In this document: one piece after another, positions 1-64,000 of the stretch
How positions within the stretch are numbered: position 1 is the first letter of the stretch
Layout: each line of letters starts with the position of its first letter
Program-made: the position numbers and the translations under genes
Notes under the pieces: model-generated
Seen by the model: the letters and a program-made list of their open reading frames with translations, nothing else
The model's database searches: none
What the model was told of the DNA's origin: nothing
NCBI RefSeq assembly: GCF_002895565.1
Contig: NZ_AZRN01000012.1
Span: 1-64,000, forward strand
Origin: Petrotoga mexicana DSM 14811
GTDB lineage: Bacteria > Thermotogota > Thermotogae > Petrotogales > Petrotogaceae
Length of the DNA stretch: 64,000 nt
Direction of reading: 5' to 3'

Positions 1-14
1 TATCTACCTCCTAC

Positions 15-118
15 CCGATTAAAAACTGTTGCTAATTTGAATGAACCTTTGCTATTGCTAACTACTTTTCGTTTAGCAGACACTTATTTTCGGTACACTT
101 TTCGTTTAGTAAGTGACT
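15..118. repeat. Interspersed repeat, TTTTCGTTTAG family (copy 1)
   Basis: AT-rich segment with the motif TTTTCGTTTAG twice and GCTATTGCTAAC. Closely related copies lie at about 3018-3085 and 9632-9745, in both cases directly behind the terminator of an Rpn gene. Shorter traces are near 5520-5555 and 13465-13490. This suggests it is the downstream flank carried along when the Rpn unit duplicates. No open reading frame or clear terminal inverted repeat is seen. The rest of 119-259 holds nothing recognisable. Confidence 0.6.
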
Positions 119-259
119 CGCTTAAGGTAGCGTTTTTCCTGACTGCTGTGGGTAGTGAAGTAGTCATTCCGCCACTTTCGGGGTGTTTCTCCATCTGGCT
201 TGGGTAAATTTAATTCAACTCTAACTTAATTACCCACTATTTTCGAGGAGAAAATCAAA

Positions 260-1663
260 TTAATTCTTCATTTTAGAAGACACAAAATCTTTAAAACTTA
301 TTAAAATAACATTATTGCTGGCTTTGGCAAAATTCAAAGTTTCTTTCGTAAAACCGTTTTTCGAGAAAAGTATATAAAATTTATTCTCAAAATGAAATAA
401 AGCCCCTTTATCCATAAGTTTTTTAACTACTGACATATCTACCAATGAATTATGCCATTTGCATTCACCAAGAAGAATGTTTTTCTTATCGTAGGCTACT
501 ATATCGATTTCTTCTTCCCTCTTTTTAATAGGATTATTACCCCACCACTTGCCAATATTTTCAAAGATGAATGGCAATTTACCATCGGCATTCATTTTTT
601 TCAGGATTTCAACAGAAATATCTTCAAAAATGGGGCCTATATACTCATTCATAAATGGCTTTATTTTATTTTGTATAACGAAATCCGCCAATCCTTGTTC
701 AATTAATGCTTTGTTTTTAAAAACAAACCTATACCAAAATTTAAAAAAATTATCCTTAATCTTGAAAATACTCCCCCTGCTTTTTCTGCCTATTGGTTCA
801 GGTTTTATTCTTTCAACGATCTTTAGATCAATCAAGGTTTCCAAATACTTAGCCACTTTGGAATTATCGAAACTGATTCTTGAGGAAATTTCATTCAATT
901 TTCCATTTCCTTCTGCTAAAGCTTCTAAAATCGAATTATAAATCAAAGGCTCCCTTAATTCTTGTCTTAGCAAGAATGTAGGTTCTTCATTAAGATACGA
1001 TGATTTAAATAATATTTTTTGTTTTATATTTTCATAAACGTCCACTTTTTCATCAAAGGTGACCAAGTATTGTGGTGTACCCCCTAAAACCCCATATGTG
1101 TTGACTTGTTCCTCCCTTGAATATTCTGGGAAAAACTTTCGACTGTCAAAAAAACCAAAAGGGGTAATCTCAAATTGTGCGGTTCTTCTCCCATACAACG
1201 GACTTTTATAACCTAAAACTTCGTTTTCCATAAAACTAACATATGAACCACAGATTATCAAAAATAATTTGGTGTCTTTCAAACTATGATCTATCAATTT
1301 CTGTAAAATCGATGGAATACTACGATTCGCATTCACTAAATATTGAAACTCATCAATTACTATCCCCAATCTTTCTTCTCTTGTTCTATTTGCAATAAAG
1401 AGAAAAGCTTCTTCCCAGGAATTAAACCCAGTTAAGCCCTTTAAATTGAAAAACGAAAAAACCTCTTTAGAAAACTTTTCTAATGAAACGCTATCTACTG
1501 ATTCATCGGCAACAAAAAATATAAAAGGCTTTTCTTTGCAAAATTCCAAAAGTAAGGTGGTTTTCCCAACCCTTCTTCTTCCATATACAACAACAAATTG
1601 GAACTTGTCTTCTTGATATAATTTGTTTAAAGCGGTTAATTCCGATTCTCTACCAATAAACAT
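260..1663 (-). CDS. ATP-binding protein, archaeal-type AAA ATPase with C-terminal DUF234 domain
   Basis: About 467 aa. The N-terminal half is a P-loop ATPase: Walker A GRRRVGKTT near residues 28-36 and a Walker B stretch LGIVIDEF about residue 100. The C-terminal part resembles the DUF234 nuclease-like domain, with a GECKWH segment (E-x-K) near residue 405. The family is common in archaea and thermophilic bacteria; its role is unproven and defence or mobile-element functions have been proposed. The longest frame begins with GTG at 1672, but the AGGTG ribosome site is well placed for the ATG at 1663, giving an MFIGRE start. It is transcribed alone, away from the Rpn genes. The region in front of it carries nested inverted repeats that could be an operator. 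Confidence 0.8.
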   Translation of the reverse strand: MFIGRESELTALNKLYQEDKFQFVVVYGRRRVGKTTLLLEFCKEKPFIFFVADESVDSVSLEKFSKEVFSFFNLKGLTGFNSWEEAFLFIANRTREERLGIVIDEFQYLVNANRSIPSILQKLIDHSLKDTKLFLIICGSYVSFMENEVLGYKSPLYGRRTAQFEITPFGFFDSRKFFPEYSREEQVNTYGVLGGTPQYLVTFDEKVDVYENIKQKILFKSSYLNEEPTFLLRQELREPLIYNSILEALAEGNGKLNEISSRISFDNSKVAKYLETLIDLKIVERIKPEPIGRKSRGSIFKIKDNFFKFWYRFVFKNKALIEQGLADFVIQNKIKPFMNEYIGPIFEDISVEILKKMNADGKLPFIFENIGKWWGNNPIKKREEEIDIVAYDKKNILLGECKWHNSLVDMSVVKKLMDKGALFHFENKFYILFSKNGFTKETLNFAKASNNVILISFKDFVSSKMKN

Positions 1664-1680
1664 ATAAGTCACCTCTATAA

Positions 1681-1739
1681 CTTACTCACGAGTTAGTAAC
1701 TCATGAGTAAGTAACTCTAAAGTTAGTATTATTATACCA
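1681..1739 (-). promoter_or_regulatory. Promoter with nested inverted repeats before the AAA ATPase gene
   Basis: On the minus strand an extended -10 box TGGTATAAT occupies 1731-1739. Between it and the ribosome site lie overlapping palindromes: GAGTTAGTAACTC at 1690-1702, ACTCATGAGT at 1699-1708, and the arms CTTACTCA (1681-1688) and TGAGTAAG (1704-1711). A further arm pair CCACAA/TTGTGG lies just upstream of the -10 box. Their position at the transcription start suggests an operator or a structured leader. The binding protein is unknown. Confidence 0.5.
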
Positions 1740-1794
1740 CAAAATTGTGGTTTTTAGTGAAAGGGTTAACTGTGTGAGGATAGCTTGGTGAAAG

Positions 1795-1895
1795 GTAAAA
1801 ACCTTTTCTCATGGGTGGGGAGCGGAGCAAAACTTCTTCCTCTTTCCTTATGGGAGGGCAGCGGGGGAAGGGCGCTATAAAACTTATTATACAAG
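1795..1895. repeat. GC-rich leader repeat (GGGCGGGGAGCGGGG family)
   Basis: Short GC-rich units in AT-rich surroundings, with the core TTTCCTTATGGGCGGGGAGC followed by GGGAAGGGCGCTATAAAAC. The same family occurs at many places in the window, often a little upstream of an Rpn gene promoter, in both orientations. No reading frame is implied. Confidence 0.6.
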
Positions 1896-1931
1896 AGTTA
1901 TATGATAAGATAACCCACCTTTAAAAACATA

Positions 1932-1940
1932 TGGTATAAT
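1932..1940 (+). promoter_or_regulatory. Extended -10 promoter of the Rpn pseudogene
   Basis: TGGTATAAT sits about 45 bp before the ATG at 1985. The same extended -10 element precedes the Rpn-type genes at 3385, 8563, 45218 and 48702, so this is the family's shared promoter. Confidence 0.55.
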
Positions 1941-2156
1941 ATAAATAGTTCAACAAACTATCGTGTAACCAAAAGGGGGAGCTGATGAAAGGCACTAACA
2001 TAACCCACAACCGTCAGGACATTATCTTCAAAAAGATGTCAGTACTATTCAAAAACGAAACACTCAAATATTATGAATTAAACTTACCAAAGATAATCTC
2101 AGTAAAACCAACAGAACTACCTGTAATAAACGTATCAGACAGAAACATGGATTTTT

Positions 2157-2302
2157 GCAGCTTTGTGCAAAAAGCTTTATTTGTAATGCCTTAGAAACTA
2201 TTTCCAAAATCTGATTTGCGAAGCATTTTGCGGCTTTGTGCAAAAAGTTTCACTTGTAATGCTTCAAAAACTCTTTCCAAAACCTCATTTGCGATGCAAA
2301 TG
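2157..2302. repeat. Tandem duplication, two units of 73 bp, inside the Rpn pseudogene
   Basis: Unit 1 is 2157-2229 and unit 2 is 2230-2302. Both read GC(A/G)GCTTTGTGCAAAAAG and continue with GTAATGC and a CATTTGCGA-type end. The units differ by scattered substitutions, so the duplication is not very recent. They stand exactly where the intact paralogue encodes the nuclease active-site strand. Confidence 0.8.
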
Positions 2303-2748
2303 ACGTATCCTCATGGAAGAAAGCAGACTTACTAAGATTTGCACAATACGACATAGCGTTATACCAAAAAGAAAGAAGAAAGATAAACACGGTGGTAATA
2401 TACTCAGGGAAATACGAAAGTGCAGAAAATGAATTAGACATGGGTTTAAATAAATACAAAGTTTTACAAGTATTCATGATAAAGTACGATGGAATAAAAA
2501 GGTATGAAGAGATAAAAGGAAAGATAGAAAAAGAAGAAGAACTAACGGATAAAGACTTAATGGATTTAGTATTCTTACCCTTGATGAAAAACGAAAAAAG
2601 CGAAGAAGAAGTGACAAAAGAAGCGTTAGAGTTAGCAATCACTATACCGGATGAAGACAAAAAAGAAGCAGTAATAGGATCGTTATTAGGGTTCTCTGAT
2701 AATTATGTAAGGGAAGAGTACATAAACAAACTGAAAGAGGTGATACGA

Positions 2749-2982
2749 ATGACAAAGATAGGAGCCTCATTATTTGAAGAAGGTGTAGAAAAAGGTGAAA
2801 GAAAAGGCAAAATTGAAGAAAGAAAAGAATTAATAATTGAGATTCTGAACCAAAGGTTTGCAAAAGATTTTGATAAGAGATTAGAAGAAAAGATCAGAAA
2901 AGCAAATGAAGAAACCATAAACCAAATAAAGAAGAACATTCTAAATATTACACTAGAAGAACTAAAAGAGTTACTTAAATAA
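2749..2982 (+). CDS. Predicted intragenic short Rpn C-terminal protein (within a pseudogene)
   Basis: 77 aa, starting MTKIGASLFEEGVEKGER and ending EELKELLK. The ATG is preceded by GAAAGAGGTG at good ribosome-site spacing, in frame with the parent gene. The product is a charged coiled coil followed by the DUF4351-like tail (LNQRF..., ITLEELKELL). In E. coli, Rpn genes are reported to make such short C-terminal proteins, which block the full-length toxin. Here the nuclease part is destroyed while this frame is intact. Expression is inferred only from the ribosome site. Confidence 0.45.
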   Translation: MTKIGASLFEEGVEKGERKGKIEERKELIIEILNQRFAKDFDKRLEEKIRKANEETINQIKKNILNITLEELKELLK

Positions 2983-2993
2983 TTTCTGAAAAG

Positions 2994-3016
2994 ACGCCCT
3001 CCATGGGCGTTTTTTC
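2994..3016 (+). terminator. Rho-independent terminator after the Rpn pseudogene
   Basis: Stem ACGCCC/GGGCGT with loop TCCAT, followed by six T. An almost identical terminator follows the Rpn gene at 9597. Confidence 0.75.
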
Positions 3017-3017
3017 A

Positions 3018-3290
3018 ATTAAAAACTGTTGTTAATTTTAATGAACATTTGTTATTGCTAACTACTTTTCGTTTAGCAGACACAGGTGGGAAGCGGAGCA
3101 AAACTTCTTCCTCTTTCCTTATATGGACGGATAGCGGAGTGAAAAGGTAAAAGCCTTTTTTCATGGGTGGTCTGCGGGGAGAGGTCGACAGAATCTCTTC
3201 CTTAAATGGGCGGGCAGCGGTGTGAAAAAGTAAAAAAGCTTCCTTTTCCTCACGGGTGGGGAGCGGGGGAAGGGCGCTATAAAACTTATT
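3018..3290. repeat. Repeat block: TTTTCGTTTAG repeat then three GC-rich leader units
   Basis: 3018-3085 is a copy of the TTTTCGTTTAG family. 3085-3290 holds three degenerate GC-rich units (GGGAAGCGGAGC, ACGGATAGCGGAG, GGGCGGGCAGCGG, GGTGGGGAGCGGGGG) with AAAAAGCCTTTTTTC-like spacers. The 360-bp gap between genes is otherwise empty apart from the promoter at 3334. Confidence 0.6.
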
Positions 3291-3333
3291 ATATGCTAGT
3301 TGAGTAATAAGTTAGCACACCTTCAAAAAGATA

Positions 3334-3342
3334 TGGTATAAT
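3334..3342 (+). promoter_or_regulatory. Extended -10 promoter of the 3385 Rpn gene
   Basis: TGGTATAAT, preceded by the CTTCAAAAAGATA segment shared with the promoters at 8456 and 45168. The ATG follows about 43 bp downstream, with ribosome site AAGAGAGA. Confidence 0.6.
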
Positions 3343-3384
3343 TAAGTTGAATAACTCAAATCTTACAAAAAAGAGAGACCAAAT

Positions 3385-4368
3385 ATGAATGAATTAGTGC
3401 ACAATCCTCATGATCTATTCTTCAAACGAATTTTCAGTGACATAAGGATAGCTCGAGATTTCTTATGGAACTATCTCCCTCAAGAAGCTGTAGAAATAGT
3501 ATACCTAGATTATTTAATTCCTGAAAACAACAGTCATGTTGATGAAAACCTAAGAGAAAGCCTCTCGGATATGTTGTATAAAACAAAGATAAAAGGACAA
3601 GATGGCTATATATACATTCTGATGGAACACAAAAGCTACATTGAAGGGAAAGTAATCTTTCAACTGTTGAGATACATTACGAGCATATGGGAAGAAAAAT
3701 ACGATCCCAAAACAAAAAAGGTACCAATAATAATACCAATAGTAATATACCATGGGAGAGAAATCTGGAACGTAGAAACGAACTTATCAAATATGGTGCA
3801 AGGGATAGAAGATTTATCAAATGAACTAAAAACATACTTACCTACATACCGATATGAAATATGTGATTTCTCGATCAAAGGAAAAAAAAGGATAATAGGA
3901 TTAACAGCGATGAAAGTTGCAATAGAAGCAATGAGAGCAGGAACGGCAATGACCAAAGAAGAATTTAAAGAAAGATTAAGAAGGGTATTTGAATACATAA
4001 AACAACTACCAGAAGAAGAGGTACATGAATGGTTTGAAGAGTGTATGGTCTATTTACTAAACGTAAGGGAAGATGTAACGATAGAGGAGATATTAAAAGT
4101 ACAAAAAGAAATAATGCCTGGAAGGGGTGAAATAGTTATGACGATAGCTGAAAAGTTGAGAAACGAAGGTAAATTAGAAGGTGAAAGAGAAGGGAAACTT
4201 GAAGACAGAAGGGAAGTAGCTATAAAGTTATTAAATAAACGATTTGGAAAAGAATTTACACAAGAGATGAAAGAGAAGATAAAAGAAGCTGAAGAAAGAA
4301 GAATAAACCAAATAATTGACAACATATTTGAAATAACCATAGAAGAACTAAAAGAGTTATTGAAATAA
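3385..4368 (+). CDS. Rpn family recombination-promoting nuclease/putative transposase (YhgA-like)
   Basis: 327 aa, intact. The N-terminal PD-(D/E)XK domain shows HDLFFKRIF, the acidic residue in LSDMLYKTK (about residue 57) and the E-x-K motif ILMEHKS (about residue 76), followed by PIVIYHG and the long helical region. The C-terminal 75 residues are a lysine/glutamate coiled coil plus a DUF4351-like tail (LNKRFGKEF, IEELKELLK). Proteins of this family are Mg-dependent DNA nucleases that raise RecA-independent recombination in E. coli, and some behave as anti-phage toxins. It stands alone between repeat blocks with its own promoter. An internal ribosome site with ATG at 4138 would yield only the C-terminal part. 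Confidence 0.85.
   Translation: MNELVHNPHDLFFKRIFSDIRIARDFLWNYLPQEAVEIVYLDYLIPENNSHVDENLRESLSDMLYKTKIKGQDGYIYILMEHKSYIEGKVIFQLLRYITSIWEEKYDPKTKKVPIIIPIVIYHGREIWNVETNLSNMVQGIEDLSNELKTYLPTYRYEICDFSIKGKKRIIGLTAMKVAIEAMRAGTAMTKEEFKERLRRVFEYIKQLPEEEVHEWFEECMVYLLNVREDVTIEEILKVQKEIMPGRGEIVMTIAEKLRNEGKLEGEREGKLEDRREVAIKLLNKRFGKEFTQEMKEKIKEAEERRINQIIDNIFEITIEELKELLK
4138..4368 (+). CDS. Predicted intragenic short Rpn C-terminal protein
   Basis: 76 aa, in frame within the 3385-4368 gene, beginning MTIAEKLRNEGKLEGEREGK. GAAGGGGTG lies 8-9 bases before the ATG. The same ribosome site and start are kept in the deletion derivative at 5149, although the two loci differ elsewhere. By analogy with the E. coli Rpn short forms it may be an antitoxin for the full-length protein. 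The start is inferred. Confidence 0.45.
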   Translation: MTIAEKLRNEGKLEGEREGKLEDRREVAIKLLNKRFGKEFTQEMKEKIKEAEERRINQIIDNIFEITIEELKELLK

Positions 4369-4419
4369 TGGCAGTAAGTAAAACACTATCTGATATTTTT
4401 GGATAGGTAACAGGGCAAA

Positions 4420-4525
4420 AACCTTTCCCATTTCCTCATAAGTGAGTTGCGGAGTGAAAGGGAAAAAGGCCTCTTTCCTTAGATGGGCGGGCTGCGGGGC
4501 GAAGGGGCGCTATCTCTTAAGTTCT
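4420..4525. repeat. GC-rich leader repeat block
   Basis: Units with GTGAGTTGCGGAG and ATGGGCGGGCTGCGGGGCG followed by AAGGGGCGCTAT. Similar to the block at 1795 and to those near 5455 and 51535. Confidence 0.5.
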
Positions 4526-4576
4526 AGAGTCTTCAAAGTTTCTATTTGCTTTTCAAAAAGAAGGGGGTAGCATGTA

Positions 4577-4906
4577 ATGCTTACAGTTCTCAGAGCCTAC
4601 AAATTAGGCAAAGATTCTGGCTTAATTCTATACCACGATACAAAAGAAAAACTCTACTATACTTACCTATACTCCATGGGTTTAATGTTATATGGAGACT
4701 CCATAAAACAATCTCTTGATGAAACCAAGCAAGTTTTAAGCGAATACCAGGAATTTATAGAAAAAGGCAAGTTAAACCCTGCAACTCTATTAAAAAAAGA
4801 AAAATTAACTAAAACTATTCAATTATATTGGGGCTTATTAAAAGCAAAAATTTTTTCACATTTTAACAGTAAAAAGAATTCTTCCCATTTTTTATTACAC
4901 CATTAA
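4577..4906 (+). CDS. Hypothetical protein, degraded copy of the 35603-35965 family
   Basis: 109 aa of unknown function. The first 95 residues (AYKLGKDSGLILYHDTKEK..., EYQEFIEKGKLNP) are nearly identical to the 120-aa protein encoded at 35603-35965, including the AAGAAGGGGG ribosome site. After IFSHFNSKK the two diverge and this copy ends early (NSSHFLLHH), so its tail is probably frameshifted or recombined. No known domain, signal peptide or membrane segment is visible; predicted mostly helical and soluble. Confidence 0.6.
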   Translation: MLTVLRAYKLGKDSGLILYHDTKEKLYYTYLYSMGLMLYGDSIKQSLDETKQVLSEYQEFIEKGKLNPATLLKKEKLTKTIQLYWGLLKAKIFSHFNSKKNSSHFLLHH

Positions 4907-5046
4907 TGCTAATCCTTCAGGTAAATTAACCTAGTCCACGAAGTAAACAAACTCACCAAAAGTTTCTACACTGATTTTGAAGACATCTTTTGAAGAAGGT
5001 CTCTTAATTAATTCCTTTAAAGATAAATTAACGAAGCACATAAAAA

Positions 5047-5388
5047 AGTTGTACAAAACAAAGATAAAAGAACAAGATGGCTACATATACATTCTGATGG
5101 AACACAAAAGCTACATTGAAGGGAAAGTATGGAAGGGGTGAAATAGTGATGACAATAGCTGAAAAGTTGAGAAACGAAGGTAAATTAGAAGGAGAAAGAG
5201 AGGGGAAACTTGAAGAAAGAAAAAGATTTATAGAATTTATTATAAAAAACTTAAGCAAGAGATTCGGCAACCAACTAACTGAAGAAATAAAAGATAAGAT
5301 AAGAAAAGCAGATGAAAAGACGATAGATTACATAGGAGACAACTTGTTAGAAATAACTATAGAGGACCTAAAAGAGTTATTGAAATAA
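5047..5388 (+). pseudogene. Internal-deletion remnant of an Rpn nuclease gene
   Basis: The left part (to about 5128) matches codons around the E-x-K motif of the 3385 gene (IYILMEHKSYIEGK). It is joined directly to sequence matching 4119 onward, removing about 470 bp, and the upstream N-terminal half is absent. The junction is out of frame and a TGA follows, so no nuclease can be made. The ribosome site GGAAGGGGTG and ATG at 5149 survive, and the frame from there to 5388 is open. Confidence 0.8.
5149..5388 (+). CDS. Stand-alone Rpn C-terminal protein (candidate orphan antitoxin)
   Basis: 79 aa, beginning MTIAEKLRNEGKLEGEREGK and ending with the conserved tail NLLEITIEDLKELLK. It starts at the position equivalent to the internal ATG 4138 of the intact gene and keeps its ribosome site, while the rest of the nuclease gene has been lost. 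Its tail (SKRFGNQLTEEIKDKIRKAD) is closer to the 8563 family than to the 3385 family, so the locus is a mosaic. Whether it is transcribed is unclear. Confidence 0.5.
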   Translation: MTIAEKLRNEGKLEGEREGKLEERKRFIEFIIKNLSKRFGNQLTEEIKDKIRKADEKTIDYIGDNLLEITIEDLKELLK

Positions 5389-5454
5389 TGGTAGTAAGCA
5401 AAACACTAGCTGATATTTTTAGATAGGTAACAGGGCAAAACCCTTTCCCATTTT

Positions 5455-5565
5455 CCTCATGGATGAGTTGGGGAGTAAAGTGGGAAAAGGCTTTTTTCTC
5501 ATGGGTGGGCGGACACACTTTGTATAATCGGGTACACTTTTCGTTTGGTAAATGCAACTGCCTTA
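5455..5565. repeat. GC-rich leader unit followed by TTTTCGTTTGG repeat trace
   Basis: GGATGAGTTGGGGAG and CATGGGTGGGCGGAC units, then GGTACACTTTTCGTTTGG, a diverged end of the TTTTCGTTTAG family. No coding signal. Confidence 0.45.
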
Positions 5566-5569
5566 ACTA

Positions 5570-6384
5570 TTAATCAGATTTTATTATGTGTGGCTCATAG
5601 TAGTTCTCATTATATAAAAATATTTTATCGAAATTATTTTCTCCTTTAGTATATGAATTAAGTATTTCCCTTACATTTTCGATGTCGCCAGCTAGAAAAT
5701 TCAGATCTTTAGATGGCTCACATGATGTGATTATTAATAAATATATTTTATCAACTTTCTCTCTGTAAAGGGGGATTTTTTCAATCTTTTTATTTATTAT
5801 TTCGGGTAATTTCTTTTTATAATAATTAATCGAGACATAATCCCCTCCTCCTTCACGTATTTTAAGTTTCTCACTATAAAGTTTTTCTATTGGTTCACCT
5901 ACTAAATATTTACATATTAAAGAATTTTTATTTGATTCACAGAATTCTTCAAACGAAGAATATTCCTTATTTCTTCTTGCTATTATATATTTTATGTATT
6001 CTTCAGTAAAGTCTTTAATAAATTGGCTATCTTTTATTTCGTTTCTTTTGGTTTTTTGGTTTCTTTTGCTTATATCAGAAGCTAAGCTATCAGAGAAAAA
6101 AAACCAAATATCTATTTTAATATCTTCTTCCTCTAAGTATTTTTTTATGTTTTTACAAATCATATCTTCTAATTTTTCGCTTGCCTTCCTACTTTCATGA
6201 ATAGTTTCTGTGATCTCTATCCCGATTTTTTCATTATCAAACTTAATTATAAAATCAGGAGATTCACTACATTCTAAATGAGAATTTACAGGAAAAAGAT
6301 CCTTATCAAAAATTTTATAATAATCGCTGAAAAAATCTTCTAATAGCTCAAATTCATCCTTTTTTTATCGCTTATTTTTTTCAC
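5570..6384 (-). pseudogene. Frameshifted putative nuclease-like protein
   Basis: The frame from 6163 down to 5570 encodes 197 aa. Upstream, the same frame stays open through sequence reading SPDFIIKFDNEKIGIEITE, a pattern (PDF...IGIEIT) reminiscent of a PD-(D/E)XK core. A GTG start at 6384 (MKKISDKK) is in another frame and meets this frame at a run of seven A (6357-6363 on the plus strand). One more A would join them into a protein of about 270 aa. This may be a genuine frameshift, slippage at the A run, or a sequencing error. The remainder (IWFFFSDS, KIYLLIITSCEPS) is not recognised. No partner gene is adjacent; 6385-6519 holds nothing I can identify. Confidence 0.6.
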
Positions 6385-6519
6385 CCCCGCTTTTTGCACC
6401 GCTTTCGATACTTTTAAGTGTTTTAGAAAGTATTCCGACAATTGGTCCAACAGATGATATTCCTGTGTTTGACAGTTACAAAAACGTTGGAAACTTGGTT
6501 AAAATTGTTTGCACCTCAG

Positions 6520-7794
6520 TTATTCTAATTTCGTATATTTTGCTTCTATTTCCTTCATTATTTCTTCCATTACCGTAGGAGATAGAACAGGCTCATAGGG
6601 GGGAGGAGATTGTAGTTCTACTTCAATACCTTTTATCTGAATGCGTTTTATGTTTGGTAAAAAAAGGATAATTATTAAAAGTACAATAAGAAATACATAA
6701 AGAGACCAGTTTATTTGAAGAGAAGGAAACCACCCAGGAATAAATGGGTGAAGCAGCAACAATGCAAAAATAAGCAGTAAAAGAATGGAAAATCCGAACC
6801 TCTTAGGCCAGCGATATAAAGGGGAATTTAACCACCAGCGCCACCAGGGTGGCTTAATCCGATAGTTCCAAATATTGCCGAGCAATTCACGAGCGGGTGC
6901 CTTTATTGAGGATTTTGATTTTAATTTGATACATTCTTGAAGTTTTTCTTTTGCTGTTAAGATATCATTACTTTTAAGGTAGAAGTGCCCTAAAAAATAC
7001 AGGACATACGCCCTCATCTCTTTTTCCTGTTTTTGGTTTTTCGACAACGTTTCATTCATCTTTTCCAGGTTTCTTATGATTGTGGCGACTTCTTCTTGAT
7101 ACTTTTTATATTCTGAATCCAAATTGAATCCTATCTTAAGATAGTTGGTATAAGTATCCCAGAGGAAATGTACTGGATTAGCTCCATCCAAAGACATTGC
7201 CAGTTTAAAGGATTCACTTGCAGCATCATAGTCTTTTTCTTCAATTTTGATTCTGCCTTGTAAATTCAATGCAGGTACAAGATCGCTCTCTATCTTGAGT
7301 GCCTTTTCAACATTTTCAGAAGCTTTTTTAAGATTCCCAAGTTTAAAAAATAGTTCTCCTAAGTTGGTGTATGCCAAGGCAAACTGTGGATTTATCTCTA
7401 TGGCTTTTTTGTGGGCCTTTAGTGCATCTTTGTGTCTCCCGAGTTCGCTAAGTGCAACACCTTTGTTGGACCAGGCTTCGGCATACTGTGGATATATCTC
7501 GATTGCTTTCTCGTAAGCCTTTAGCGCTTTTTTGTGTCTCCCAAGCTTGCTAAGTTCAAAACCTTTGTAGAACCAGGCTACGTCAAGCTGGGGAAATAAC
7601 TTGATGATTTTTTTGTAAGTCTTTAGTGCTTTTTTATGTCTCCCAAGCTCGCTAAGTTCAAAACCTTTAATAAACAAGGTTACGGCATACTTTGAAATTA
7701 CCTCGATAGCTTTCTCGTAAGTCTTTAGTAGCTTTTCACGTTTCTCAACTTTGCCAGCTTTAGCACCTTTGTTGAACCATTTCTTATCACTCAT
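6520..7794 (-). CDS. Membrane-anchored TPR-repeat protein
   Basis: 424 aa from ATG 7794. The N-terminal half contains at least five tetratricopeptide repeats with strong mutual similarity (SELGRHKKALKTYKKIIKL, SKLGRHKKALKAYEKAIEI, SELGRHKDALKAHKKAIEI), ending about residue 190. Two membrane helices follow near the C-terminus (FSILLLLIFALLLL and YVFLIVLLIIILFLP), then a short hydrophilic tail. TPR arrays act as protein-binding scaffolds, and here the array would be held at the membrane. The frame extends upstream to 7857, but that part overlaps interspersed-repeat sequence, while AGAGGGCGGG lies before 7794. No operon partners. The near-identical repeat units suggest recent internal duplication. 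Confidence 0.75.
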   Translation of the reverse strand: MSDKKWFNKGAKAGKVEKREKLLKTYEKAIEVISKYAVTLFIKGFELSELGRHKKALKTYKKIIKLFPQLDVAWFYKGFELSKLGRHKKALKAYEKAIEIYPQYAEAWSNKGVALSELGRHKDALKAHKKAIEINPQFALAYTNLGELFFKLGNLKKASENVEKALKIESDLVPALNLQGRIKIEEKDYDAASESFKLAMSLDGANPVHFLWDTYTNYLKIGFNLDSEYKKYQEEVATIIRNLEKMNETLSKNQKQEKEMRAYVLYFLGHFYLKSNDILTAKEKLQECIKLKSKSSIKAPARELLGNIWNYRIKPPWWRWWLNSPLYRWPKRFGFSILLLLIFALLLLHPFIPGWFPSLQINWSLYVFLIVLLIIILFLPNIKRIQIKGIEVELQSPPPYEPVLSPTVMEEIMKEIEAKYTKLE

Positions 7795-7904
7795 TTTGTT
7801 TTTCCCGCCCTCTTTCACTTTCCCTTCAGCCATTGCTATTGCTAACGATAACTGCACATATCTTAGTTCATCAATATCGCTATACTTATGTATTTAGCTT
7901 TGCT

Positions 7905-8045
7905 TCCTTTATCTTCCTTTTTGATTGATACCAAGTTTCTCTTCTATCTTCCTTACTTGATAGCTCTTTTAACTGTTGCTCTGTGTACCCCATTTCTTTT
8001 GCTATCTCTCTTTGACTTTTGTATTTGTTAAAATACAAAGATCGT
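7905..8045 (-). repeat. Repeat carrying a helix-turn-helix gene remnant (copy 1)
   Basis: Matches 15620-15760. Read on the minus strand it contains IAKEMG followed by a short open stretch, like the N-terminal helix-turn-helix of a transposase or resolvase. The two copies read in different frames and both contain stops, so neither is functional. Confidence 0.5.
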
Positions 8046-8064
8046 AAAATTCTTTATTCAAATC

Positions 8065-8185
8065 GTCTGCTTTTTAATTTTCAGTCATTACTTTTATCTT
8101 TATTTCTTATTCTTTCTAATTCTTTATCATGCTCGTCTCTTAGAAAATATCTTCTTCCCCTATCATTGCTAATCTATTATATAGC
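8065..8185 (-). pseudogene. Fragment of the C-terminal end of the 13875-14892 gene
   Basis: On the minus strand this reads EVLYNRLAMIG and continues with bases matching the stretch encoding SLRDEHDKELEKI at 13920-13960. The frame is broken after EED. The homology stops at the boundary of the repeat beginning at 8192, so the fragment and the repeat appear to have moved together. Confidence 0.6.
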
Positions 8186-8191
8186 ACTTCA

Positions 8192-8355
8192 AGAGGTGAA
8201 AAAATATGACCCTAATTATCATTACAGATTACAAAATCAAGAACTGAGAGTTCACAGCAATTATACAGCAAAAAATATTAAAAAGAAAAAGAACGCATTA
8301 GATAATATTAGATGTCAATAAAAAAATTGGTTAGATCATAATTCAATGTCTTTAA
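8192..8355. repeat. Interspersed repeat R, partial copy
   Basis: About 165 bp, closely matching 13060-13213 and 14971-15124. All three share CTAATTATCATTACA-like and AAAAAGAACGCATTA segments. A frame reading YDPNYHYRLQNQELR is open in this copy but stopped in the others, so I do not call a gene. Confidence 0.6.
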
Positions 8356-8369
8356 AATGACACCTTTTT

Positions 8370-8530
8370 TTTTATGGGCGGGCAGCGGGGGAAGGGCGCT
8401 ATAAAACTTATTATACAGAAGTTATATGATGAGATAACACACCTTCAAAAAGATATGGTATAATTAAGTTGACAAAGAAAACACTTCACTAATTTTATGG
8501 GGTGGGCAGCGGGGCGAAGGGGCGCTAAAC
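8370..8530. repeat. GC-rich leader repeats around the Rpn promoter
   Basis: Two GC-rich units (8374-8400 and 8497-8527) flank the extended -10 element TGGTATAAT at 8456-8464. In contrast to the other Rpn genes, the second unit lies between promoter and start codon and would be transcribed in the leader. Confidence 0.55.
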
Positions 8531-8562
8531 ACAACAAAAAATAAACCAAAAAGGAGAAGCTT

Positions 8563-9597
8563 ATGTCTAATCCAATAAAAGATTCCATATTCAAAGAATT
8601 ATTTGAAGACAGAACCGTATTCTATGACTTCCTAAAAGCCTTTCTACCAAGAGAGATAACAAAACAAATAAAAGAAACAGATTTAAAACGTGAACAAACT
8701 GAACTAATAGGCAAAGACTTCTCCGTAAAAAGATCGGACATACTATACAAGATAGAAAAAGGAAACGCCCCGAAGGGGGTTCAAGGAAACGGTCAAGATA
8801 TATACATATACTTATTGTTAGAGCATCAAAGTAAAGTTGACCAATTGATGGCATTCAGGATGTTGGCATACAAGTTAAGAATATGGGAACGATATGTGAA
8901 TAGTCACAAAAAAGAATCAGAGCAAAAAGGATTCAAACTACCAGTCATAATAGGGATGGTCTTTTACGATGGAAAAGCGAAATGGACATCACCAATGGAC
9001 GTAAAAGACAAGATAACAGAGATAAAAAACATGGAAGAATACTTAATAAAAGCAAATTATGAACTAATAAATTTAAGTAATATAAAAGAAGAAACGATAA
9101 TAAACATGAAGAAGGCACTAGGGGTAATCTTATTAACGGACAAACCAAACGTAAGGGTAAAAAATGCGGAAGAGTTGCTAAAGATTATAAATGAAGAGAT
9201 AATATCAAAGTTGCCGGAAGAAGAAAAAGAGAAATTTAATAAACACAGAAACGCATTCATAGAACTGTTCGGAAAGAGGACAGATTACAAAGAGATAGAA
9301 GAAAGGTTCGAAGAGCTAAAAGAAATGGAGGTGCCAAAAATGTTTAACACATTAGAAGAGATAGCAAAAAGAGACAGAGAAAAGGCTAAATTGGAAGGTG
9401 TAAAAGAAGGAGAAAGAAAAGGAAAAATTGAAGGTGAAAAAGAGTTTGCAATTAGAATATTAAGCAAAAGGTTCGGTAACCAACTAACTGAAGAAATAAA
9501 AGATAAGATAAGAAAAGCAGACGAAAAAACGATAGATTACATAGGAGACAACTTGTTAGAAATAACCATAGAAGAACTAAAAGAAATATTGAAATAA
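8563..9597 (+). CDS. Rpn family recombination-promoting nuclease with an 8-residue insertion
   Basis: 344 aa, about 93% alike by eye to the 332-aa protein at 45218-46216. The PD-(D/E)XK domain shows DSIFKELFEDRTVFYDFL, the acidic residue in KRSDILYKIE (about residue 61) and LLLEHQS (E-x-Q). Between these two strands this copy alone carries eight extra residues (NAPKGVQG) encoded by a 24-bp repeat unit. The C-terminal coiled coil and DUF4351-like tail follow. Ribosome site AAGGAG, ATG 8563. An internal GGAGGTG with ATG at 9340 would give the short form. The insertion lies in a loop between core strands, so activity could be affected but need not be lost. Confidence 0.85.
   Translation: MSNPIKDSIFKELFEDRTVFYDFLKAFLPREITKQIKETDLKREQTELIGKDFSVKRSDILYKIEKGNAPKGVQGNGQDIYIYLLLEHQSKVDQLMAFRMLAYKLRIWERYVNSHKKESEQKGFKLPVIIGMVFYDGKAKWTSPMDVKDKITEIKNMEEYLIKANYELINLSNIKEETIINMKKALGVILLTDKPNVRVKNAEELLKIINEEIISKLPEEEKEKFNKHRNAFIELFGKRTDYKEIEERFEELKEMEVPKMFNTLEEIAKRDREKAKLEGVKEGERKGKIEGEKEFAIRILSKRFGNQLTEEIKDKIRKADEKTIDYIGDNLLEITIEELKEILK
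8766..8789 (+). repeat. 24-bp GC-rich repeat unit inserted in frame in the Rpn gene
   Basis: Core CCCCGAAGGGG plus GTTCAAGGAAA. The paralogue at 45415-45430 reads through GGAAATGGTCAAG without it. The segment GGAAAC occurs on both sides of the unit, as a target duplication or as part of the unit. The same unit is frequent in the methyltransferase gene at 39615-43076. Confidence 0.85.
9340..9597 (+). CDS. Predicted intragenic short Rpn C-terminal protein
   Basis: 85 aa, starting MFNTLEEIAKRDREKAKLEG, in frame with the parent gene. A consensus GGAGGTG stands 6-8 bases before the ATG, stronger than many true starts in this window. The product is the coiled coil plus DUF4351-like tail. By analogy with reported E. 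coli Rpn short proteins it may neutralise the long form. Inferred. Confidence 0.5.
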   Translation: MFNTLEEIAKRDREKAKLEGVKEGERKGKIEGEKEFAIRILSKRFGNQLTEEIKDKIRKADEKTIDYIGDNLLEITIEELKEILK

Positions 9598-9608
9598 TTT
9601 TTGAAAAG

Positions 9609-9631
9609 GCGCCCTCCATGGGCGTTTTTTC
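9609..9631 (+). terminator. Rho-independent terminator after the 8563 Rpn gene
   Basis: GCGCCC/GGGCGT stem with loop TCCAT and six T, as at 2994. Confidence 0.75.
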
Positions 9632-9745
9632 AATTAAAAACTGTCGCTAATTTTTTGAATGAACATTTGCTATTGCTACCTACTTTTCGTTTAGTAGACA
9701 CTTATTTTTGGTACACATTTCGTTTAGTAAGTGCAGTTGCCTTCT
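9632..9745. repeat. Interspersed repeat, TTTTCGTTTAG family (copy 3)
   Basis: Same segment as 15-118, starting directly after the Rpn terminator. Ends beside the gajB stop. Confidence 0.55.
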
Positions 9746-9768
9746 TGATTTTGCAAATAGGATTTTTC

Positions 9769-11214
9769 CTAATTTACATTTCTCTGTTTAGAATACGGCG
9801 ATAGAATTGAACTATTTGTAAAAACTATCAATTTGTGAGAAGCTCTTGTTAAAGCAACATATAAATTTTTAGGATCTTCGAATTTATGTGCATTTAAGAC
9901 CGCAACAGTGTCAAATTCTAATCCTTTAACTAATAAGGTAGTTCCTATGCATTTTCCTTCAATTTTTCTTCCTATTTTTCGCTTTCTGTTCTTTATTTTT
10001 TTCATAGATTCATATACAGATGTGTTATTATATTCCGCTTCTTCTAATGCTTTACATAAATCGTTAAATAATTCTTTTCTATAACACAATACCCCTGGAA
10101 GATTTTTAATTTGCTTTAAAGTTTGAGCAATAAGTAAAAAAGAGATTTTATTTTGTAATTTTTCTAAATTCTTTCTTATTGGTTCTATTTTCTCTCTATC
10201 TTTCTCATTCTTTTTCTGTTTCAATGATTTTTTATTAAACCAATTCTCAATTCCTGTTTTTTTAAATATTGCCTTCGTAGAAATAAAATCATAAATTATT
10301 TTATAAATATTATCAGGAGTGCTTTTATCAAAATTCTTTGAAAATTTATAGAAGTCTTTATCATCAATCGCTTCAACTAAATAAATCCGATTTTCAAAAT
10401 TCTTTATTATTTTTATTCTTGTATTTATACTTCTACTTTCTGGGTGAATTATCAAGAGGTTGCTTTCATTAAGCAAATCCCAGATTTTTTTATTATAATT
10501 AGTATGTGGTTTAGAAATATCTTCTTCATTAATATGTACAACTTCAATAGCATCTTTAAATGTATTCAAATCTATATCTTCTTTGTTCTCTAATTTCTTT
10601 CTTATTTTCATTAAACATATTCCCAATTCAGGATTTGTATTTTTCCATCTCCAAGGTTCCTTCAAATCAAATTTTTCAAAACCCTTTAAATCCTCATCAA
10701 AATCTACCAATTTCTGTTCTCGAAAACTAAATATTCCTTGTAAAGGGTCACCTAATACATGAGTTGGTAAAATTTCTGATAATGCCATTATAAATTTGTG
10801 TTGATTTTTTGCACAATCCTGATATTCATCAACAAATAAACCTGCATATGTTAATTTAATAACATCACTTATTGGCTTTATTTTCACTAACTCAAATGCT
10901 TTTTCAATAATGAAAGGGAAATAATCTTTACTGTCTTGTTCAGGAACATCGTTTCGACAGTAAAAAGCATTAACGTATTTTTGAGCATAACTATCAATAG
11001 TTTCAACTCTGTATTTATTAGTTTTAATACCTTTCTCTTTAATTTTTTCTTTAAGTGAAGCAACTCCTGCATGAGTGTGAGTTAGTATTAAATGCACTCC
11101 TTCCGTATATTTTAAACATTCTGCGATAGTATAAGTTTTGCCACAACCAGCTGGAGCAATTAACAGACTTTTCCTTTTAGAAATAAAATTTTTCAAATCT
11201 ATATAGTCACTCAT
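9769..11214 (-). CDS. gajB: UvrD/Rep-like helicase, Gabija GajB
   Basis: 481 aa. Superfamily-1 helicase motifs: Walker A APAGCGKT at residues 20-27, THTHAGVASLKEKI (motif Ia) near 45, the DEYQD box of motif II (FVDEYQDCAKNQ) near 128, GDPLQGIF (motif III) near 157, and NLYVALTRASHKLIVF (motif VI) near 455. The length is close to known GajB proteins (about 490 aa). Its start overlaps the end of the upstream OLD-family gene by 8 bp, so the two are translationally coupled. In Gabija, GajB works with the GajA nuclease to stop phage infection, sensing nucleotide depletion and DNA ends. The same pairing defines class 2 OLD nucleases. Nothing looks truncated. Confidence 0.82.
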   Translation of the reverse strand: MSDYIDLKNFISKRKSLLIAPAGCGKTYTIAECLKYTEGVHLILTHTHAGVASLKEKIKEKGIKTNKYRVETIDSYAQKYVNAFYCRNDVPEQDSKDYFPFIIEKAFELVKIKPISDVIKLTYAGLFVDEYQDCAKNQHKFIMALSEILPTHVLGDPLQGIFSFREQKLVDFDEDLKGFEKFDLKEPWRWKNTNPELGICLMKIRKKLENKEDIDLNTFKDAIEVVHINEEDISKPHTNYNKKIWDLLNESNLLIIHPESRSINTRIKIIKNFENRIYLVEAIDDKDFYKFSKNFDKSTPDNIYKIIYDFISTKAIFKKTGIENWFNKKSLKQKKNEKDREKIEPIRKNLEKLQNKISFLLIAQTLKQIKNLPGVLCYRKELFNDLCKALEEAEYNNTSVYESMKKIKNRKRKIGRKIEGKCIGTTLLVKGLEFDTVAVLNAHKFEDPKNLYVALTRASHKLIVFTNSSILSPYSKQRNVN

Positions 11215-12889
11215 TATCTATCCAACCCGATAGTTCTTGTAGTCTTTTCCCTAACGTTTTGTCTTTAATCTTATCAAAGTATTTAAAAATAACCGATCCA
11301 AGAAATTCACCATGGTCAATTCGTTTAAACCAAGCTTTATCTCGTGCAACTTCCCCAAGTACTTTTCTAATTTCCAGATCATCATTTTCTTTCCAATCCT
11401 TGCCTAATTTTCTTTTAATTTTATCTTCAATACAATTTTTTACCGATTCTTCAGACGTTTTAGATTCTTGATACGCTATCAACTCTTTTACTGCATCCCA
11501 AGGTAAATCATTAAAGACCTGCTGTTCAATTGAATTGTTCTCATTCCAGTCAAATATCTTAATTCCTTTATCCTTCATTTTCTTTTTTTCATTATTTAAA
11601 TTTTTTTCATCTGAATCGCAAAGCACACAAATATCTAATTCAAGTCTCTTTAATTCACGTGCTCTTTCAGAAAGATTATTGCCTCCTCCTCCGGTATATA
11701 CTACATCTAATGCTGTTAGGTTTGTTTTCCCTTTTGTTATTCTAAAATCATCTAATGCCCGGCAAATTCCAATTTCTGTTTTACCCTCACAAACAATAAC
11801 CTTTTTTGCATAAACAGCTTCAGGACAAGCTCTAATTACACCTTGAAATTTTTTATCACTTTTTTTACATTGCACCATACCATTATCATTATTGAGTATT
11901 AAAATATTTTCCACTTCAAGCTCTTCGATTATTCCCTGAGAGTGGGTAGTTATAAACATTTGTCCCTTATTGTTTTTATATAAAGTTCTCGCTAAATGTT
12001 TTACTCTGTCTGGTTCCAATCCTTGTTCTATTTCATCAATTAATATTATACCTCCACTTTCAGCCAATGCCATTTGCGATGCGATTGATACTAATCTTTT
12101 ACTCCCTTTACCTTTTAAACGGAGTGGAATTTTTCCATCGTGAAGGCTAATTTTCCCATCTTTTATGAAAATATCTTTGAAGTCTATAGAATTAGACACG
12201 TCAGGAAGTTTTATCCCTAATTCTTCTGCTTTTGACTTTAGAATATCAATTACTTTTTGAAATTGTTCAAATGGATAACTATCGAGCTTATTTTTAGCAT
12301 GCCTAATTGTATCTATTAAAATAGTATCCTTTTCGGAGGTAGCAACATTTTCCCCTTGTTTTAGTAAAGAATATAATGGACTTCCTTTATTCCAATGGAA
12401 ATGAACATCTAAATAGTCAGAAACCATAAATGCGTTTAATTTTGCCCTATCATAAGCTGATATTTCAGTTAAAGAATCTTGTCTGCTATTTATTATATGC
12501 CATTTCGGTTCTAAATCTTTTTCTACCTTTAATCTAACTGTTAATGCCTTCTCATATCCATCTTCTAATTCATCTTTAATAGCATTAGTTTTTTTATCAA
12601 TACCTCTTATATAAAGACCATATTTATCTTCTCTTAACAATTCGTCAGGAACCCCTACTAATGTTGCTTCAATCTCGATAGGATGTTCTATATCACAATT
12701 GTAGAAATCAGTATCATAAAAAGATAAATTCCAGTTTGGATAAAGCACATACAAAATTGCACTTAAGACAGATGATTTTCCTGAGTCTCCTCTCCCTACC
12801 AAACATATCAAATTTAAATCACCAAAAGTATAGGAAAATTCTTTAATACCTCTAAAATTTTTTATATCAAGTTTATATATTCGTGCCAT
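11207..12889 (-). CDS. gajA: OLD-family ATPase/TOPRIM endonuclease, Gabija GajA
   Basis: 560 aa. The ABC-type ATPase half has Walker A GRGDSGKSS at residues 32-40, a signature-like KGSKRLVSIA near 261-270, Walker B IILIDE at 281-286 and the H-loop TTHS at 314-317. The TOPRIM half begins with VCEGKTE (catalytic Glu about 368) and has CDSDEK near 424-429. This order, the length and the coupled UvrD-type helicase match GajA. In characterised systems GajA is a site-specific DNA nickase inhibited by ATP and released on nucleotide depletion during infection. Ribosome site AGGAGG precedes the ATG. Flanks are repeat-rich, consistent with acquisition as a defence module. A class 2 OLD nuclease with another role is the alternative. 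Confidence 0.82.
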   Translation of the reverse strand: MARIYKLDIKNFRGIKEFSYTFGDLNLICLVGRGDSGKSSVLSAILYVLYPNWNLSFYDTDFYNCDIEHPIEIEATLVGVPDELLREDKYGLYIRGIDKKTNAIKDELEDGYEKALTVRLKVEKDLEPKWHIINSRQDSLTEISAYDRAKLNAFMVSDYLDVHFHWNKGSPLYSLLKQGENVATSEKDTILIDTIRHAKNKLDSYPFEQFQKVIDILKSKAEELGIKLPDVSNSIDFKDIFIKDGKISLHDGKIPLRLKGKGSKRLVSIASQMALAESGGIILIDEIEQGLEPDRVKHLARTLYKNNKGQMFITTHSQGIIEELEVENILILNNDNGMVQCKKSDKKFQGVIRACPEAVYAKKVIVCEGKTEIGICRALDDFRITKGKTNLTALDVVYTGGGGNNLSERARELKRLELDICVLCDSDEKNLNNEKKKMKDKGIKIFDWNENNSIEQQVFNDLPWDAVKELIAYQESKTSEESVKNCIEDKIKRKLGKDWKENDDLEIRKVLGEVARDKAWFKRIDHGEFLGSVIFKYFDKIKDKTLGKRLQELSGWIDNE

Positions 12890-12985
12890 AGGTCCTCCTA
12901 TCCTTTTTTATATGCTGCCTGAACTTTTAAGTTCGTTTAAAAGTTTGTTCGCTACCCACCTTCCGCCCATAAATCCGATACTTGG

Positions 12986-13213
12986 TTGACCTTTCAAGGC
13001 CGTATTAAAAGGATAATTGTAAAAGGCGGATCCTCAAGCAATACTAAAGTGGTGTGAAAAAATATGATCCTAACTATCATTACAAATCACAAAATCAAGA
13101 AATGAGAGTTCATAACAATTATACAGCAAAAAATATTAAAAAGAAAAAGAACGCATTAAATAATATTAGATGCCCATAAAAAAGATTGGTTAGATCATAA
13201 TTCGATGTCTTTG
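12986..13213. repeat. Interspersed repeat R, full copy
   Basis: About 230 bp, matching 14896-15124. Starts TTGACCTTTCAAGGCCG and ends CATAATTCGATGTCTTT. The two full copies bracket the YjzC-like gene and the decayed gene at 13875-14892, so this 2-kb segment could have been mobilised or duplicated through them. No terminal inverted repeats obvious; no intact frame. Confidence 0.65.
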
Positions 13214-13224
13214 AAATGGTACCA

Positions 13225-13440
13225 TATCTTTATTTTCAACTCGGGGTGAAGCCCTTTCCCACTTCCTTAAATGTGCGAGCAGCTGGGTGAAACATTTTTT
13301 CACCTTCATTAGAAGGGCGGAAAGCTGGATGAAAAGGGAAAAGAATTTTTTCCTTGTGGATGGGAGCTGGGGAAGGGCACTAACAAAGATCCTTTTCCTT
13401 ATGGGCGGGAAGCGGGGGAAGGGCGCTATAAAACTCATTA
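13225..13440. repeat. GC-rich leader repeat array
   Basis: Four degenerate units (GTGCGAGCAGCTGGGTG, GGGCGGAAAGCTGGATG, ATGGGAGCTGGGGAAGGGC, GGGCGGGAAGCGGGGG) separated by AAAAAGAATTTTTTC-like runs, ending GGGCGCTATAAAAC. An apparent open frame through it is not supported by a ribosome site. Confidence 0.5.
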
Positions 13441-13610
13441 TACAGGATTTGTGCGATAGGGTGGTACACTTTTTTCGTTTTAGTAAGTGGATAAAATTAT
13501 ATTTATTATATTATTTCATTATAATTTTCTATATATAGTATTTATCATTTTGTATAACCATTATGTTTTGGTACAATTGAATTGAGTAAATAAGAAAGGA
13601 GGTGAATTTT

Positions 13611-13811
13611 ATGCATATAGGAGCAAGATATAGAACAGGTGAAAAATCTCCTGCAAATGCTTATTACAAGTGGGTAGAATATACAGATGGAACAAGAACA
13701 CCTAAACCTACTAATGAAGAAATGAAAATTCATTTAGAAACTGGTGAAACATTTCCACCAATCAATTCTTGTGATAAAGGGGCAATTTGGGAATTGACCT
13801 CGTACGAATGA
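13611..13811 (+). CDS. YjzC-like small protein
   Basis: 66 aa from the ATG at 13611 (MHIGARYRTGEKSP). The AAAGGAGGTG ribosome site fits this ATG better than the upstream in-frame GTG at 13602. The pattern YRTG...P..G or A.Y, then PTNEE, H/I.L.TGETFPP and CDKGAIWEL resembles the small YjzC family known from Bacillus, whose function is unknown. A plausible -10 (GGTACAAT) lies about 40 bp upstream. It sits between two copies of repeat R. No signal peptide or membrane segment. Confidence 0.6.
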   Translation: MHIGARYRTGEKSPANAYYKWVEYTDGTRTPKPTNEEMKIHLETGETFPPINSCDKGAIWELTSYE

Positions 13812-13874
13812 TTTTTTGATTTGAACGAAACAGCAGACGATCTTTTTTATTCAAATCGCCTGCTTTTTAATTTT

Positions 13875-14892
13875 TTAATCATTGCTATTATCTATATTTT
13901 TTATTTTTTCTAATTCTTTATCATGCTCGTCTCTTAGAGAATATCTATCATTCCCTATAATTGTTAATCTATTATATAGTACTTCAAAAGAATTATTTGG
14001 ATTATGTATAAATAGGCTATATGTATTATCCAACTCAGGTAAATATGTTTCTTCATTTTCTACTATTCTATAAAGAATATCATGATCGATAATTTTTAAA
14101 GATTTGTAAGGATGATATTTTTTCAGTTTTCTAACTTCACCATGATATTCTCTAGAAAATAAAGTATTATCTGAAATTAAATATAACAAACTCGCTGATG
14201 TCAAAAAAAAGTCATTTGCACTATAATTTTTTGGCAAAATAAAAAAATCAATTCTAGAAAAAACATCTTTTTTTCCATTAATTATATTGTCCTTGGGTAT
14301 TCCATCTTGAATTTTTTGAAATTTTATTGAATTATCAAAAAAATTTTTAGGAATATATAAGCTACAAATTGGAAATGGAAACAATTTATCGTTTTTAATT
14401 TTACCTTCATGTCTTATTTCTAAATCTTTTTGATTTTTTTGGTTTTTGAGATTTATAACTGGCATTTTTATATTTCCATTTTGATTATAACTAAATCCAT
14501 GCCAAGATACCTTATAAATCGATTTTTTGAACTTTTCTTTATGATTATCTCTTTGAAAATACAAATTATCAAAAGGATGATTTTTAATTCCATCCATCAT
14601 TATATCTAATTCTCCGTCATAAGAATCATATTTGTCTTTATCTGGTTCTTTAATTTTTAATCGAAAAAGTATTTTATTATCTCTGACAACATAAATTTTA
14701 TTATGGTCAGAATTCTTTATTGAAAATACCAAATCAGCATCCATATTATCACCACTAATAAATAATTCCATGTTCCTGTATATAAACCATTTTTGTAATC
14801 TACAGTACATTCTATCCAAATAGATTGATGTTTATATTTTATTGGGTTGAACCTTATATCATCAGAATTTGCAAAATTTGAAGCACCAATAG
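13875..14892 (-). pseudogene. Unidentified gene, truncated at the 5' end and frameshifted
   Basis: The main frame covers about 300 aa (from MELFISGDNMDADLVF to KIKNIDNSND). Upstream another frame carries TIGASNFANSDDIRFNP and HQSIWIECTVDYKNG, and the two would join if the run of five A at about 14794 had one more A. Before TIGASNF the sequence runs straight into repeat R, so the true N-terminus is missing. The IGASNF segment recalls the second half-motif of phospholipase-D-like proteins (G-S-N), but no HxK is visible and I do not assign a function. A broken copy of the last 40 codons lies at 8065-8185. Confidence 0.55.
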
Positions 14893-14895
14893 TTG

Positions 14896-15124
14896 ATTGA
14901 CCTTTCAAGGCCGTATTAGAAGGATAATTGTAAAAGGAGGATTCTCAAACAATACTAAAGCGAGGTGAAGCAATATGATCCTAACTATCATTACAAATCA
15001 CAAAATCAAGAACTGAGAGCTCATGGCAATTATACAGCAAAAAATATTAAAAAGAAAAAGAACACATTAGATAATATTAAATGTCCGTGAAAAAGATTGG
15101 TTAGATCATAATTCGATGTCTTTT
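14896..15124. repeat. Interspersed repeat R, full copy
   Basis: Matches 12986-13213 over its whole length with few changes; joins the truncated 5' end of the gene to its left. Confidence 0.65.
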
Positions 15125-15198
15125 AATTTTGCTTCATATTTTTATGATCTTCAATTATTATTTCAATGCATTCATCATTTCTATACATTTTCATAAAA

Positions 15199-15491
15199 CT
15201 AAAGGATATCCCTTACGATAATTCCATATCTATTAATACTATAAATAGTTCCTCCACTATTTAAATTTGAATTACCCCCATCGATTCCTCTATTTTCTAT
15301 AAAGCCATAACTAAACAAACTTTCGAGAACATCTTTATCAGCAATAGAATCACCCGTAGAAATAGTATCTTGATTTGAAAAACTTTTTAGCGCAAATAAA
15401 TCTTTATAATAACTCCTATTAATCAAATAACTAATTCTAAAAAAATCTCTTTCATTTAGTTTTTCCTCATTCTTTATTGTTTTATCAACAC
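15199..15491 (-). CDS. Hypothetical protein, possible gene remnant
   Basis: About 97 aa if started at GTG 15491 (MLIKTIKNEEKLNERDFFRISYLINR...), 75 aa from the ATG at 15426. Ends INRYGIIVRDIL. No family recognised. No ribosome site precedes either start, and TATAAT lies only a few bases before the GTG. It may be a leaderless gene or the 3' end of a lost one. Confidence 0.3.
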
Positions 15492-15589
15492 ATTTAAATT
15501 ATAGCTTATAGGGGTGCTACCTTTTTAAAAGCCAATAACAAAAATTAAAAGAAGAGTTCAAATAATATGGCTCAGTTCAAAAGACTCTT

Positions 15590-15770
15590 CATCGCTATAC
15601 TTATGTATCTACCTTTGCTTCCTTTATCCTTCTTTTTGATTGATACCAAGTTTCTCCTCTATCTCCCTTGCTTGATAGCTCTTTTAACCGTCGCTCTGTG
15701 TATCCCCATTTCTTTTGCTATCGCTCTTTGACTTTTGTGTTTGTTAAAATACAAAAATCTTATATAATTG
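15590..15770 (-). repeat. Helix-turn-helix transposase remnant (copy 2)
   Basis: On the minus strand it reads SQRAIAKEMGIHRATVKRAIKQG, a typical DNA-binding motif at the start of IS21/IS481-type transposases, then a stop. Copy 1 is at 7905-8045. Both are decayed. Confidence 0.5.
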
Positions 15771-16024
15771 TATTTTACCTTCTCTATCACCTTTCTTTTC
15801 CTCCTGTACAATTGCTATGGCTAACCGAATACTGGTTCTTTCCACTGATTGTTGAACCCTATCCATTATTCTCAAGAAAAAGTACTTTCTGTCTCAACAT
15901 CTCAAATTTGTTTCTTTCATACATTATCCTTTTAATAACTTTTAGTTTATTCACAGAACCTTCTGCCAGTCCATTGTTGTATTCATATATAATAGCATTT
16001 ATAAACGCCAGGTGATTATTGTCA
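15755..16024 (-). pseudogene. ISL3-type transposase C-terminal remnant
   Basis: On the minus strand: NNHLAFINAIIYEYNNGLAEG, SVNKLKVIKRIMYERNKFE and MLRQKVLFL. This matches the end of ISL3-family transposases (NGLAEGxxNKLKxIKR). No N-terminal or catalytic DDE portion remains. A shorter copy is at 17985-18125. It shows former insertion-sequence activity at the edge of the polysaccharide locus. 16025-16174 holds nothing else recognisable. Confidence 0.65.
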
Positions 16025-16174
16025 AAGCCGTCTCACGAGGCTAATTAAATTAACACTTGTTGATAAAGTTCAATAAGTGCATTGTTCAAATCGCAGCAGA
16101 AGTACACTTTAACCACGCCTTTAAAAGTTCATGGCTGGTTATATAACGAGAAAGATAAAAAAGATTATAAAAAA

Positions 16175-17473
16175 TCAAACGTTCTCTTTCTTTTTAATTT
16201 CTTGGTTTAGTATTCTTTGTGCAACTAAAAAACCAATAAAATACTGAATTATAACAGCAAAAGAGTTAAGGGTAATATAAAGAAAAGAATTCAAAGAAAA
16301 GAAATGTGCTAAACTAAAGACCATTATAATTAAGACCACTCTTAATAAATCTACAAGTAATTGTTCTTTTAGTCTCTCATAAATAGTATACACTCTACTG
16401 ATAGGTGTAAAAATTAGTCTCGAGAAAATCAAAACTGATAAAATTCTGGCGTATACTCCAGATAGATACCATTCAGGGCCAAACACAAAAGAAAAAAGAA
16501 ATGGACCAAAAAACAATAATACAAGAAGTGGCACTAATCCAATAACAAAAAGTTTTTTGAATAAATTAAGAGAAAGATCTTTTACTCTTTTTGGATTAGA
16601 ACTGCCTATGTTTGCGGCTTCTGAAAAGAAAACATCTCCAACAGATTGTCCAATTAAGCTCATGGGTAAGTTAATAATACTATTTGCTAGACTATATAAA
16701 CCAAGAATTTCAGTTCCATATAAGAAAGAAATAAAAAACACAGGTAATTGTAAACCCGCAAAATTTAACAATTGATCAGGAACATAAAATATTGGAAAAT
16801 TTTTGTACCTCTTGGCACTTTCAATTACTTTAATCCTATTTATTTTTTTTAGTAAGAATTTATCCTTTTGCACCAGAGGCCTTAATAATGTGGTCGCACC
16901 TGCCCCCTGACTAACTATTTGCCCTATCAGCAGCCCATCCGGCTTAATACCAAATAAGCCTAACACTATTTTTAACACATTTCCAGTAATACTTTGAGTT
17001 AATTTAGTTTGAGAAATAGCCTTAAAATTCTTCTTTCTAAATCCCCATCGCATTAAAATATTGTAATTTCCTACAAAAAAAACTCCAATTGGAATCAAAA
17101 ACTTATAATTGATTAAAGCTTGAGCATCTAAAAAACTTAAAATACTATTACCAAAAAGAGAAAAAAGCACACCCGAAAAAGCGACATAAACAAGTAAAAT
17201 TAAAAAACTTAAACCCAGAACATTAATAGCTTGCTCATCGTTTCCTGCTATTGGAATGGCATCTTCATACTTAAAACTAGCCGTGATTGCTATAAAACCT
17301 AAAATTGTAACGAACAAGGACAGAACACCATATTCCTCTGGAGTATATATACGCGTAATTATTGGAGAGAAAACTGCACCCAAGATCTGGGCACCTGCCG
17401 TCCCTCCCCCCATAATTAAAACATTTTTAGCAAAATTGCTTTGAAACACTTTATGAAATAAACTCTTTACCAC
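16175..17473 (-). CDS. Polysaccharide flippase (Wzx-like, MOP superfamily)
   Basis: 432 aa with about 12 hydrophobic segments. The N-terminus FAKNVLIMGGGTAGAQILGAVFSPIITRIYTPEEYGVLSLF is typical of oligosaccharide flippases (only part quoted in standard motifs: G...AQ, ITRIYTPEEYG). The protein would move the undecaprenyl-linked repeat unit across the inner membrane. It is the last gene of the minus-strand locus, about 800 bp downstream of fcl and separated from it by palindromes and an IS remnant, so it may have its own promoter. Start GTG 17473 with ribosome site AGGTGA. Confidence 0.85.
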   Translation of the reverse strand: MVKSLFHKVFQSNFAKNVLIMGGGTAGAQILGAVFSPIITRIYTPEEYGVLSLFVTILGFIAITASFKYEDAIPIAGNDEQAINVLGLSFLILLVYVAFSGVLFSLFGNSILSFLDAQALINYKFLIPIGVFFVGNYNILMRWGFRKKNFKAISQTKLTQSITGNVLKIVLGLFGIKPDGLLIGQIVSQGAGATTLLRPLVQKDKFLLKKINRIKVIESAKRYKNFPIFYVPDQLLNFAGLQLPVFFISFLYGTEILGLYSLANSIINLPMSLIGQSVGDVFFSEAANIGSSNPKRVKDLSLNLFKKLFVIGLVPLLVLLFFGPFLFSFVFGPEWYLSGVYARILSVLIFSRLIFTPISRVYTIYERLKEQLLVDLLRVVLIIMVFSLAHFFSLNSFLYITLNSFAVIIQYFIGFLVAQRILNQEIKKKENV

Positions 17474-17680
17474 TTAATTTTCACCTAACCTGAAGTCTTT
17501 ATAATGTGGTTTACTTTATTGCCTTATTTAGTTTAGTAATTAAAATTTTAAAACAGTGACTCAACAATAAAAAATCCTCTTTTAACCCTTCAAAATAGTA
17601 AAATCGTTTTACAATGAATATGGTGAGTAAATAAACGAGAGATATACTTAAAAGTTCACTTTCAGCCAGCAAGAAAAAAA

Positions 17681-17792
17681 GTTGTTAGAATTTTTTTGGT
17701 AACAACTACTTTGCTTTTTGAGTAGCTGATAAAAGCTTTTATCAGCTCTGTTTCGAACCTTATCAAGTTACTTGTGTAACACTTTGATAACA
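17681..17792. promoter_or_regulatory. Cluster of three inverted repeats in a 795-bp gap
   Basis: Arms GTTGTTA/TAACAAC at 17681-17706; a perfect 24-bp palindrome centred on AAAGCTTT at 17724-17747; and TTATCAA...TTGATAA with inner GTTAC/GTAAC at 17760-17792. None is followed by a T run, so they are unlikely to be terminators. They could bind regulators upstream of wzx or mark an old element end. Apart from these and the IS remnant at 17985, the gap 17474-18268 is AT-rich with nothing recognisable. Confidence 0.45.
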
Positions 17793-17984
17793 TGGAATTT
17801 ATCAAATATTATTTAAGAATTTGAGAAATTCTTTCCTTCGTTACCTTTGAAAAGCTATAAAATATTACAAAATACGAATGAAATTAAACATCTACCTTTT
17901 ACATATTTATGTAAAATCCTATTATGAATTAAAAACATTTTTCAAAGATTTGACAACACCTGAACTCTCACATAACTCTTGTGC

Positions 17985-18125
17985 TATGGCTAACTGAATA
18001 CTGGTTCTTTCCACTATTGTTGAATCCTATCCATTATTCTCAAGAAAAAGTACTTTCTGTCTCAACATCTCAAATTTGTTTCTTCCATACATTATCCTTT
18101 TAATAACTTTTAGTTTCTTCATATA
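17985..18125 (-). pseudogene. ISL3-type transposase remnant, second fragment
   Basis: Nearly identical to 15820-15950: minus-strand translation includes VIKRIMY and NKFEMLRQKVLFLRIMDR, then VERTSIQL. Truncated at both ends. Confidence 0.6.
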
Positions 18126-18268
18126 GCCTTATGATGGCCAATTTTTGCAGTCACATACACTCTATTTCAAAGTGCCTCCAAAAAATTTTTATTAAATTGA
18201 ATATCATAGGTTAATTAGTTCAATTAACAACAGAAAGAACCACTTGTATTTTAGTGAGAGCAACCTCT

Positions 18269-19201
18269 TTAGCTTTTCCAATTCTCCTTAAACCACTGGT
18301 ATGTAAGTTCTAAGCCTTCTTTCAATTCTATCTTATGTCTCCATCCTGTGTTGTGCAATTTTGTTACATCTAAGAGCCTCCGTGGCACCCCATCGGGTTT
18401 GGTTGTGTCGAATCTTATTTCTCCTTCGTATCCCACAACTTCTTTTATCAATTGTGCGAGTTCTTTTATTGTTAAATCTTTACCTGTTCCCACGTCTATA
18501 AGTTCTTTACCTTCATAGTTGTTCATTAAATGTAAAACAGCATCTGCTAAATCATCCACATACAGAAACTCTCTTCTTTGATTTCCAGTTCCCCATACCT
18601 CAACGTATGGGTTGTTGTTTATTTTTGCTTCATGGAATTTTCTCAGTAGTGCCGGTAATACATGGGAAGTTTTTAAATCAAAGTTGTCATTTGGACCATA
18701 CAGGTTGGTTAACATCACGCTTATAAAGTTAGTCCCGTATTGTTTGTTGAAGTATTCACACATTTTTAATCCAGCTATCTTTGCTATTGCATACGCCTCG
18801 TTGGTTGGCTCTAAAGGTCCTGTGAGTAGATATTCTTCTTTTATTGGTTGGGGACAATCTCTTGGATATATACATGAACTTCCAAGGAAAAGTAATTTTT
18901 TTACACCGTAGTCATATGATGCTTTAATTACATTGCTTTCTATCATTATATTGATGTAAGCAAAATCTGCTGGATATGTAACGTTGGCTCCTATTCCCCC
19001 CACTTTTGCTGCTGCTAAAAATACATACTCTGGCCTTTCTTTTTGAAAGAACTCTTGTGTTTGTTGTTGATTGGTTAAGTCTAATTCTTTGTGTGTTCTT
19101 GTTACTATATTCGTGTATCCTTCGTTTTTCAATTTTCTGTATATGGCCGATCCTGCCAGTCCCTTATGCCCACCTACGTATATCTTACTGTCTTTGTTCA
19201 T
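18269..19201 (-). CDS. fcl: GDP-L-fucose synthase
   Basis: 310 aa, normal length. Extended SDR family: nucleotide-binding [14 protein letters not shown] at residues 8-21, KVGGIGAN near 66, [16 protein letters not shown] near 107, and the catalytic Y-x3-K in YAIAK near 136. It converts GDP-4-keto-6-deoxymannose to GDP-L-fucose with NADPH. It lies 26 bp behind gmd, the gene for the preceding step, so both form one transcript. Ribosome site AAGGAG. The polymer made by this locus therefore probably contains fucose. Confidence 0.92.
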
Positions 19202-19227
19202 TAAAAAGAACTCCTTTCAAATATTGT

Positions 19228-20349
19228 CTACTCTTTTATCGATTCGTTTCTTTGATTTTCTTTCAAGGCAAGTTTTAAATCGCTTTCTACCATTATTTTT
19301 ACAAGTTCTCTGAATTTCACTTGTGCTTCCCACTTTAGTTTTTCTTTTGCCTTGGTTGGGTCTCCAACTAACAAATTGACTTCTGTAGGTCTAAAATATG
19401 CTGGATCGACTTCGATTATTGTATCCCCTACCTTTAGTGGTGTTTTAATATCACCAAGCACTTCTTCGAGTTTTTCTCTGTCTAAATTGTCTACTACTCC
19501 TTTTTCATTGCTTCCTTCACCTTCCCATCTGATGCTAACTCCTAAGTTATTAAAGGTTTCTTCACAGAATTCTCTTACACTGTGTGTTTCTCCCGTTGCT
19601 ATGACATAATCTTCTGGTTCATCTTGTTGGAGCATCAACCACATGGCTTTTATGTAATCAGGTGCATAGCCCCAATCCCTTTTTGCTGATAAATTTCCTA
19701 AGTATAACTTTTGTTGCCTTCCAACAAGGATTCTTGTCGCTGCCCTTGTAATTTTTCTTGTGACGAAAGTTTCTCCTCTTCTTGGTGATTCGTGGTTAAA
19801 TAGTATCCCGTTAGAAGCGTGTAATCCGTATGCTTCCTTGTAATTTATGGTTATCCAATAGGCGTATAATTTCGCAGCAGCGTATGGGCTTCGTGGATAG
19901 AAAGGTGTTTTTTCAGTTTGTGGTATTTCTTGCGCTTTCCCGTAGAGCTCAGATGTACTTGCTTGATAGAATTTTGTCTTCTTTTCCAAACCTAAGAGTT
20001 TAATAGCTTCAAGAATCTTTAGCGTTCCTAAAGCTACCGTCTCAGCGGTGTATTCTGGCGATTCAAAAGAAACCTTAACATGACTTTGAGCAGCTAAATT
20101 GTATACTTCATCGGGTTCTACTTCTTTCATGATTCTGATAAGATTTGTAGAATCAGTTGAATCTCCATAGTACAGGATCAATCTTCTATTTTTTTCATGA
20201 GGATCTTGATATATGTGATCTATTCTTTTAGTGTTGAACGAAGAGGATCTTCTTATAATTCCATGAACTATATATCCTTTTTCAAGCAGATATTCTGCTA
20301 AATAGCTTCCGTCTTGTCCTGTTATTCCTGTGATGAGTGCGGTTTTCAT
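19228..20349 (-). CDS. gmd: GDP-mannose 4,6-dehydratase
   Basis: 373 aa. Rossmann motif [15 protein letters not shown] at the N-terminus, GDSTDS near 62, and catalytic YAAAK ([12 protein letters not shown]) near 155; [19 protein letters not shown] near the end is typical. It forms GDP-4-keto-6-deoxy-D-mannose for fcl. Ribosome site GGAGGA before ATG 20349. The 158-bp gap to the next gene upstream has no clear promoter. Confidence 0.93.
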
Positions 20350-20507
20350 TTGGGTTCCTCCTCAATTAATGTTGTATCTTGTATTCTTCTGCATAATACT
20401 CGACGATTTAATTTTATATTAATATTTCCTTTTTCTTATCCGGATTTTTTCGATTAGTTTCCTAATACTATAAAGAAATTAATGTTTAATGTAGTCTTTA
20501 CTTAAAA

Positions 20508-21638
20508 TTATTCCAATAATTTTTCCATATTGCTAATATATTTTTCAGCTGTATTTGCTATCATTTTATCAAGTGCGGGCTTACCGTATTTTTCATAATA
20601 TTTACTATTTTCAAAATCGTTGATAATCTCTTTTAAAGTAGACTCCAAACTTTGAGTTACAATGAATAATCCATTTTTTAATATTAAATTTTCGTTATTT
20701 ACTATAACTGGTACACCTAAAGAGGCACCATCAAAAACTACACCACTTACCTTTAATTCCCCGTACGGCAACTCGTTAGATATTAAACCAATTAAAAAAT
20801 GGGAAGTAATTATTTCATTGTTAAATTCATTTTCTGATAAATGAGAATCAAAATATTTTATATTTATGTTTTTTTTCTTTGCATAGTCAATGATATCTCT
20901 TTCTATAACTTTTCCTAAAAATACTAATTCGTAAGACTCTTTACTAAAAATAGAAAAAGTGTCAATTATTGAATAGTAATTTTTTCTTTTTGATTCTACA
21001 CCGCCAGGAACTACGAATTTAATTTTTTGTTTATTACAATCTTCCAAAAAGTTTTTCCTTTTTTCTATATAAATTGGTTTTGTTAATTTATAAGGGATTA
21101 TTATTGAATCAATACCATATTTAACTTTTAAAGTTTTCGCCAGGTTATCCTGTAAAACCACAATCTTATTGAATTTTCTTAAAAACCTAATTTGAAATTT
21201 TTTAGGACTCTGTAAATTATATTTCTTTATTAAATTTGCATCGACTTTAAAATATCTATGAATATTATGTATTGTTAAAATTTTGTTTAAATTTTTAAAT
21301 GAAAAATCAAAACTCATTATAAATTGTAATTTTTCATTATAGATTTCCAATACAACGAAATTATCTATCTTATTATTTTTAATAGCCTTTTTTATTCCTA
21401 GGTAATTTTTCACTAAATTCAACGACGCTTTTACCAGGGTTTTCTTAAATGAAAGACTTTCATTTAGTTTTATAAATTTAACGTTAGAATACAAATTAGG
21501 GTTTGTTTCTAATAACCAATCAACCCTCTTTTCATTAGTAGCAATAAATATTTCTTTATTTCCCATCAAGTTTATAATATTTACAAAGGTTTCTAAATAA
21601 GGTTCATGACATTCCGAATATAATAATATTTTTTTCAT
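20508..21638 (-). CDS. Glycosyltransferase, putative
   Basis: 376 aa. Begins MKKILLYSECHEPYLETFVNI. The central LTIHNIHRYF and C-terminal KFVVPGGVESKRKNYYSIID, FLGKV and SGVVFDGASLGVPVIVN segments fit a GT-B fold enzyme in which the donor site follows a VPGG.E..RKN loop. The family is not clear (GT4-like). It would add one sugar of the repeat unit at the cytoplasmic face. Ribosome site GAGGTGA. Confidence 0.65.
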   Translation of the reverse strand: MKKILLYSECHEPYLETFVNIINLMGNKEIFIATNEKRVDWLLETNPNLYSNVKFIKLNESLSFKKTLVKASLNLVKNYLGIKKAIKNNKIDNFVVLEIYNEKLQFIMSFDFSFKNLNKILTIHNIHRYFKVDANLIKKYNLQSPKKFQIRFLRKFNKIVVLQDNLAKTLKVKYGIDSIIIPYKLTKPIYIEKRKNFLEDCNKQKIKFVVPGGVESKRKNYYSIIDTFSIFSKESYELVFLGKVIERDIIDYAKKKNINIKYFDSHLSENEFNNEIITSHFLIGLISNELPYGELKVSGVVFDGASLGVPVIVNNENLILKNGLFIVTQSLESTLKEIINDFENSKYYEKYGKPALDKMIANTAEKYISNMEKLLE

Positions 21639-21742
21639 AAATCACCTCATTTAAAATAAAGCATCGCATTCAAGGTAATTTGTTATTTTCTTAATATGCT
21701 AGTAAAAAATTGACCTTTACTTGCGTTTTAATTACTTTCGTT

Positions 21743-22240
21743 TCAACCCCCCATCAAAAACTCACTCTTCAACCCTTCAAGTTTTGCTTTATCCTCAACA
21801 TTCCAGTATAGTACAACGTTTGTAGTTTCTATTTTTTCAACTTCGTTTTCTGTTATGTATTTAACTCTCAACTCTTTCAATATCCCTTCTATTATTTCCT
21901 TCATTTCTTTATCTTTCCCAAATAGAACGTAAGTTCTATTTCTTCCATATCTTTGTGTTATTCTTTCTATGTTTTGTTTTATCAGGAATGTTCTTCTATA
22001 GTATATTTTCATATACTCTATTGTCTTTTTACTCTTTTCTTTGAATCCTTCTGGGGTTAATATGTACCTGAAACTCTTGCCGTTTAACCTTTCTAATTTG
22101 ACAAACCCTTTTTTGATGAACTTTTTTAAAAGTATGTTCACCATTCCCAAGGATAGCCCTGTTTTTTCTGAAAGGTCTCTTTGAGTTATATTAGAATTCT
22201 TTTCTAATTCTTCTAAAATGAGTATCTCATTATCTTGCAT
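21743..22240 (-). CDS. MarR-type winged-helix regulator, EPS-associated
   Basis: 165 aa from ATG 22240; the in-frame TTG at 22252 overlaps the GAAGGTG ribosome site. Residues 1-65 form a winged helix (NITQRDLSEKTGLSLGMVNILLKKFIKKGFVKL). The C-terminal part is basic and specific to the family of MarR-like regulators found next to exopolysaccharide genes (YGRNRTYVLFGKDKEMKEIIEGIL). It lies immediately downstream of ugd. A perfect inverted repeat overlaps its promoter/leader, so autoregulation is likely. The last two-thirds are duplicated as a fragment at 25014-25313. Confidence 0.75.
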   Translation of the reverse strand: MQDNEILILEELEKNSNITQRDLSEKTGLSLGMVNILLKKFIKKGFVKLERLNGKSFRYILTPEGFKEKSKKTIEYMKIYYRRTFLIKQNIERITQRYGRNRTYVLFGKDKEMKEIIEGILKELRVKYITENEVEKIETTNVVLYWNVEDKAKLEGLKSEFLMGG

Positions 22241-22256
22241 TATATTCAACACCTTC

Positions 22257-22271
22257 GTTCAATTTTTGAAC
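22257..22271 (-). promoter_or_regulatory. Candidate operator for the EPS regulator
   Basis: GTTCAA-TTT-TTGAAC, a perfect 6-bp inverted repeat directly before the ribosome site of the MarR-type gene. Position suggests self-repression. Confidence 0.45.
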
Positions 22272-22321
22272 AATATAAAAAGATTATACTATAAAAAATA
22301 GAATTTTGCAAACATTGTTTT

Positions 22322-23488
22322 TCAATCCCTCTGGTACAAATCTCTAGTATAAACCTTTTCTATCACATCTTTTAATTCTTCATGCATTCTGTTTGCCAGT
22401 ATTAACTCCGATTTTTGTTTGAATTGGTTAATGTCGTTAATTACTTCTAAATTGTAAAAGTTGTTTCCCTTTAATTCTGGTTCGTAAATAATTATTTCAA
22501 TTCCATATTTTCGTAAGATCTGCATTACATCTAAAATAGCTGATTGCCTGAAGTTATCTGAATCCTTTTTCATTGTTAATCTATATATTCCAACTACTTT
22601 TGGATTTCTTTTTATTACCATATTTGCTATGTGTTCCTTTCTTGTTCTGTTTGCTTCTACTATGGCTGTCATTAAACTATTCGGTACATTTTCATAATTT
22701 GCTAATAATTGCTTTGTATCCTTTGGAAGGCAGTACCCACCATAGCCAAATGAAGGGTTGTTGTAGAAATTTCCTATTCTTGGATCTAAACATACTCCCT
22801 CTATTATTTGTTTAGTGTCTAATCCTCTTATTTCAGCAAAGGTGTCTAATTCATTGAAGAAAGATACTCTCATAGCTAAATATGTGTTGGCAAATAATTT
22901 TATCGCTTCGGCTTCTGTGGAGTCTGTGAATAATGTTGGGACATCTTTTTTTATCGCTCCTTGTAATAATAAATCTGCGAATATTTTCGCTCTTTCGCTC
23001 TTTTCTCCAATGACTATTCTTGAAGGGTATAAGTTATCGTATAAGGCCTTTCCTTCTCTCAAGAATTCTGGAGAAAATATTATATTCTCGGTTTTAAACT
23101 TTTCTCTTGCTTCTTTTGTATATCCAACGGGAATAGTTGATTTTATTATCATTGTTGCCTTTGGGTTGATCTCAAGTACATCTTTTATTACACCATCAAC
23201 AGAACTTGTATCAAAATAGTTTCTTTCCGTATCATAATCTGTGGGTGTTGCTATTATTATATATTCTGCATTTTTATAAGCCTTTTGCTTGTCAGTTGTG
23301 GCTGTTAAATTAAGGTTTTTTGTGTTTAAGTAGTCTTGTATTTCTTTGTCTGTTATCGGTGATTTTTTATTGTTAATCATGTCTACTTTTTCTTTTACCA
23401 CATCTAAGGCTAATACTTCATTGTGTTGAGAAAGTAGTACTGCCAATGATAAGCCCACATATCCCAGACCTAGAACTGTGATTTTCAT
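22322..23488 (-). CDS. ugd: UDP-glucose 6-dehydrogenase
   Basis: 388 aa. NAD-binding [17 protein letters not shown] at residues 6-22; IIATPTDYD near 77; KSTIPVGYT near 116; FSPEFLREG near 134; catalytic Cys in [13 protein letters not shown] near 253. It oxidises UDP-glucose to UDP-glucuronate, the substrate of the uronate epimerase encoded at 30682. Ribosome site AAAGGAG. The substrate could also be another UDP-hexose; the short 388-aa form is common in Gram-negative capsule clusters. Confidence 0.9.
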
Positions 23489-23619
23489 TTGTTAATCAAC
23501 TCCTTTTAGTGAATAAAGAGAAATATCTTTTAGACCCTATTATGTGATACTACAGATTTAACACTTGAGAAAGTATTTAGCTTTTTATGAGTTTTTCTAA
23601 ATAATTAAAACTTGTAAAT

Positions 23620-24579
23620 CTAAGGTTCTTTCGTAAAGTATTTTTTGTCTTTTCTCCATTGTTTTAAAATACCAGAAATTTTTCTGAAAGTATAGAAGGG
23701 ATTAAGTAAACGTAATTCAAAAATTTTTATTCTATTTTTTCTTAAAACAAAAAATACAGAAATAAATTTTTTTATTCCCAATTTGTATTTTAAAATCAAT
23801 GATAAATAATGATATCCTCTTAAATTTAGCAATTCAAAATTTGTTTTATCTAACTTGGTTTCTAGAAAGTGATAATACTTTATAAACTCGTTTAAACGTG
23901 CATCAAAAACCTGTTCATTCATATTTGTGGTCAAGCTACCATGCCTCATAGTTATGCAGTATATAATTTCGTTTAAGACAATAAATTTTTCCATATGGTA
24001 GCCCACCTTTGTGGAAAACATTACATCATTAGAAGCTATTACGTCCTCAAACATAATATCATTCTCACAAATAAAATCTCGCCGTATCATTTTTGACCAA
24101 GGAGGTGGAAATTTATATCTTAACAATAATTCATTTAGGGCATTGGGATTATTGATATAATTTAATAATAAAAGTTCCGCTTGGATATGTTTATCGGCTA
24201 TTTCTTGGTTATCAATATAGATGCTTGTTGGTGTAAAAAAAATAACATCATAATCTGAGTCAAAATATTTAGCCACTTTTTCATAAAAACCTTCCATGAA
24301 AAAATCGTCTGCATCGGCAAACAGCACCCATTTTCCAGTTGCTTTTTCAAGTCCTATGTTTCTACAAGTTCCTGCGCCTTTTTTATTTGTATCATTTTTT
24401 AAAAAAATTACATGTTCATACTTTTTTTCTTTTACTATTTCTTCAAAACCTTTTTTATCACTTTTATCATCTATTACTATTATTTCAATATTGTCTTTTT
24501 TAGGTATAGAATCTAACAATTTTCTTAGTAATTCAAAAATATTGTAGTGAGGTATTATTATCGATAAATCTTTTTTCAC
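23620..24579 (-). CDS. Family 2 glycosyltransferase
   Basis: 319 aa, GT-A fold. LSIIIPHYNIFELLRKLLDSI at the N-terminus, EIIVIDDKSD, the ribose-binding GTCRNIGLEKATGKWVLFADADDFF with DADD metal-binding motif near residue 92. Start is GTG 24579 with AAGGAGAG. No membrane helix. Sugar specificity cannot be read. It sits between two copies of an AT-rich interspersed repeat. Confidence 0.85.
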   Translation of the reverse strand: MKKDLSIIIPHYNIFELLRKLLDSIPKKDNIEIIVIDDKSDKKGFEEIVKEKKYEHVIFLKNDTNKKGAGTCRNIGLEKATGKWVLFADADDFFMEGFYEKVAKYFDSDYDVIFFTPTSIYIDNQEIADKHIQAELLLLNYINNPNALNELLLRYKFPPPWSKMIRRDFICENDIMFEDVIASNDVMFSTKVGYHMEKFIVLNEIIYCITMRHGSLTTNMNEQVFDARLNEFIKYYHFLETKLDKTNFELLNLRGYHYLSLILKYKLGIKKFISVFFVLRKNRIKIFELRLLNPFYTFRKISGILKQWRKDKKYFTKEP

Positions 24580-24689
24580 GTTAATTTTCTCTCCTTTGTA
24601 TATTAGAGTGCTACAAAAATCGGATATTTTTAACCAATTTCCATACCTAATTACTTTTTGTTAAGTGAGTGTAGAAAAACCTTTATTGA

Positions 24690-24885
24690 TTCTCCCACGA
24701 AAATAGTAAGTATTTAAACTAGAGTTAAATTAAAATTATTGCCAACAATAAACAAAATATGTCATCTTTTTATATGTTGATTGTTCATCCTTGTTGTTCT
24801 AGCTTTTCTATGTGGCCTGGTTTTGTTATGCTCAATATCTGTTTAAAGAATTTGGATAACTCTTTTCTCATCTGATATCGCTTCG
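24690..24885. repeat. Interspersed repeat of the polysaccharide locus (copy 1)
   Basis: Shares CAATAAACAAA, TATATGTTGATTGT and AAAGAATTTGG...ACTCTTTTC with 25325-25500 and 29335-29505. The three copies sit between glycosyltransferase-type genes and could serve as recombination sites. The rest of 24580-25013 holds nothing else. Confidence 0.6.
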
Positions 24886-25013
24886 GGTATATTTAGTATT
24901 TTTCTAAATGATACGAAATTTTTTAATTCTTTGATCATATTTCATTTTTCCCTATCCGCTTTTTTTGGAAGAGAGCCAAATTATCCTTTACTTTCTCCCA
25001 CATAACTTTTGTT

Positions 25014-25313
25014 TCAACTCCCCATCAAAAACTCACACTTCAAACCTTCGAGTTTCTCTTTATCCTCAACATTCCAGTATAGTACAACGTTTGTACTTTC
25101 TATTTTTTCAATATCGTTTTCTGTTATGTATTTAACTCTCAACTCTTTCAATATCCCTTCTATTATTTCCTTCATTTCTTTATCTTTCCCAAATAGAACG
25201 TAAGTTCTATTTCTTCCATATCTTTGTGTTATTCTTTCTATGTTTTGTTTTATCAACAAGGTTCTTCTGTAGTATATTTTCATATACTCTATTGTTTTTT
25301 TACTTTTTTCACA
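25014..25313 (-). pseudogene. Truncated copy of the EPS-associated MarR-type regulator
   Basis: Matches the C-terminal two-thirds of the 21743-22240 protein (KSKKTIEYMKIYYRRT to LEGLKCEFLMGS) with about ten changes. The winged-helix N-terminus is absent; homology ends near 25313. Any product would start at the internal ATG 25283 and could not bind DNA in the usual way. Confidence 0.8.
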
Positions 25314-25324
25314 CTAAGTAAGTA

Positions 25325-25500
25325 AATTGGAATCAAATTAAATTTTACAACAATAGTAAACAAACTCTGCAATCGGTATATATGTTGATTGTATCTTCTT
25401 ATTGTTTTAATTTTTGCTATGCTTTTTTAGCCTAGCTCTGTTATGTTCGATACCTTTTCAAAGAATTTGGGTAACTCTTTTCTCATCTGGTATCATTCCT
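25325..25500. repeat. Interspersed repeat of the polysaccharide locus (copy 2)
   Basis: See 24690-24885. Lies directly upstream (in transcription order) of the regulator fragment. Confidence 0.6.
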
Positions 25501-25590
25501 TATGTATTTTTGTGTTTTATTACATGCTACCAGATTATTTAATTATTTGTTCATATTTCATTGTTGGCGCACACTTTTTGAGAGTAAACC

Positions 25591-26616
25591 TTACCTGTAA
25601 GATTTATATTTATAAATTTTGTAAAATAAATTGCTGAAATAGTTTATTACTCTTCTTGATTTTACAGGACAATGTTTTATCAAAAAAAGCCCAAATTTTT
25701 CTGAGGTGGTCAATTCCTTTTTCTTTAACTTACTTAAATTACTTTTAATAACTTTGTTTTGTAAAATTTTTTCCATGGTTTCATTATCAATTTTCGAACT
25801 TCTATAAAGGTGAAATAGATTATGAAGGTTTTTTCTTAGAATTTCTACTTTTAATAAATTGATTAATTTTATGTTTTTTGGATTTGTTCGTTCTAAATAA
25901 GCTAGTGACCTTCTAAGAGAAGCTTGAGAATGAAAAACACTCAAATCATGTTGTTGATTGGTAGCAGACTCGTTTCTTTTCACATAGTACATTAAAGTAT
26001 CAGATAGGCTATTTACTAATTTAGAATGGGAAAAAGCTTTGATGTTGAATTCTGTATCTTCTCCAAAACGACTACCACTTTTAAAAAATATGTGGTTTTT
26101 AATTAATAACGATCTATTATAAATAGCAGCCCCCATGTGCACCCATATTTTTTTGCTTAAAATTAAATATAAAACATCTTCACCGGTTAAAGGTTTACCC
26201 ATGTATTCATTTTGTTTCTGATAAATAGATAGTTTTCTCCCTTTTTCATTAACATCCCTATAATTGCAAAAAACAATGTCATAATTACTCTCTTTTGCTT
26301 TGTTGTACATCTTTTCAAAAAAGGTTTCTGCATAATAATCATCTGCGTCTAAAAAACAAACATAATCTCCCTTAGCTTCAATTAATCCTCTGTTTCTTGC
26401 GGCACTTACACCTTTGTTGATTTGACTAATTAATTTCCATTGAAAATTAACATCTTTTAAAGTATTTTGAATTTTTTGAACTGTATTATCAGTTGAACCA
26501 TCATTTACGATTATCGCTTCAAAATCAGTAAAAGTTTGATAAACGAGGCTCTTTAAGGTATTTTCTATAGTTTTTTCCGCGTTATATGCTGGAATAATCA
26601 CTGATATTTTGCACAT
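25591..26616 (-). CDS. Family 2 glycosyltransferase
   Basis: 341 aa, GT-A fold: ISVIIPAYNAEKTIENTLKSL, VNDGSTDNT near 38, SAARNRGLIEAKGDYVCFLDADDYY with the DADD motif near 92. The C-terminal third is helical and basic and lacks membrane helices. Ribosome site AAGGAG. Part of the same minus-strand locus; substrate unknown. Confidence 0.87.
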   Translation of the reverse strand: MCKISVIIPAYNAEKTIENTLKSLVYQTFTDFEAIIVNDGSTDNTVQKIQNTLKDVNFQWKLISQINKGVSAARNRGLIEAKGDYVCFLDADDYYAETFFEKMYNKAKESNYDIVFCNYRDVNEKGRKLSIYQKQNEYMGKPLTGEDVLYLILSKKIWVHMGAAIYNRSLLIKNHIFFKSGSRFGEDTEFNIKAFSHSKLVNSLSDTLMYYVKRNESATNQQHDLSVFHSQASLRRSLAYLERTNPKNIKLINLLKVEILRKNLHNLFHLYRSSKIDNETMEKILQNKVIKSNLSKLKKKELTTSEKFGLFLIKHCPVKSRRVINYFSNLFYKIYKYKSYR

Positions 26617-26823
26617 TTTTATAGCTCCTTAAACATTTTAGAAAAAGTTTCTCTTACGAAAGTGGTAGGTTATTAAGCTGGAGTTAGATTGTGCTTTACA
26701 ACAACATTAAAGAAAAAAGATTGACTTATCCCTTTAACCCTTAAGTAGTTAGAAATTGTCAAATAATATTTTTTACTTTTGGGAAAACTTTTTTCATTTC
26801 GTTTTGCTAGTGATTATAAATGC

Positions 26824-27897
26824 CTAAAACATATTCTCCACTATATGTTTCATCTCGTTAGCATAATTCGCGAAATAAAACTTTTGAAAGAAATTAGACC
26901 TGCAATTTTCAAACAGTTTTTCCCTATTTTCAAATGCACTATAAATTGTTTTTTTTAAGTTATTGAAATTATAATCTTTTATTAAAAAACCATTGACTCC
27001 ATCTTGTATAAACTCTGGAAAACTTCCAATGGTGGAAGCTATTGGGGCTGTGCCAAACATTTGAGCTTTTGGAAGTACACCACTTTGAGTTGAACGGTTA
27101 TAGAGATTCCAAACAGCAAAGGAGTTAACGTATGCTTGGTTAATTTCTGAGTTTTTTAAAGGTTTACCCTGATTTATTTTTAAAAAACCTTCTTTTATCA
27201 AAAAGCGAATCTTCTTATTCATAAGATCTGAAATATCAGTTTTAGTAGATATTTGAAATTTGAAAGGTAAATCAATTAACTCTTTTTTATCAAAACTTAG
27301 CAAAAGATTCAAAAATTCGTCAAAACCATGGCCTTTACATGCGGTACCTACGTAAGAAAAATAAATTTTATTCTCAGGTGTAAGTTCGAACCCTTTTGTT
27401 TCATCATCAAAAATAAGCGGAATAACAGAAACATTTGAATTATACTTAAAATCACGCTTTTCATATAATTTCAACGCAAACTTTGAAGGGACTATAATGG
27501 TATCAGATAAACTCAATAACTTAGTAGAAAAAAAGTGAGCTACTGACGATTTGAAAGCCTGTTTAACCCCTTCTTTAAAGCGTTCTTTCAAACTATCCCA
27601 TGGTTCATGGTATATATAGACAATCTTTGTTCCTTTCTCTTTGAATCTTTTTGCTAAGCTATGGTTTTTGATGGATGGATTTTGAATGAGGAGAACATCA
27701 GTTTTCAATACCTCAAAGCGATCGTTCAATTTGGAATTAATATATTCTACATCGAACTCTTTTTCTATTAAATTCTTGTACCCATAATCAAGCAAAAGCT
27801 TTGTTTCATATCCAACAAGGGTAAACAGTTTGTACCAAGCAATCAAATGGGAAAGATGACCTGGCGAAAAATTAAAGGATGCTACATATATCTTCAT
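26824..27897 (-). CDS. Glycosyltransferase, GT4-like
   Basis: 357 aa from ATG 27897 (MKIYVASFNFSPGHLSHLIAW), chosen because GGAGG lies just before it; the frame extends 27 bp further. GT-B features: IVYIYHEPW, ADTIIVPSKFALKLYE-like acceptor-domain end, and a C-terminal donor domain with FGTAPIASTIGSFPEFIQDGVNGFLIKD, the usual E-x7-E-type region. Role in repeat-unit assembly inferred from context. Confidence 0.75.
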   Translation of the reverse strand: MKIYVASFNFSPGHLSHLIAWYKLFTLVGYETKLLLDYGYKNLIEKEFDVEYINSKLNDRFEVLKTDVLLIQNPSIKNHSLAKRFKEKGTKIVYIYHEPWDSLKERFKEGVKQAFKSSVAHFFSTKLLSLSDTIIVPSKFALKLYEKRDFKYNSNVSVIPLIFDDETKGFELTPENKIYFSYVGTACKGHGFDEFLNLLLSFDKKELIDLPFKFQISTKTDISDLMNKKIRFLIKEGFLKINQGKPLKNSEINQAYVNSFAVWNLYNRSTQSGVLPKAQMFGTAPIASTIGSFPEFIQDGVNGFLIKDYNFNNLKKTIYSAFENREKLFENCRSNFFQKFYFANYANEMKHIVENMF

Positions 27898-28026
27898 TAC
27901 TAAACCTCCAATCTGGGTTAACACTTCAATAATTAAAAATTCAAAGGTCCCATTCTATCTTTTTAAAAGCATTATTGCTATTTTTTAATCCTGAAGCATT
28001 CAACACAAGAGGTAATTTAACAAAAT

Positions 28027-29295
28027 TTACAGAAACGACGTTGAAAAAGTAGTGCCTAAAAAAGGTTTATTGCCAATAACTCCAAATCTAATTCCCAAAT
28101 TTAATTCTTCTATTACAGAAGAAATATTTTGAAAACGATGTTCCAATAATAATGTTAGAGAATGGACTGTCTCTAATTCACCAGTTAACCACTGTGTACT
28201 ATTGGGCATTTCATCTCCATACCAAGGTTGTTCAAGATCTCTTGTGCCATGCATCAAAAATTCATAATCAATTTGAGCAAACCATTTACTTTTATTATAT
28301 TCTAATCTAACAGCCGTTGCTAAATTGTTTTCTCCATGCACGTAACCAATCATATTATTTTCAAGGGAAAGATCAGAGCCTTCGAAAATAACATATTCAT
28401 ATGTAAATTCATCTTCGGTTCTTTGAAAAGTAAACGCAGTAGCACCCGCAATTTCAAAAAAAATATTAAAAAAACCTTTTTTTGTTGAGAACCCTCCTAA
28501 AAAAGCTAACTTATCAGGATTTTGATAAGAATTTGGTTGTAAAAATCTATTCATATTGATATCATCTATTAAAATTTCGAAATATATATTCGAATCTTTC
28601 ATAGTATACTTGATCCATCCTCCAATTAAAGAATTATCATCAAACTCTGAATACCAAGGGGCAGTGGACATATGAAAAGATTCTTGCACAGCTGGTAGAG
28701 GGAGGGGGGCAAAAAAATAAAAAGGATCAAAATACCTATCTAAATAAAGAATACTTTCTTCATATGCAATCTCAAGTCCTTCAAAAGGAGAAATTACAAT
28801 TGCTCTGTAATTTAAAGATTTAGTGGGATGATTTTCGTATTCATACAATCTTAGGCCTCCCCAAAGATTTTCTACTTTCACTTTGCCTTGCGTCCCTTGA
28901 GCAATAATATTTAGAGTTGGATATGAAAAATCACTGTTATCATCAACAAATAGTTTGTAAATATTGCCAGGACCAGCTGAATTTTGTTTGAGACCAATGT
29001 CTAAATTAAAAAGATTACTTTCATATGAGTAATAGCCTTCATTCCAAAACCAATAATTGTTATGAAGAATATCTGTATATGGAGGAATGACATAATTGTC
29101 TCTCTTAAAACCCCCACTCGCAATAAAATTTCCACCCATTAGAGGGGAAACTAAGCGACCTTGAATAAGATTAGTTGGATCTTCGAAATCATAATTAATC
29201 CAACCATTCACTTCAAAAGATTGAGAAAACAGAAGAGAGACCGATATAATTATTAGCAAAAAAACAAAATAATTCTTACAACACAAACTTCTCAT
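28027..29295 (-). CDS. Secreted beta-barrel-like protein, possibly Wzi-type capsule assembly
   Basis: 422 aa. Signal peptide YFVFLLIIISVSLLFSQ, then a mature part with alternating aromatic/polar strands, many Trp/Tyr/Gly and a terminal aromatic strand (GTTFSTSFL), as in outer-membrane barrels. ILIDDINMNRFLQPN and LAFLGGFSTKKG resemble the Wzi family, which anchors capsule to the outer membrane. The context (between polymerase and glycosyltransferases) supports this. Alternatively a toga-associated porin. Ribosome site GAGGTGA. Confidence 0.55.
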   Translation of the reverse strand: MRSLCCKNYFVFLLIIISVSLLFSQSFEVNGWINYDFEDPTNLIQGRLVSPLMGGNFIASGGFKRDNYVIPPYTDILHNNYWFWNEGYYSYESNLFNLDIGLKQNSAGPGNIYKLFVDDNSDFSYPTLNIIAQGTQGKVKVENLWGGLRLYEYENHPTKSLNYRAIVISPFEGLEIAYEESILYLDRYFDPFYFFAPLPLPAVQESFHMSTAPWYSEFDDNSLIGGWIKYTMKDSNIYFEILIDDINMNRFLQPNSYQNPDKLAFLGGFSTKKGFFNIFFEIAGATAFTFQRTEDEFTYEYVIFEGSDLSLENNMIGYVHGENNLATAVRLEYNKSKWFAQIDYEFLMHGTRDLEQPWYGDEMPNSTQWLTGELETVHSLTLLLEHRFQNISSVIEELNLGIRFGVIGNKPFLGTTFSTSFL

Positions 29296-29334
29296 ATTTT
29301 CTTCACCTCATAAAATAATATTGGTGCTTTAACA

Positions 29335-29505
29335 GGTAGTTAAGCTGGAGTTTAATCAAATTTATCAAAGGCAATAAACAAAGTCCGTTATCCCCATATA
29401 TGTTGATTGTATTTCCTTGTTGTTCTATCTTCTCTATGTACCATGGCTCTGTTATATTCAGTATCTATTCAAAGAATTTAGACTACTCTTTTCACATTTT
29501 GTTAA
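29335..29505. repeat. Interspersed repeat of the polysaccharide locus (copy 3)
   Basis: Third copy of the 24690 repeat. Its left end covers the stop codon of the polymerase gene at 29458, so the last codons of that gene may derive from the repeat. Confidence 0.55.
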
Positions 29506-30615
29506 ATATCCGATATTTTTTTCATGGGTACGAGATATTTTCATCTCATATGACACGTAAAATATAAACAATAAAATCCAAAACTCTGTAGATCTTAATC
29601 CTTGATGCGCTAGCCCATAAAAGAAACCTGGCAAAAAATAAAAGAAATTTTTTTTATATTCAAAAACATTCAAAAAGAACAATAAAAACAAAAGTGTACC
29701 AATCAGTCCATACGAAAAAAATATTGTTCCCCAAGAACTATGAATCTCACCCCCTAAAACCGATTCAAACCTTTGAAAACCGCCTTCCCCTGCTCCAAAA
29801 AACCAAAATTCCGGATGGTTAACTATTCTATCATAACCTCTCTTGGCAAGGCTTGCATCCGATTCTTCTGGTATACTTGTTATTCTTAGATACACATTGT
29901 TTGTTATAGTAGTGATTAAAGAATCTTCGGGGATAAACGGAAACAAGATAGATAAGAGCACCAAAAAAAGGACTAAATATTTTAAACTTCTTTTAAAAAA
30001 TTTAAAAAAATGTACAATCAATAATAGAAAAAGAGCTATCATTGCTGCATTAGATAATGAAAGGAAAGTTAAATATATTCCGCTCAATAATGTTAAGGCG
30101 AACAGAATTTTGTTCATTTTAAAGTATTCAGATAAAAAAAGAAAAATTGTTGTGCTAGTAAGTGCAAAATATCCAAGTTGGTTGGGATTGTTGAAAAAAA
30201 TTACTTGCCTAAAACTAGAAGGATCTATTACAAAAAATGATAACAAAAACTGTATGATTAACGAGAAACATGTAGTCTTAAATATAATAGGTAAGATATT
30301 CATGTTTTTTTCATACAAAATATATAAAAAATAAATAAATAAAAAATTATATAAGTAATACACAGGATATATAATAATTGAAATGTTGTTAATTATTATT
30401 ACCCAAAATAATGTAATCACAAAAGCCCATATGACAAATAAAAATAGAAAATTCAGTGGATTCCCTTTTTTCAATGTATATACTTCAAAATTATTCTTAA
30501 TCAAAAACACAATAATAAAAGCAACCACTAGAAAATCAGCTATTTGCGGTAGTCCACTTCTAAAAAAATAAAAGGGGGATAATAATATATACATAATTAG
30601 TAACAATTCTTCCAA
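29458..30615 (-). CDS. O-antigen polymerase/ligase-like membrane protein (Wzy)
   Basis: About 385 aa with 9-11 membrane helices. The large loop near residues 225-300 (RITSIPEESDASLAKRGYD, WFFGAGEGGFQRFE, GEIHSSWGTIFFSYGLIG) is characteristic of the Wzy_C/O-antigen ligase family, with the conserved H-x3-G-like HSSWGTIF segment. It would polymerise lipid-linked repeat units in the periplasm. Start is uncertain: TTG 30615 has no ribosome site, ATG 30594 has GGAAGA at a long distance. Confidence 0.75.
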   Translation of the reverse strand: MEELLLIMYILLSPFYFFRSGLPQIADFLVVAFIIVFLIKNNFEVYTLKKGNPLNFLFLFVIWAFVITLFWVIIINNISIIIYPVYYLYNFLFIYFLYILYEKNMNILPIIFKTTCFSLIIQFLLSFFVIDPSSFRQVIFFNNPNQLGYFALTSTTIFLFLSEYFKMNKILFALTLLSGIYLTFLSLSNAAMIALFLLLIVHFFKFFKRSLKYLVLFLVLLSILFPFIPEDSLITTITNNVYLRITSIPEESDASLAKRGYDRIVNHPEFWFFGAGEGGFQRFESVLGGEIHSSWGTIFFSYGLIGTLLFLLFFLNVFEYKKNFFYFLPGFFYGLAHQGLRSTEFWILLFIFYVSYEMKISRTHEKNIGYLTKCEKSSLNSLNRY

Positions 30616-30681
30616 TTTTAGTTTCTTTATTTTAATAAAGAATCACTATCCTTATTCTGATTAAATGTTTAATTTTTTCAA

Positions 30682-31716
30682 TTAATAATACTCCTTATAC
30701 CACTCAACAAATCGTTCAATTCCGTCAGTTAAACTGGTACTTGGTTTAAATCCAAAATCTTTTACTAAATCATCTATATCGGCGTAGGTTTCCGGTACAT
30801 CTCCGTCTTGCATTGGCAAGAACTCTTTTTTTGCTTTATTCCCTAATTTTTCTTCTAATGTTTCAATGAATGTCATCAATTCTACTGGGTTATTGTTCCC
30901 AATGTTGTATACTTTGTAAGGAGCGCTACTTGTTCCTGGATCTGGATTTCTTTTATCCCAATTAGGATTTGGTTGGGGTGGATTGTTTAATACCCTTACT
31001 ACCCCTTCAATTATATCGTCTATATATGTGAAGTCTCTTTTCATTTTACCATAATTGAATACTTTTATTGGTTTGTCATTAAGAATAGCTTCAGTGAATA
31101 AGAATAATGCCATATCGGGTCTTCCCCACGGGCCATAAACAGTAAAAAATCTCAAGCCTGTTGTTGGTAGTCCATATAAATGACTGTAAGTGTGTGCCAT
31201 CAATTCGTTAGACTTTTTAGTAGCTGCATACAAGCTTAAGGGATGGTCTACATTATCGTGAACCGAAAAAGGCATTTTTACATTCAAACCATAGACTGAG
31301 CTAGATGAAGCATAAACTAAATGTTCTATTTTGTAATGCCTACACATTTCTAATATATTTAGAAAACCAACTACGTTGGATTGAATGTAAACATCAGGAT
31401 TTTGTATAGAGTATCTTACCCCAGCCTGAGCCGCTAGATTAACGACGATATCTATCTTGTTTTTTTTGAATATTTCCTCTAATTTTTCTTTATCTTTTAT
31501 ATCTACATATTTAAATTTGAATTTTTCTTGTTGGTTTAAAATGTTTAACCGATCCTTTTTTAGGTTTACATCATAATAATCGTTTAAGTTGTCCAATCCA
31601 ATTACACTACATCCTTCGTTTAATAATCTTTTAGAAAGATGAAACCCTATAAATCCAGCTGCACCTGTTACCAAGTATGTTTTTGTGTTATCTAGTTTTT
31701 TATAGTTAGGTATCAA
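30682..31716 (-). CDS. UDP-glucuronate 4-epimerase-like SDR protein
   Basis: 344 aa if started at TTG 31716, which has AGGAGG seven bases before it; the longer frame to 31743 overlaps that site. [16 protein letters not shown] (NAD binding), [25 protein letters not shown], catalytic [11 protein letters not shown] near 160, and [17 protein letters not shown] are typical of the CapI/LpsL group. It converts UDP-glucuronate (from ugd) to UDP-galacturonate. Downstream of a GC-rich repeat at 31770-31860 that separates it from the next epimerase. Confidence 0.87.
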
Positions 31717-31769
31717 TTTTTGACCTCCTGGGGATTTTTTCAATACTTTAGGTAAAACCCTAAAAAACT

Positions 31770-31860
31770 CTTTAGCTCCCCTTCGCCCCGCTGCCCACCC
31801 TTCTAAGGAAGAGGCCTTCGACCCCTTAGACCCGCGAGATGGAGGGCTTCGCCCTGTAAC
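31770..31860. repeat. GC-rich leader repeat (minus orientation)
   Basis: CCCCTTCGCCCCGCTGCCC and GACCCGCGAGATGGAGGGC, the reverse complement of the leader-repeat family, placed between two epimerase genes within the operon. Confidence 0.5.
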
Positions 31861-31917
31861 CCTTTTAAAATCAAAATCTTATTTTTGAAAATTATTTTAT
31901 TTTCAAAGTCTCTAGTT

Positions 31918-32907
31918 TTAATAGACTTTCTGGGTTTGTAAAAAATCTTTTAGGTTTGCTTTCAAATCAGATACTTTTTCGAGGTTTACATTTTGGTAGA
32001 TCAATTCTTTATGTGCTTTTGTTATTATGCTTTCGTTTTTACTTCCGCTGATATTTTTTACTATTGATTTTTTACCTAAGATTTCTTCCAAGATTTGAAG
32101 CACTTCGGTTATTTTAGTAGCTTTTCCACTTCCCACATCATATACTTTGAAGCCCCTTTCAGGAATTGATAGTAGTATTCTAAATAATATTTCGCTCACG
32201 TCTTTTACGTAAATAAAGTCACGCCACATTTCCCCATTGTTAAAAAGCTCGATAGATATTTCATTTTTTATGCTTTCTATGCATTTAAATATAAACCCAT
32301 CCGGTCTTCCTAAAGGGCCGTAAACGGAGAATAATCTTGATATTGTTATTGGAAGTTTTTTTGATTTGGCATATGTTTCTGCGATTATTTCTGCAGATAA
32401 CTTGGTAGCTCCATACAACGATATAGGTTTCAATTCACTGATATCTTTATTTTCTTCCATATTTCCATAAACTGAACTAGAGGAAGTGAATAAAAAATGC
32501 TTAACATTATATCTATTCGCAATTTCCAAAATATTAGTAGTGCCTTCGACATTATTTTTTATATATTCTAGGGGATTAGAAAATGAATTCCTTGCTCCCG
32601 ATCTTGCTGCCATATGAACTACATAATCTAGGTTATTTTTAGAAAAGAGATTTTCTACTAGCTCTTTATCACATATATCTCCTCTTACAAATACTAGATT
32701 TTTGTACATTTTACTTTTTTGTTCTTTTCCATATTTGATTTCTGAAGTATCAATTCCTAAAAGAGACAATCTTTTTAATTTTAGTTCGATATCGTAATAG
32801 TCATCCAAATTGTCTAAAATTATAGTTGAAAAGTTATTGTCTAAAATCTTTTTAGAAAAGTGATATCCAACGAATCCAGCTCCACCTGTTACAAGAACAT
32901 TTGACAT
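31918..32907 (-). CDS. NAD-dependent epimerase/dehydratase (SDR)
   Basis: 329 aa. TGGAGFVGYHFSKKIL, DNLDDYYDIELKLKRL, SSSSVYG and catalytic YGATKLSAEI near 150; RLFSVYGPLGRPDGFIF. Paralogue of the 30682 protein but clearly diverged, so the substrate may differ (UDP-glucuronate 4-epimerase-like or GalE-like). Ribosome site GAGGGTGA. Confidence 0.8.
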   Translation of the reverse strand: MSNVLVTGGAGFVGYHFSKKILDNNFSTIILDNLDDYYDIELKLKRLSLLGIDTSEIKYGKEQKSKMYKNLVFVRGDICDKELVENLFSKNNLDYVVHMAARSGARNSFSNPLEYIKNNVEGTTNILEIANRYNVKHFLFTSSSSVYGNMEENKDISELKPISLYGATKLSAEIIAETYAKSKKLPITISRLFSVYGPLGRPDGFIFKCIESIKNEISIELFNNGEMWRDFIYVKDVSEILFRILLSIPERGFKVYDVGSGKATKITEVLQILEEILGKKSIVKNISGSKNESIITKAHKELIYQNVNLEKVSDLKANLKDFLQTQKVY

Positions 32908-32951
32908 TAAATCACCCTCTTAATGAATTAAGATACTTGATATCTCACGCA

Positions 32952-34052
32952 CTAATTTAGTATCTTTCTAATTGTTTCAAGGTATGCTTTTATCACAATG
33001 TTTCTATCGAAGTTTTCTTCAACTTTTTGTCTACCCGCCCTACCAAGTTTTTCTCTTTCCGAAGAAGATAACTTTAAAAACTGTTCTATTTTCTCTATTA
33101 GTTTTTGTGTATTTTTTGGTTCAAACAAATACCCATTTACACCATCTTCAACTATTTCTTTGCATCCTGGAATATTAGTTGCAATAAGAGACTTCCCCAT
33201 AGCCGCTCCTTCTAATAGAACATTTGACATTCCTTCATGGTAAGTAGGGTTTATAATGCAATCTACTTCTTTAATTTCTTTTCTTACATCATCTGATTTT
33301 CCTAAATACTTTATTTTTGTGTTGTTAAGATTTATAATTACATCTTTGTACTTTTCTTCTTCAAATGGACCTAAGATTTGAAATTCTACGTTGGTATATT
33401 TATTAGAAATGTATTTTGCAGCTTCTAAGTATTCTTCTATGCCTTTTTCTTTCATAATTCGACCTATGAAAAGGAATCTTGTTATTCCATCATCTTTTGA
33501 TTTTTTCGTAGGCTTAAACTTTTCTAAATTAACACCTGAACCTGGTAGAATTTTGGATTTAGCTTTTTCTGCAATTTTATTGTCTATAAAATATTTATAA
33601 TTCTCTTTGTTTTGGAAAAATATGAAAGAAGCATTTTTACAAGCGTATTTGTACATATTTGTTACCAAATGTTTAATACTATTATTGTTAAAACCAGATC
33701 CTAACCCTGTTATGTTGAGAATAATTGGTATCTTGTATTTTTTAGCTACGTAAGTTCCATATATATTTGGTTTTATTGTATAGGTCAATATTATATCGGG
33801 TTTTATTTGTTTAATTATTTTTTTATATTCTTTTATTAAATCAAGTTCTTTAAAAATGTTAGTAGATCTTGCTTCATATTTTATATACTCGAAATCACAC
33901 CCTAGATTTTTAAAATATTCGATTTTTTCAGTTTTTTTATAAGGTATTGAAATGATAACACTATAATCTTTTATAAATCTTTCAATAAGTTCTTTCCTTA
34001 AAGAAAACACCCAATCTATATGATTAGCTAGAATTAATATTTTTTTTGGCAC
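32952..34052 (-). CDS. Family 4 glycosyltransferase
   Basis: 366 aa, GT-B fold: ILNITGLGSGFNN, IKPDIILTYTIKPNIYG, FLFIGRIMKEKGIEEYLEAAK near 205, and the donor motif HEGMSNVLLEGAAMGKSLIATNIPGCKEIVEDG (E-x7-E). Resembles the WbpH/CapM-type enzymes that add N-acetyl-hexosamines. The start is GTG 34052, whose first base is shared with the stop of the preceding gene (TAGTG), with ribosome site AAGGGGAG; the longer frame to 34073 is not needed. Confidence 0.85.
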   Translation of the reverse strand: MPKKILILANHIDWVFSLRKELIERFIKDYSVIISIPYKKTEKIEYFKNLGCDFEYIKYEARSTNIFKELDLIKEYKKIIKQIKPDIILTYTIKPNIYGTYVAKKYKIPIILNITGLGSGFNNNSIKHLVTNMYKYACKNASFIFFQNKENYKYFIDNKIAEKAKSKILPGSGVNLEKFKPTKKSKDDGITRFLFIGRIMKEKGIEEYLEAAKYISNKYTNVEFQILGPFEEEKYKDVIINLNNTKIKYLGKSDDVRKEIKEVDCIINPTYHEGMSNVLLEGAAMGKSLIATNIPGCKEIVEDGVNGYLFEPKNTQKLIEKIEQFLKLSSSEREKLGRAGRQKVEENFDRNIVIKAYLETIRKILN

Positions 34053-35335
34053 TACACCGCTCCCCTTTTCCAAAATACTGCTTCTATGGTTTTGAACACG
34101 ATATTCACATCAAGAAATATGTCTCTGTTTTTTACGTAGTATAGGTCATAGCTGAGTTTTGTTTTCACTTCTTCTAAATTAGATGAGTATTTGTACATTA
34201 TCTGTGCCCAGCCTGTTAAGCCTGGTTTTAGTTTGTGCCTTGCCCAATAAAAAGGGATGAGTTGGTTGTATTCTTCTACAAATTTTATTTGTTCAGGCCT
34301 AGGACCTACAAAAGACATATCGCCTTTTAGTATATCATAGAACTGGAGTATTTCATCGAGTCTTATTGGTCGAATAATTTTGCCTATTTTTAGTATTCTG
34401 TCTTGTTCATCAGTTGCGAATTTAGCGTTACTGTTTTCTGTGTTGTTTTTCATGCTTCTGAATTTGTGCATTGTGAATTTTTCGTTGTTGAGACCTATTC
34501 TTTCTTGCGTGTATATTACTGGTTTTCCGTCTTCAATGCGTATTATTAGAGATAATATTAGTATTACTGGGGAGAGTATTACTAAGGCGATGGCCGATAT
34601 TATTATATCAAGAAATCTTTTTGAAGGGTACTCTTCTACTTTTTGAAACACCACTTGGTAATATTCTTTGAATTTTTGAGCGACTTCTATTGGTATGCGT
34701 TTTAGGTATTTTTCTACCATGTTCGGTAAGTATTGAATCTCTAAACCTTCTGCTTTGTAGTTTTGTATCTGTGGTTTTACTCTTTCTTCTAGTTCTGGGT
34801 CTGTTATTACTATGCCGTGTATTGTTTGGGTTAATGTTTTTTGTGTGTTTTGTTTTATTATTTCATCAAGTGTTACTGGGTTTGGGTTTATGTATTGTGT
34901 GAATTTTATTTTGTTTAACGCTTTTTCTGAGATTTCTTCCATTATGTTGCCTATTTCTTCTTTTCTGCCTATTACGAGGTAGTTTTTTACAGGCATGTGT
35001 TTTTCGTAGATATTGTATTCTATTTTGTGTATTATTGGTAAGAGGGCTATTGTGTACAATAGGTTGGTAAGGAAAAAGTATCTGTTGAAGTACTTACTTA
35101 GGAAGAAGTAGATAATTAGTATGACGATGAAACTCACAAGAGTACCAACGGTGGTTTTTATTAAAGATTCTGTGTAACTTTTCATTGTTTCTGTGTCGTA
35201 TGTTCTGAAGGAATATATCCCGAGATATATTATTAGAGATGAGATTATTGAGATGGTTATTGGTAGGTTCAATAAGAAGGCGTTCATAATGAATATGAGC
35301 GCTATGTCTATTAAGTGAACCGCTGCTTTTCGCAT
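34052..35335 (-). CDS. Polyprenyl-phosphate sugar-1-phosphate transferase (initiating enzyme)
   Basis: 427 aa. Four N-terminal membrane helices, a central CoA-binding-like domain (NYLVIGRKEEIGNI), then a fifth helix (FLDIIISAIALVILSPVILILSL) and the catalytic bacterial sugar-transferase domain: GKPVIYTQERIGLN, FTMHKFRSM, IRPIRLDEILQFYDILKGDMSFVGPRPE, GLTGWAQI. It starts repeat-unit synthesis by moving a sugar phosphate to undecaprenyl phosphate. First gene of the minus-strand locus; its stop overlaps the next start. Confidence 0.9.
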   Translation of the reverse strand: MRKAAVHLIDIALIFIMNAFLLNLPITISIISSLIIYLGIYSFRTYDTETMKSYTESLIKTTVGTLVSFIVILIIYFFLSKYFNRYFFLTNLLYTIALLPIIHKIEYNIYEKHMPVKNYLVIGRKEEIGNIMEEISEKALNKIKFTQYINPNPVTLDEIIKQNTQKTLTQTIHGIVITDPELEERVKPQIQNYKAEGLEIQYLPNMVEKYLKRIPIEVAQKFKEYYQVVFQKVEEYPSKRFLDIIISAIALVILSPVILILSLIIRIEDGKPVIYTQERIGLNNEKFTMHKFRSMKNNTENSNAKFATDEQDRILKIGKIIRPIRLDEILQFYDILKGDMSFVGPRPEQIKFVEEYNQLIPFYWARHKLKPGLTGWAQIMYKYSSNLEEVKTKLSYDLYYVKNRDIFLDVNIVFKTIEAVFWKRGAV

Positions 35336-35463
35336 CTTCGAGTCAAGCCCCCTGTTAGGTTTTGTGAGTTGCTGTTTTGATAAAATCCTTGTAGTTGTTT
35401 AAAGTTAAGTTTTAATTGTTGTTTTAAGATGAAATTGTAAAATTTTTTTGTTTTTCGATAATT

Positions 35464-35491
35464 ATTATAGCATAAGCTGTTGAAAAATCAA
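35464..35491 (-). promoter_or_regulatory. Promoter of the polysaccharide locus
   Basis: Minus strand: TTGATT (35486-35491), 16-bp spacer, TATAAT (35464-35469). It leaves an untranslated leader of about 120 bases before the ATG at 35335, long enough for leader-type control. The leader has no obvious strong hairpin. Confidence 0.6.
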
Positions 35492-35602
35492 TTACTTGTT
35501 AGAGTTAATTTTACTGAATATTAATTAAATGGGGATTAAAGTTGAAGATTAGAGTAAAAAAATGGGGATAATTCCCCATTTGATTGTTATAATTATTGTT
35601 TT

Positions 35603-35965
35603 TTAAAAGGCATGTTTTAAGTGAATGATTCCTTGATTAATTTGATCTATACTATCTTCCATATTCTTTTTGTTGTTAGAATGTGAAATAATTTTTGCTT
35701 TTAATATGCCCCAATATAATTGAATAGTTTTACTCAATTTTTCTTTTTTTAATAGAGTTACTGGGTTTAACTTGCCTTTTTCTATAAATTCTTGGTATTC
35801 GCTTAAAACCTGGATGGTTTCATTAAGAGATTGTTCTATGGAGTCTCCATATAACATTAGACCCATGGAGTATAGGTAAGCATAATAGAGTTTTTCTTTT
35901 GTATCGTGGTATAGAATTAAGCCCGAATCTTTGCCTAATTTGTAGGCCCCCATCACCTTAAGCAT
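35603..35965 (-). CDS. Hypothetical small helical protein (family shared with 4577)
   Basis: 120 aa, predicted all-helical and soluble: AYKLGKDSGLILYHDTKEK, GDSIEQSLNETIQVLSEYQ, then a tail with DSIDQINQGIIHLKHAF absent from the 4577 copy. Ribosome site AAGAAGGGGG and the extended -10 promoter at 36037 are shared with that copy and resemble those of the Rpn genes. No known domain. This appears to be the complete version. Confidence 0.7.
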   Translation of the reverse strand: MLKVMGAYKLGKDSGLILYHDTKEKLYYAYLYSMGLMLYGDSIEQSLNETIQVLSEYQEFIEKGKLNPVTLLKKEKLSKTIQLYWGILKAKIISHSNNKKNMEDSIDQINQGIIHLKHAF

Positions 35966-36036
35966 TACATGCTACCCCCTTCTTTTTGAAAAAAATAAAT
36001 AATAAGATTAGTGGATTGTTTTTATTTGTCAAACTA

Positions 36037-36045
36037 ATTATACCA
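36037..36045 (-). promoter_or_regulatory. Extended -10 promoter of the 35965 gene
   Basis: TGGTATAAT on the minus strand about 70 bp before the ATG. Confidence 0.55.
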
Positions 36046-36094
36046 TATGTTTTTGAAGGTGTGCTATTTTGACATTGAGCTTTTGTAAAATGAG

Positions 36095-36300
36095 TGTTAT
36101 AGCGCCCTTCCCCCACTGCCCACCCATAAGGAAGAAAATCTTTACTTCTTCATTCTGCAGCCCACCCTTGAGGAAAAGGATCTTTGATAGCGCCCTTCCC
36201 CCGCTCCCCGCCCATAAGTAAAGAAATCTTTATTTCTTCATTCTGCTGCCTGACCATTTTAGGAAGGCCCTGCAGTCCCTTAAACTCAGCTGCCCGGCCA
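36095..36300. repeat. GC-rich leader repeat array (minus orientation)
   Basis: Three units (AGCGCCCTTCCCCCACTGCC, CTGCAGCCCACCC, GCGCCCTTCCCCCGCTCCCC) with AAGGAAGAAAATCTTT-type spacers. No coding signal. Confidence 0.55.
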
Positions 36301-36312
36301 TTTTAAAGAAAT

Positions 36313-36696
36313 TTATTCGTAGTTCGCAATCTCTTCTTCAACGATCATTACTTCTTCTAAGTTTCTTAGGTAAAAGGGGTACTCTTTTGGTACGTAGGGC
36401 ATTTTTGCTTTTCTTTTTCCAATGTCGCTTTTTATTTTTAGTAGTATGAATTTTTTCATGTATCCTGTGAAATTTCCTTTGAGATTGAAGTTGTCAATCG
36501 CACATAAGAATAGGTAAGTTAAACTTCCAAAGCTGTCTTCAAAGTCTATCCCGCAACTTTGAGTGAGTTTGTTGGCTTCGTTGACAAGAAAGCCTTTGTA
36601 TTTGGTGAATAGGGTTTCTTTTGATTTTTTGTCGCCTTTTTTGGAGAGGGTTACTAGTTCTTGGTCCGTTAGTTTGGTGTAGTTTTGATGTTTTAT
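36313..36696 (-). CDS. Sigma-70 region-2-like protein without an ordinary start codon
   Basis: 127 aa if read from AUA at 36696. DQELVTLSKKGDKKSKETLF followed by YKGFLVNEANKL, DFEDSFGSLTYLFLCAIDNFN and FTGYMKKFILLKIKSDIGK has the layout of sigma region 2; no region 4 is present. It resembles the RsoA-type partner of Bacillus sigma-O, which also supplies only region 2. GGGGG lies eight bases before AUA. No ATG, GTG or TTG occurs in frame before the region-2 fold, and TAG closes the frame upstream. A consensus promoter lies at 36814-36841. It follows the DUF2922/DUF1659 genes. Alternatives: a mutated start codon or an inactive gene. Confidence 0.6.
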   Translation of the reverse strand: MKHQNYTKLTDQELVTLSKKGDKKSKETLFTKYKGFLVNEANKLTQSCGIDFEDSFGSLTYLFLCAIDNFNLKGNFTGYMKKFILLKIKSDIGKRKAKMPYVPKEYPFYLRNLEEVMIVEEEIANYE

Positions 36697-36813
36697 GGTG
36701 GTTTCCCCCTTTTTTAATTGATTATCTATTCCCGCCCTCCACCCCTTGTGATCCCTGTTTAAAGGCTAAAGGAGACCTTGAGGATGGGTAGTTGTGTGAC
36801 ATTTTTAAAGTAT

Positions 36814-36841
36814 ATTATACGTGCGTATACTAATATATCAA
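36814..36841 (-). promoter_or_regulatory. Promoter with embedded palindrome before the sigma-like gene
   Basis: Minus strand TTGATA, 16-bp spacer, TATAAT. TATACG-CA-CGTATA, an inverted repeat, overlaps the spacer and -10 box and could be an operator. The -35 box overlaps the T run of the terminator at 36836-36872. Confidence 0.6.
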
Positions 36842-36872
36842 AAAAACTCATGCCCCGTCAAGAGGCATGAGT
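36836..36872 (-). terminator. Rho-independent terminator after the DUF2922 gene
   Basis: Stem ACTCATGCC/GGCATGAGT with a nine-base loop, then a T run on the minus strand. Confidence 0.75.
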
Positions 36873-36880
36873 GCTTTTCT

Positions 36881-37090
36881 TTATTGAATGAGGTTGAATA
36901 CTTCATTTGTCGTTGTTTCAACGATTTGTGCTTCGTCTACTTGTGCGGTTGTAGGTACTAATACCCCTATCAAGCTTTGCATTACTGGTTCTATTTCTGC
37001 TTGCGTTAGTGTTTCTAATACTCCATCAATAGATAGGGTTTTGCTTTTTCCTTCTGATGAGTCATAGAATTTCATTCTTAATCTTCTCAT
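36881..37090 (-). CDS. DUF2922 family protein
   Basis: 69 aa. MRRLRMKFYDSSEGKSKTLSI, TLTQAEIEPVMQSLI and EAQIVETTTNEVFNLI match the small DUF2922 family (KxLxLxF..., DARIVxTTxxE). Function unknown. In Firmicutes such genes are often found with DUF1659, YvrJ and sigma-O-type genes, and the same arrangement is seen here. Ribosome site AAGGAGG; 17-bp gap to the DUF1659 gene. Confidence 0.75.
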   Translation of the reverse strand: MRRLRMKFYDSSEGKSKTLSIDGVLETLTQAEIEPVMQSLIGVLVPTTAQVDEAQIVETTTNEVFNLIQ

Positions 37091-37107
37091 TTGCTATTTC
37101 CTCCTTT

Positions 37108-37308
37108 TTAGATTATTTCGTAGCTTTCGTCGAAGTAATAGACCGCGTTGGTGTTTTCACAGAGTGAGACTAATCCTTGTAAGGCGGTTTTTATGTCTGC
37201 TTCTACGTCTGTGAATAAATCATAGCTTTTATACTTTTTTTGTTCTTTTCCGTCTACTATGCTTATCCAGACGATCTTTGCTTTTCTTGATTCTAAGTTC
37301 ATTGCCAT
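37108..37308 (-). CDS. DUF1659-like protein
   Basis: 66 aa: KIVWISIVDGKEQKKYKSYDLF, DVEADIKTALQGLVSLCENTN, YYFDESYEII. Matches in size and outline the DUF1659 family, the usual neighbour of DUF2922. Ribosome site AGGAGGTGG. Function unknown. Confidence 0.6.
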   Translation of the reverse strand: MAMNLESRKAKIVWISIVDGKEQKKYKSYDLFTDVEADIKTALQGLVSLCENTNAVYYFDESYEII

Positions 37309-37402
37309 GTGTTACCACCTCCTGAGTGTTTTTGTTTCCTTAGACCCCTTCTGGGGTGTTTCCTGGTTTGCCTTGCTTTACTTCCCCGGGGAGAAATCAT
37401 TT

Positions 37403-37609
37403 TTATGCTTTTTCAGGTTTTGGAAATAGTAACGCTACTACTCCGTCGATGAGTATGGAGATTATTAGGTCCATGATCGGAGAGTATTTGCCGATGGATT
37501 TGAGGAATTCTCTTACCGCGTTTAGAACGATCTCTTTTTTCTTTTTGCCGTTGCCAGGTACTTCCACCATTTTTACAAGGTCAGGGATTAATCCAACTAT
37601 TTCTTTCAT
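37403..37609 (-). CDS. Small protein with one hydrophobic C-terminal segment
   Basis: 68 aa. N-terminal amphipathic part with GNGKKKKEIVLNAVREFL, then MDLIISILIDGVVALLF, a likely membrane segment, and a charged end. It resembles short LLH-type phage holins in outline only. First gene of the DUF1659/DUF2922 series on the minus strand; ribosome site GGAGGTGA. Confidence 0.55.
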   Translation of the reverse strand: MKEIVGLIPDLVKMVEVPGNGKKKKEIVLNAVREFLKSIGKYSPIMDLIISILIDGVVALLFPKPEKA

Positions 37610-37674
37610 TTTCTCACCTCCACTAATAGTATCCGTAAGAATACTTAAATTGTGGTAAATAATTGTTTACTGTT

Positions 37675-37850
37675 TATCTATTCCCGCCCGCCGCCCTTAG
37701 AGGATGAAGGGGCTTCGCCCCTTATGATTCCTGTTGAAAGGCCTGAGAGGCCTTAGTGGATGAAGGGGCTTCGCCCCTTATGAACACTTTTTTAAAGGCT
37801 TTGACTTTAAGATTTATTATCTATTCCCACCCACCACCCTCAGAGGATAA
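37675..37850. repeat. Hairpin repeats AAGGGGCTTCGCCCCTT
   Basis: Two identical hairpins AAGGGGC-TTC-GCCCCTT at about 37707-37723 and 37761-37777, and a third at about 38049-38065 (GGGGCTTCGCCCC). AGGCCTGAGAGGCCT is a further short hairpin. These flank GC-rich leader units (CCCGCCCGCCGCCC). No T run follows, so they are not ordinary terminators. Confidence 0.55.
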
Positions 37851-37864
37851 ATTTTTGATCCACC

Positions 37865-37990
37865 TGGGTCAAAAATTGGGACAGTTTTGGGTCAAATTTT
37901 GACCCAGGTGTGGGTCAATTTTTGGGACAGCCTATAAGGTATTTATATTTATTAATATAAATATATAAAAATATATATAATATTTTTTTC
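37865..37990. other. Iteron-like origin candidate
   Basis: Two direct 20-bp repeats, TGGGTCAA-(A/T)-TTGGGACAG type, start at 37865 and 37911. Between them, at 37888-37906, is a palindrome TGGGTCAAA...TTTGACCCA. About 10 bp further comes a stretch of over 50 bp that is almost pure A/T. This is the layout of a theta-type plasmid or phage origin (initiator sites plus unwinding element). It lies 300 bp before the genes for a winged-helix replication-type protein and a DnaC-like loader. 37991-38289 otherwise contains one hairpin repeat and GC-rich units. Confidence 0.55.
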
Positions 37991-38289
37991 TCATTTTGTA
38001 GGCAGAAATCAAAGGTTTGAAGTCTAAGGTAAAAAAGTCTGTTGTGGTTAAAGGGGCTTCGCCCCTTAGGATCCCTTTTAGAAAACTAAAAAACTTGTTT
38101 TAGTAGGGACTTAGTCCCTTATGATCTTTTTTTCGAAAGCTTTGCTTTTGAGTTTTTTGCTGGATTTTATTAAATCTTTTCCCACCCACCACCCATTACG
38201 TCGCCCGCCGCCCCTTAAGGATTTTTTATTTTTTTTGCAGATATTACTATTGGGAAGAAAAAAATTTTTTGGGATGCTGAGGTGATTTT

Positions 38290-38955
38290 ATGAATGTTTT
38301 TAGTCTTTTGAACCATTTCTTCAGGGAAAATGAGAGGGAGAAGGTTTCTTCTTCTGCCACAAAGCTTTATTTCTTTTTGATTTACGAGGCGAATAAGAGT
38401 TATTGGGAGGGACCTTTGATGTTTTCTGAGCGAAAGCTTTCTTCACTTCTTTCTTTTAGCAAGAATACGGTGTCTAAGTGTTTGAGTGAGCTTGAGGATA
38501 GGGGATTGATTATGTGCTATCCGCGAAAGGGAAACAGCCTCACGGCAAATAAGGAAGGCGGCCTCATGGCAAATGAGGAAGACAGCCTTACGGCAAATGA
38601 GGAAAATAGACTCATGGTGAGCAAGAAAGACGGCATCACGGGGAACAAGAGAGACAGCCTTACGGCAAATGTGAAGGGCAAAGAGGCTTTTTCTAGTACT
38701 TTTTGGTTTCCTGAAGTGCAATTAAGGAAGACGGGCTCAAACTCCCCGAAGGGGGTTCAAGGAAAGACGGGCTCAAGTGCCCCGAAAGGGGTTCAAGACA
38801 AGACTGGCTCACAGCAAATAAGGAAGACGGCCTCACGACAAACAAGGAATGAGAAAAAAGAGGTTTACAATAAGGGAGTGCGGTATAATGTTCACAGAGG
38901 AGAGAACAGCCTCACGGCAAATAAGGGAGGTAGCAAGTATGCCAAATTCTTCTGA
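38290..38955 (+). CDS. Winged-helix replication-type protein with repeat-derived C-terminal half
   Basis: 221 aa. Residues 1-80 resemble the N-terminal domain of phage replisome organisers/DnaD-like proteins: FSLLNHFFREN, SATKLYFFLIYEANKSYWEG, MFSERKLSSLLSFSKNTVSKCLSELEDRGLI. From residue about 83 to 185 almost everything is translated repeat: six tandem 24-bp units (SLTANKE type) and then 36-bp-type units read in another frame (SAPKGVQ, KTASRQ). Only KEAFSSTFWFPEVQL interrupts them. The frame ends within the start of the loader gene (17-bp overlap). Ribosome site GAGGTGA. Probable initiator or adapter acting at the 37865 origin; the tail is probably unstructured. Confidence 0.65.
   Translation: MNVFSLLNHFFRENEREKVSSSATKLYFFLIYEANKSYWEGPLMFSERKLSSLLSFSKNTVSKCLSELEDRGLIMCYPRKGNSLTANKEGGLMANEEDSLTANEENRLMVSKKDGITGNKRDSLTANVKGKEAFSSTFWFPEVQLRKTGSNSPKGVQGKTGSSAPKGVQDKTGSQQIRKTASRQTRNEKKEVYNKGVRYNVHRGENSLTANKGGSKYAKFF
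38536..38680 (+). repeat. Tandem array of six degenerate 24-bp units in a coding gene
   Basis: Each unit is related to ACAGCCTCACGGCAAATGAG; the arms CCTCA and TGAGG pair around CGGCAAA in the best copies. Translation: SLTANKE, GGLMANEE, DSLTANEE, NRLMVSKK, DGITGNKR, DSLTANVK. The degeneracy indicates age. Confidence 0.8.
38726..38930 (+). repeat. Further 24/36-bp repeat units in the same gene
   Basis: Two CCCCGAAGGGG-type units (38740-38790), two CCTCAC-type units (38805-38850), then a single CCTCACGGCAAATAAGG unit at about 38907-38930. The first four are read in a different phase (SAPKGVQ, ASRQ) from the upstream array. Confidence 0.8.
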
Positions 38956-39631
38956 GAGGGGTTGTTTTTGTAAAGATCCTGAAAATTGCCCGAGTCGCGG
39001 GATTTTAGATAATAAATATATGTGTTCGATTTTTATGAATTATTTGAATGGGAGTAGAAATTACAGGGATATTTCCCCAAAGATTTATCTTGATGCATCG
39101 TTTGATAATTTTCTTGCACTGAATGAGCATTTGAAGAAGGGTTTGCTAAAATGCCGTTACTTTGTTGAGGAGAAGTTGTGGGAGAAGGGCGTTGGTTTGA
39201 TACTGTATGGAGGATACGGTACTGGGAAGAGTAGGTTAGGTTTTACTGTGTTGAAAGAGGCTGCTGTTATGGGTTGTTCTATCGGTGTTTTGGATATATT
39301 GAGGGATTTTGAGAATTTTGAGGGTGCCGATGCCGCTATTGAGAGAGCGTTTGAATCTGATTTGATTTTTATAGACGATCTTGGTGCCAAGAGTTATGAA
39401 TGGATAGGTCAGAAGATAAGAATCGTTATAGACGAGGTCAATAGAAACCAAAAAAGCGTTATAATTTCTACGAACTTGAATCCAAAAGAGCTGGTTAATT
39501 TTTTGGACGATAGAACCGTTTCAAGGTTGATAGAGATCGTTCCAAAAGAAGGTTTGATTTATTTGGGCGAAGAGGATTTTAGGGTGAAAAAGAGAGAAGA
39601 GAAGGTGGCTTATTTTGAACAGATCCGTTAA
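38939..39631 (+). CDS. DnaC/IstB-like helicase-loader ATPase
   Basis: 230 aa from ATG 38939, chosen because GGGAGG lies nine bases before it; the longer frame upstream is repeat sequence. An N-terminal cysteine cluster (CFCKDPENC) may bind zinc. AAA+ core: Walker A YGGYGTGKSRLG near residues 89-100, Walker B LIFIDDLGAKSYEW near 142, sensor region IISTNLNPKEL, and an arginine-rich box DRTVSRLIE. DnaC-type proteins load the replicative helicase; IstB-like proteins serve transposition. The neighbouring origin-like site and winged-helix gene favour replication. Notably it contains no repeat units although both neighbours do. Confidence 0.8.
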   Translation: MPNSSERGCFCKDPENCPSRGILDNKYMCSIFMNYLNGSRNYRDISPKIYLDASFDNFLALNEHLKKGLLKCRYFVEEKLWEKGVGLILYGGYGTGKSRLGFTVLKEAAVMGCSIGVLDILRDFENFEGADAAIERAFESDLIFIDDLGAKSYEWIGQKIRIVIDEVNRNQKSVIISTNLNPKELVNFLDDRTVSRLIEIVPKEGLIYLGEEDFRVKKREEKVAYFEQIR

Positions 39632-42600
39632 GAAAATGGCTTTGGAGCTTAAGAGCATCCTGCAAAAAGAGGTCATAAATGAGGAAGACAGCCTCAAGCG
39701 CCCCGAAAGGGGTTCAAGGAAAGACAGCCTCAAGCACCCCGAAAGGGGTTCAATGAAAGACAGCCTCACGGCAGGTGAGGAGAGAGTTTTGTTGGATGTT
39801 TTTTTGAGTTTTATTATTCTAAGAGTATTGCATGCAAAGGGAAACATCCTCACGGCAAATAAGGAAGACAGCCTCAAGCGCCCCGAAGGGGGTTCAAGGA
39901 AAGACAGCCTCACGGCAAATATGGAGGGAGATTTACAACTTTTGGGAAAGAGTGGTTCAGATTCGAATCTTTTAGGTGATTATCTTTCTGGTGTGCAATT
40001 TCTGAATAGAAATTTTGATTGTTGTTATTTAGTCGATGATATTAAAAGCAGAATTACTCGCCAAACAATAGAAAAAGTCAGAGATTTGTTTCAGAGTGTG
40101 AAAGATGAAGATTGGAAGAAAGAGGAGATTATTTCTTGGTCTTACGAGTATTTCAACGAAGCCAGCCTCAAGCGCCCCAAAGGGGGTTCAAGGAAAGACA
40201 GCCTCACGGCGAGTAAGGATTTAAAGGGTAAAAATGGTGTTATTTCACAGTTTTATACACCAAAATGGATAGTGGATTATTTGGCGGAAAATACGTTGGG
40301 GAAATATTACGGAAGAAACGGCCTCACGGCAAATGAGGAAGACAGCCTCACGGCAGGTGATGATAAGGGAGTGGACATTGAGGATGTTAAGGTTATAGAC
40401 CCGGCTTGTGGCTGTGGGAACTTCGTTATAGGGGTTTACGATAAGTTGAGAGAGATGTATCAAAATAGGAGTTACGATGATGCTTTGATTCCAAAACTTA
40501 TAATTACTAAGAATTTATACGGTATAGATATCGATGAGAACGCTGTTGAAATTACAAATTTGTTGTTGAGATTGAAGGCTTTAGAAGATGGAGCCTATGA
40601 GAAGTTTGAAACAAACATAGTAGCTGTTCCCAAAGAGAACAGCCTCACGGCAAATGAAGAAGGGCAGAATGAGTATTTGAAGAAGTTTGAAAAGATTGGA
40701 AGCTTGATGAGAACAGAGGATGTTTTAAGTTTAAAGGAGTCAGGTATAAACGATGAACGATTGAAGAAAGCTTTAGATATTCTTTCTTTGAAATACGATA
40801 TTGTTTTAACCAACCCTCCTTATTTAGATTCCTCTGATTATGATTTTGAATTGAAGAGATACATAAACGAGGATTATAGTGAGTTTAAAAAAAATCTGTA
40901 CGCCTGCTTTATTAAAAAGAGTTGCGAATTAGTGAAGATGGATGGATTTGTTGGTATGATAACTCCTCAAACCTTTATGTTTATTGGGAGTTATGAGAAG
41001 ACAAGAAGGTTCATATTAGATAACTTTCAGATAGAGAGATTGGTTCATTTTGGCCTTGGAGGGGTGTTTGATAACGCTTTAGTGGACACAGCAATGTTTG
41101 TTTTGAGAAGAAGTGAAGACAGCCTCACGGCACATAAGGAAAACAGCCTCAAGCGCCCCGAAGGGGGTTCAAGGAAAGACAGCCTCACGGCAAGTGAGGA
41201 GGGGAGTTTGGGTGAATACATAAACCTTACCTCTTTTAACGGGAAAGATTCTAAGAAACGTGCTTTATTTTCTATTTGGGAAGCCAGCCTCAAGCGCCCC
41301 GAAGGGGGTTCAAGGAAAGACAGCCTCACGGCAAGTGAGGAAAAGAAGAGAGAGAATTATCTTTCTAAGTATGTTTTTAGGGTTGATAAGAACGTTTTTA
41401 CAAAGGTTCCGAGGTTTCCTTTCATTTATTGGGTGGATTCAGACGTTGTACGTACCTTTGAAAACGAGCCGTTAGAAAAGTTCGCTGATGCACGGCAGGG
41501 GATAGCTACTGGGGATAACAAAAGGTTTTTGAGGTACTTTTGGGAAGTTAGAAGAGAGGATATTAAAGATGGAAAGAAATGGGTCCCTTACTCCAAAGGT
41601 GGACCTTACAATAAATGGTATGGTAATTTGTGGTGGGTTATAGCCTTCGATGAAGAGAATTATAATCTATTGTCAAAAATGGGGAATTATCTTCCAAATA
41701 GAAAGTATTATTTCAAAAAGGGTATAACTTACACGATGACAACCTCGAAAGGGGCGACATTTAGATACCTTCCTTCAGGATTTTTGTTTGATTGTAAGGG
41801 TAGTAGTTTGTTCTTTTCAAAAGACGAAGATATTTTTCGGTTTTTAGGTTTACTCAACAGTAGTTTGTTTTCTTACTTGGAGAGTTTTATTGCAGGAAGC
41901 GTGGATTTGGAGGTTGGGGATTTGAAAAAACTTCCCGTTCCACAAGGTTTGTTTGAGGGTTCTTCTAAGACTCAGGCGTTAGAAGCGCTTGTAAGATTGA
42001 ACGTGGCGATTAAAAAGCAGAATACCGAGATATATCCAAACGAACTGCACTTCAACGAGGAGAGTATCGATGGTGTTTCTAAGTTTTATGGTTTCATAGA
42101 GAGTAAAAACGCTCTTGATACCTATCTGCTTCTTTCTGAAGGTTTGATAGATGTACTCATAATGAAGTTGTACAGTTTGAAAGAAAGAAATTTTGAGGAG
42201 ATTTATAAAACAGTGGGGATTCCTACGGCTTTTTTACCTTTTTCTAACGGTAAAGGTGTAAAGGGTTTGCCCCCATTGAAAGAACTGTTGAAAAACCAGT
42301 ATCTTTATGAATTTGGTTTGAATCAAGCTGAACTTACCAAAATAGAAAAGCTTATTGAAGAGGCTTATAATAATAAAATCAGGTCTTTAATTTCCATTAT
42401 GCCTTTTGATGAAGGTGTAACCAACTATCATCGAAGAGAGCCATACGATAACTATGTGGAAAGAAAAGCAGAAGAAAGTTTTCAAAATCCTATTTCCGTC
42501 TACAACAGTATGAGTAACCAAGATCAGATTTTAGCAAAATTAGCTTTTGTAAGAATAGATAACGAGATCCAAAGGTACCTTTTGAATGCGGATACGGGTT

Positions 42601-43076
42601 TTATCCCCTTTGGATTTTCAATCGATGAAGAAAATAAACTGTTATCCTCAATATTCGAAGAAAACAGCCTCACGGCAAATAAGGAGCGTTCTGAATTAGA
42701 GAGTATTGTGAAGAAAGATTTGAGGGGTTATGTCTTTAAAGATTACCTAAAACTTCATGAGAAGTTTTATAAAGATAGGCCTATTGTTTGGAAGTTTGGA
42801 AAGAGAGATTGTGGTTTTTTAGTTCATTATCATAATTTGAACGAAAAAACGAAGATCAATATCTTGAACTTTTTGAGAAATAGGATCAAAGAAACGGCCT
42901 CACGGCAAATAAGGAAGGCAGCCTCAAGCGCCCCGAAGGGGGTTCAAGGACAGACAGCCTCACGGCAAACGAGGAATGAAAAGGAAAGTTTCAGAGAATT
43001 GATAAAGATAATAGAGTCGAAGAATTTTGAATTGAACATAGATGATGGGGTTTTGAGAAATAGAGAGCTTTTTTAG
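39615..43076 (+). CDS. Orphan N6-adenine DNA methyltransferase (PglX/type IIG-like) with nine repeat insertions
   Basis: 1153 aa. Motif I VIDPACGCGNF near residue 258, motif IV NPPY at 400-403, then FIKKSCELVKMDGFVGMITPQTFMF and a C-terminal target-recognition region with KKLPVPQ. Size and order resemble BREX PglX or Eco57I-type enzymes. Nine separate sites carry translated repeat units such as DSLKRPEGGSRKDSLTA, all in frame, adding about 200 residues; all avoid the catalytic motifs. The last site is read in a second phase (TASRQ, SAPKGVQ). TTG 39615 has AAGGTGG before it; ATG 39636 is the alternative. No nuclease, PglZ or Brx gene is present, so it is an orphan or solitary modification enzyme. 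Confidence 0.8.
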   Translation: MNRSVKKMALELKSILQKEVINEEDSLKRPERGSRKDSLKHPERGSMKDSLTAGEERVLLDVFLSFIILRVLHAKGNILTANKEDSLKRPEGGSRKDSLTANMEGDLQLLGKSGSDSNLLGDYLSGVQFLNRNFDCCYLVDDIKSRITRQTIEKVRDLFQSVKDEDWKKEEIISWSYEYFNEASLKRPKGGSRKDSLTASKDLKGKNGVISQFYTPKWIVDYLAENTLGKYYGRNGLTANEEDSLTAGDDKGVDIEDVKVIDPACGCGNFVIGVYDKLREMYQNRSYDDALIPKLIITKNLYGIDIDENAVEITNLLLRLKALEDGAYEKFETNIVAVPKENSLTANEEGQNEYLKKFEKIGSLMRTEDVLSLKESGINDERLKKALDILSLKYDIVLTNPPYLDSSDYDFELKRYINEDYSEFKKNLYACFIKKSCELVKMDGFVGMITPQTFMFIGSYEKTRRFILDNFQIERLVHFGLGGVFDNALVDTAMFVLRRSEDSLTAHKENSLKRPEGGSRKDSLTASEEGSLGEYINLTSFNGKDSKKRALFSIWEASLKRPEGGSRKDSLTASEEKKRENYLSKYVFRVDKNVFTKVPRFPFIYWVDSDVVRTFENEPLEKFADARQGIATGDNKRFLRYFWEVRREDIKDGKKWVPYSKGGPYNKWYGNLWWVIAFDEENYNLLSKMGNYLPNRKYYFKKGITYTMTTSKGATFRYLPSGFLFDCKGSSLFFSKDEDIFRFLGLLNSSLFSYLESFIAGSVDLEVGDLKKLPVPQGLFEGSSKTQALEALVRLNVAIKKQNTEIYPNELHFNEESIDGVSKFYGFIESKNALDTYLLLSEGLIDVLIMKLYSLKERNFEEIYKTVGIPTAFLPFSNGKGVKGLPPLKELLKNQYLYEFGLNQAELTKIEKLIEEAYNNKIRSLISIMPFDEGVTNYHRREPYDNYVERKAEESFQNPISVYNSMSNQDQILAKLAFVRIDNEIQRYLLNADTGFIPFGFSIDEENKLLSSIFEENSLTANKERSELESIVKKDLRGYVFKDYLKLHEKFYKDRPIVWKFGKRDCGFLVHYHNLNEKTKINILNFLRNRIKETASRQIRKAASSAPKGVQGQTASRQTRNEKESFRELIKIIESKNFELNIDDGVLRNRELF
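39680..39925 (+). repeat. Two repeat clusters at the methyltransferase N-terminus
   Basis: 39680-39778: two 36-bp units (SLKRPERGSRKD, SLKHPERGSMKD) and one 24-bp unit (SLTAGEE). 39842-39925: 24-, 36- and 24-bp units. The 36-bp unit has the hairpin CCCCGAAAGGGG. Confidence 0.85.
40163..40360 (+). repeat. Repeat clusters flanking the SAM-binding region
   Basis: 40163-40215: one 36-bp and one 24-bp unit. 40318-40360: two 24-bp units. They bracket the conserved IVDYLAENTLGKYYG segment. A single 24-bp unit follows at 40638-40662 (ENSLTANEEG). Confidence 0.85.
41116..41345 (+). repeat. Repeat clusters after the catalytic domain
   Basis: 41116-41200: 24-, 36- and 24-bp units. 41284-41345: 36- and 24-bp units. 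Both read SLKRPEGGSRKDSLTASEE. The near identity of the two clusters indicates recent copying. Confidence 0.85.
42660..42985 (+). repeat. Repeat units near the methyltransferase C-terminus
   Basis: 42663-42686: one 24-bp unit (NSLTANKE). 42893-42980: 24-, 36- and 24-bp units read in the second phase (TASRQIRKA, SAPKGVQG, TASRQTRNE). Both phases of the repeat are open. Confidence 0.85.
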
Positions 43077-43169
43077 TAATTCTTTATATATCTTAAAACC
43101 TCTCAAATGATTTTTGGTTATAATGACTTTGGTTTGAAGGAACTAAAAAATCAAAGGGAGGTAGAAAGT

Positions 43170-44453
43170 ATGAAAAAGGGTATTTTGTTGGTTATGTTGG
43201 TTCTTGTGGTGTCATTGCTCAGTTTCGCGGGCGATGTGAAAAACGTGATATTTCTCATCGGTGATGGTATGGGCCCAAATCAGATGTTGTTATCTGCTTA
43301 TTTAGAGGGTCGTGAGCTTTACATGATGCAAATGCCATATACTGGTTACGCGATCACTTATTCTGCAGATAGCAACGTTACCGATTCTGCAGCAGCGGGT
43401 ACAGCTCTTGCCTCTGGTTACAAAACAGACAACGGTTTTATAGGAATGCTTCCAGAAGGTGAAGTCGTGCCAACAATAGCTGAAGTTTTGGCTGAACAAG
43501 GCTACAAAACTGGTATAGTTGCAACTTCAAGGATTACTCATGCCACACCGGCGGCTTATTATGGTCATGTCCTCGATAGAGACGAGGAAGACAAGCTAGC
43601 TGAACAGCTGGTTAATAGTAACTTGACCGTTGTTTTAGGAGGGGGTTGGAGAAATTTCGATCCTACCAGAAGAGCTGATAGAAAAGATCTTATATCTGTT
43701 GCAAAGGGAAATGGTTTTGATTATATAACAACTAAGCAAGAGTTAATGGCTTACTCCGGAGAAAAGGTTTTAGGATTGTTCGCTTCAAGTCATATGAATA
43801 GCGTTACAGAAAGAACGCATGCTGAACCACTTTTACCCGAGATGACCGACAAGGCAATAGAGATTTTGTCTAAAGATGATGCTCCTTTCTTTTTGATGGT
43901 TGAAGGTTCTCAAATCGATTGGGAGGGTCACGATAACGATGCTTTTGGTATTTGGAAAGAAACGGTTGAATTCGATGAAGCTGTGAAGGTTGCTCTAGAT
44001 TTTGCAAAAGAAAATCCTGATACCTTGGTAGTTGTGACTGCTGACCATGAAACCGGGGGTTTGGGTTTATCAACGGGTGGATACACAATGGATTTGGAAA
44101 TGGTTAGAAATTATCAGAAAACTACGGATTGGGTTGTAGGTAATTCTCAAAATATGGAAGAGTTAAAATCTAACGTGAAAGAATATTATGGTTTTGATTT
44201 GTCAGAAGAAGAGGTCGCTTATTTGGAAGCCGCTGGTAACAAAATAGAGGCTTTAGCAGAGATTACAAGCGCAAGAGCAAGTATTGGCTGGACAACACAT
44301 GATCATACCGGTGCGTTAGTACCTGTAGTAGCTTTTGGACCTGGAGCTGAGAAATTTGTAGGTATTATGGATAACACAGACCTTCCTAGAAAAATAGCCA
44401 GTTTGGTGGGAGTTGAGCTTTCCTACCCTTTAGTGAATGTACCAAATAATTAA
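43170..44453 (+). CDS. phoA: Alkaline phosphatase, secreted
   Basis: 427 aa from ATG 43170 (MKKGILLVMLVLVVSLLSFA, a signal peptide), with AAGGGAGG before it; the longer frame from 43107 would hide the signal. Family signature residues: FLIGDGMG (metal Asp), the nucleophile Ser in TDSAAAGTA, HATPAAYYGH, GSQIDWEGHDND, TADHETGG and the metal His in TTHDHTG. It releases phosphate from monoesters outside the cytoplasmic membrane. Own promoter with GGTTATAAT near 43127. Length is normal for the family. Confidence 0.92.
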   Translation: MKKGILLVMLVLVVSLLSFAGDVKNVIFLIGDGMGPNQMLLSAYLEGRELYMMQMPYTGYAITYSADSNVTDSAAAGTALASGYKTDNGFIGMLPEGEVVPTIAEVLAEQGYKTGIVATSRITHATPAAYYGHVLDRDEEDKLAEQLVNSNLTVVLGGGWRNFDPTRRADRKDLISVAKGNGFDYITTKQELMAYSGEKVLGLFASSHMNSVTERTHAEPLLPEMTDKAIEILSKDDAPFFLMVEGSQIDWEGHDNDAFGIWKETVEFDEAVKVALDFAKENPDTLVVVTADHETGGLGLSTGGYTMDLEMVRNYQKTTDWVVGNSQNMEELKSNVKEYYGFDLSEEEVAYLEAAGNKIEALAEITSARASIGWTTHDHTGALVPVVAFGPGAEKFVGIMDNTDLPRKIASLVGVELSYPLVNVPNN

Positions 44454-44457
44454 AATT

Positions 44458-44490
44458 AAAGGGCTGATTAAATCAGCCCTTTATCTTTTT
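44458..44490. terminator. Bidirectional terminator between phoA and the small minus-strand gene
   Basis: Stem AAAGGGCTGATT/AATCAGCCCTTT with a one-base loop (effectively 11 bp plus small loop), T-rich on the plus side. Serves the convergent gene ending at 44481 as well. Confidence 0.75.
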
Positions 44491-44651
44491 AATAACTTGA
44501 CGACTTCATTTTCTAAACTTTCCAAATCTATTTTTTCTTCGTTGTCTAAGAGGTTGAAGACCGCTTTTAGCACTATAATTCTTGGATATTTCCCTATTAG
44601 CGTTTTCACAGGGTCATCTTGGTTTTTTAGGCTTTCTACGTTGTTGCTCAT
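44481..44651 (-). CDS. Small conserved-looking protein, 56 aa
   Basis: MSNNVESLKNQDDPVKTLIG, then KYPRIIVLKAVFNLLDN and ESLENEVVKLLKR. Ribosome site AAAGGAG (spacing about 11). It ends inside the shared terminator and points away from tRNA-Met. Predicted helical and soluble; family not recognised. Confidence 0.55.
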   Translation of the reverse strand: MSNNVESLKNQDDPVKTLIGKYPRIIVLKAVFNLLDNEEKIDLESLENEVVKLLKR

Positions 44652-44734
44652 TTCACTAGATGCTCCTTTAAAATTTATTTATCCCTTCGCTAAACCATCA
44701 TAATAGATGAAAATTGTCTTTGTTAGAAAAAGTA

Positions 44735-44763
44735 TTGACAAATGTTTTTTTAAATGCTATAAT
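44735..44763 (+). promoter_or_regulatory. Consensus promoter of tRNA-Met
   Basis: TTGACA, 17-bp spacer, TATAAT; the tRNA starts 13 bp after the -10 box. Confidence 0.85.
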
Positions 44764-44776
44764 AATCAACGTGATT

Positions 44777-44853
44777 GGGCTCGTAGCTCAGTTGGTTAGA
44801 GCTTCCGGCTCATAACCGGGTGGTCGGTGGTTCGAATCCACCCGAGCCCACCA
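44777..44853 (+). tRNA. tRNA with CAT anticodon (tRNA-Met)
   Basis: 77 nt with encoded CCA. Acceptor GGGCTCG/CGAGCCC, D arm with AGCTCAGTTGGTTAGAGC, anticodon arm CCGG-CTCATAA-CCGG, T arm GGTGG-TTCGAAT-CCACC. Elongator Met is most likely; tRNA-Ile2 shares the CAT anticodon and cannot be excluded by eye. Confidence 0.93.
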
Positions 44854-44855
44854 AT

Positions 44856-44888
44856 AAAAGCCAAGGGTTCCTTGGCTTTTATTTTTTT
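44856..44888 (+). terminator. Terminator after tRNA-Met
   Basis: AAAAGCCAAGG/CCTTGGCTTTT stem, short loop, then a T run. Confidence 0.85.
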
Positions 44889-44958
44889 ATACACTTCAAT
44901 TTTACTATTTTTATTGGCTTTTGTCAACTTTTTTCACAAACTTATCTTCAAAAAGAAA

Positions 44959-45176
44959 TGGTATAATTAAGTTAACAGAGAAAACACTTCACTAATCTTA
45001 TGGACTAGCTGCGGGGTGAAAAGACAAAAGAATCTTTTCCTTATGGGTGCGAAGCTGGATGAAAAGGTAAAAGAATCTTTTCCTTGTGGGTGGGGAGCGG
45101 GGGAAGGGCGCTATAAAGCTCATTATATTTGAGTTATATGATAGGATAACAAACCTTCAAAAAGATATGGTATAAT
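44959..45176 (+). promoter_or_regulatory. Two extended -10 elements around GC-rich leader repeats
   Basis: TGGTATAAT at 44959-44967 and again at 45168-45176, each preceded by CTTCAAAAAG. Between them (45000-45115) are three GC-rich leader units ending GGGAAGGGCGCTATAAAGC. The second promoter is placed for the gene at 45218; the first may be the remnant of a duplicated leader. Confidence 0.55.
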
Positions 45177-45217
45177 TAAGTTGTACAACCAAAAAATAAA
45201 CCAAAAAGGAGAAGCTT

Positions 45218-46216
45218 ATGTCTAATCCAATAAAAGATTCCATATTCAAAGAATTATTTGAAGACAGAACCGTATTCTATGACTTTCTAAAAGCCTTTCT
45301 ACCAAAAGAGATCACAAAACAAATAAAAGAAACAGATTTAAAACGTGAACAAACTGAACTAATAGGCAAAGACTTCTCCATAAAAAGATCGGACATACTA
45401 TACAAAATAGAAAAAGGAAATGGTCAAGATGTATACATATACCTATTGTTAGAACATCAAAGTAAAGTTGACCAACTGATGGCATTCAGGATGTTGGCAT
45501 ATAAGGTAAGGATATGGGAACGATATGTAAAAAGTCACAAAAAAGAATCAGAACAAAAAGGATTCAAACTACCAGTCATAATAGGGATAGTCTTTTACGA
45601 TGGAAAAGCGAAATGGACATCACCAATGGACGTAAAAGACAAGATAACAAAGATAAAAAACATGGAAGAGTATTTAATAAAAGCTGACTATGAACTAATA
45701 AATTTAAGCAATATAAAAGAAGAAACAATAATAAACATGAAGAACGCACTAGGGGTAATCTTATTAACGGACAAACCAAACGTAAAGATAAAAAAAATGG
45801 AAGAGTTGCTAAAGATTATAAATGAAGAGATAATATCGAAGTTGCCGAAAGAAGAACAAGAGAAGTTTGATAAACACAGAAACGCATTCATAGAACTGTT
45901 CGGAAAGAGGACAGATTACAAAGAGATAGAAGAAAGGTACGAAGAGCTAAAAGAAATGGAGGTGCCAAAAATGTTTAACACATTAGAAGAGATAGCAAAA
46001 AGGGAAAGAGAAAAAGCTAAATTGGAAGGTAAAGTAGAAGGAAAACTTGAAGGTGAAAAAGAATTAATCATAGAAATCCTAAACCAAAGGTTTGGAAAAG
46101 ATTTAGATAAAAAATTAGAAGAAAAGATCAGAAATGCAAATGAAGAAACTATAAACCAAATAAAGAAAAATATTCTTAGTATAACACTAGAAGAACTAAA
46201 AGAAATATTGAAGTAG
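45218..46216 (+). CDS. Rpn family recombination-promoting nuclease
   Basis: 332 aa, the uninterrupted paralogue of the 8563 gene. PD-(D/E)XK core with KRSDILYKIEKGNGQDVYIYL and LLLEHQS, PVIIGIVFYDG, then helices, and a coiled-coil tail whose DUF4351-like part (LNQRFGKDLDKKLEEKI) is closer to the 2392-2982 copy than to 8563, which indicates exchange of C-terminal segments. Ribosome site AAGGAG. Internal GGAGGTG with ATG 45971. Intact; likely functional. Confidence 0.85.
   Translation: MSNPIKDSIFKELFEDRTVFYDFLKAFLPKEITKQIKETDLKREQTELIGKDFSIKRSDILYKIEKGNGQDVYIYLLLEHQSKVDQLMAFRMLAYKVRIWERYVKSHKKESEQKGFKLPVIIGIVFYDGKAKWTSPMDVKDKITKIKNMEEYLIKADYELINLSNIKEETIINMKNALGVILLTDKPNVKIKKMEELLKIINEEIISKLPKEEQEKFDKHRNAFIELFGKRTDYKEIEERYEELKEMEVPKMFNTLEEIAKREREKAKLEGKVEGKLEGEKELIIEILNQRFGKDLDKKLEEKIRNANEETINQIKKNILSITLEELKEILK
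45971..46216 (+). CDS. Predicted intragenic short Rpn C-terminal protein
   Basis: 81 aa, starting MFNTLEEIAKREREKAKLEG, with GGAGGTG eight bases upstream, in frame. Same arrangement as 9340. Inferred from the conserved ribosome site only. Confidence 0.5.
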   Translation: MFNTLEEIAKREREKAKLEGKVEGKLEGEKELIIEILNQRFGKDLDKKLEEKIRNANEETINQIKKNILSITLEELKEILK

Positions 46217-46424
46217 TTGTAGAAGGTAGATTTTTGAGTATTTTTAAGTGAATTGTGGTAATGATAGATATCACTCATCTTTTATGAGAAGTGATATCTA
46301 TTTTAATAATTTTATTTGCGCCCCTTCACCCTCGGACCGAGAATCAGGTGAAGTTTCTTTTAAAGTAAGAGCATACATATAGTTTGGAAAATCTCAAGAT
46401 TATTCCTCCAGTTTTTTAGCAAAT

Positions 46425-46652
46425 TTAAATTTCCACTGTTATTGTGTACTCTATAGTTTCATCTTCAGAAGGTATCTCTTCTCCGTGTTCTTGCAAGCTT
46501 TCTATGTATAATTGAATAGCTTCTTTCGCCATTTTTATTGCTTCTTCTATTGTATCCCCGTGTGTGACACAGCCTGGAAGAACAGGGACTATAACAGTAT
46601 AACCTCCTTCAGCTTCTTTCTTGAGTAAAATTCTATAACTTAGAATTTTCAT
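46425..46652 (-). CDS. hicB: HicB-type antitoxin protein
   Basis: 75 aa. LLKKEAEGGYTVIVPVLPGCVTHGDTIEEAIKMAKEAI is the HicB partial RNase-H-like fold, followed by the short C-terminal part EEIPSEDETIEYTITVEI; there is no DNA-binding C-terminal domain. HicB normally neutralises the HicA ribonuclease, but no HicA frame is present within 300 bp on either side. Ribosome site (GGCGACATT region) is weak. An orphan antitoxin or a free-standing HicB-like protein. Confidence 0.75.
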   Translation of the reverse strand: MKILSYRILLKKEAEGGYTVIVPVLPGCVTHGDTIEEAIKMAKEAIQLYIESLQEHGEEIPSEDETIEYTITVEI

Positions 46653-46734
46653 AATGTCGCCTCATTTTCGGTCATATTGATAATAAATTATACCATTATG
46701 TATGTCTTTTGAAAAAAAGAAGTTCCATCCAAAA

Positions 46735-46904
46735 AAGTTAAAACTTTTGTTTTCGTTCCTTATTTGCCGTGAGGCCGTCTTTCCTTGAACCCCCTTCGGG
46801 GCCTTTGAGGCTGTTTCTTTTATCCTCTTTTTTAAAAAGTTCAAAATATTACTCTTGGTTTTTTCGTTCAAGTTCTGATAATGAACTAAAGAAACACTTC
46901 GCAT
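46735..46904 (-). pseudogene. Fragment of a methyltransferase C-terminus with repeat units
   Basis: Minus-strand translation VHYQNLNEKTKSNILNFLKK and RIKETAS, then APKGVQGKTASRQIRNENKSF, matches codons 1075-1125 of the 39615 gene, including 36- and 24-bp repeat units in the second phase. No upstream catalytic part. A separate piece with the last 30 codons lies at 48500-48590. Confidence 0.8.
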
Positions 46905-46997
46905 CTATTATATGATAAAATATACTGTAAGTATAAGTATAATAACGACAAAAAACGACAAGTTGTAAAAATTAATTGTATTTTAATAATAAAATGA

Positions 46998-47003
46998 TAT
47001 AAT
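46998..47003 (+). promoter_or_regulatory. -10 box of the toxin-antitoxin-chaperone operon
   Basis: TATAAT only 12 bp before the ATG at 47016. If used, the mRNA leader is about six bases, so the first gene would be nearly leaderless. Confidence 0.5.
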
Positions 47004-47015
47004 GGGGTGTAGAGA

Positions 47016-47414
47016 ATGGGAGAAAGAGAAGAAGACTTGCAAGAATTATCCTCAAAACAGCTAAAAAAGGAAATAATAAAAGCTCTTGAAAATCAACCCT
47101 TCCCAATCTTCAAACGTTCATTGAAAAAAATAAACAATAGGAACCTTCTATTAAAAATCTTGCAATCAGTCTTGGAAATAAATTATGATTACACAATAGG
47201 TGAAATGAAAACAGGAAACTTAAGAGGAATCAGGACGTACAAATTCATACATGATAGAGTATATTACCGGTTATCGTATTGGGTAGAAAATGATGGTAAA
47301 ATAATAATAACTTATATAGATATAATGAAAAGGGAAGATAGTTATGACAATTTAATAAAATACTTTCAATCAGAAAAATCAGTGCTAAAAAAAATAAATG
47401 AAAAAGGGGTATAA
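47016..47414 (+). CDS. RelE/ParE-fold toxin-like protein (HigB-like)
   Basis: 132 aa. After a helical N-terminal part (LKKEIIKALENQPFPIFKRSL) the second half has the RelE/ParE outline: helices, then TGNLRGIRTYKFIH, VYYRLSYWVEND, KIIITYIDIMKREDSYDNL, i.e. the strand-R-strand-YRL-strand-x-R pattern. Such toxins cleave mRNA on the ribosome or poison gyrase. It is followed 12 bp later by a helix-turn-helix gene and then a SecB-like gene, as in HigBA-SecB modules of mycobacteria. Assignment is by pattern; the N-terminal extension is unusually long. Confidence 0.6.
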   Translation: MGEREEDLQELSSKQLKKEIIKALENQPFPIFKRSLKKINNRNLLLKILQSVLEINYDYTIGEMKTGNLRGIRTYKFIHDRVYYRLSYWVENDGKIIITYIDIMKREDSYDNLIKYFQSEKSVLKKINEKGV

Positions 47415-47426
47415 GGAGGAAAAACA

Positions 47427-47996
47427 ATGCTCGAAATACATGAATTATTAAATATTTTCTCTGATTTAAAGCCTAAAAATAAAGAAGTCTTGTATAATTT
47501 TTTAGTAAATCCAAAAACATATGAGAATAAAGAAGAAATTGAAGAATTTATACAGATATTGAAAGAAATGAAAGAAGACTTGTTATATTATGATGAAGAA
47601 TTTGACGACATTGAAGAAAAAGAACAAAAATTATATTTCACACAAAAAGATTTAGCAACAATGACAGGACAATCAATAAGAAATATTCAAAGAATTATCA
47701 AAGAAAACAATATAAACCCAATTAATCCTGGAAGAAAACCATTATATTATGACCTAAAAGAATTCAATAACTATTATTTTATGCAAAAAAAACTAACACT
47801 CTCTTTGAAAAATCAAGAAATCAATATAATAAGAGCATTTGGAGATAAAAAAGAAGTAAAAGGAGAAATAGCAATGCAACGAAATTTATACCAATTTTTA
47901 GAATCGATGCCACACAGGAATCAAAGCATAACCTTATCATTGCCTGACAAAGGATGTGAAAAATATGAAAATGAGCAATATTCAAATGCGCTATGA
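47427..47996 (+). CDS. Helix-turn-helix antitoxin-like protein with C-terminal extension
   Basis: 189 aa. Acidic helical N-terminal part (residues 1-66), helix-turn-helix KDLATMTGQSIRNIQRIIKE at about 74-93 with a following KPLYYDLKEFNNYY wing, then a 70-residue tail ending HRNQSITLSLPDKGCEKYEN. In toxin-antitoxin-chaperone systems the antitoxin carries a C-terminal chaperone-addiction tail needed for SecB-like binding; the tail here could serve that role. Ribosome site AAGGAGG. The gene overlaps the next by about 30 bp. Confidence 0.6.
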   Translation: MLEIHELLNIFSDLKPKNKEVLYNFLVNPKTYENKEEIEEFIQILKEMKEDLLYYDEEFDDIEEKEQKLYFTQKDLATMTGQSIRNIQRIIKENNINPINPGRKPLYYDLKEFNNYYFMQKKLTLSLKNQEINIIRAFGDKKEVKGEIAMQRNLYQFLESMPHRNQSITLSLPDKGCEKYENEQYSNAL

Positions 47997-48405
47997 CATA
48001 ATAAAAAAATTAAATTATGAATTAAAAGACGAAAATCTAAACAACAAAAAACTAACACCAAAGGTAGACATTTCGGTTACACAAAATTTCCAACCAAAAG
48101 AAAAAGAATACTTTGGAACAATAGGATTAAACATTAAATTTCATTTGAAAGAATCAAAAAAAATAGTATTAAAATTAGAACTTGAAACAGAAGCAGGATT
48201 TTATGGCAACCCAAAAATAAAGGAAAACGAATTCAAAGAACTAGTAATAAAATCTGGAATAATGAGCTTATTGCAGATATCAAGAGCAAAAATAATATCA
48301 ATATCCGCAAATTTTGGGTTTGTTCCTCCAATATATCTTCCTATGTTGAACATTAACGAACTTGTAGAAAAAGAATTAGAAAAAGCTAAAATATCCGCCA
48401 AATAA
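47965..48405 (+). CDS. SecB-like chaperone
   Basis: 146 aa from ATG 47965 (AAAGGA about ten bases upstream; GTG 47956 is too close to it). The C-terminal half has the SecB outline: YFGTIGLNIKFHLKESKK, LKLELETEAGFYGNP, LVIKSGIMSLLQISRAKIIS and FVPPIYLPMLNINELVE, matching the family's FPxxRxxI..., PPL.LPxIN signature. SecB-like proteins hold unfolded clients; copies next to toxin-antitoxin pairs protect the antitoxin. Third gene of the operon, followed by a terminator. Confidence 0.65.
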   Translation: MKMSNIQMRYDIIKKLNYELKDENLNNKKLTPKVDISVTQNFQPKEKEYFGTIGLNIKFHLKESKKIVLKLELETEAGFYGNPKIKENEFKELVIKSGIMSLLQISRAKIISISANFGFVPPIYLPMLNINELVEKELEKAKISAK

Positions 48406-48406
48406 G

Positions 48407-48430
48407 AGCTGTTGAAAAACAGCTTTTTTT
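48407..48430 (+). terminator. Terminator of the toxin-antitoxin-chaperone operon
   Basis: AGCTGTT/AACAGCT stem, loop GAAA, seven T; begins two bases after the SecB-like stop codon. Confidence 0.8.
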
Positions 48431-48499
48431 AAAAGATTTTCAAAAATAAGATTTCGATTTTAAAATGGTTAAAAGGCGCATAAAATATATAAAGAATTA

Positions 48500-48590
48500 C
48501 TAAAAAATTGCACTATTTTTGACTACCCCATCATCTATCTTCACCTCAAAATTCTTCGACTCTATTATTTTTATCAAATCCCTTAAACTA
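48500..48590 (-). pseudogene. Fragment: last 29 codons of a methyltransferase gene
   Basis: Minus-strand translation SLRDLIKIIESKNFEVKIDD and GVVKNSAIF then stop, matching FRELIKIIESKNFELNIDDG at the end of the 39615 gene; the bases after the stop (TAATTCTTTATATAT) also match. It lies upstream (in minus sense) of the 46735 fragment, i.e. in reversed order relative to the parent gene. Confidence 0.8.
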
Positions 48591-48654
48591 TGGTTTAATT
48601 TCAAAAACATTGAATTATGATCTAATCAGTTTTTTATAGTTTTCTATAAACACA

Positions 48655-48663
48655 TGGTATAAT
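48655..48663 (+). promoter_or_regulatory. Extended -10 promoter of the stand-alone Rpn tail
   Basis: TGGTATAAT followed by ATAAACAGTTCAACAAGCTATCG, cf. the leader at 1932-1975; ATG 39 bp downstream. Confidence 0.6.
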
Positions 48664-48701
48664 ATAAACAGTTCAACAAGCTATCGAAAGAGGTGATACG
48701 A

Positions 48702-48911
48702 ATGACAAAGATCGGAACTTCATTATTTGAAGAAGGCGTTGAAGAAGGAGAAAAAGAATTGACAATTAAAATATTAAACAAAAGATTCGGTAGAAAATTA
48801 ACTAAAGAGTTAAAAGCTAAGATAAGAAAAACGGATGAAAAGACGATAGATTACATAGGAGATAACTTGTTAGAGATAACTATAGAAGAACTAAAGGAGT
48901 TATTGAAATAG
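48702..48911 (+). CDS. Stand-alone Rpn C-terminal protein with its own promoter
   Basis: 69 aa, MTKIGTSLFEEGVEEGEKEL to EELKELLK. Identical in layout to the internal frame of the 50635 gene (ATG 51259) and preceded by the same GAAAGAGGTG ribosome site. Here, however, that site is fused directly to an Rpn-type promoter and leader, and the nuclease domain is missing altogether. So the short product is the only possible one. Coiled coil plus DUF4351-like tail. Candidate orphan antitoxin or decoy subunit. Confidence 0.65.
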   Translation: MTKIGTSLFEEGVEEGEKELTIKILNKRFGRKLTKELKAKIRKTDEKTIDYIGDNLLEITIEELKELLK

Positions 48912-48959
48912 TTGTAAGTAGACAAAACTCTATCTGATCTTTTGGATGAGTAAAATGGT

Positions 48960-49020
48960 TAGGCTCAAATCCCCCTTCCTTAGATGGGCGGGGAGCGGGG
49001 CAAAGAAGCGCTAAAACAAG
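48960..49020. repeat. GC-rich leader repeat
   Basis: ATGGGCGGGGAGCGGGGCAAAG followed by AAGCGCTAAAAC-type end (shown here in part); one unit upstream of the TPR gene. Confidence 0.5.
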
Positions 49021-49070
49021 TTTTAGAGTTTCTAATGACAGTAAATACATATTTTGCAAGGAGGATCTTT

Positions 49071-49763
49071 ATGACTGACCATACAAAAGATAATTTGGAA
49101 AAGATCAAGAAACACCTTCAAGAAGTTCTAGAATTAGACCAGAATATAGATTACAATCAGGAAGAAGCCGAGAAACACCTTCGAGAATTTCTAGAATTAG
49201 ACCAAGATGCAGACTATTGTAAAGAAGATGCAATGATTTTGGACAATATTGGTTTGATTTATTCAGAGATGGGTGACTTGGAGGAGGCTATGAAATACCA
49301 TCAGAAAGCTCTAAAAATTTTTAGAGAGCTAGACCACAGAGAGGGAGAAGCAATTACTTTGAACAATATTGGTTTGATTTACCAAACAAAAGGTGATTTG
49401 GAGAATGCTCTGAAATATCATGAGGAAGCTCTAAAAATAGACCAAGAAGAAGGTTACAAAGATGGAGAAGCATATGATTTGGGCAATATTGCGCTAATCT
49501 TAAAAGCTAAAGGTGATTTGAAAAATGCCCTGAAATACCTCCAAGAATCTTTAAAAATTTTTAGAGAGATAGATCACAAAGAGGGAGAAGAAATTGCTTT
49601 GAGCAATATTGGATTTATTTACCAAGAAAAAGGAGATTTGGAGAATGCACTGAAATACCTTAAGGACGCTCTTAATATTATTGATAAATATAAATTTGTA
49701 GATGGACGTGATGTCATTCAGAACGAAATCAACTCAATAACTAATGAGTTAGAAGAAAATTGA
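49071..49763 (+). CDS. Soluble TPR-repeat protein
   Basis: 230 aa from ATG 49071 with AAGGAGG before it; the longer frame from 48984 comes from the GC-rich repeat. Four clear TPR units of the Kinesin-light-chain/Rapsyn type with 40-residue spacing: ILDNIGLIYSEMGDLEEAMKYHQKAL, TLNNIGLIYQTKGDLENALK and two more (opening parts quoted). No signal peptide or membrane helix. Usually a protein-binding scaffold, often a peptide or protein sensor. No partner gene is evident. Ends at 49763. Confidence 0.75.
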   Translation: MTDHTKDNLEKIKKHLQEVLELDQNIDYNQEEAEKHLREFLELDQDADYCKEDAMILDNIGLIYSEMGDLEEAMKYHQKALKIFRELDHREGEAITLNNIGLIYQTKGDLENALKYHEEALKIDQEEGYKDGEAYDLGNIALILKAKGDLKNALKYLQESLKIFREIDHKEGEEIALSNIGFIYQEKGDLENALKYLKDALNIIDKYKFVDGRDVIQNEINSITNELEEN

Positions 49764-49794
49764 AAAAGAGCAAAATATATGAACAAAGGTGGCA

Positions 49795-49870
49795 CCGAAA
49801 GCAGGGGGAAAGGGGGGCTAATAAAAATACTTTTCCCCATATGGGTGTCCAGCAGGGGAAGGGAGCTATA
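49795..49870. repeat. GC-rich leader repeat
   Basis: GCAGGGGGAAAGGGGGGC and ATGGGTGTCCAGCAGGGGAAG with GGAGCTATAAAG; degenerate unit before the trmO fragment. Confidence 0.45.
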
Positions 49871-49913
49871 AAGTTCATTATACTTTATTTAGAAGAAATG
49901 GGGGTGCCAAGAA

Positions 49914-50173
49914 TGTTTGAGGAAGTAGGAAAGTTAGCAAAAAGTATGATGGAAATTAAATACACTCCCATTGGTTTATCGGTTGTTAGGTTAATAAAAG
50001 TAGAAAAGAATATGCCGGAAATTCAAAATGTAGAAATAATTGATGGTACCCCTGTTTTGGATATAAAACCCTACGTACCAGAATTCACCACTAATGATGG
50101 GATAAAAATAGGGTGGCTTGAAAAAAATGTTCACAAACTGCAACAATCGAAAGACGACGGTAGATTCAGTTAA
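49914..50173 (+). pseudogene. 3' fragment of trmO (TsaA-like tRNA methyltransferase) joined to an Rpn internal start
   Basis: From about 49955 the frame reads YTPIGLSVVRLIKVEKNMPE, EIIDGTPVLDIKPYVPEF, the C-terminal signature of the TrmO/TsaA (UPF0066) family, which methylates t6A37 of tRNA-Thr. The first two-thirds of a TrmO gene are missing. The codons before it, MGVPRMFEEVGKLAKSM, correspond to the Rpn segment EVPKMFNTLEEIAKR including the GGGGGTG ribosome site, so the fragment has been captured behind an Rpn internal start (ATG 49914). A product of 86 aa could be made but would lack the catalytic part. Confidence 0.75.
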
Positions 50174-50254
50174 GGAAAGTTTTTTGAGTTATAATATCTG
50201 TATATAAGTATATCCTTATGGGTGGGGAGCGAAATATTATATGAGGAGCTTTTT

Positions 50255-50482
50255 ATGAAAACTATATCTATTAATCTACCAGATTTTATTGATTTAAATG
50301 AAAAAGAAATTAAATTACTAATCGCTACAAAATTATATGAAGAAGGCAAGTTATCCTTAGGAGAAGCCGCACAATTATCAGAACTTTCCAAGAGAGCTTT
50401 TATTGAAATATTGGGTCGTTTCGATAACTCGCTATTTAATTACAACGATGAAGAATTAAGAAATGATGTAAAAAATGCCTAA
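50255..50482 (+). CDS. UPF0175 family protein (antitoxin-like)
   Basis: 75 aa from ATG 50255 (ribosome site GAGGAG). EKEIKLLIATKLYEEGKLSL, GEAAQLSELSKRAFIEILGR and LFNYNDEELRNDVKNA are the UPF0175 pattern, a ribbon-helix/HTH-type small protein usually encoded just before a PIN-domain (DUF3368) toxin. The start of such a toxin overlaps its stop codon here but is truncated. Likely a surviving antitoxin gene. Confidence 0.82.
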   Translation: MKTISINLPDFIDLNEKEIKLLIATKLYEEGKLSLGEAAQLSELSKRAFIEILGRFDNSLFNYNDEELRNDVKNA

Positions 50483-50564
50483 TTACATATCTGATACAAG
50501 TTGTCTAATTGTTTTAGTACGAGAAATAAGAGGTATAATTTGGAATGAATGTATTTATGTTTAA
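50475..50564 (+). pseudogene. Truncated PIN-domain toxin (DUF3368-like)
   Basis: The frame starts inside the UPF0175 stop region with MPNYISDTSCLIVL, the first strand and catalytic Asp of PIN toxins, then changes to unrelated codons (VREIRGIIWNECIYV) and stops after 29 codons. The remaining ~120 codons are absent; the Rpn unit at 50635 begins shortly after, so it probably displaced them. Confidence 0.7.
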
Positions 50565-50634
50565 GATCTAAAGCGATTTTCAAAAACATATAATACATTT
50601 TAAATACTTCAATATACTATCGAGGGGGAAAATA

Positions 50635-51468
50635 ATGAAAGACACCAACAGAACGGGGAATATTCACAAAGACGAAACCGCCGAATATCATGAACTCAAC
50701 TTTCCAAAGATAATTTCAGTAAAACCAATAGACATACCAGTAATCAAGGTATCAAACCAAAACCCGGATTTTGTATTTGAACTAGAGGACAATTCACTAT
50801 TACACTTAGAATTTCAAACGACGTGGAAGAAAGCAGACTTACTAAGATTTGCACAATACGATATAGCGTTATACCAAAAAGAAAGAAGAAAGATAAATAC
50901 GGTGGTAATGTACTCAGGAAAATACGAAAGTGCAGAAAATGAATTGGACATGGGTTCTATTAAATACAAAGTACAACAAATATTCATGACAAAGTACGAT
51001 GGAATAAAAAGGTACGAAGAAATAAAAGGAAAGATAGAAAAAGAAGAAGAACTAACGGATAAAGATCTAATGGATTTAGTATTCTTGCCCTTGATGAGAA
51101 ACGAAAAAAGTGAAGAAGAAGTGACAAAAGATGTCTTTGAGTTAGCGATCAAGATACCAGATGAAAACAAAAGAGAAGCGGTAATAGGATCGTTATTAGG
51201 GTTCTCTGATAGTTATGTAAGAGATGAGTACATAAACGAACTGAAAGAGGTGATACCAATGACAAAGATCGGAACTTCATTATTTGAAGAAGGCGTTGAA
51301 GAAGGAGAAAAAGAATTGACAATTAAAATATTAAACAAAAGATTTGGTAGACGATTAACCGAAGAAATAAAAGATAGGATAAGAGAAGCAGACAAAAAGA
51401 CAATAGATTATATAGGAGATAACTTGTTAGAGATAACCATAGAAGAGCTAAAAGAGTTATTGAAATAA
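50635..51468 (+). CDS. Rpn family nuclease, third subgroup, intact
   Basis: 277 aa. Shorter N-terminus than the 3385 and 8563 types. ISVKPIDIPVIKVSNQNPDF, then FELEDNSLLHLEFQTTW (acidic residue and E-x-Q core), LLRFAQYDIALYQKE, MYSGKYES, followed by helices and the coiled coil/DUF4351-like tail. This is the complete counterpart of the pseudogene at 1985. Ribosome site GAGGGGG. Internal AGAGGTG with ATG 51259. Confidence 0.8.
   Translation: MKDTNRTGNIHKDETAEYHELNFPKIISVKPIDIPVIKVSNQNPDFVFELEDNSLLHLEFQTTWKKADLLRFAQYDIALYQKERRKINTVVMYSGKYESAENELDMGSIKYKVQQIFMTKYDGIKRYEEIKGKIEKEEELTDKDLMDLVFLPLMRNEKSEEEVTKDVFELAIKIPDENKREAVIGSLLGFSDSYVRDEYINELKEVIPMTKIGTSLFEEGVEEGEKELTIKILNKRFGRRLTEEIKDRIREADKKTIDYIGDNLLEITIEELKELLK
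51259..51468 (+). CDS. Predicted intragenic short Rpn C-terminal protein
   Basis: 69 aa, MTKIGTSLFEEGVEEGEKEL onward, GAAAGAGGTG seven to eight bases before ATG, in frame. Nearly identical to the free-standing gene at 48702. Confidence 0.5.
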   Translation: MTKIGTSLFEEGVEEGEKELTIKILNKRFGRRLTEEIKDRIREADKKTIDYIGDNLLEITIEELKELLK

Positions 51469-51534
51469 TGGTAGTAGACGAGCTCTATCTGATCTTTTAG
51501 CTGGATTACATGGCATAGCCTAAACCTCCTTCCT

Positions 51535-51570
51535 CATGGGCGGGGAGCGGGGCGAAGGGGCGCTATAAAA
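51535..51570. repeat. GC-rich leader repeat
   Basis: CATGGGCGGGGAGCGGGGCG then AAGGGGCGCTATAAAA; single unit upstream of the tail-only gene. Confidence 0.5.
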
Positions 51571-51609
51571 TTCATTATACTTGATTTAGAAGAAATGGGG
51601 GTGTTAAGA

Positions 51610-52197
51610 ATGGAAACATTAGAAGAAATATCAAAAAGGGAAAGAGAAGAAGCTAGATTGGAAGGTGAGAAAGAAGGAAGAATCATAGGAAGAATTGAAG
51701 GCGAAAAGATAGGTATTCAAATAGGAAAACTTCGAGAAAGAAAGGAATTTGTAATTAGAATATTAAGTAAAAGATTCAGTAACCGGTTGAACGAAGAGTT
51801 AAAAGACGAGATAAGAAAAGCGGGTGAAAAAACGATAAGCAACATAGAAAACAACTTATTAGAAATAACAATAAAAGAACTAGAAAAAATTAAGATCACA
51901 AATGTATTTGACACATTAGAAAAAATGATTAAAATGGGCAAAGAAAAGGCTAGATTAGAAGGTAAAATAGAAGGTTTTAAAAAAGGAAGAATCGAAGGCG
52001 AAGAAGAAGGCATTGAAAAAGCTAAACTTGAAGAAAGAAAAGAATGTGAAATTAGATTGCTAAGCAAACGATTCGGTAGAAGATTAACTAAAGAGTTAAA
52101 AGCTAAGATAAGAGAAGCAGATGAAAAGACGATAGATTACATAGGGGATAACTTGTTAGAGATAACCATAGAAGAACTAAAAGAAATATTGAAGTAG
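51610..52197 (+). CDS. Tail-only Rpn protein with two tandem C-terminal domains
   Basis: 195 aa from ATG 51610 (GGGGGTG before it; ATG 51595 is the alternative). It contains no nuclease domain. Instead two coiled-coil plus DUF4351-like units stand in a row: SKRFSNRLNEELKDEIRKAG...NNLLEITIKEL and SKRFGRRLTKELKAKIREAD...DNLLEITIEELKEILK, joined by VFDTLEKMIKMGKEKARLEG, which is itself equivalent to an internal start region. So this is a fused dimer of the short form. Ends 68 bp before pycB. Confidence 0.65.
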   Translation: METLEEISKREREEARLEGEKEGRIIGRIEGEKIGIQIGKLRERKEFVIRILSKRFSNRLNEELKDEIRKAGEKTISNIENNLLEITIKELEKIKITNVFDTLEKMIKMGKEKARLEGKIEGFKKGRIEGEEEGIEKAKLEERKECEIRLLSKRFGRRLTKELKAKIREADEKTIDYIGDNLLEITIEELKEILK

Positions 52198-52215
52198 TTG
52201 TAGAAAGGAGGGAAA

Positions 52216-52269
52216 GGTGCAGTTCCATTTACGATAGCTAGGATGAAGACTCTGCACCTAATTCGATGA
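52216..52269 (+). promoter_or_regulatory. Leader with stem-loop and eight-codon reading frame before pycB
   Basis: GGTGCAG (52216-52222) pairs with CTGCACC (52252-52258). A short frame ATG 52243 (MKTLHLIR) ends with TGA overlapping the pycB ATG (ATGA). The best ribosome site, AAAGGAGGG, lies at 52204-52212, far from the pycB start. Folding would bring it closer, or the leader frame couples translation. Confidence 0.4.
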
Positions 52270-53654
52270 ATAAAAAACCATATATAGTTGATACAACATT
52301 AAGAGATGGTCAACAATCTTTAATCGCAACGAGATTAAAGATGGAAGATTTTGAAGATCAATTGATAGACTTCGATCAGGTTGGATATTATGCTATGGAA
52401 GTATGGGGTGGAGCCACTTACGATTCATGTATAAGATATCTTAACGAAGATCCATGGGAAAGGCTAAAAACTATAAAAGAGAAATTAAAAAACACAAAAA
52501 TTCAAATGCTTTTGAGAGGACAAAATTTAGTCGGATACAGAAATTACGCAGATGACGTAGTAGAATTATTTGTAAACAAAGTAGCAGATTACAACATGGA
52601 TATTATAAGGGTTTTCGATGCTTTAAACGACATTCGTAACTTGGAAAAGTCCATAGAGGTTGCAAAAAAAAGAAATATTCACGTTCAAGGTGCTATATCT
52701 TATACCGTTAGTCCTGTTCATAATTTAGAATATTATTTAAATTATACAAAAGAATTAGTGGAAAGAGGCGTCGATTCAATTGTTATAAAAGATATGGCAG
52801 GGTTGTTAAAACCAAAGGATGCATATGATTTGGTAAAAGAAATCAAGAAGAAATTCAACATCCTTGTTGATATTCATTCTCATGCAACCACAGGTCTTGC
52901 CTCTATGGCTTATTTTGCCGGAGTGGAAGCTGGAGCAGACATTATAGATTTAGCGTTGAGTCCTTTTGCTAATGGGACCTCAGAACCAGCGCTCGAACCT
53001 TTTGTCTACACATATGACTTAGATCTAAATACAAAAATAATAATGAAATTAGTTGAACATTTTTGGAATGTAAGATCGAAATACAGTGAGTACGATGTCA
53101 AGATGGAATCAATAGATGCCAGAATATTAAATGCTCAAATCCCTGGAGGTATGCTTTCTAATTTAATTTCTCAATTGAAGTCCCAAAAGGCTGAAGATAA
53201 ATTAAACGATGTTCTACAAGAAGTGCCTAGAGTTCGAAAAGATTTAGGGTATCCTCCTTTGGTAACTCCCACTAGTCAGATCGTTGGAGTCCAAGCTGTT
53301 TTAAACGTATTAACAGGTAAAAGATATTCGATGATAACCAACGAGGTAAAAAATTATTTGAAAGGTTTATATGGAAAATCTCCTGCCCCAGTAGACGAAG
53401 AATTATACAAATTAGCTTTGGGCAATGAGAAACCTATCGACCATAGACCAGCAGACGATTTAGAACCTGAGCTAGAAAAAGCAAAAAAGGAGATAGGTAT
53501 ATTAGCTCAAAGTGAAGAAGACTTATTAACCTATGTTTTATTCAAAGAAGTTGGTAAAAAATTCTTGAAAAATAAATATGTTCGTTCTCTTAACATCGAC
53601 CTAAACCTAGCGGAAAGCTTTCAGAATGAAGATACGGTCATTTATCCTATTTAA
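52266..53654 (+). CDS. Carboxyltransferase subunit (pyruvate carboxylase B / oxaloacetate decarboxylase alpha type)
   Basis: 462 aa. HMGL-like TIM barrel: VDTTLRDGQQSLIATRL (metal-binding Asp), VWGGATYDSCIRYLNEDPWERL, MLLRGQNLVGY, the catalytic Lys in SIVIKDMAGLL near 178, and metal histidines in DIHSHATTG near 207. The conserved PycA/OadA region follows (QIPGGMLSNL). The biotinyl domain usually found at the end of OadA is absent; the protein ends after LNLAESFQNED. It moves CO2 between carboxybiotin and pyruvate or oxaloacetate, with the biotin protein and other subunits encoded elsewhere. Start ATG 52266 has an unusual leader. Confidence 0.87.
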   Translation: MNKKPYIVDTTLRDGQQSLIATRLKMEDFEDQLIDFDQVGYYAMEVWGGATYDSCIRYLNEDPWERLKTIKEKLKNTKIQMLLRGQNLVGYRNYADDVVELFVNKVADYNMDIIRVFDALNDIRNLEKSIEVAKKRNIHVQGAISYTVSPVHNLEYYLNYTKELVERGVDSIVIKDMAGLLKPKDAYDLVKEIKKKFNILVDIHSHATTGLASMAYFAGVEAGADIIDLALSPFANGTSEPALEPFVYTYDLDLNTKIIMKLVEHFWNVRSKYSEYDVKMESIDARILNAQIPGGMLSNLISQLKSQKAEDKLNDVLQEVPRVRKDLGYPPLVTPTSQIVGVQAVLNVLTGKRYSMITNEVKNYLKGLYGKSPAPVDEELYKLALGNEKPIDHRPADDLEPELEKAKKEIGILAQSEEDLLTYVLFKEVGKKFLKNKYVRSLNIDLNLAESFQNEDTVIYPI

Positions 53655-53755
53655 ATTTTTGAGAAAAATGTTGAAAAACTGAGATTTTTGCTTCTAATCG
53701 GAAATAATTCTTGATAATTCCCTCTAATCGGTTTTAATCACCAATATTCATGATT

Positions 53756-53801
53756 TGAAAATGTACCTTTATTTGTTATAATTAGTTTAGTAAAAACGTT
53801 T
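53756..53801 (+). promoter_or_regulatory. malE promoter with LacI-type operator half-palindrome
   Basis: TTGAAA (53756-53761), 15-bp spacer, TATAAT (53777-53782). AAACGTTT at 53794-53801 is a palindrome with the central CG typical of LacI/MalR-family operators, placed just after the start point. The short spacer suggests regulated or weak basal activity. 53655-53755 also has a direct repeat of TCTAATCGG. Confidence 0.5.
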
Positions 53802-53837
53802 CCATAAGGAAAAAAACACTCAAAAGGGGGTATCAAG

Positions 53838-55040
53838 ATGAAAAAAGGCTTAATTTTAACTTTGGTAATGTTGGTAGGAGTACTTTCGCTATTTTCACAA
53901 ACGTTAACCGTGTGGTCTTCTGAAAAACAGGTCGATTTCATAAAAAGGATCGGTCAGGAGTTTACCAGGGATACTGGAATAAATGTTGATGTCCAAATGG
54001 TTACTTTCGGTGATATCAAGTCAAAATTCCTAACTGCAGCACAGGCAGGGGAAGGTCCAGATATAATAGTTGGAGCTCACGACTGGGTTGGTGAATTAGC
54101 ATTAAATGGTTTAATTGAACCTATTCCAAAATCTGCTATCGAACTTGACAAATTTGTTCCAGCCGCAATTCAGGCATTCACCTATGAAGGTAAGTTGTAT
54201 GGATTGCCTTACTCCACGGAAGCCGTTGGTTTATTCTATAACCGTGATTATGTAAGCGATGAAGAAGTTCCAACAAGTATAGACGAGCTAAAGGCATTAG
54301 CAAAAGAGTTTACCACGGATGAAACGGTTGGATTCGCTGTTACTGCAAACGATTTTTATCATGTTTATGGTTTCTTTAGTGGATACGGTGCATATGTTTT
54401 TGATTACGATCCTCAAACTGGTTACGATATAACCGACATCGGATTGAACAATGAAGGAGCGATACAAGCGGGATATCTTTTGAAGAGCTTCTTCGACGAA
54501 GGTATAATGCCACAAGGTATGAACTACAATATTATGGATTCTATGTTCATGGATGGTTTGGCGGCTATGATAATAAACGGTCCATGGGCTGTAAAAGCAT
54601 ACTTAGATGCGGGTGTGGATTTTGGCGTAGTTCCACTAACAAGCATAGAGGTTGAGCCAGGTAAAACGATGAAACCGTTTGTTGGTGTACAAGGTTTGAT
54701 GATCAATTCTAGGTCAGAAAACAAGGCATTCGCTATGGAATTCATTATTAATTACTTAGCAACAGCTGAAGGAATATATCAATTCTATATCTCTGACCCA
54801 AGGTTACCGTCAAGAGTTGATGTTTCTCAGATAATTGAGGAACAAGGTGGACCGGTTCCTGCTGAGATAGTTGATGCCTTCACTGAAAGTGCTGCAGGTG
54901 GAGAACCAATGCCTAACATACCTGCAATGCAATCTGTATGGCAACCTATGAATGATGCTCTTAACAATATTATAAACGGGACACAAACACCAGAAGATGC
55001 TCTAAACGATGCCGTATCAAAGATAAAAGCAGCTTTGTAA
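53838..55040 (+). CDS. malE: Maltose/maltodextrin ABC transporter, substrate-binding protein
   Basis: 400 aa. Signal peptide MKKGLILTLVMLVGVLSLFS. Family-1 extracellular binding protein: TLTVWSSEKQVDFIKRIGQ, AGEGPDIIVGAHDWVGELA, YGLPYSTEAVGLFYNRDYV, MIINGPWAVKAYLDAGVDFG and MQSVWQPMNDALNNI are close to MalE of Thermotoga. Binds maltose-type sugars in the periplasm. Followed by an attenuator and then malF and malG. Ribosome site AGGGGG. No malK in the window. Confidence 0.9.
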   Translation: MKKGLILTLVMLVGVLSLFSQTLTVWSSEKQVDFIKRIGQEFTRDTGINVDVQMVTFGDIKSKFLTAAQAGEGPDIIVGAHDWVGELALNGLIEPIPKSAIELDKFVPAAIQAFTYEGKLYGLPYSTEAVGLFYNRDYVSDEEVPTSIDELKALAKEFTTDETVGFAVTANDFYHVYGFFSGYGAYVFDYDPQTGYDITDIGLNNEGAIQAGYLLKSFFDEGIMPQGMNYNIMDSMFMDGLAAMIINGPWAVKAYLDAGVDFGVVPLTSIEVEPGKTMKPFVGVQGLMINSRSENKAFAMEFIINYLATAEGIYQFYISDPRLPSRVDVSQIIEEQGGPVPAEIVDAFTESAAGGEPMPNIPAMQSVWQPMNDALNNIINGTQTPEDALNDAVSKIKAAL

Positions 55041-55094
55041 TTTTAAATTATTGATCTTTTAAGATTAAAAGGTATCAAATTTTTTAACCAACAA

Positions 55095-55125
55095 AAAGGG
55101 GAGGTTATCCCCTCTCCTTTTTTTT
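55095..55125 (+). terminator. Attenuator between malE and malF
   Basis: AAAGGGGAGG/CCTCTCCTTT (10 bp with one G-U pair), six-base loop, T run. Partial termination here would explain excess binding protein over permease, as is common for such operons. Confidence 0.75.
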
Positions 55126-55153
55126 AAAGTAAAAATTTATGGGAGGGCAGCTC

Positions 55154-56908
55154 ATGAATAAGTTCACTACGTTTTTAATATGGATATTCATTGGGGTGAT
55201 GAATGCACTTCTTGTATGGGCGATACTTCTTTTATTCATACTTGCCAACTATGGATTAGGTGTAGTTATAAGTATTTTTCTTGTTTTGACCGATTGGGCG
55301 ATTTTTTCTAAAAAAGCTTACCCATACAGATATACGTTACCTGCTTTGTTTTTTCTCTTCGTTTTAACTATATATCCAATTTATTATACGATAGATACCT
55401 CATTCACTAATTACGGTACGGGACATTTATTCACTAGAACAAACGCTATAGATACTCTCCTCACAGATCCCACGTACTACTTTGAACCAGAAGATCCTAA
55501 AGCCTATGATTTCAAAGTATTTGTAAGATACGATGAGCAATACAAACCAACCGAAGACTTCTTATTACTTTTATATGACGATAAAAATATGTATTTATCC
55601 GAAAAACCCGTAACTTTAGAGTACGATTCAAGAGGTAACCTAATATACGCAGAATCTGAATTGTTCCCAGTCGAAAACGACGAAGTAAACATAAACGATA
55701 CAACTTACACATTAATACGCCCTACTGAGAGTTTAGGAACCACTGGTAGTGATTCTATAATAGCCATTGAGAAAAACGGAGGAATCAGATACGCGTATTT
55801 TTATTCTCCGGTTGATCCACTTACCTCTACAAATTCAGCATTTTACAACTCTGTGTTGAGACAAAATTATTTAAAATCTTTAAATTTGGTATTGCAAGAT
55901 CAAAACTTTCGTCTCTCTAGTTCAACAATATTCAAAAAGTTCTCAGAAGCCTATAGAGTTTACGATACATCGGTGAAGGTTATAGTTGATGGAGAAAGAG
56001 AGATATACAAAACAGTTGTGGTGAACACGCTAACTAACAAAGAATTGGTTGAAAGAGACTCAGCCTTTTGGGATTACAATGAGAATGGAGAATTGTACAG
56101 ATTAATAGGATACAAAGACTATATAGGTGGGGAAAACTTTGCAAAAATAATAACCGATCCACGAATTTCTGGACCTTTTTTTAAAATTTTTGGATGGACT
56201 TTTGCCTACGCAGGTTTAAGTGTTCTTCTCACTTTCGTAGTCGGACTCGCATTCGCCCTAGTGCTAAACGATGCAAACCTTAAAGGAAAGGTAGTGTACC
56301 GAACTTTACTGATAATCCCTTGGGCGATACCTGCCTTTATTTCGGTTTTGGTTTGGAGAAATGGGTTTTTTAATGAAACGTACGGGATCATCAACAGATT
56401 CATACTGGGAAACTTAGGGATAGAACCCGTAAAATGGTTGAACGATCCATTTTGGGCAAAAGTGGCAATATTGATAACGAATACATGGCTGGGATTTCCT
56501 TACATGATGACTATAAGTCTTGGTGCTTTACAAAGTATTCCAGGTGAACTATACGAAGCAGCTGTTATAGATGGAGCGACCAGATGGAAACAGTTCAGGC
56601 AGATAACGTTACCGCTTTTGATGGTAGCTGTTGCTCCATTACTGGTTATGAGTTTTGCCTTCAATTTTAACAATTTTACATTAATCTATCTACTTACAGG
56701 CGGTGGACCAGCAATGGCGGGAACTAACACCCCTGCAGGTTCAACAGACATTTTGATCTCATATGTGTATAAACTAGCTTTTGAAGGTTCACAAGGTCAA
56801 GATTTTGGTTTCGCTTCCGCTATTTCGATGATCATATTTGCAATAATAGCAGTGTTTAGCTACTTTAACTTTAGATTCTCGGGTTCTTTTGAAGAGGTGA
56901 GTAGATAA
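55154..56908 (+). CDS. malF: Maltose ABC transporter permease MalF
   Basis: 584 aa from ATG 55154 (GGGAGG eight bases before; the frame from 55139 includes that site). Helices near residues 5-60 and 75-95, then a large periplasmic domain (about 100-330, longer than the family average), and the core permease with FALVLNDANLKGKVVYRTLL, IPAFISVLVW and the ABC-contact EAA loop GELYEAAVIDGATRWKQFRQ. Ends by overlapping malG (TAATG). Pairs with MalG and a MalK-type ATPase. Confidence 0.88.
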   Translation: MNKFTTFLIWIFIGVMNALLVWAILLLFILANYGLGVVISIFLVLTDWAIFSKKAYPYRYTLPALFFLFVLTIYPIYYTIDTSFTNYGTGHLFTRTNAIDTLLTDPTYYFEPEDPKAYDFKVFVRYDEQYKPTEDFLLLLYDDKNMYLSEKPVTLEYDSRGNLIYAESELFPVENDEVNINDTTYTLIRPTESLGTTGSDSIIAIEKNGGIRYAYFYSPVDPLTSTNSAFYNSVLRQNYLKSLNLVLQDQNFRLSSSTIFKKFSEAYRVYDTSVKVIVDGEREIYKTVVVNTLTNKELVERDSAFWDYNENGELYRLIGYKDYIGGENFAKIITDPRISGPFFKIFGWTFAYAGLSVLLTFVVGLAFALVLNDANLKGKVVYRTLLIIPWAIPAFISVLVWRNGFFNETYGIINRFILGNLGIEPVKWLNDPFWAKVAILITNTWLGFPYMMTISLGALQSIPGELYEAAVIDGATRWKQFRQITLPLLMVAVAPLLVMSFAFNFNNFTLIYLLTGGGPAMAGTNTPAGSTDILISYVYKLAFEGSQGQDFGFASAISMIIFAIIAVFSYFNFRFSGSFEEVSR

Positions 56909-59520
56909 TGGCTATGATCGAAAAGAAAAATTACACTTTAAGGCATATAATACTAATAATCTGTATCGTTGTAATACTCTTTCCTCTTGTATGGTTGATC
57001 TCTACATCTATAAGAAGAGATAACGCTGCCTTTTCACCAAAACTGTTTTCGAACAGATTGACTGTAAATAATTATAAAGATTTAATACTTCAAACTCCAA
57101 ATGTACCGGAGTTAATAAACGAACTCAATTCTCTAAGTTCGTACATCGGAGAATACAGCGGATTATCTACATCAGAAGCACAGAACAAAGCAACGAAGTT
57201 TTTAACCAGTTTGGAAGAATATTTTGCCGAAACCCAAAACAACTTCGAAGATTTGGAAAATTCGTATGATGAGATATTCACAATTTATGAAACTCAGTAT
57301 AAAGATCAGTTTTATAACGATATCAACAAAATAAGGAATGAAGATTATCAAACCTTCCAAGAAGAGTTAACCACAATATTAAGTCTATCCCAAAGCATGG
57401 GTATAAACGTTGACACTACACAATTGCAAACATTGTTAGGTGAGTATTTTACTCAGAGAAAAGAAATAATAACTAACTTGGAAAATAGTTCTTTGAATAA
57501 AGATAGTGAATACTATATAGAAACAGTAAATACGATACTACAAATACCACTGAAAACTTCTGCCTGGAAGGTAAGGACGTACAGGAGATGGGTGAAGGAA
57601 GAGCCCGAAGCAGGAAGGTTTGAGGAAAGCATTTTATCGTTGTCTGAAAGATGGGATTCAATTGAAACAGAAATAGAAAATATCCAAAATAGTATTCAAA
57701 TACAGTCTAACGAATTATACGGTGAGTCAATAAGTCAAGTATCTCAATTAGAAGCAGAATTGAACGATATAAACTCACAAATATCCCAAATTACTTCACA
57801 ACAGGCCCTTTTAGAAGGGCAAAACAGTGAAATATACAACAGCCTATCTGCCCTTTTTGATATATTCATAGTCGAAAAAGAACGATTATATGCTGCCTAT
57901 AACATATTAAGTGGACAAGACCTTACGAATGTAGAAGGAAAGACACCGTTATTTGGGGAAGATAAATCTTTTTACGATAACGTTCAAAAATTTTCCCAGA
58001 TTCTTCCTCTTGCTTTAGAGGATTTAAATTCTATAGAGATGTTCATAGAAAATGGATTTGTAGAAACGCTCGAGCTTTTTACTGAAGTCTATCAATTTTT
58101 AAACGATAACTTTACAAAAATATACGCCATAAAAGATTCAACATCAATTTTACCGAGCTATCAAGCGGCAAAAAGCTCAACTTTAAAACTTTCTGAAAAC
58201 ATAGATGAATTGCTACCATTAACATCACAATACAGTTCAAATACTCAGCAATTAGCTCAATACAGTGCTCAGTTAAATACTTTAAGAGAACAAAAGAATG
58301 AAATTCAAAACACGCTTACACAGATCAAACAAGAAAATGAAGAAATCTTAAGTAACTTAGAAAAGATACAAAACCTTCCTTTTTTGTTAGTTTATATGGA
58401 AAGTGCCAATCAAGAAATAACTAACAACTTTGAATCAGTGAACTATGCATCTTTTATGAGTTCTAATTATTATCCGTATTTTACGCCCGATCGTGACAGA
58501 TACGTATTAATGAATTGGTATAACAATCTGTTGGAATCAAAACAAAGATTCGATCAGGGAAGAGAAAAGTTAACGGTTATCCAAAATCAAATGGAAGAAA
58601 ACCTTAATATATTCAATACCAATCTCAGTGAATATCTCACTTTGAATCAAGGCGGTAACGTGACTACTATTGAACCACTTTCTGAGATTGAAACACTATA
58701 TAATACACAATACGGGAAAGCTTCAGCCGATATAGCCCGCGCCTCAAGGATAGTTAGCGATCTATCAAATTACACAGATTACTCAGAGTTAAAGTCAAAA
58801 CTTAGGAGTATTGATAAAGATCTTTACTTGTTGCAAGAAGACTGGTCGGCAAAAGTAAGAAAACCTTTCATGCGTTGGCTTCTAAATTCCATAATCGTAG
58901 CTGGTATAACCTCAGTATTGACGGTTCTAATAACGTCGGTTGCGGCCTATCCGTTCTCAAGGATGAGATTTGTAGGAAGAAAGCAAGGATTATTCTTCTT
59001 GATGATAATTCAGATGTTCCCAGGAGTAATGTTTATGATTGCAATTTACGGCATATTGAAATTTATGGGAGATTACTTTGGAGTATTTGGTTTGGATTCC
59101 TTGGATGGATTGATCTTTGCATACATGGGAGGAATCGCATACAACATGTGGTTGTTCAAAGGTTACTACGACACCATTCCAGACTCTTTGGAAGAATCTG
59201 CAATGATAGATGGCGCTACAAGGTTCCAAACCTTTTGGAGGATCGTTTTGCCTCTATCTTTACCAATAATAGCAGTTGTTATGATACTTACCTTCATGAA
59301 CATATTCAACGAGTTTGTCATGGCAAGGATAGTATTACAAAGCGAAGCGAATTATACCTATGCCGTTGGATTACAAACATTCTCGACAGGACCTTACGAA
59401 ACAGAGTGGGGATTGTTCACCGCAGCCTCGCTATTGGGTGCAGTCCCAATGATCATTCTATTTTTGTCTCTCCAAAAATGGATAATAGGAGGATTAACAC
59501 AAGGTTCTGTGAAGGGTTAA
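56908..59520 (+). CDS. malG: Maltose ABC transporter permease MalG with a very large periplasmic insertion
   Basis: 870 aa, against about 280-300 in E. coli. The first helix (IILIICIVVILFPLVWLIS) is followed by about 600 residues rich in Gln/Asn/Ser/Glu with coiled-coil stretches (YSAQLNTLREQKNEIQNTL). The usual permease core begins at about 650: WLLNSIIVAGITSVLTVL, EAA loop DSLEESAMIDGATRFQTFWR, and FVMARIVL. Enlarged MalG proteins are, from memory, known in Thermotogota; the insert would project between membrane and toga. One-base overlap with malF; ribosome site GAGGTGA lies in malF. Confidence 0.85.
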   Translation: MAMIEKKNYTLRHIILIICIVVILFPLVWLISTSIRRDNAAFSPKLFSNRLTVNNYKDLILQTPNVPELINELNSLSSYIGEYSGLSTSEAQNKATKFLTSLEEYFAETQNNFEDLENSYDEIFTIYETQYKDQFYNDINKIRNEDYQTFQEELTTILSLSQSMGINVDTTQLQTLLGEYFTQRKEIITNLENSSLNKDSEYYIETVNTILQIPLKTSAWKVRTYRRWVKEEPEAGRFEESILSLSERWDSIETEIENIQNSIQIQSNELYGESISQVSQLEAELNDINSQISQITSQQALLEGQNSEIYNSLSALFDIFIVEKERLYAAYNILSGQDLTNVEGKTPLFGEDKSFYDNVQKFSQILPLALEDLNSIEMFIENGFVETLELFTEVYQFLNDNFTKIYAIKDSTSILPSYQAAKSSTLKLSENIDELLPLTSQYSSNTQQLAQYSAQLNTLREQKNEIQNTLTQIKQENEEILSNLEKIQNLPFLLVYMESANQEITNNFESVNYASFMSSNYYPYFTPDRDRYVLMNWYNNLLESKQRFDQGREKLTVIQNQMEENLNIFNTNLSEYLTLNQGGNVTTIEPLSEIETLYNTQYGKASADIARASRIVSDLSNYTDYSELKSKLRSIDKDLYLLQEDWSAKVRKPFMRWLLNSIIVAGITSVLTVLITSVAAYPFSRMRFVGRKQGLFFLMIIQMFPGVMFMIAIYGILKFMGDYFGVFGLDSLDGLIFAYMGGIAYNMWLFKGYYDTIPDSLEESAMIDGATRFQTFWRIVLPLSLPIIAVVMILTFMNIFNEFVMARIVLQSEANYTYAVGLQTFSTGPYETEWGLFTAASLLGAVPMIILFLSLQKWIIGGLTQGSVKG

Positions 59521-59530
59521 TCATTAAAGA

Positions 59531-59566
59531 AAAGGAGACATGTGGTTTACATGTCTCCTTTTTTTG
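59531..59566 (+). terminator. Terminator of the mal operon
   Basis: AAAGGAGACATGT/ACATGTCTCCTTT perfect stem, loop GGTTT, T run. Confidence 0.9.
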
Positions 59567-59639
59567 TTTGCCATTCATTAGCAGCAGCTAAGTGGTGTAA
59601 GTCCTATAAATTATGTTGAACCGTATTTTAGCAGGATTG

Positions 59640-61499
59640 TTATTCCGCCTTAGTGTAGTTATAATAATAATCACCGGACATACTTGGATTGTGTATATAA
59701 CCTTTTAACCAAGACCGATAGACTTTCAACTCCTGAGGTTGATGAAAGGGTAAAATAATTGCGTACTCATAGACAAACTCTTGAATGTCTATGTACATTT
59801 GCTCCCTTTTCACAGGATCAGATTCAAGAGAGGCATCCTCTATCATTTTATTCAATGATCTCCCACCAAACTCTGGCCTTGGTAAACTTGCAAATTCCGC
59901 ATAATTATCGCCCCTCATTCCTCCGAGATTACCTTCACTGTGGTAAAATGGGGAAATAAAGTAATGTGGATCTGGAACACCGCCTCCCAGCCAACCTAAG
60001 GAATAAGCTGGAAGCATCCTATTCTCTCTTTCATCTAAGTAAGTTGGCCATTGAACTCCTCTAACTTCAACTTGGAATCTAGGATTCATCTTTGCTAGAT
60101 TATCCCTTAATATTTCTCCAGCTACTCTCCTTACATCGTTTCCTATATTGTAAAGAATAGACATTTTGAAACCAGTTTGCCATAATCTACCATTATAAGC
60201 ACGCTTGAAATAGTCTTCAGCCTTTTGAAGGTCAAATTCATATAACGGAAGAGTTTCATCAAAACCTAAAAATCCGCGAGGTAAAGCGGTAGGAACTCTT
60301 TGACCCAAACCGTTCAAAACTTCATTTATCATCCCTTCATAATCAAAGGCATGCGCAAAACCTAATCTTACATCCCGATCTGCAAAAAAGTCTGGTGGAA
60401 TTCCGTTCCCATCCAATTGACCTGAACCAATGTATGGTGACTCAGGGTTAACTTGCCAGGTGAAGTCTAAATAGTCAATTTGATTTATAGGTAATCCCTC
60501 CAAAACTGTTATCCCTTCCATTTGTTTTACAACATCTAAATATTGAGCAGGAACATCAACTATATCAGCATCTCCCGCTTCAAGCATAGCTCTTCTTGTT
60601 GACCATTCGTCTATACCTTGAATAACTACTCTTCTTATTGGGGCTGGACCTCTCCAGTAATCATCGTTCCTTTCGAGTGTTACCCTTTGTTGAGCGTGGT
60701 CCCATTCTACCAATTTATACGGACCCGTTCCCATCGTATGGTCTGCGTAGGGAGATTGTTCTTTTCTCCAGCCATGGTATTTCCACCAGCCTTCTGCATT
60801 TCCATCCCATATGCCTAATTCTATGGAATATTCTTTGTCTAATATTGCGCCATTATAACCCCAGCTACTTGCTATCAGGTTTAAGAATGGAGCCCATGGT
60901 CTTACTAAATGGAAGTGAACTTCGTTACCGTGAACTTCTACTGCAGGATCTATCACATCGTAGTAAAAATTAGCCAAAGCTTCTTCATATTCAGGAGTTG
61001 TTGGATTCATATCATCATCAAATATAGTATCCCATGAAGCACCTACGTATTCTTCCACCAATGTTCTTATACTGGTAACACCAAACATAGCCTCAAACAA
61101 CCTCCACATTGGCCCTCCAGGAGGATCGTATAACAGTCCCCTTTCAAAACTATATTCGACATCTTCAGGTGTTAAATCGTTACCGTTGTGGAACTTAACT
61201 CCTTCTCTTATTGGAAAGACATATGTTGTTCCACCATCTCTCAAATAACCATTTTCAACAGAAGGAACAACTGTTGAAAGCATAGGAACAAACTTAGATA
61301 AACTCTCACCATCGTATGCTATTAAGAAGTCATAAACATTAATAATAACTTCACTACTTGCACTGTCTTGAAGATGGTGGGGGTCCAAAGTATCTGGCTC
61401 GCCAATAGTAGCATCGAAGATCAAATCAGGATTCTTAACTTGAGTAAACGCAAAAATCCCCATCAAAGTAACCATAAGAACAATAAAAACTTTTTTCAT
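59640..61499 (-). CDS. ABC transporter solute-binding protein, family 5 (peptide/oligosaccharide)
   Basis: 619 aa from ATG 61499 (GGGAGGAG upstream), signal peptide MKKVFIVLMVTLMGIFAF. DppA/OppA-type features: GEPDTLDPHHLQDSASSEVI, FPIREGVKFHNGNDLTPEDVEYSFER, MGTGPYKLVEWDHAQQRVTLERNDDYW-type segment (positions about 260-290), HAFDYEGMINEVLNG and a C-terminal LPFHQPQELKVYRSW. In Thermotogota such proteins often bind oligosaccharides rather than peptides. No permease genes adjoin, so it is a stand-alone component here. Convergent with the mal operon. Confidence 0.85.
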   Translation of the reverse strand: MKKVFIVLMVTLMGIFAFTQVKNPDLIFDATIGEPDTLDPHHLQDSASSEVIINVYDFLIAYDGESLSKFVPMLSTVVPSVENGYLRDGGTTYVFPIREGVKFHNGNDLTPEDVEYSFERGLLYDPPGGPMWRLFEAMFGVTSIRTLVEEYVGASWDTIFDDDMNPTTPEYEEALANFYYDVIDPAVEVHGNEVHFHLVRPWAPFLNLIASSWGYNGAILDKEYSIELGIWDGNAEGWWKYHGWRKEQSPYADHTMGTGPYKLVEWDHAQQRVTLERNDDYWRGPAPIRRVVIQGIDEWSTRRAMLEAGDADIVDVPAQYLDVVKQMEGITVLEGLPINQIDYLDFTWQVNPESPYIGSGQLDGNGIPPDFFADRDVRLGFAHAFDYEGMINEVLNGLGQRVPTALPRGFLGFDETLPLYEFDLQKAEDYFKRAYNGRLWQTGFKMSILYNIGNDVRRVAGEILRDNLAKMNPRFQVEVRGVQWPTYLDERENRMLPAYSLGWLGGGVPDPHYFISPFYHSEGNLGGMRGDNYAEFASLPRPEFGGRSLNKMIEDASLESDPVKREQMYIDIQEFVYEYAIILPFHQPQELKVYRSWLKGYIHNPSMSGDYYYNYTKAE

Positions 61500-61698
61500 A
61501 CTTCTCCCTCCTAGTATAATGTATGTGGATACTTTTTTTCTAAACAAAATAAAGAAAAAATTTTCATGGTTTTTATTTTTGTGAATTAAATTTCATAAAA
61601 ATATATCTTTTATATCATAAAAAAGAAATCATTTAGTAATCTTTTAAATTATACAACAAATAAAGTTATACTGCAACCATTTCAGACTAATTATAAAA

Positions 61699-61732
61699 CA
61701 AAAAAGTCCTCTGATTTGTACAATCAGAGGAC
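61699..61732 (-). terminator. Terminator on the minus strand behind the kinase gene
   Basis: GTCCTCTGATT/AATCAGAGGAC, 11 bp perfect stem, loop TGTAC, T run on the minus strand. The 353-bp gap 61548-61900 contains this and the upstream region of the solute-binding gene, with a TATACT -10 near 61515; nothing else is evident. Confidence 0.8.
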
Positions 61733-61900
61733 ACGATTTTTGAGATAGCCAAAAAGTATAATATAAACCAGAATTTGCTGTGGAAGGTTTTTGAAGTCCG
61801 GCGTTCATAAGGAGAATTTTACTTTCCAAAGTCAAAGAAAGAAAATATTTTATAAAAATAAAGTCAACTTAATAAAGTCGGTATAACGTATATATCTAAA

Positions 61901-63562
61901 TCAATATCTAAAAGCACTTTTGCCAATAAATTCTCTTATTATTGAAGTTTTGGGTATTTCATCGAGTTCTGTGATGGGAAGAAAGTAATCCAAAAATCTC
62001 AGTAACCTTTTAGCTTCTGTATATTCAGGATGAGAGTTATCAATAGGGAGTAATAAAGGCTCGGCAAATAACTTCAAAACCGACAGCTCATAAACTAGGT
62101 GTGAATTGAACATAATGTCTGCTTCATCTTGGAAAGGAAATATGTTCTTATGTTCACCTTTTACAACCGAAGGCCAAATTTTTAACGTATCTTCGGCGGA
62201 ATAACCTCTAAAGTAATAATCCCTCACTAACCTTCTTATAAGTCTAGTATCCGTTGTAGGAATTCTATCCATACTGTCTAAATTCATTTGAGTTAAAGAA
62301 CTAACATAGATTTTGAACTTTTGTTCTTTTGAAATAGAAGCGGTTAACAGTTCGTTTAAACCATGGATCCCTTCTATAATAATAGGTTGATTTTCTTTTA
62401 TTTTCAAAGTTTCATCTCGCCAAAATCTTTTACCAGTTTTGAAGTCAAATTTTGGGAGAGTGACTTCTTTTCCCTTTATCAGATCAACCATTGTGTTATT
62501 AAACAATTCTAAGTCTAACGCATTTATGCTTTCAAAGTCGTAATTACCGTTTTCATCCCGCGGTGTCTTCTCTCTTTCTAAGAAAAAGTCATCCAAAGAT
62601 ATTGGAACAGGTCTTAACCCATGCACTTTAAGATGTAATGCGATTCTTTTGGCACTTGTGGTTTTCCCAGAAGAAGAAGGTCCAGCTATCGTTATCAATC
62701 TTATATTTTTTCTATTTACTATTTCATCAGCTATCTGTGTATATTTTTTTTCGTGTAAAACTTCTGCTACCCTAATGATATCTCTTACTCTTTCGGCACC
62801 TTGAGAGATTATGGAGTTTAATTCTCCAACAGTTTTTATTTCCATAATATCTAACCAATTTTTGTATTCTTCGAAAGTTGCAAATAACTTTGGTGAATAA
62901 CTATAATCTGGAACATCGTTGGGGAAACGATTTGTTGGATGAATTATGACGAACCCCTTTTCTACCTTTTTTAATTTGAATTTATTGACGTACCCTGTTG
63001 AATAAGGAAGATATCCATAAAAATAGTTAAAATATTTACCAGCATAATATATATTAACGGTACTTTTCTTTCGGTATTTGAAAAGTAAGGCTTTATCTTC
63101 TTCTCCTATCTCCTTAAACATTTTTATAGCATCGAATTTATCGATGGTTTTCTTTTCAAATACTATGTTTTTTTCAACGATCTCTCTCATCTTATTTTCG
63201 AGTAACATTAAATAGTCTTCCGATGGTTCACCAGATTTAAATTCGCAATACATGGCATCGTTGAGAGTGTTATTTACATAGAACTTATCTTCTGGATTGA
63301 TTTCTTTCAGTGCAATGTACAAAACAAAGAAAAGCCCTCGCCTATAAATACGCACACCATCTGGCGTTGTAATATCGCAAAATTGTATACTTCCACTTTT
63401 AGGCACTCTGCTGAACAATTCCTTAATGTCATTGTTGAATTTTACGTATAAAACCTTTTTCCCGGTAGATTTCTCGAATTCTTTTGCTATGTCAATGAAT
63501 TTGGTGTCTTTATCTGCATAGTATACGTGTCCGGATTCAACATCTGTCAGTTGAAAATTCAT
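61901..63562 (-). CDS. TGS-domain nucleoside kinase (uridine-kinase-like)
   Basis: 553 aa. N-terminal TGS-like and threonyl-tRNA-synthetase second-additional-like domains (residues 1-250; e.g. IRRGLFFVLYIAL, HPTNRFPND), then a phosphoribulokinase/uridine-kinase domain with Walker A IAGPSSSGKTTSAKR near 293, SLDDFFLER near 324, IIEGIHGLNELL near 398 and DTRLIRRLVRDY. Known from Thermotoga as a uridine-kinase-related protein whose true substrate is uncertain. Ribosome site AAGGAG. It lies directly behind the tRNA-Thr/tRNA-Gly pair, separated by a hairpin. Confidence 0.87.
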   Translation of the reverse strand: MNFQLTDVESGHVYYADKDTKFIDIAKEFEKSTGKKVLYVKFNNDIKELFSRVPKSGSIQFCDITTPDGVRIYRRGLFFVLYIALKEINPEDKFYVNNTLNDAMYCEFKSGEPSEDYLMLLENKMREIVEKNIVFEKKTIDKFDAIKMFKEIGEEDKALLFKYRKKSTVNIYYAGKYFNYFYGYLPYSTGYVNKFKLKKVEKGFVIIHPTNRFPNDVPDYSYSPKLFATFEEYKNWLDIMEIKTVGELNSIISQGAERVRDIIRVAEVLHEKKYTQIADEIVNRKNIRLITIAGPSSSGKTTSAKRIALHLKVHGLRPVPISLDDFFLEREKTPRDENGNYDFESINALDLELFNNTMVDLIKGKEVTLPKFDFKTGKRFWRDETLKIKENQPIIIEGIHGLNELLTASISKEQKFKIYVSSLTQMNLDSMDRIPTTDTRLIRRLVRDYYFRGYSAEDTLKIWPSVVKGEHKNIFPFQDEADIMFNSHLVYELSVLKLFAEPLLLPIDNSHPEYTEAKRLLRFLDYFLPITELDEIPKTSIIREFIGKSAFRY

Positions 63563-63587
63563 ATTGATTTTCTCCTTTCAGAAAATG

Positions 63588-63610
63588 AAACCCGGGCTTA
63601 ACCCGGGTTT
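63588..63610 (-). terminator. Hairpin behind the tRNA pair
   Basis: AAACCCGGG/CCCGGGTTT stem, short loop; only a weak T stretch follows on the minus strand, so termination may be partial and allow read-through into the kinase gene. Confidence 0.55.
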
Positions 63611-63685
63611 TGGAGCGGATAATGGGATTCGAACCCACGACCCCTTGCTTGGCAAGCAAGTGCTCTACCGCTGAGCTATATCCGC
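63611..63685 (-). tRNA. tRNA-Gly (GCC)
   Basis: 75 nt with CCA. Acceptor GCGGATA, anticodon arm CTTGC-TTGCCAA-GCAAG (anticodon GCC), T arm GTGGG-TTCGAAT-CCCAT-like with TTCGAAT. Ten bases downstream of tRNA-Thr in the same transcript. Confidence 0.93.
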
Positions 63686-63695
63686 ATTGATTTTC

Positions 63696-63772
63696 TGGAG
63701 CAGGTGATGGGGCTCGAACCCATGACCTCCGCCTTACCAAGGCGGCGCTCTACCGACTGAAGCTACACCTGC
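63696..63772 (-). tRNA. tRNA-Thr (GGT)
   Basis: 77 nt with CCA. Acceptor GCAGGTG/CACCTGC, anticodon arm CCGCC-TTGGTAA-GGCGG (anticodon GGT), T arm ATGGG-TTCGAGC-CCCAT. 63773-64000 beyond it is AT-rich with a GC-rich leader trace at the very end (GTGAGGAGCAGGGTG). Confidence 0.93.
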
Positions 63773-64000
63773 ATCGATCAAATAAATTATACTATATTTA
63801 GACTCTTTCGTCAAGGTATGTTAAGGGTTAAATATGTTAAAAATAAATGGATAGCAAAAAAAAATCAAAATTCCACGACATTTCATGGCAAAATTATAAC
63901 CTATAGAAACTTAATTTCAACTTATAACTTACTTTTTCATGATATAATTTAATACTAAGAAGAATTAAATTCAGTATATAGGTGAGGAGCAGGGTGAAAC

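Follow-up and report, generated by a model that had tools for sequence, protein, structure and literature searches.

The window analysed here is the whole 64,000-nucleotide stretch (C12:1-64000) of a Thermotogota genome that comprises 2.13 Mb in 36 contigs. Within it lie full-length nuclease genes of three subfamilies (A, B and C), the short products predicted to start inside them, and copies of the C-terminal module that stand by themselves.

2259..2982, + strand: disrupted subfamily C gene in which the internal start (ATG 2749) and the module are intact
3385..4368, + strand: rpn gene, subfamily B, 327 aa (PF04754 E=4e-52; TIGR01784 over cut-off)
4138..4368, + strand: predicted RpnS-like product, 76 aa, from ATG 4138, which follows GGAAGGGGTG and pairs in alignment with Met244 of E. 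coli RpnA
5149..5388, + strand: stand-alone type B module of 79 aa; the nuclease deletion stops 19 nt short of the ATG (dN/dS 0.10)
8563..9597, + strand: rpn gene, subfamily A, RpnL-like PD-(D/E)XK nuclease, 344 aa (PF04754 E=2e-36)
9323..9342, + strand: internal ribosome site of subfamily A, GGAGGTG, with ATG 9340 (SD -13.0 kcal/mol)
9340..9597, + strand: predicted RpnS-like C-terminal product, 85 aa (weak DUF4351 match)
45218..46216, + strand: rpn gene, subfamily A, 332 aa (PF04754 E=2e-39)
45971..46216, + strand: predicted RpnS-like product, 81 aa, from ATG 45971 after GGAGGTG (SD -13.0)
48702..48911, + strand: stand-alone type C module of 69 aa, lying 1.7 kb ahead of the full-length gene at 50635 (dN/dS 0.11)
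50635..51468, + strand: Rpn-like gene, subfamily C, 277 aa (only DUF4351 over cut-off)
51259..51468, + strand: predicted RpnS-like product, 69 aa, from ATG 51259 after AAAGAGGTG (SD -12.7)
51595..52197, + strand: free-standing tandem of two modules that share a frame, immediately downstream of the 50635 gene (two DUF4351-like stretches)

Profile searches find a PF04754/COG5464-type nuclease domain at the N-terminus of the proteins encoded at 3385, 8563 and 45218, and the 3385 protein matches the RpnA model under the cut-off. The initial annotation described four intact Rpn genes with in-frame ATGs at 4138, 9340, 45971 and 51259, each behind a ribosome site, and these ATGs are present as claimed, with the ribosome-site sequences that were quoted. 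All four genes do carry the internal start, but the window holds further copies, namely the disrupted nuclease gene at 2259 and the free-standing modules at 5149, 48702 and 51595/51610, the last of which begins either at ATG 51595 or at 51610 after GGGGGTG.

The assignment of the 50635 gene to Rpn stands for its C-terminal module, which matches DUF4351 (PF14261) and passes the gathering cut-off of that family (25.4 of 25, the remaining modules scoring 15-22), but by profile the gene is not Transposase_31/PF04754. Profile searches gave no PF04754 or NCBIfam match for its N-terminal domain, and TIGR01784 matched weakly in one of its relatives only. A profile comparison of subfamily C with the Rpn set aligns over the full length, driven mostly by the C-terminal part. 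Judged by its sequence, the N-terminal domain is a divergent relative, and we term the gene Rpn-like, not Rpn.

Other elements were seen in the same region. A PglX/type IIG restriction-methylase-like gene, called from a TTG, lies at 39615-43076, a few kb from rpn copies, and a gene for a ParE-like toxin (PF15781), followed by a small ORF, adjoins the rpn cluster at 47016-47411. The leader GGGCGCTATAAA(A/G)TTCATTATACTT is repeated upstream of rpn genes and solitary modules (8394, 45106, 49861, 51558 and other places), and a GC-rich segment, GGGCGGGGAGCGGGGCGAAGGGGCGC, is repeated in intergenic regions. At 49861-50173 a type A ribosome site and ATG are joined to a TrmO-like fragment (start ATG 49913) with no RpnS module, behind the same leader as that of the 51595 gene. 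An ORF of 109 aa, of no known family, precedes the nuclease-deleted type B module in two places (4577-4906 of the window, and G000 C32 near 129150), and the pair looks duplicated as a unit.

Anatomy of the module and homology to RpnA

In the AlphaFold2 model of the 8563 protein the nuclease domain is followed by a long helix (residues 257-307), and Met260, encoded by the internal start, lies in the first turn of that helix. Modelled alone, the module that begins at 4138 forms a long helix and three short helices (pLDDT 87), which agrees in outline with the RpnS fold of a dimerising long helix and a compact bundle of helices. Foldseek searches of the PDB returned nothing significant for the full-length models and no match to 7TH0 for the module model, the method being weak for small helical proteins; sequence searches for solved relatives of the window proteins gave none that was meaningful, and only the E. 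coli module finds 7TH0. Repeats of four residues, such as KLEG/KVEG/EREG, follow the internal Met by 8-20 residues, and within each subfamily most module lengths differ by multiples of 4 aa, being mostly 72/76/80 aa in subfamily B, 73/77/81/85 aa in A and 69/77/81/85 aa in C.

The 3385 protein aligns with E. coli RpnA across the nuclease domain up to the start (VMTIAEKLRNEG vs LMTIAERLRQEG), where MTIAEKLRNEG, read from ATG 4138, aligns with MTIAERLRQEG of RpnA-S, residue 1 of 7TH0; LMTIAERLRQEG corresponds to residue 1 onward of the crystallised RpnA-S. Homology to the verified E. coli start is exact for type B (3385), and for types A and C it holds by domain position only. The RpnA start, Met244, has been proven by mutation (Zhong et al. 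2023, PMC10327210), and the number of repeats in RpnS sets pairing specificity (PMC10327210). An internal start has also been verified in the rpn gene of C. difficile, so that RpnS is made beyond Proteobacteria, and DUF4351 proteins have already been identified as separately encoded RpnS (PMC10327210).

A real internal start need not yield an antitoxin: the short protein might instead regulate transcription, or be a structural partner or subunit in the manner of Cas11d with Cas10d. RpnA-S and RpnA-L form a stable complex (PMC10327210) and solitary modules persist without an adjacent nuclease, both of which would suit such a role. We nevertheless think it unlikely, given that the homologous product blocks cleavage and toxicity in E. 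coli (PMC10327210) and that the presence of conserved solitary modules in genomes with resident toxins fits a function in immunity or as an antitoxin. Action of the short product as an antitoxin is the reading we favour.

Strength of the internal start and selection upon it

The internal ribosome sites, GGAAGGGGTGaaatagttATG (4138), aatGGAGGTGccaaaaATG (9340 and 45971) and AAAGAGGTGataccaATG (51259), match the 16S 3' end of this genome, which is the standard GGATCACCTCCTTT, with duplex energies of -13.2, -13.0 and -12.7 kcal/mol, respectively. Of 2156 internal in-frame ATGs in a further 332 genes of this genome, 4 (0.19%) have energies at or below -12.7, and the first ATGs of genes have a median SD energy of -9.5. 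At their own starts the rpn genes have weaker sites than the internal ones, -5.1 for 3385 and -8.9 for 8563, for instance. An SD and start are present at the head of the C-terminal module, and every nuclease-bearing gene listed for the genus has an SD (-9.3 to -13.2, mostly -12.7 or better) and an ATG at the homologous place. An internal promoter was sought upstream of 9340, with one weak match, no more than shuffles yield.

It could be argued that the SD-like stretch is a by-product of the Glu/Lys/Gly-rich entrance to the coil, which purine-rich codons encode and at which no initiation occurs. Purine-rich codons are common, and synonymous shuffles of single genes of the genus gave only p 0.03-0.13 (p=0.04 for 8563 with codons shuffled within the gene); in this genome, shuffling the upstream codons alone gave p = 0.03 to 0.05 per subfamily. 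Against this, when synonymous codons were shuffled within each gene and the strongest start 45-125 codons from the gene end was scored, the internal-start signal in 15 Thermotogota Rpn lineages (under 70% identity) beat the shuffles with a combined p = 2.8e-8, and the control region just upstream is null (p = 0.998). The rarer GAG, GTG and AGG codons are retained at the site, SD and ATG are kept in solitary copies whose upstream frame is shifted (L113, L106:4785, L128 and L100:4097), and in plasmid relatives of the 50635 gene the start codon follows the residue, ATG for Met and GTG for Val. We therefore rejected a codon by-product, which we consider very improbable.

These plasmid relatives of the 50635 gene, about 26-36% identical to it and mostly from Bacillota, have their strongest internal start at the homologous column in 9/9 cases (p=1e-7, the relatives not being independent and including four close Paraclostridium ones). 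For nearly all of the 15 lineages the best site coincides with the head of the coiled coil, amid quite different flanking peptides (GRGEIV|MTIAEKL, EVPK|MFNTLEE, KEVIP|MTKIG, EEVEE|MFENF and KRGDLI|MTRGR around the start). As the initial annotation held, the three subgroups have the SD and start in common despite their different N-terminal halves, and when we examined whether the site is lost in most orthologues we found it kept. Sites are weaker (-8 to -11) in G026, from another family of the phylum, and with the same detector no internal site stands out in L174 (G056). We note that G026 is a 2.9 Mb genome with 27 PF04754 matches, many of them at contig ends.

The detector recovers the known Met244 start of E. 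coli RpnA, and in RpnC and RpnE it chooses the position expected. In this shuffle test the E. coli sites themselves do not reach significance (p 0.07-0.33), and the signal is therefore no measure of translation. Synonymous conservation inside single subfamilies has little power within the genus because the genes are close, 30-76% of codons being invariant anyway. The comparisons as a whole argue for selection on the ribosome site over and above what the protein requires, both across Thermotogota and, in the 50635 type, among plasmid relatives mostly from Bacillota.

Modules without a nuclease

A survey of six genomes of the genus and one of the sister genus yielded about 24 C-terminal modules that lack a nuclease, in about ten classes of 5' junction, homology to the full genes ending at -18/19, -23/25, -24/27, -26, -33, -44, -54, -60, -73 or -90 from the ATG. 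None of these junctions removes the SD, and the ribosome site is kept in all of the roughly 24 modules. At one syntenic locus, 98% identical across 4.5 kb, the full gene is present in G001, whereas another species, G002, retains no more of it than the module and 73 nt. The internal ATG is present in 18/18 modules with an intact frame; it has been lost from three (L121, L142 and L141), all broken, and kept in three others that are broken (L104, L134 and L120:4147), an association with intactness of p about 0.01 by Fisher's test on hand-counted copies, some of them not independent. Tail remnants that lack a start occur as well; they are shorter, about 35 aa at most, several with stops. We also observed a type B rpn gene, L138 (G000 C33:79344-80309), in which the nuclease and internal start are intact and the module is broken by an early stop; it may be a pseudogene or else a toxin that lacks an antitoxin of its own.

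Between solitary modules and the nearest full-length modules the mean dN is 0.071, the mean dS 0.425 and the mean dN/dS 0.17. The solitary modules thus behave as constrained proteins and evolve under purifying selection, recent gene conversion being disfavoured as the cause because of the dS values. Tandem-fused modules occur in two species, at 51595-52197 of the window and at L106 (G002), and G002 has a second such ORF. Only the first module of such a frame has a ribosome site; the second module of the window tandem, which has no start of its own either, was not counted as support. Such a tandem could possibly be a single-chain antitoxin dimer. A search for the module in a genome-contig collection returned 2 loci only, both from a Thermotogota MAG and of little use.

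Finally, the conserved stretch might serve recombination where the two domains meet, swapping modules and creating truncations, and resemble a ribosome site only secondarily. This notion can draw on the exchange of modules implied by their C-terminal tails (each of the three nuclease types is found with T1 and T2, and two of the types with T3), on the many junctions close upstream of the SD and on the joining of the site to the TrmO-like frame at 49913. As the sole explanation it was rejected and has in our judgement next to no probability, since the 3' identity common to nuclease types ends inside the module, downstream of the start and not at the SD, the junctions vary from -18 to -90, and the subfamilies and other genera have only the SD and start in common, with no shared sequence.

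A proposed toxin and intragenic antitoxin

The toxin/intragenic-antitoxin design proposed in the initial annotation is supported by positional homology of one site to the RpnA start, by selection on the site, by the RpnS-like anatomy and by constrained solitary modules that start at the same ATG. From these we infer, with a probability of roughly 80%, that the genes encode an RpnL toxin and an intragenic RpnS antitoxin, and that they are accompanied by many solitary antitoxin genes, some of them tandem-fused. Homology to the E. coli system suggests that translation yields both products, that these bind each other, with RpnS neutralising RpnL, and that phage may have a role. Initiation at the gene's own start would give RpnL, in which a long helix connects a PD-(D/E)XK nuclease to a C-terminal domain that is small and helical. 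RpnS, consisting of the C-terminal domain alone (about 70-85 aa), would arise from initiation at the internal ribosome site, with its ATG at the first turn of the helix. RpnS would pair through its helix, which varies in length by 4-residue steps, with the same domain of RpnL, keeping the nuclease inactive, and an upset of the balance, for example by phage infection, would free RpnL. Many copies would have lost the nuclease and persisted as solitary RpnS genes.

More speculatively, and at less than even odds, the genus might keep a pool of solitary RpnS genes, pseudo-dimeric tandems included, generated by repeated deletion of the nuclease with retention of the internal ribosome site. Such a pool might confer immunity, or act against addiction, towards Rpn toxins of neighbours and mobile elements, its specificities being reshuffled by swaps of tails and of 4-residue repeats.

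The comparative evidence is strong, and suggests that a gene-within-gene antitoxin is a conserved, selected trait of Rpn systems across phyla, including a type outside PF04754. It also suggests a route by which such a system may break up, in which loss of the toxin half leaves the internal gene to stand as a separate one, already equipped with start signals. The internal product is missed by gene finders.

Earlier work (PMC10327210) has described the design itself, its occurrence beyond Proteobacteria (in C. difficile) and RpnS/DUF4351 genes that stand by themselves; among the papers searched, none dealt with an intragenic Rpn antitoxin in Thermotogota. What is new here is the quantitative conservation of the start in Thermotogota, its presence in a nuclease type outside PF04754, its repeated retention in nuclease-less derivatives and the tandem-fused modules.

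Among known systems, E. coli RpnA-RpnE L/S (PMC10327210, 7TH0) shares its nuclease family with types A and B. Its SD and start occupy the homologous position (exactly so for type B), its C-terminal module is small and helical with 4-residue repeats just after the start, and it has free-standing RpnS genes adjoining or away from the full gene. The system described here differs in its thermophilic Thermotogota host, in modules of 69-85 aa as against 49-60, in the DUF4351-like tail, the stronger SD, the many more solitary modules and the tandem two-module proteins, and in the 50635 nuclease type, which lies outside PF04754. C. difficile rpn (PMC10327210) likewise has an internal RBS and start that make RpnS outside Proteobacteria, although in a different phylum. 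The solitary modules belong by sequence with DUF4351 (PF14261) proteins, although single modules here mostly score just below the gathering cut-off. In Cas10d/Cas11d, too, an in-frame internal start yields the C-terminal domain; Cas11d, however, is a subunit of one complex and not an antitoxin, and we claim no sequence relation to it.
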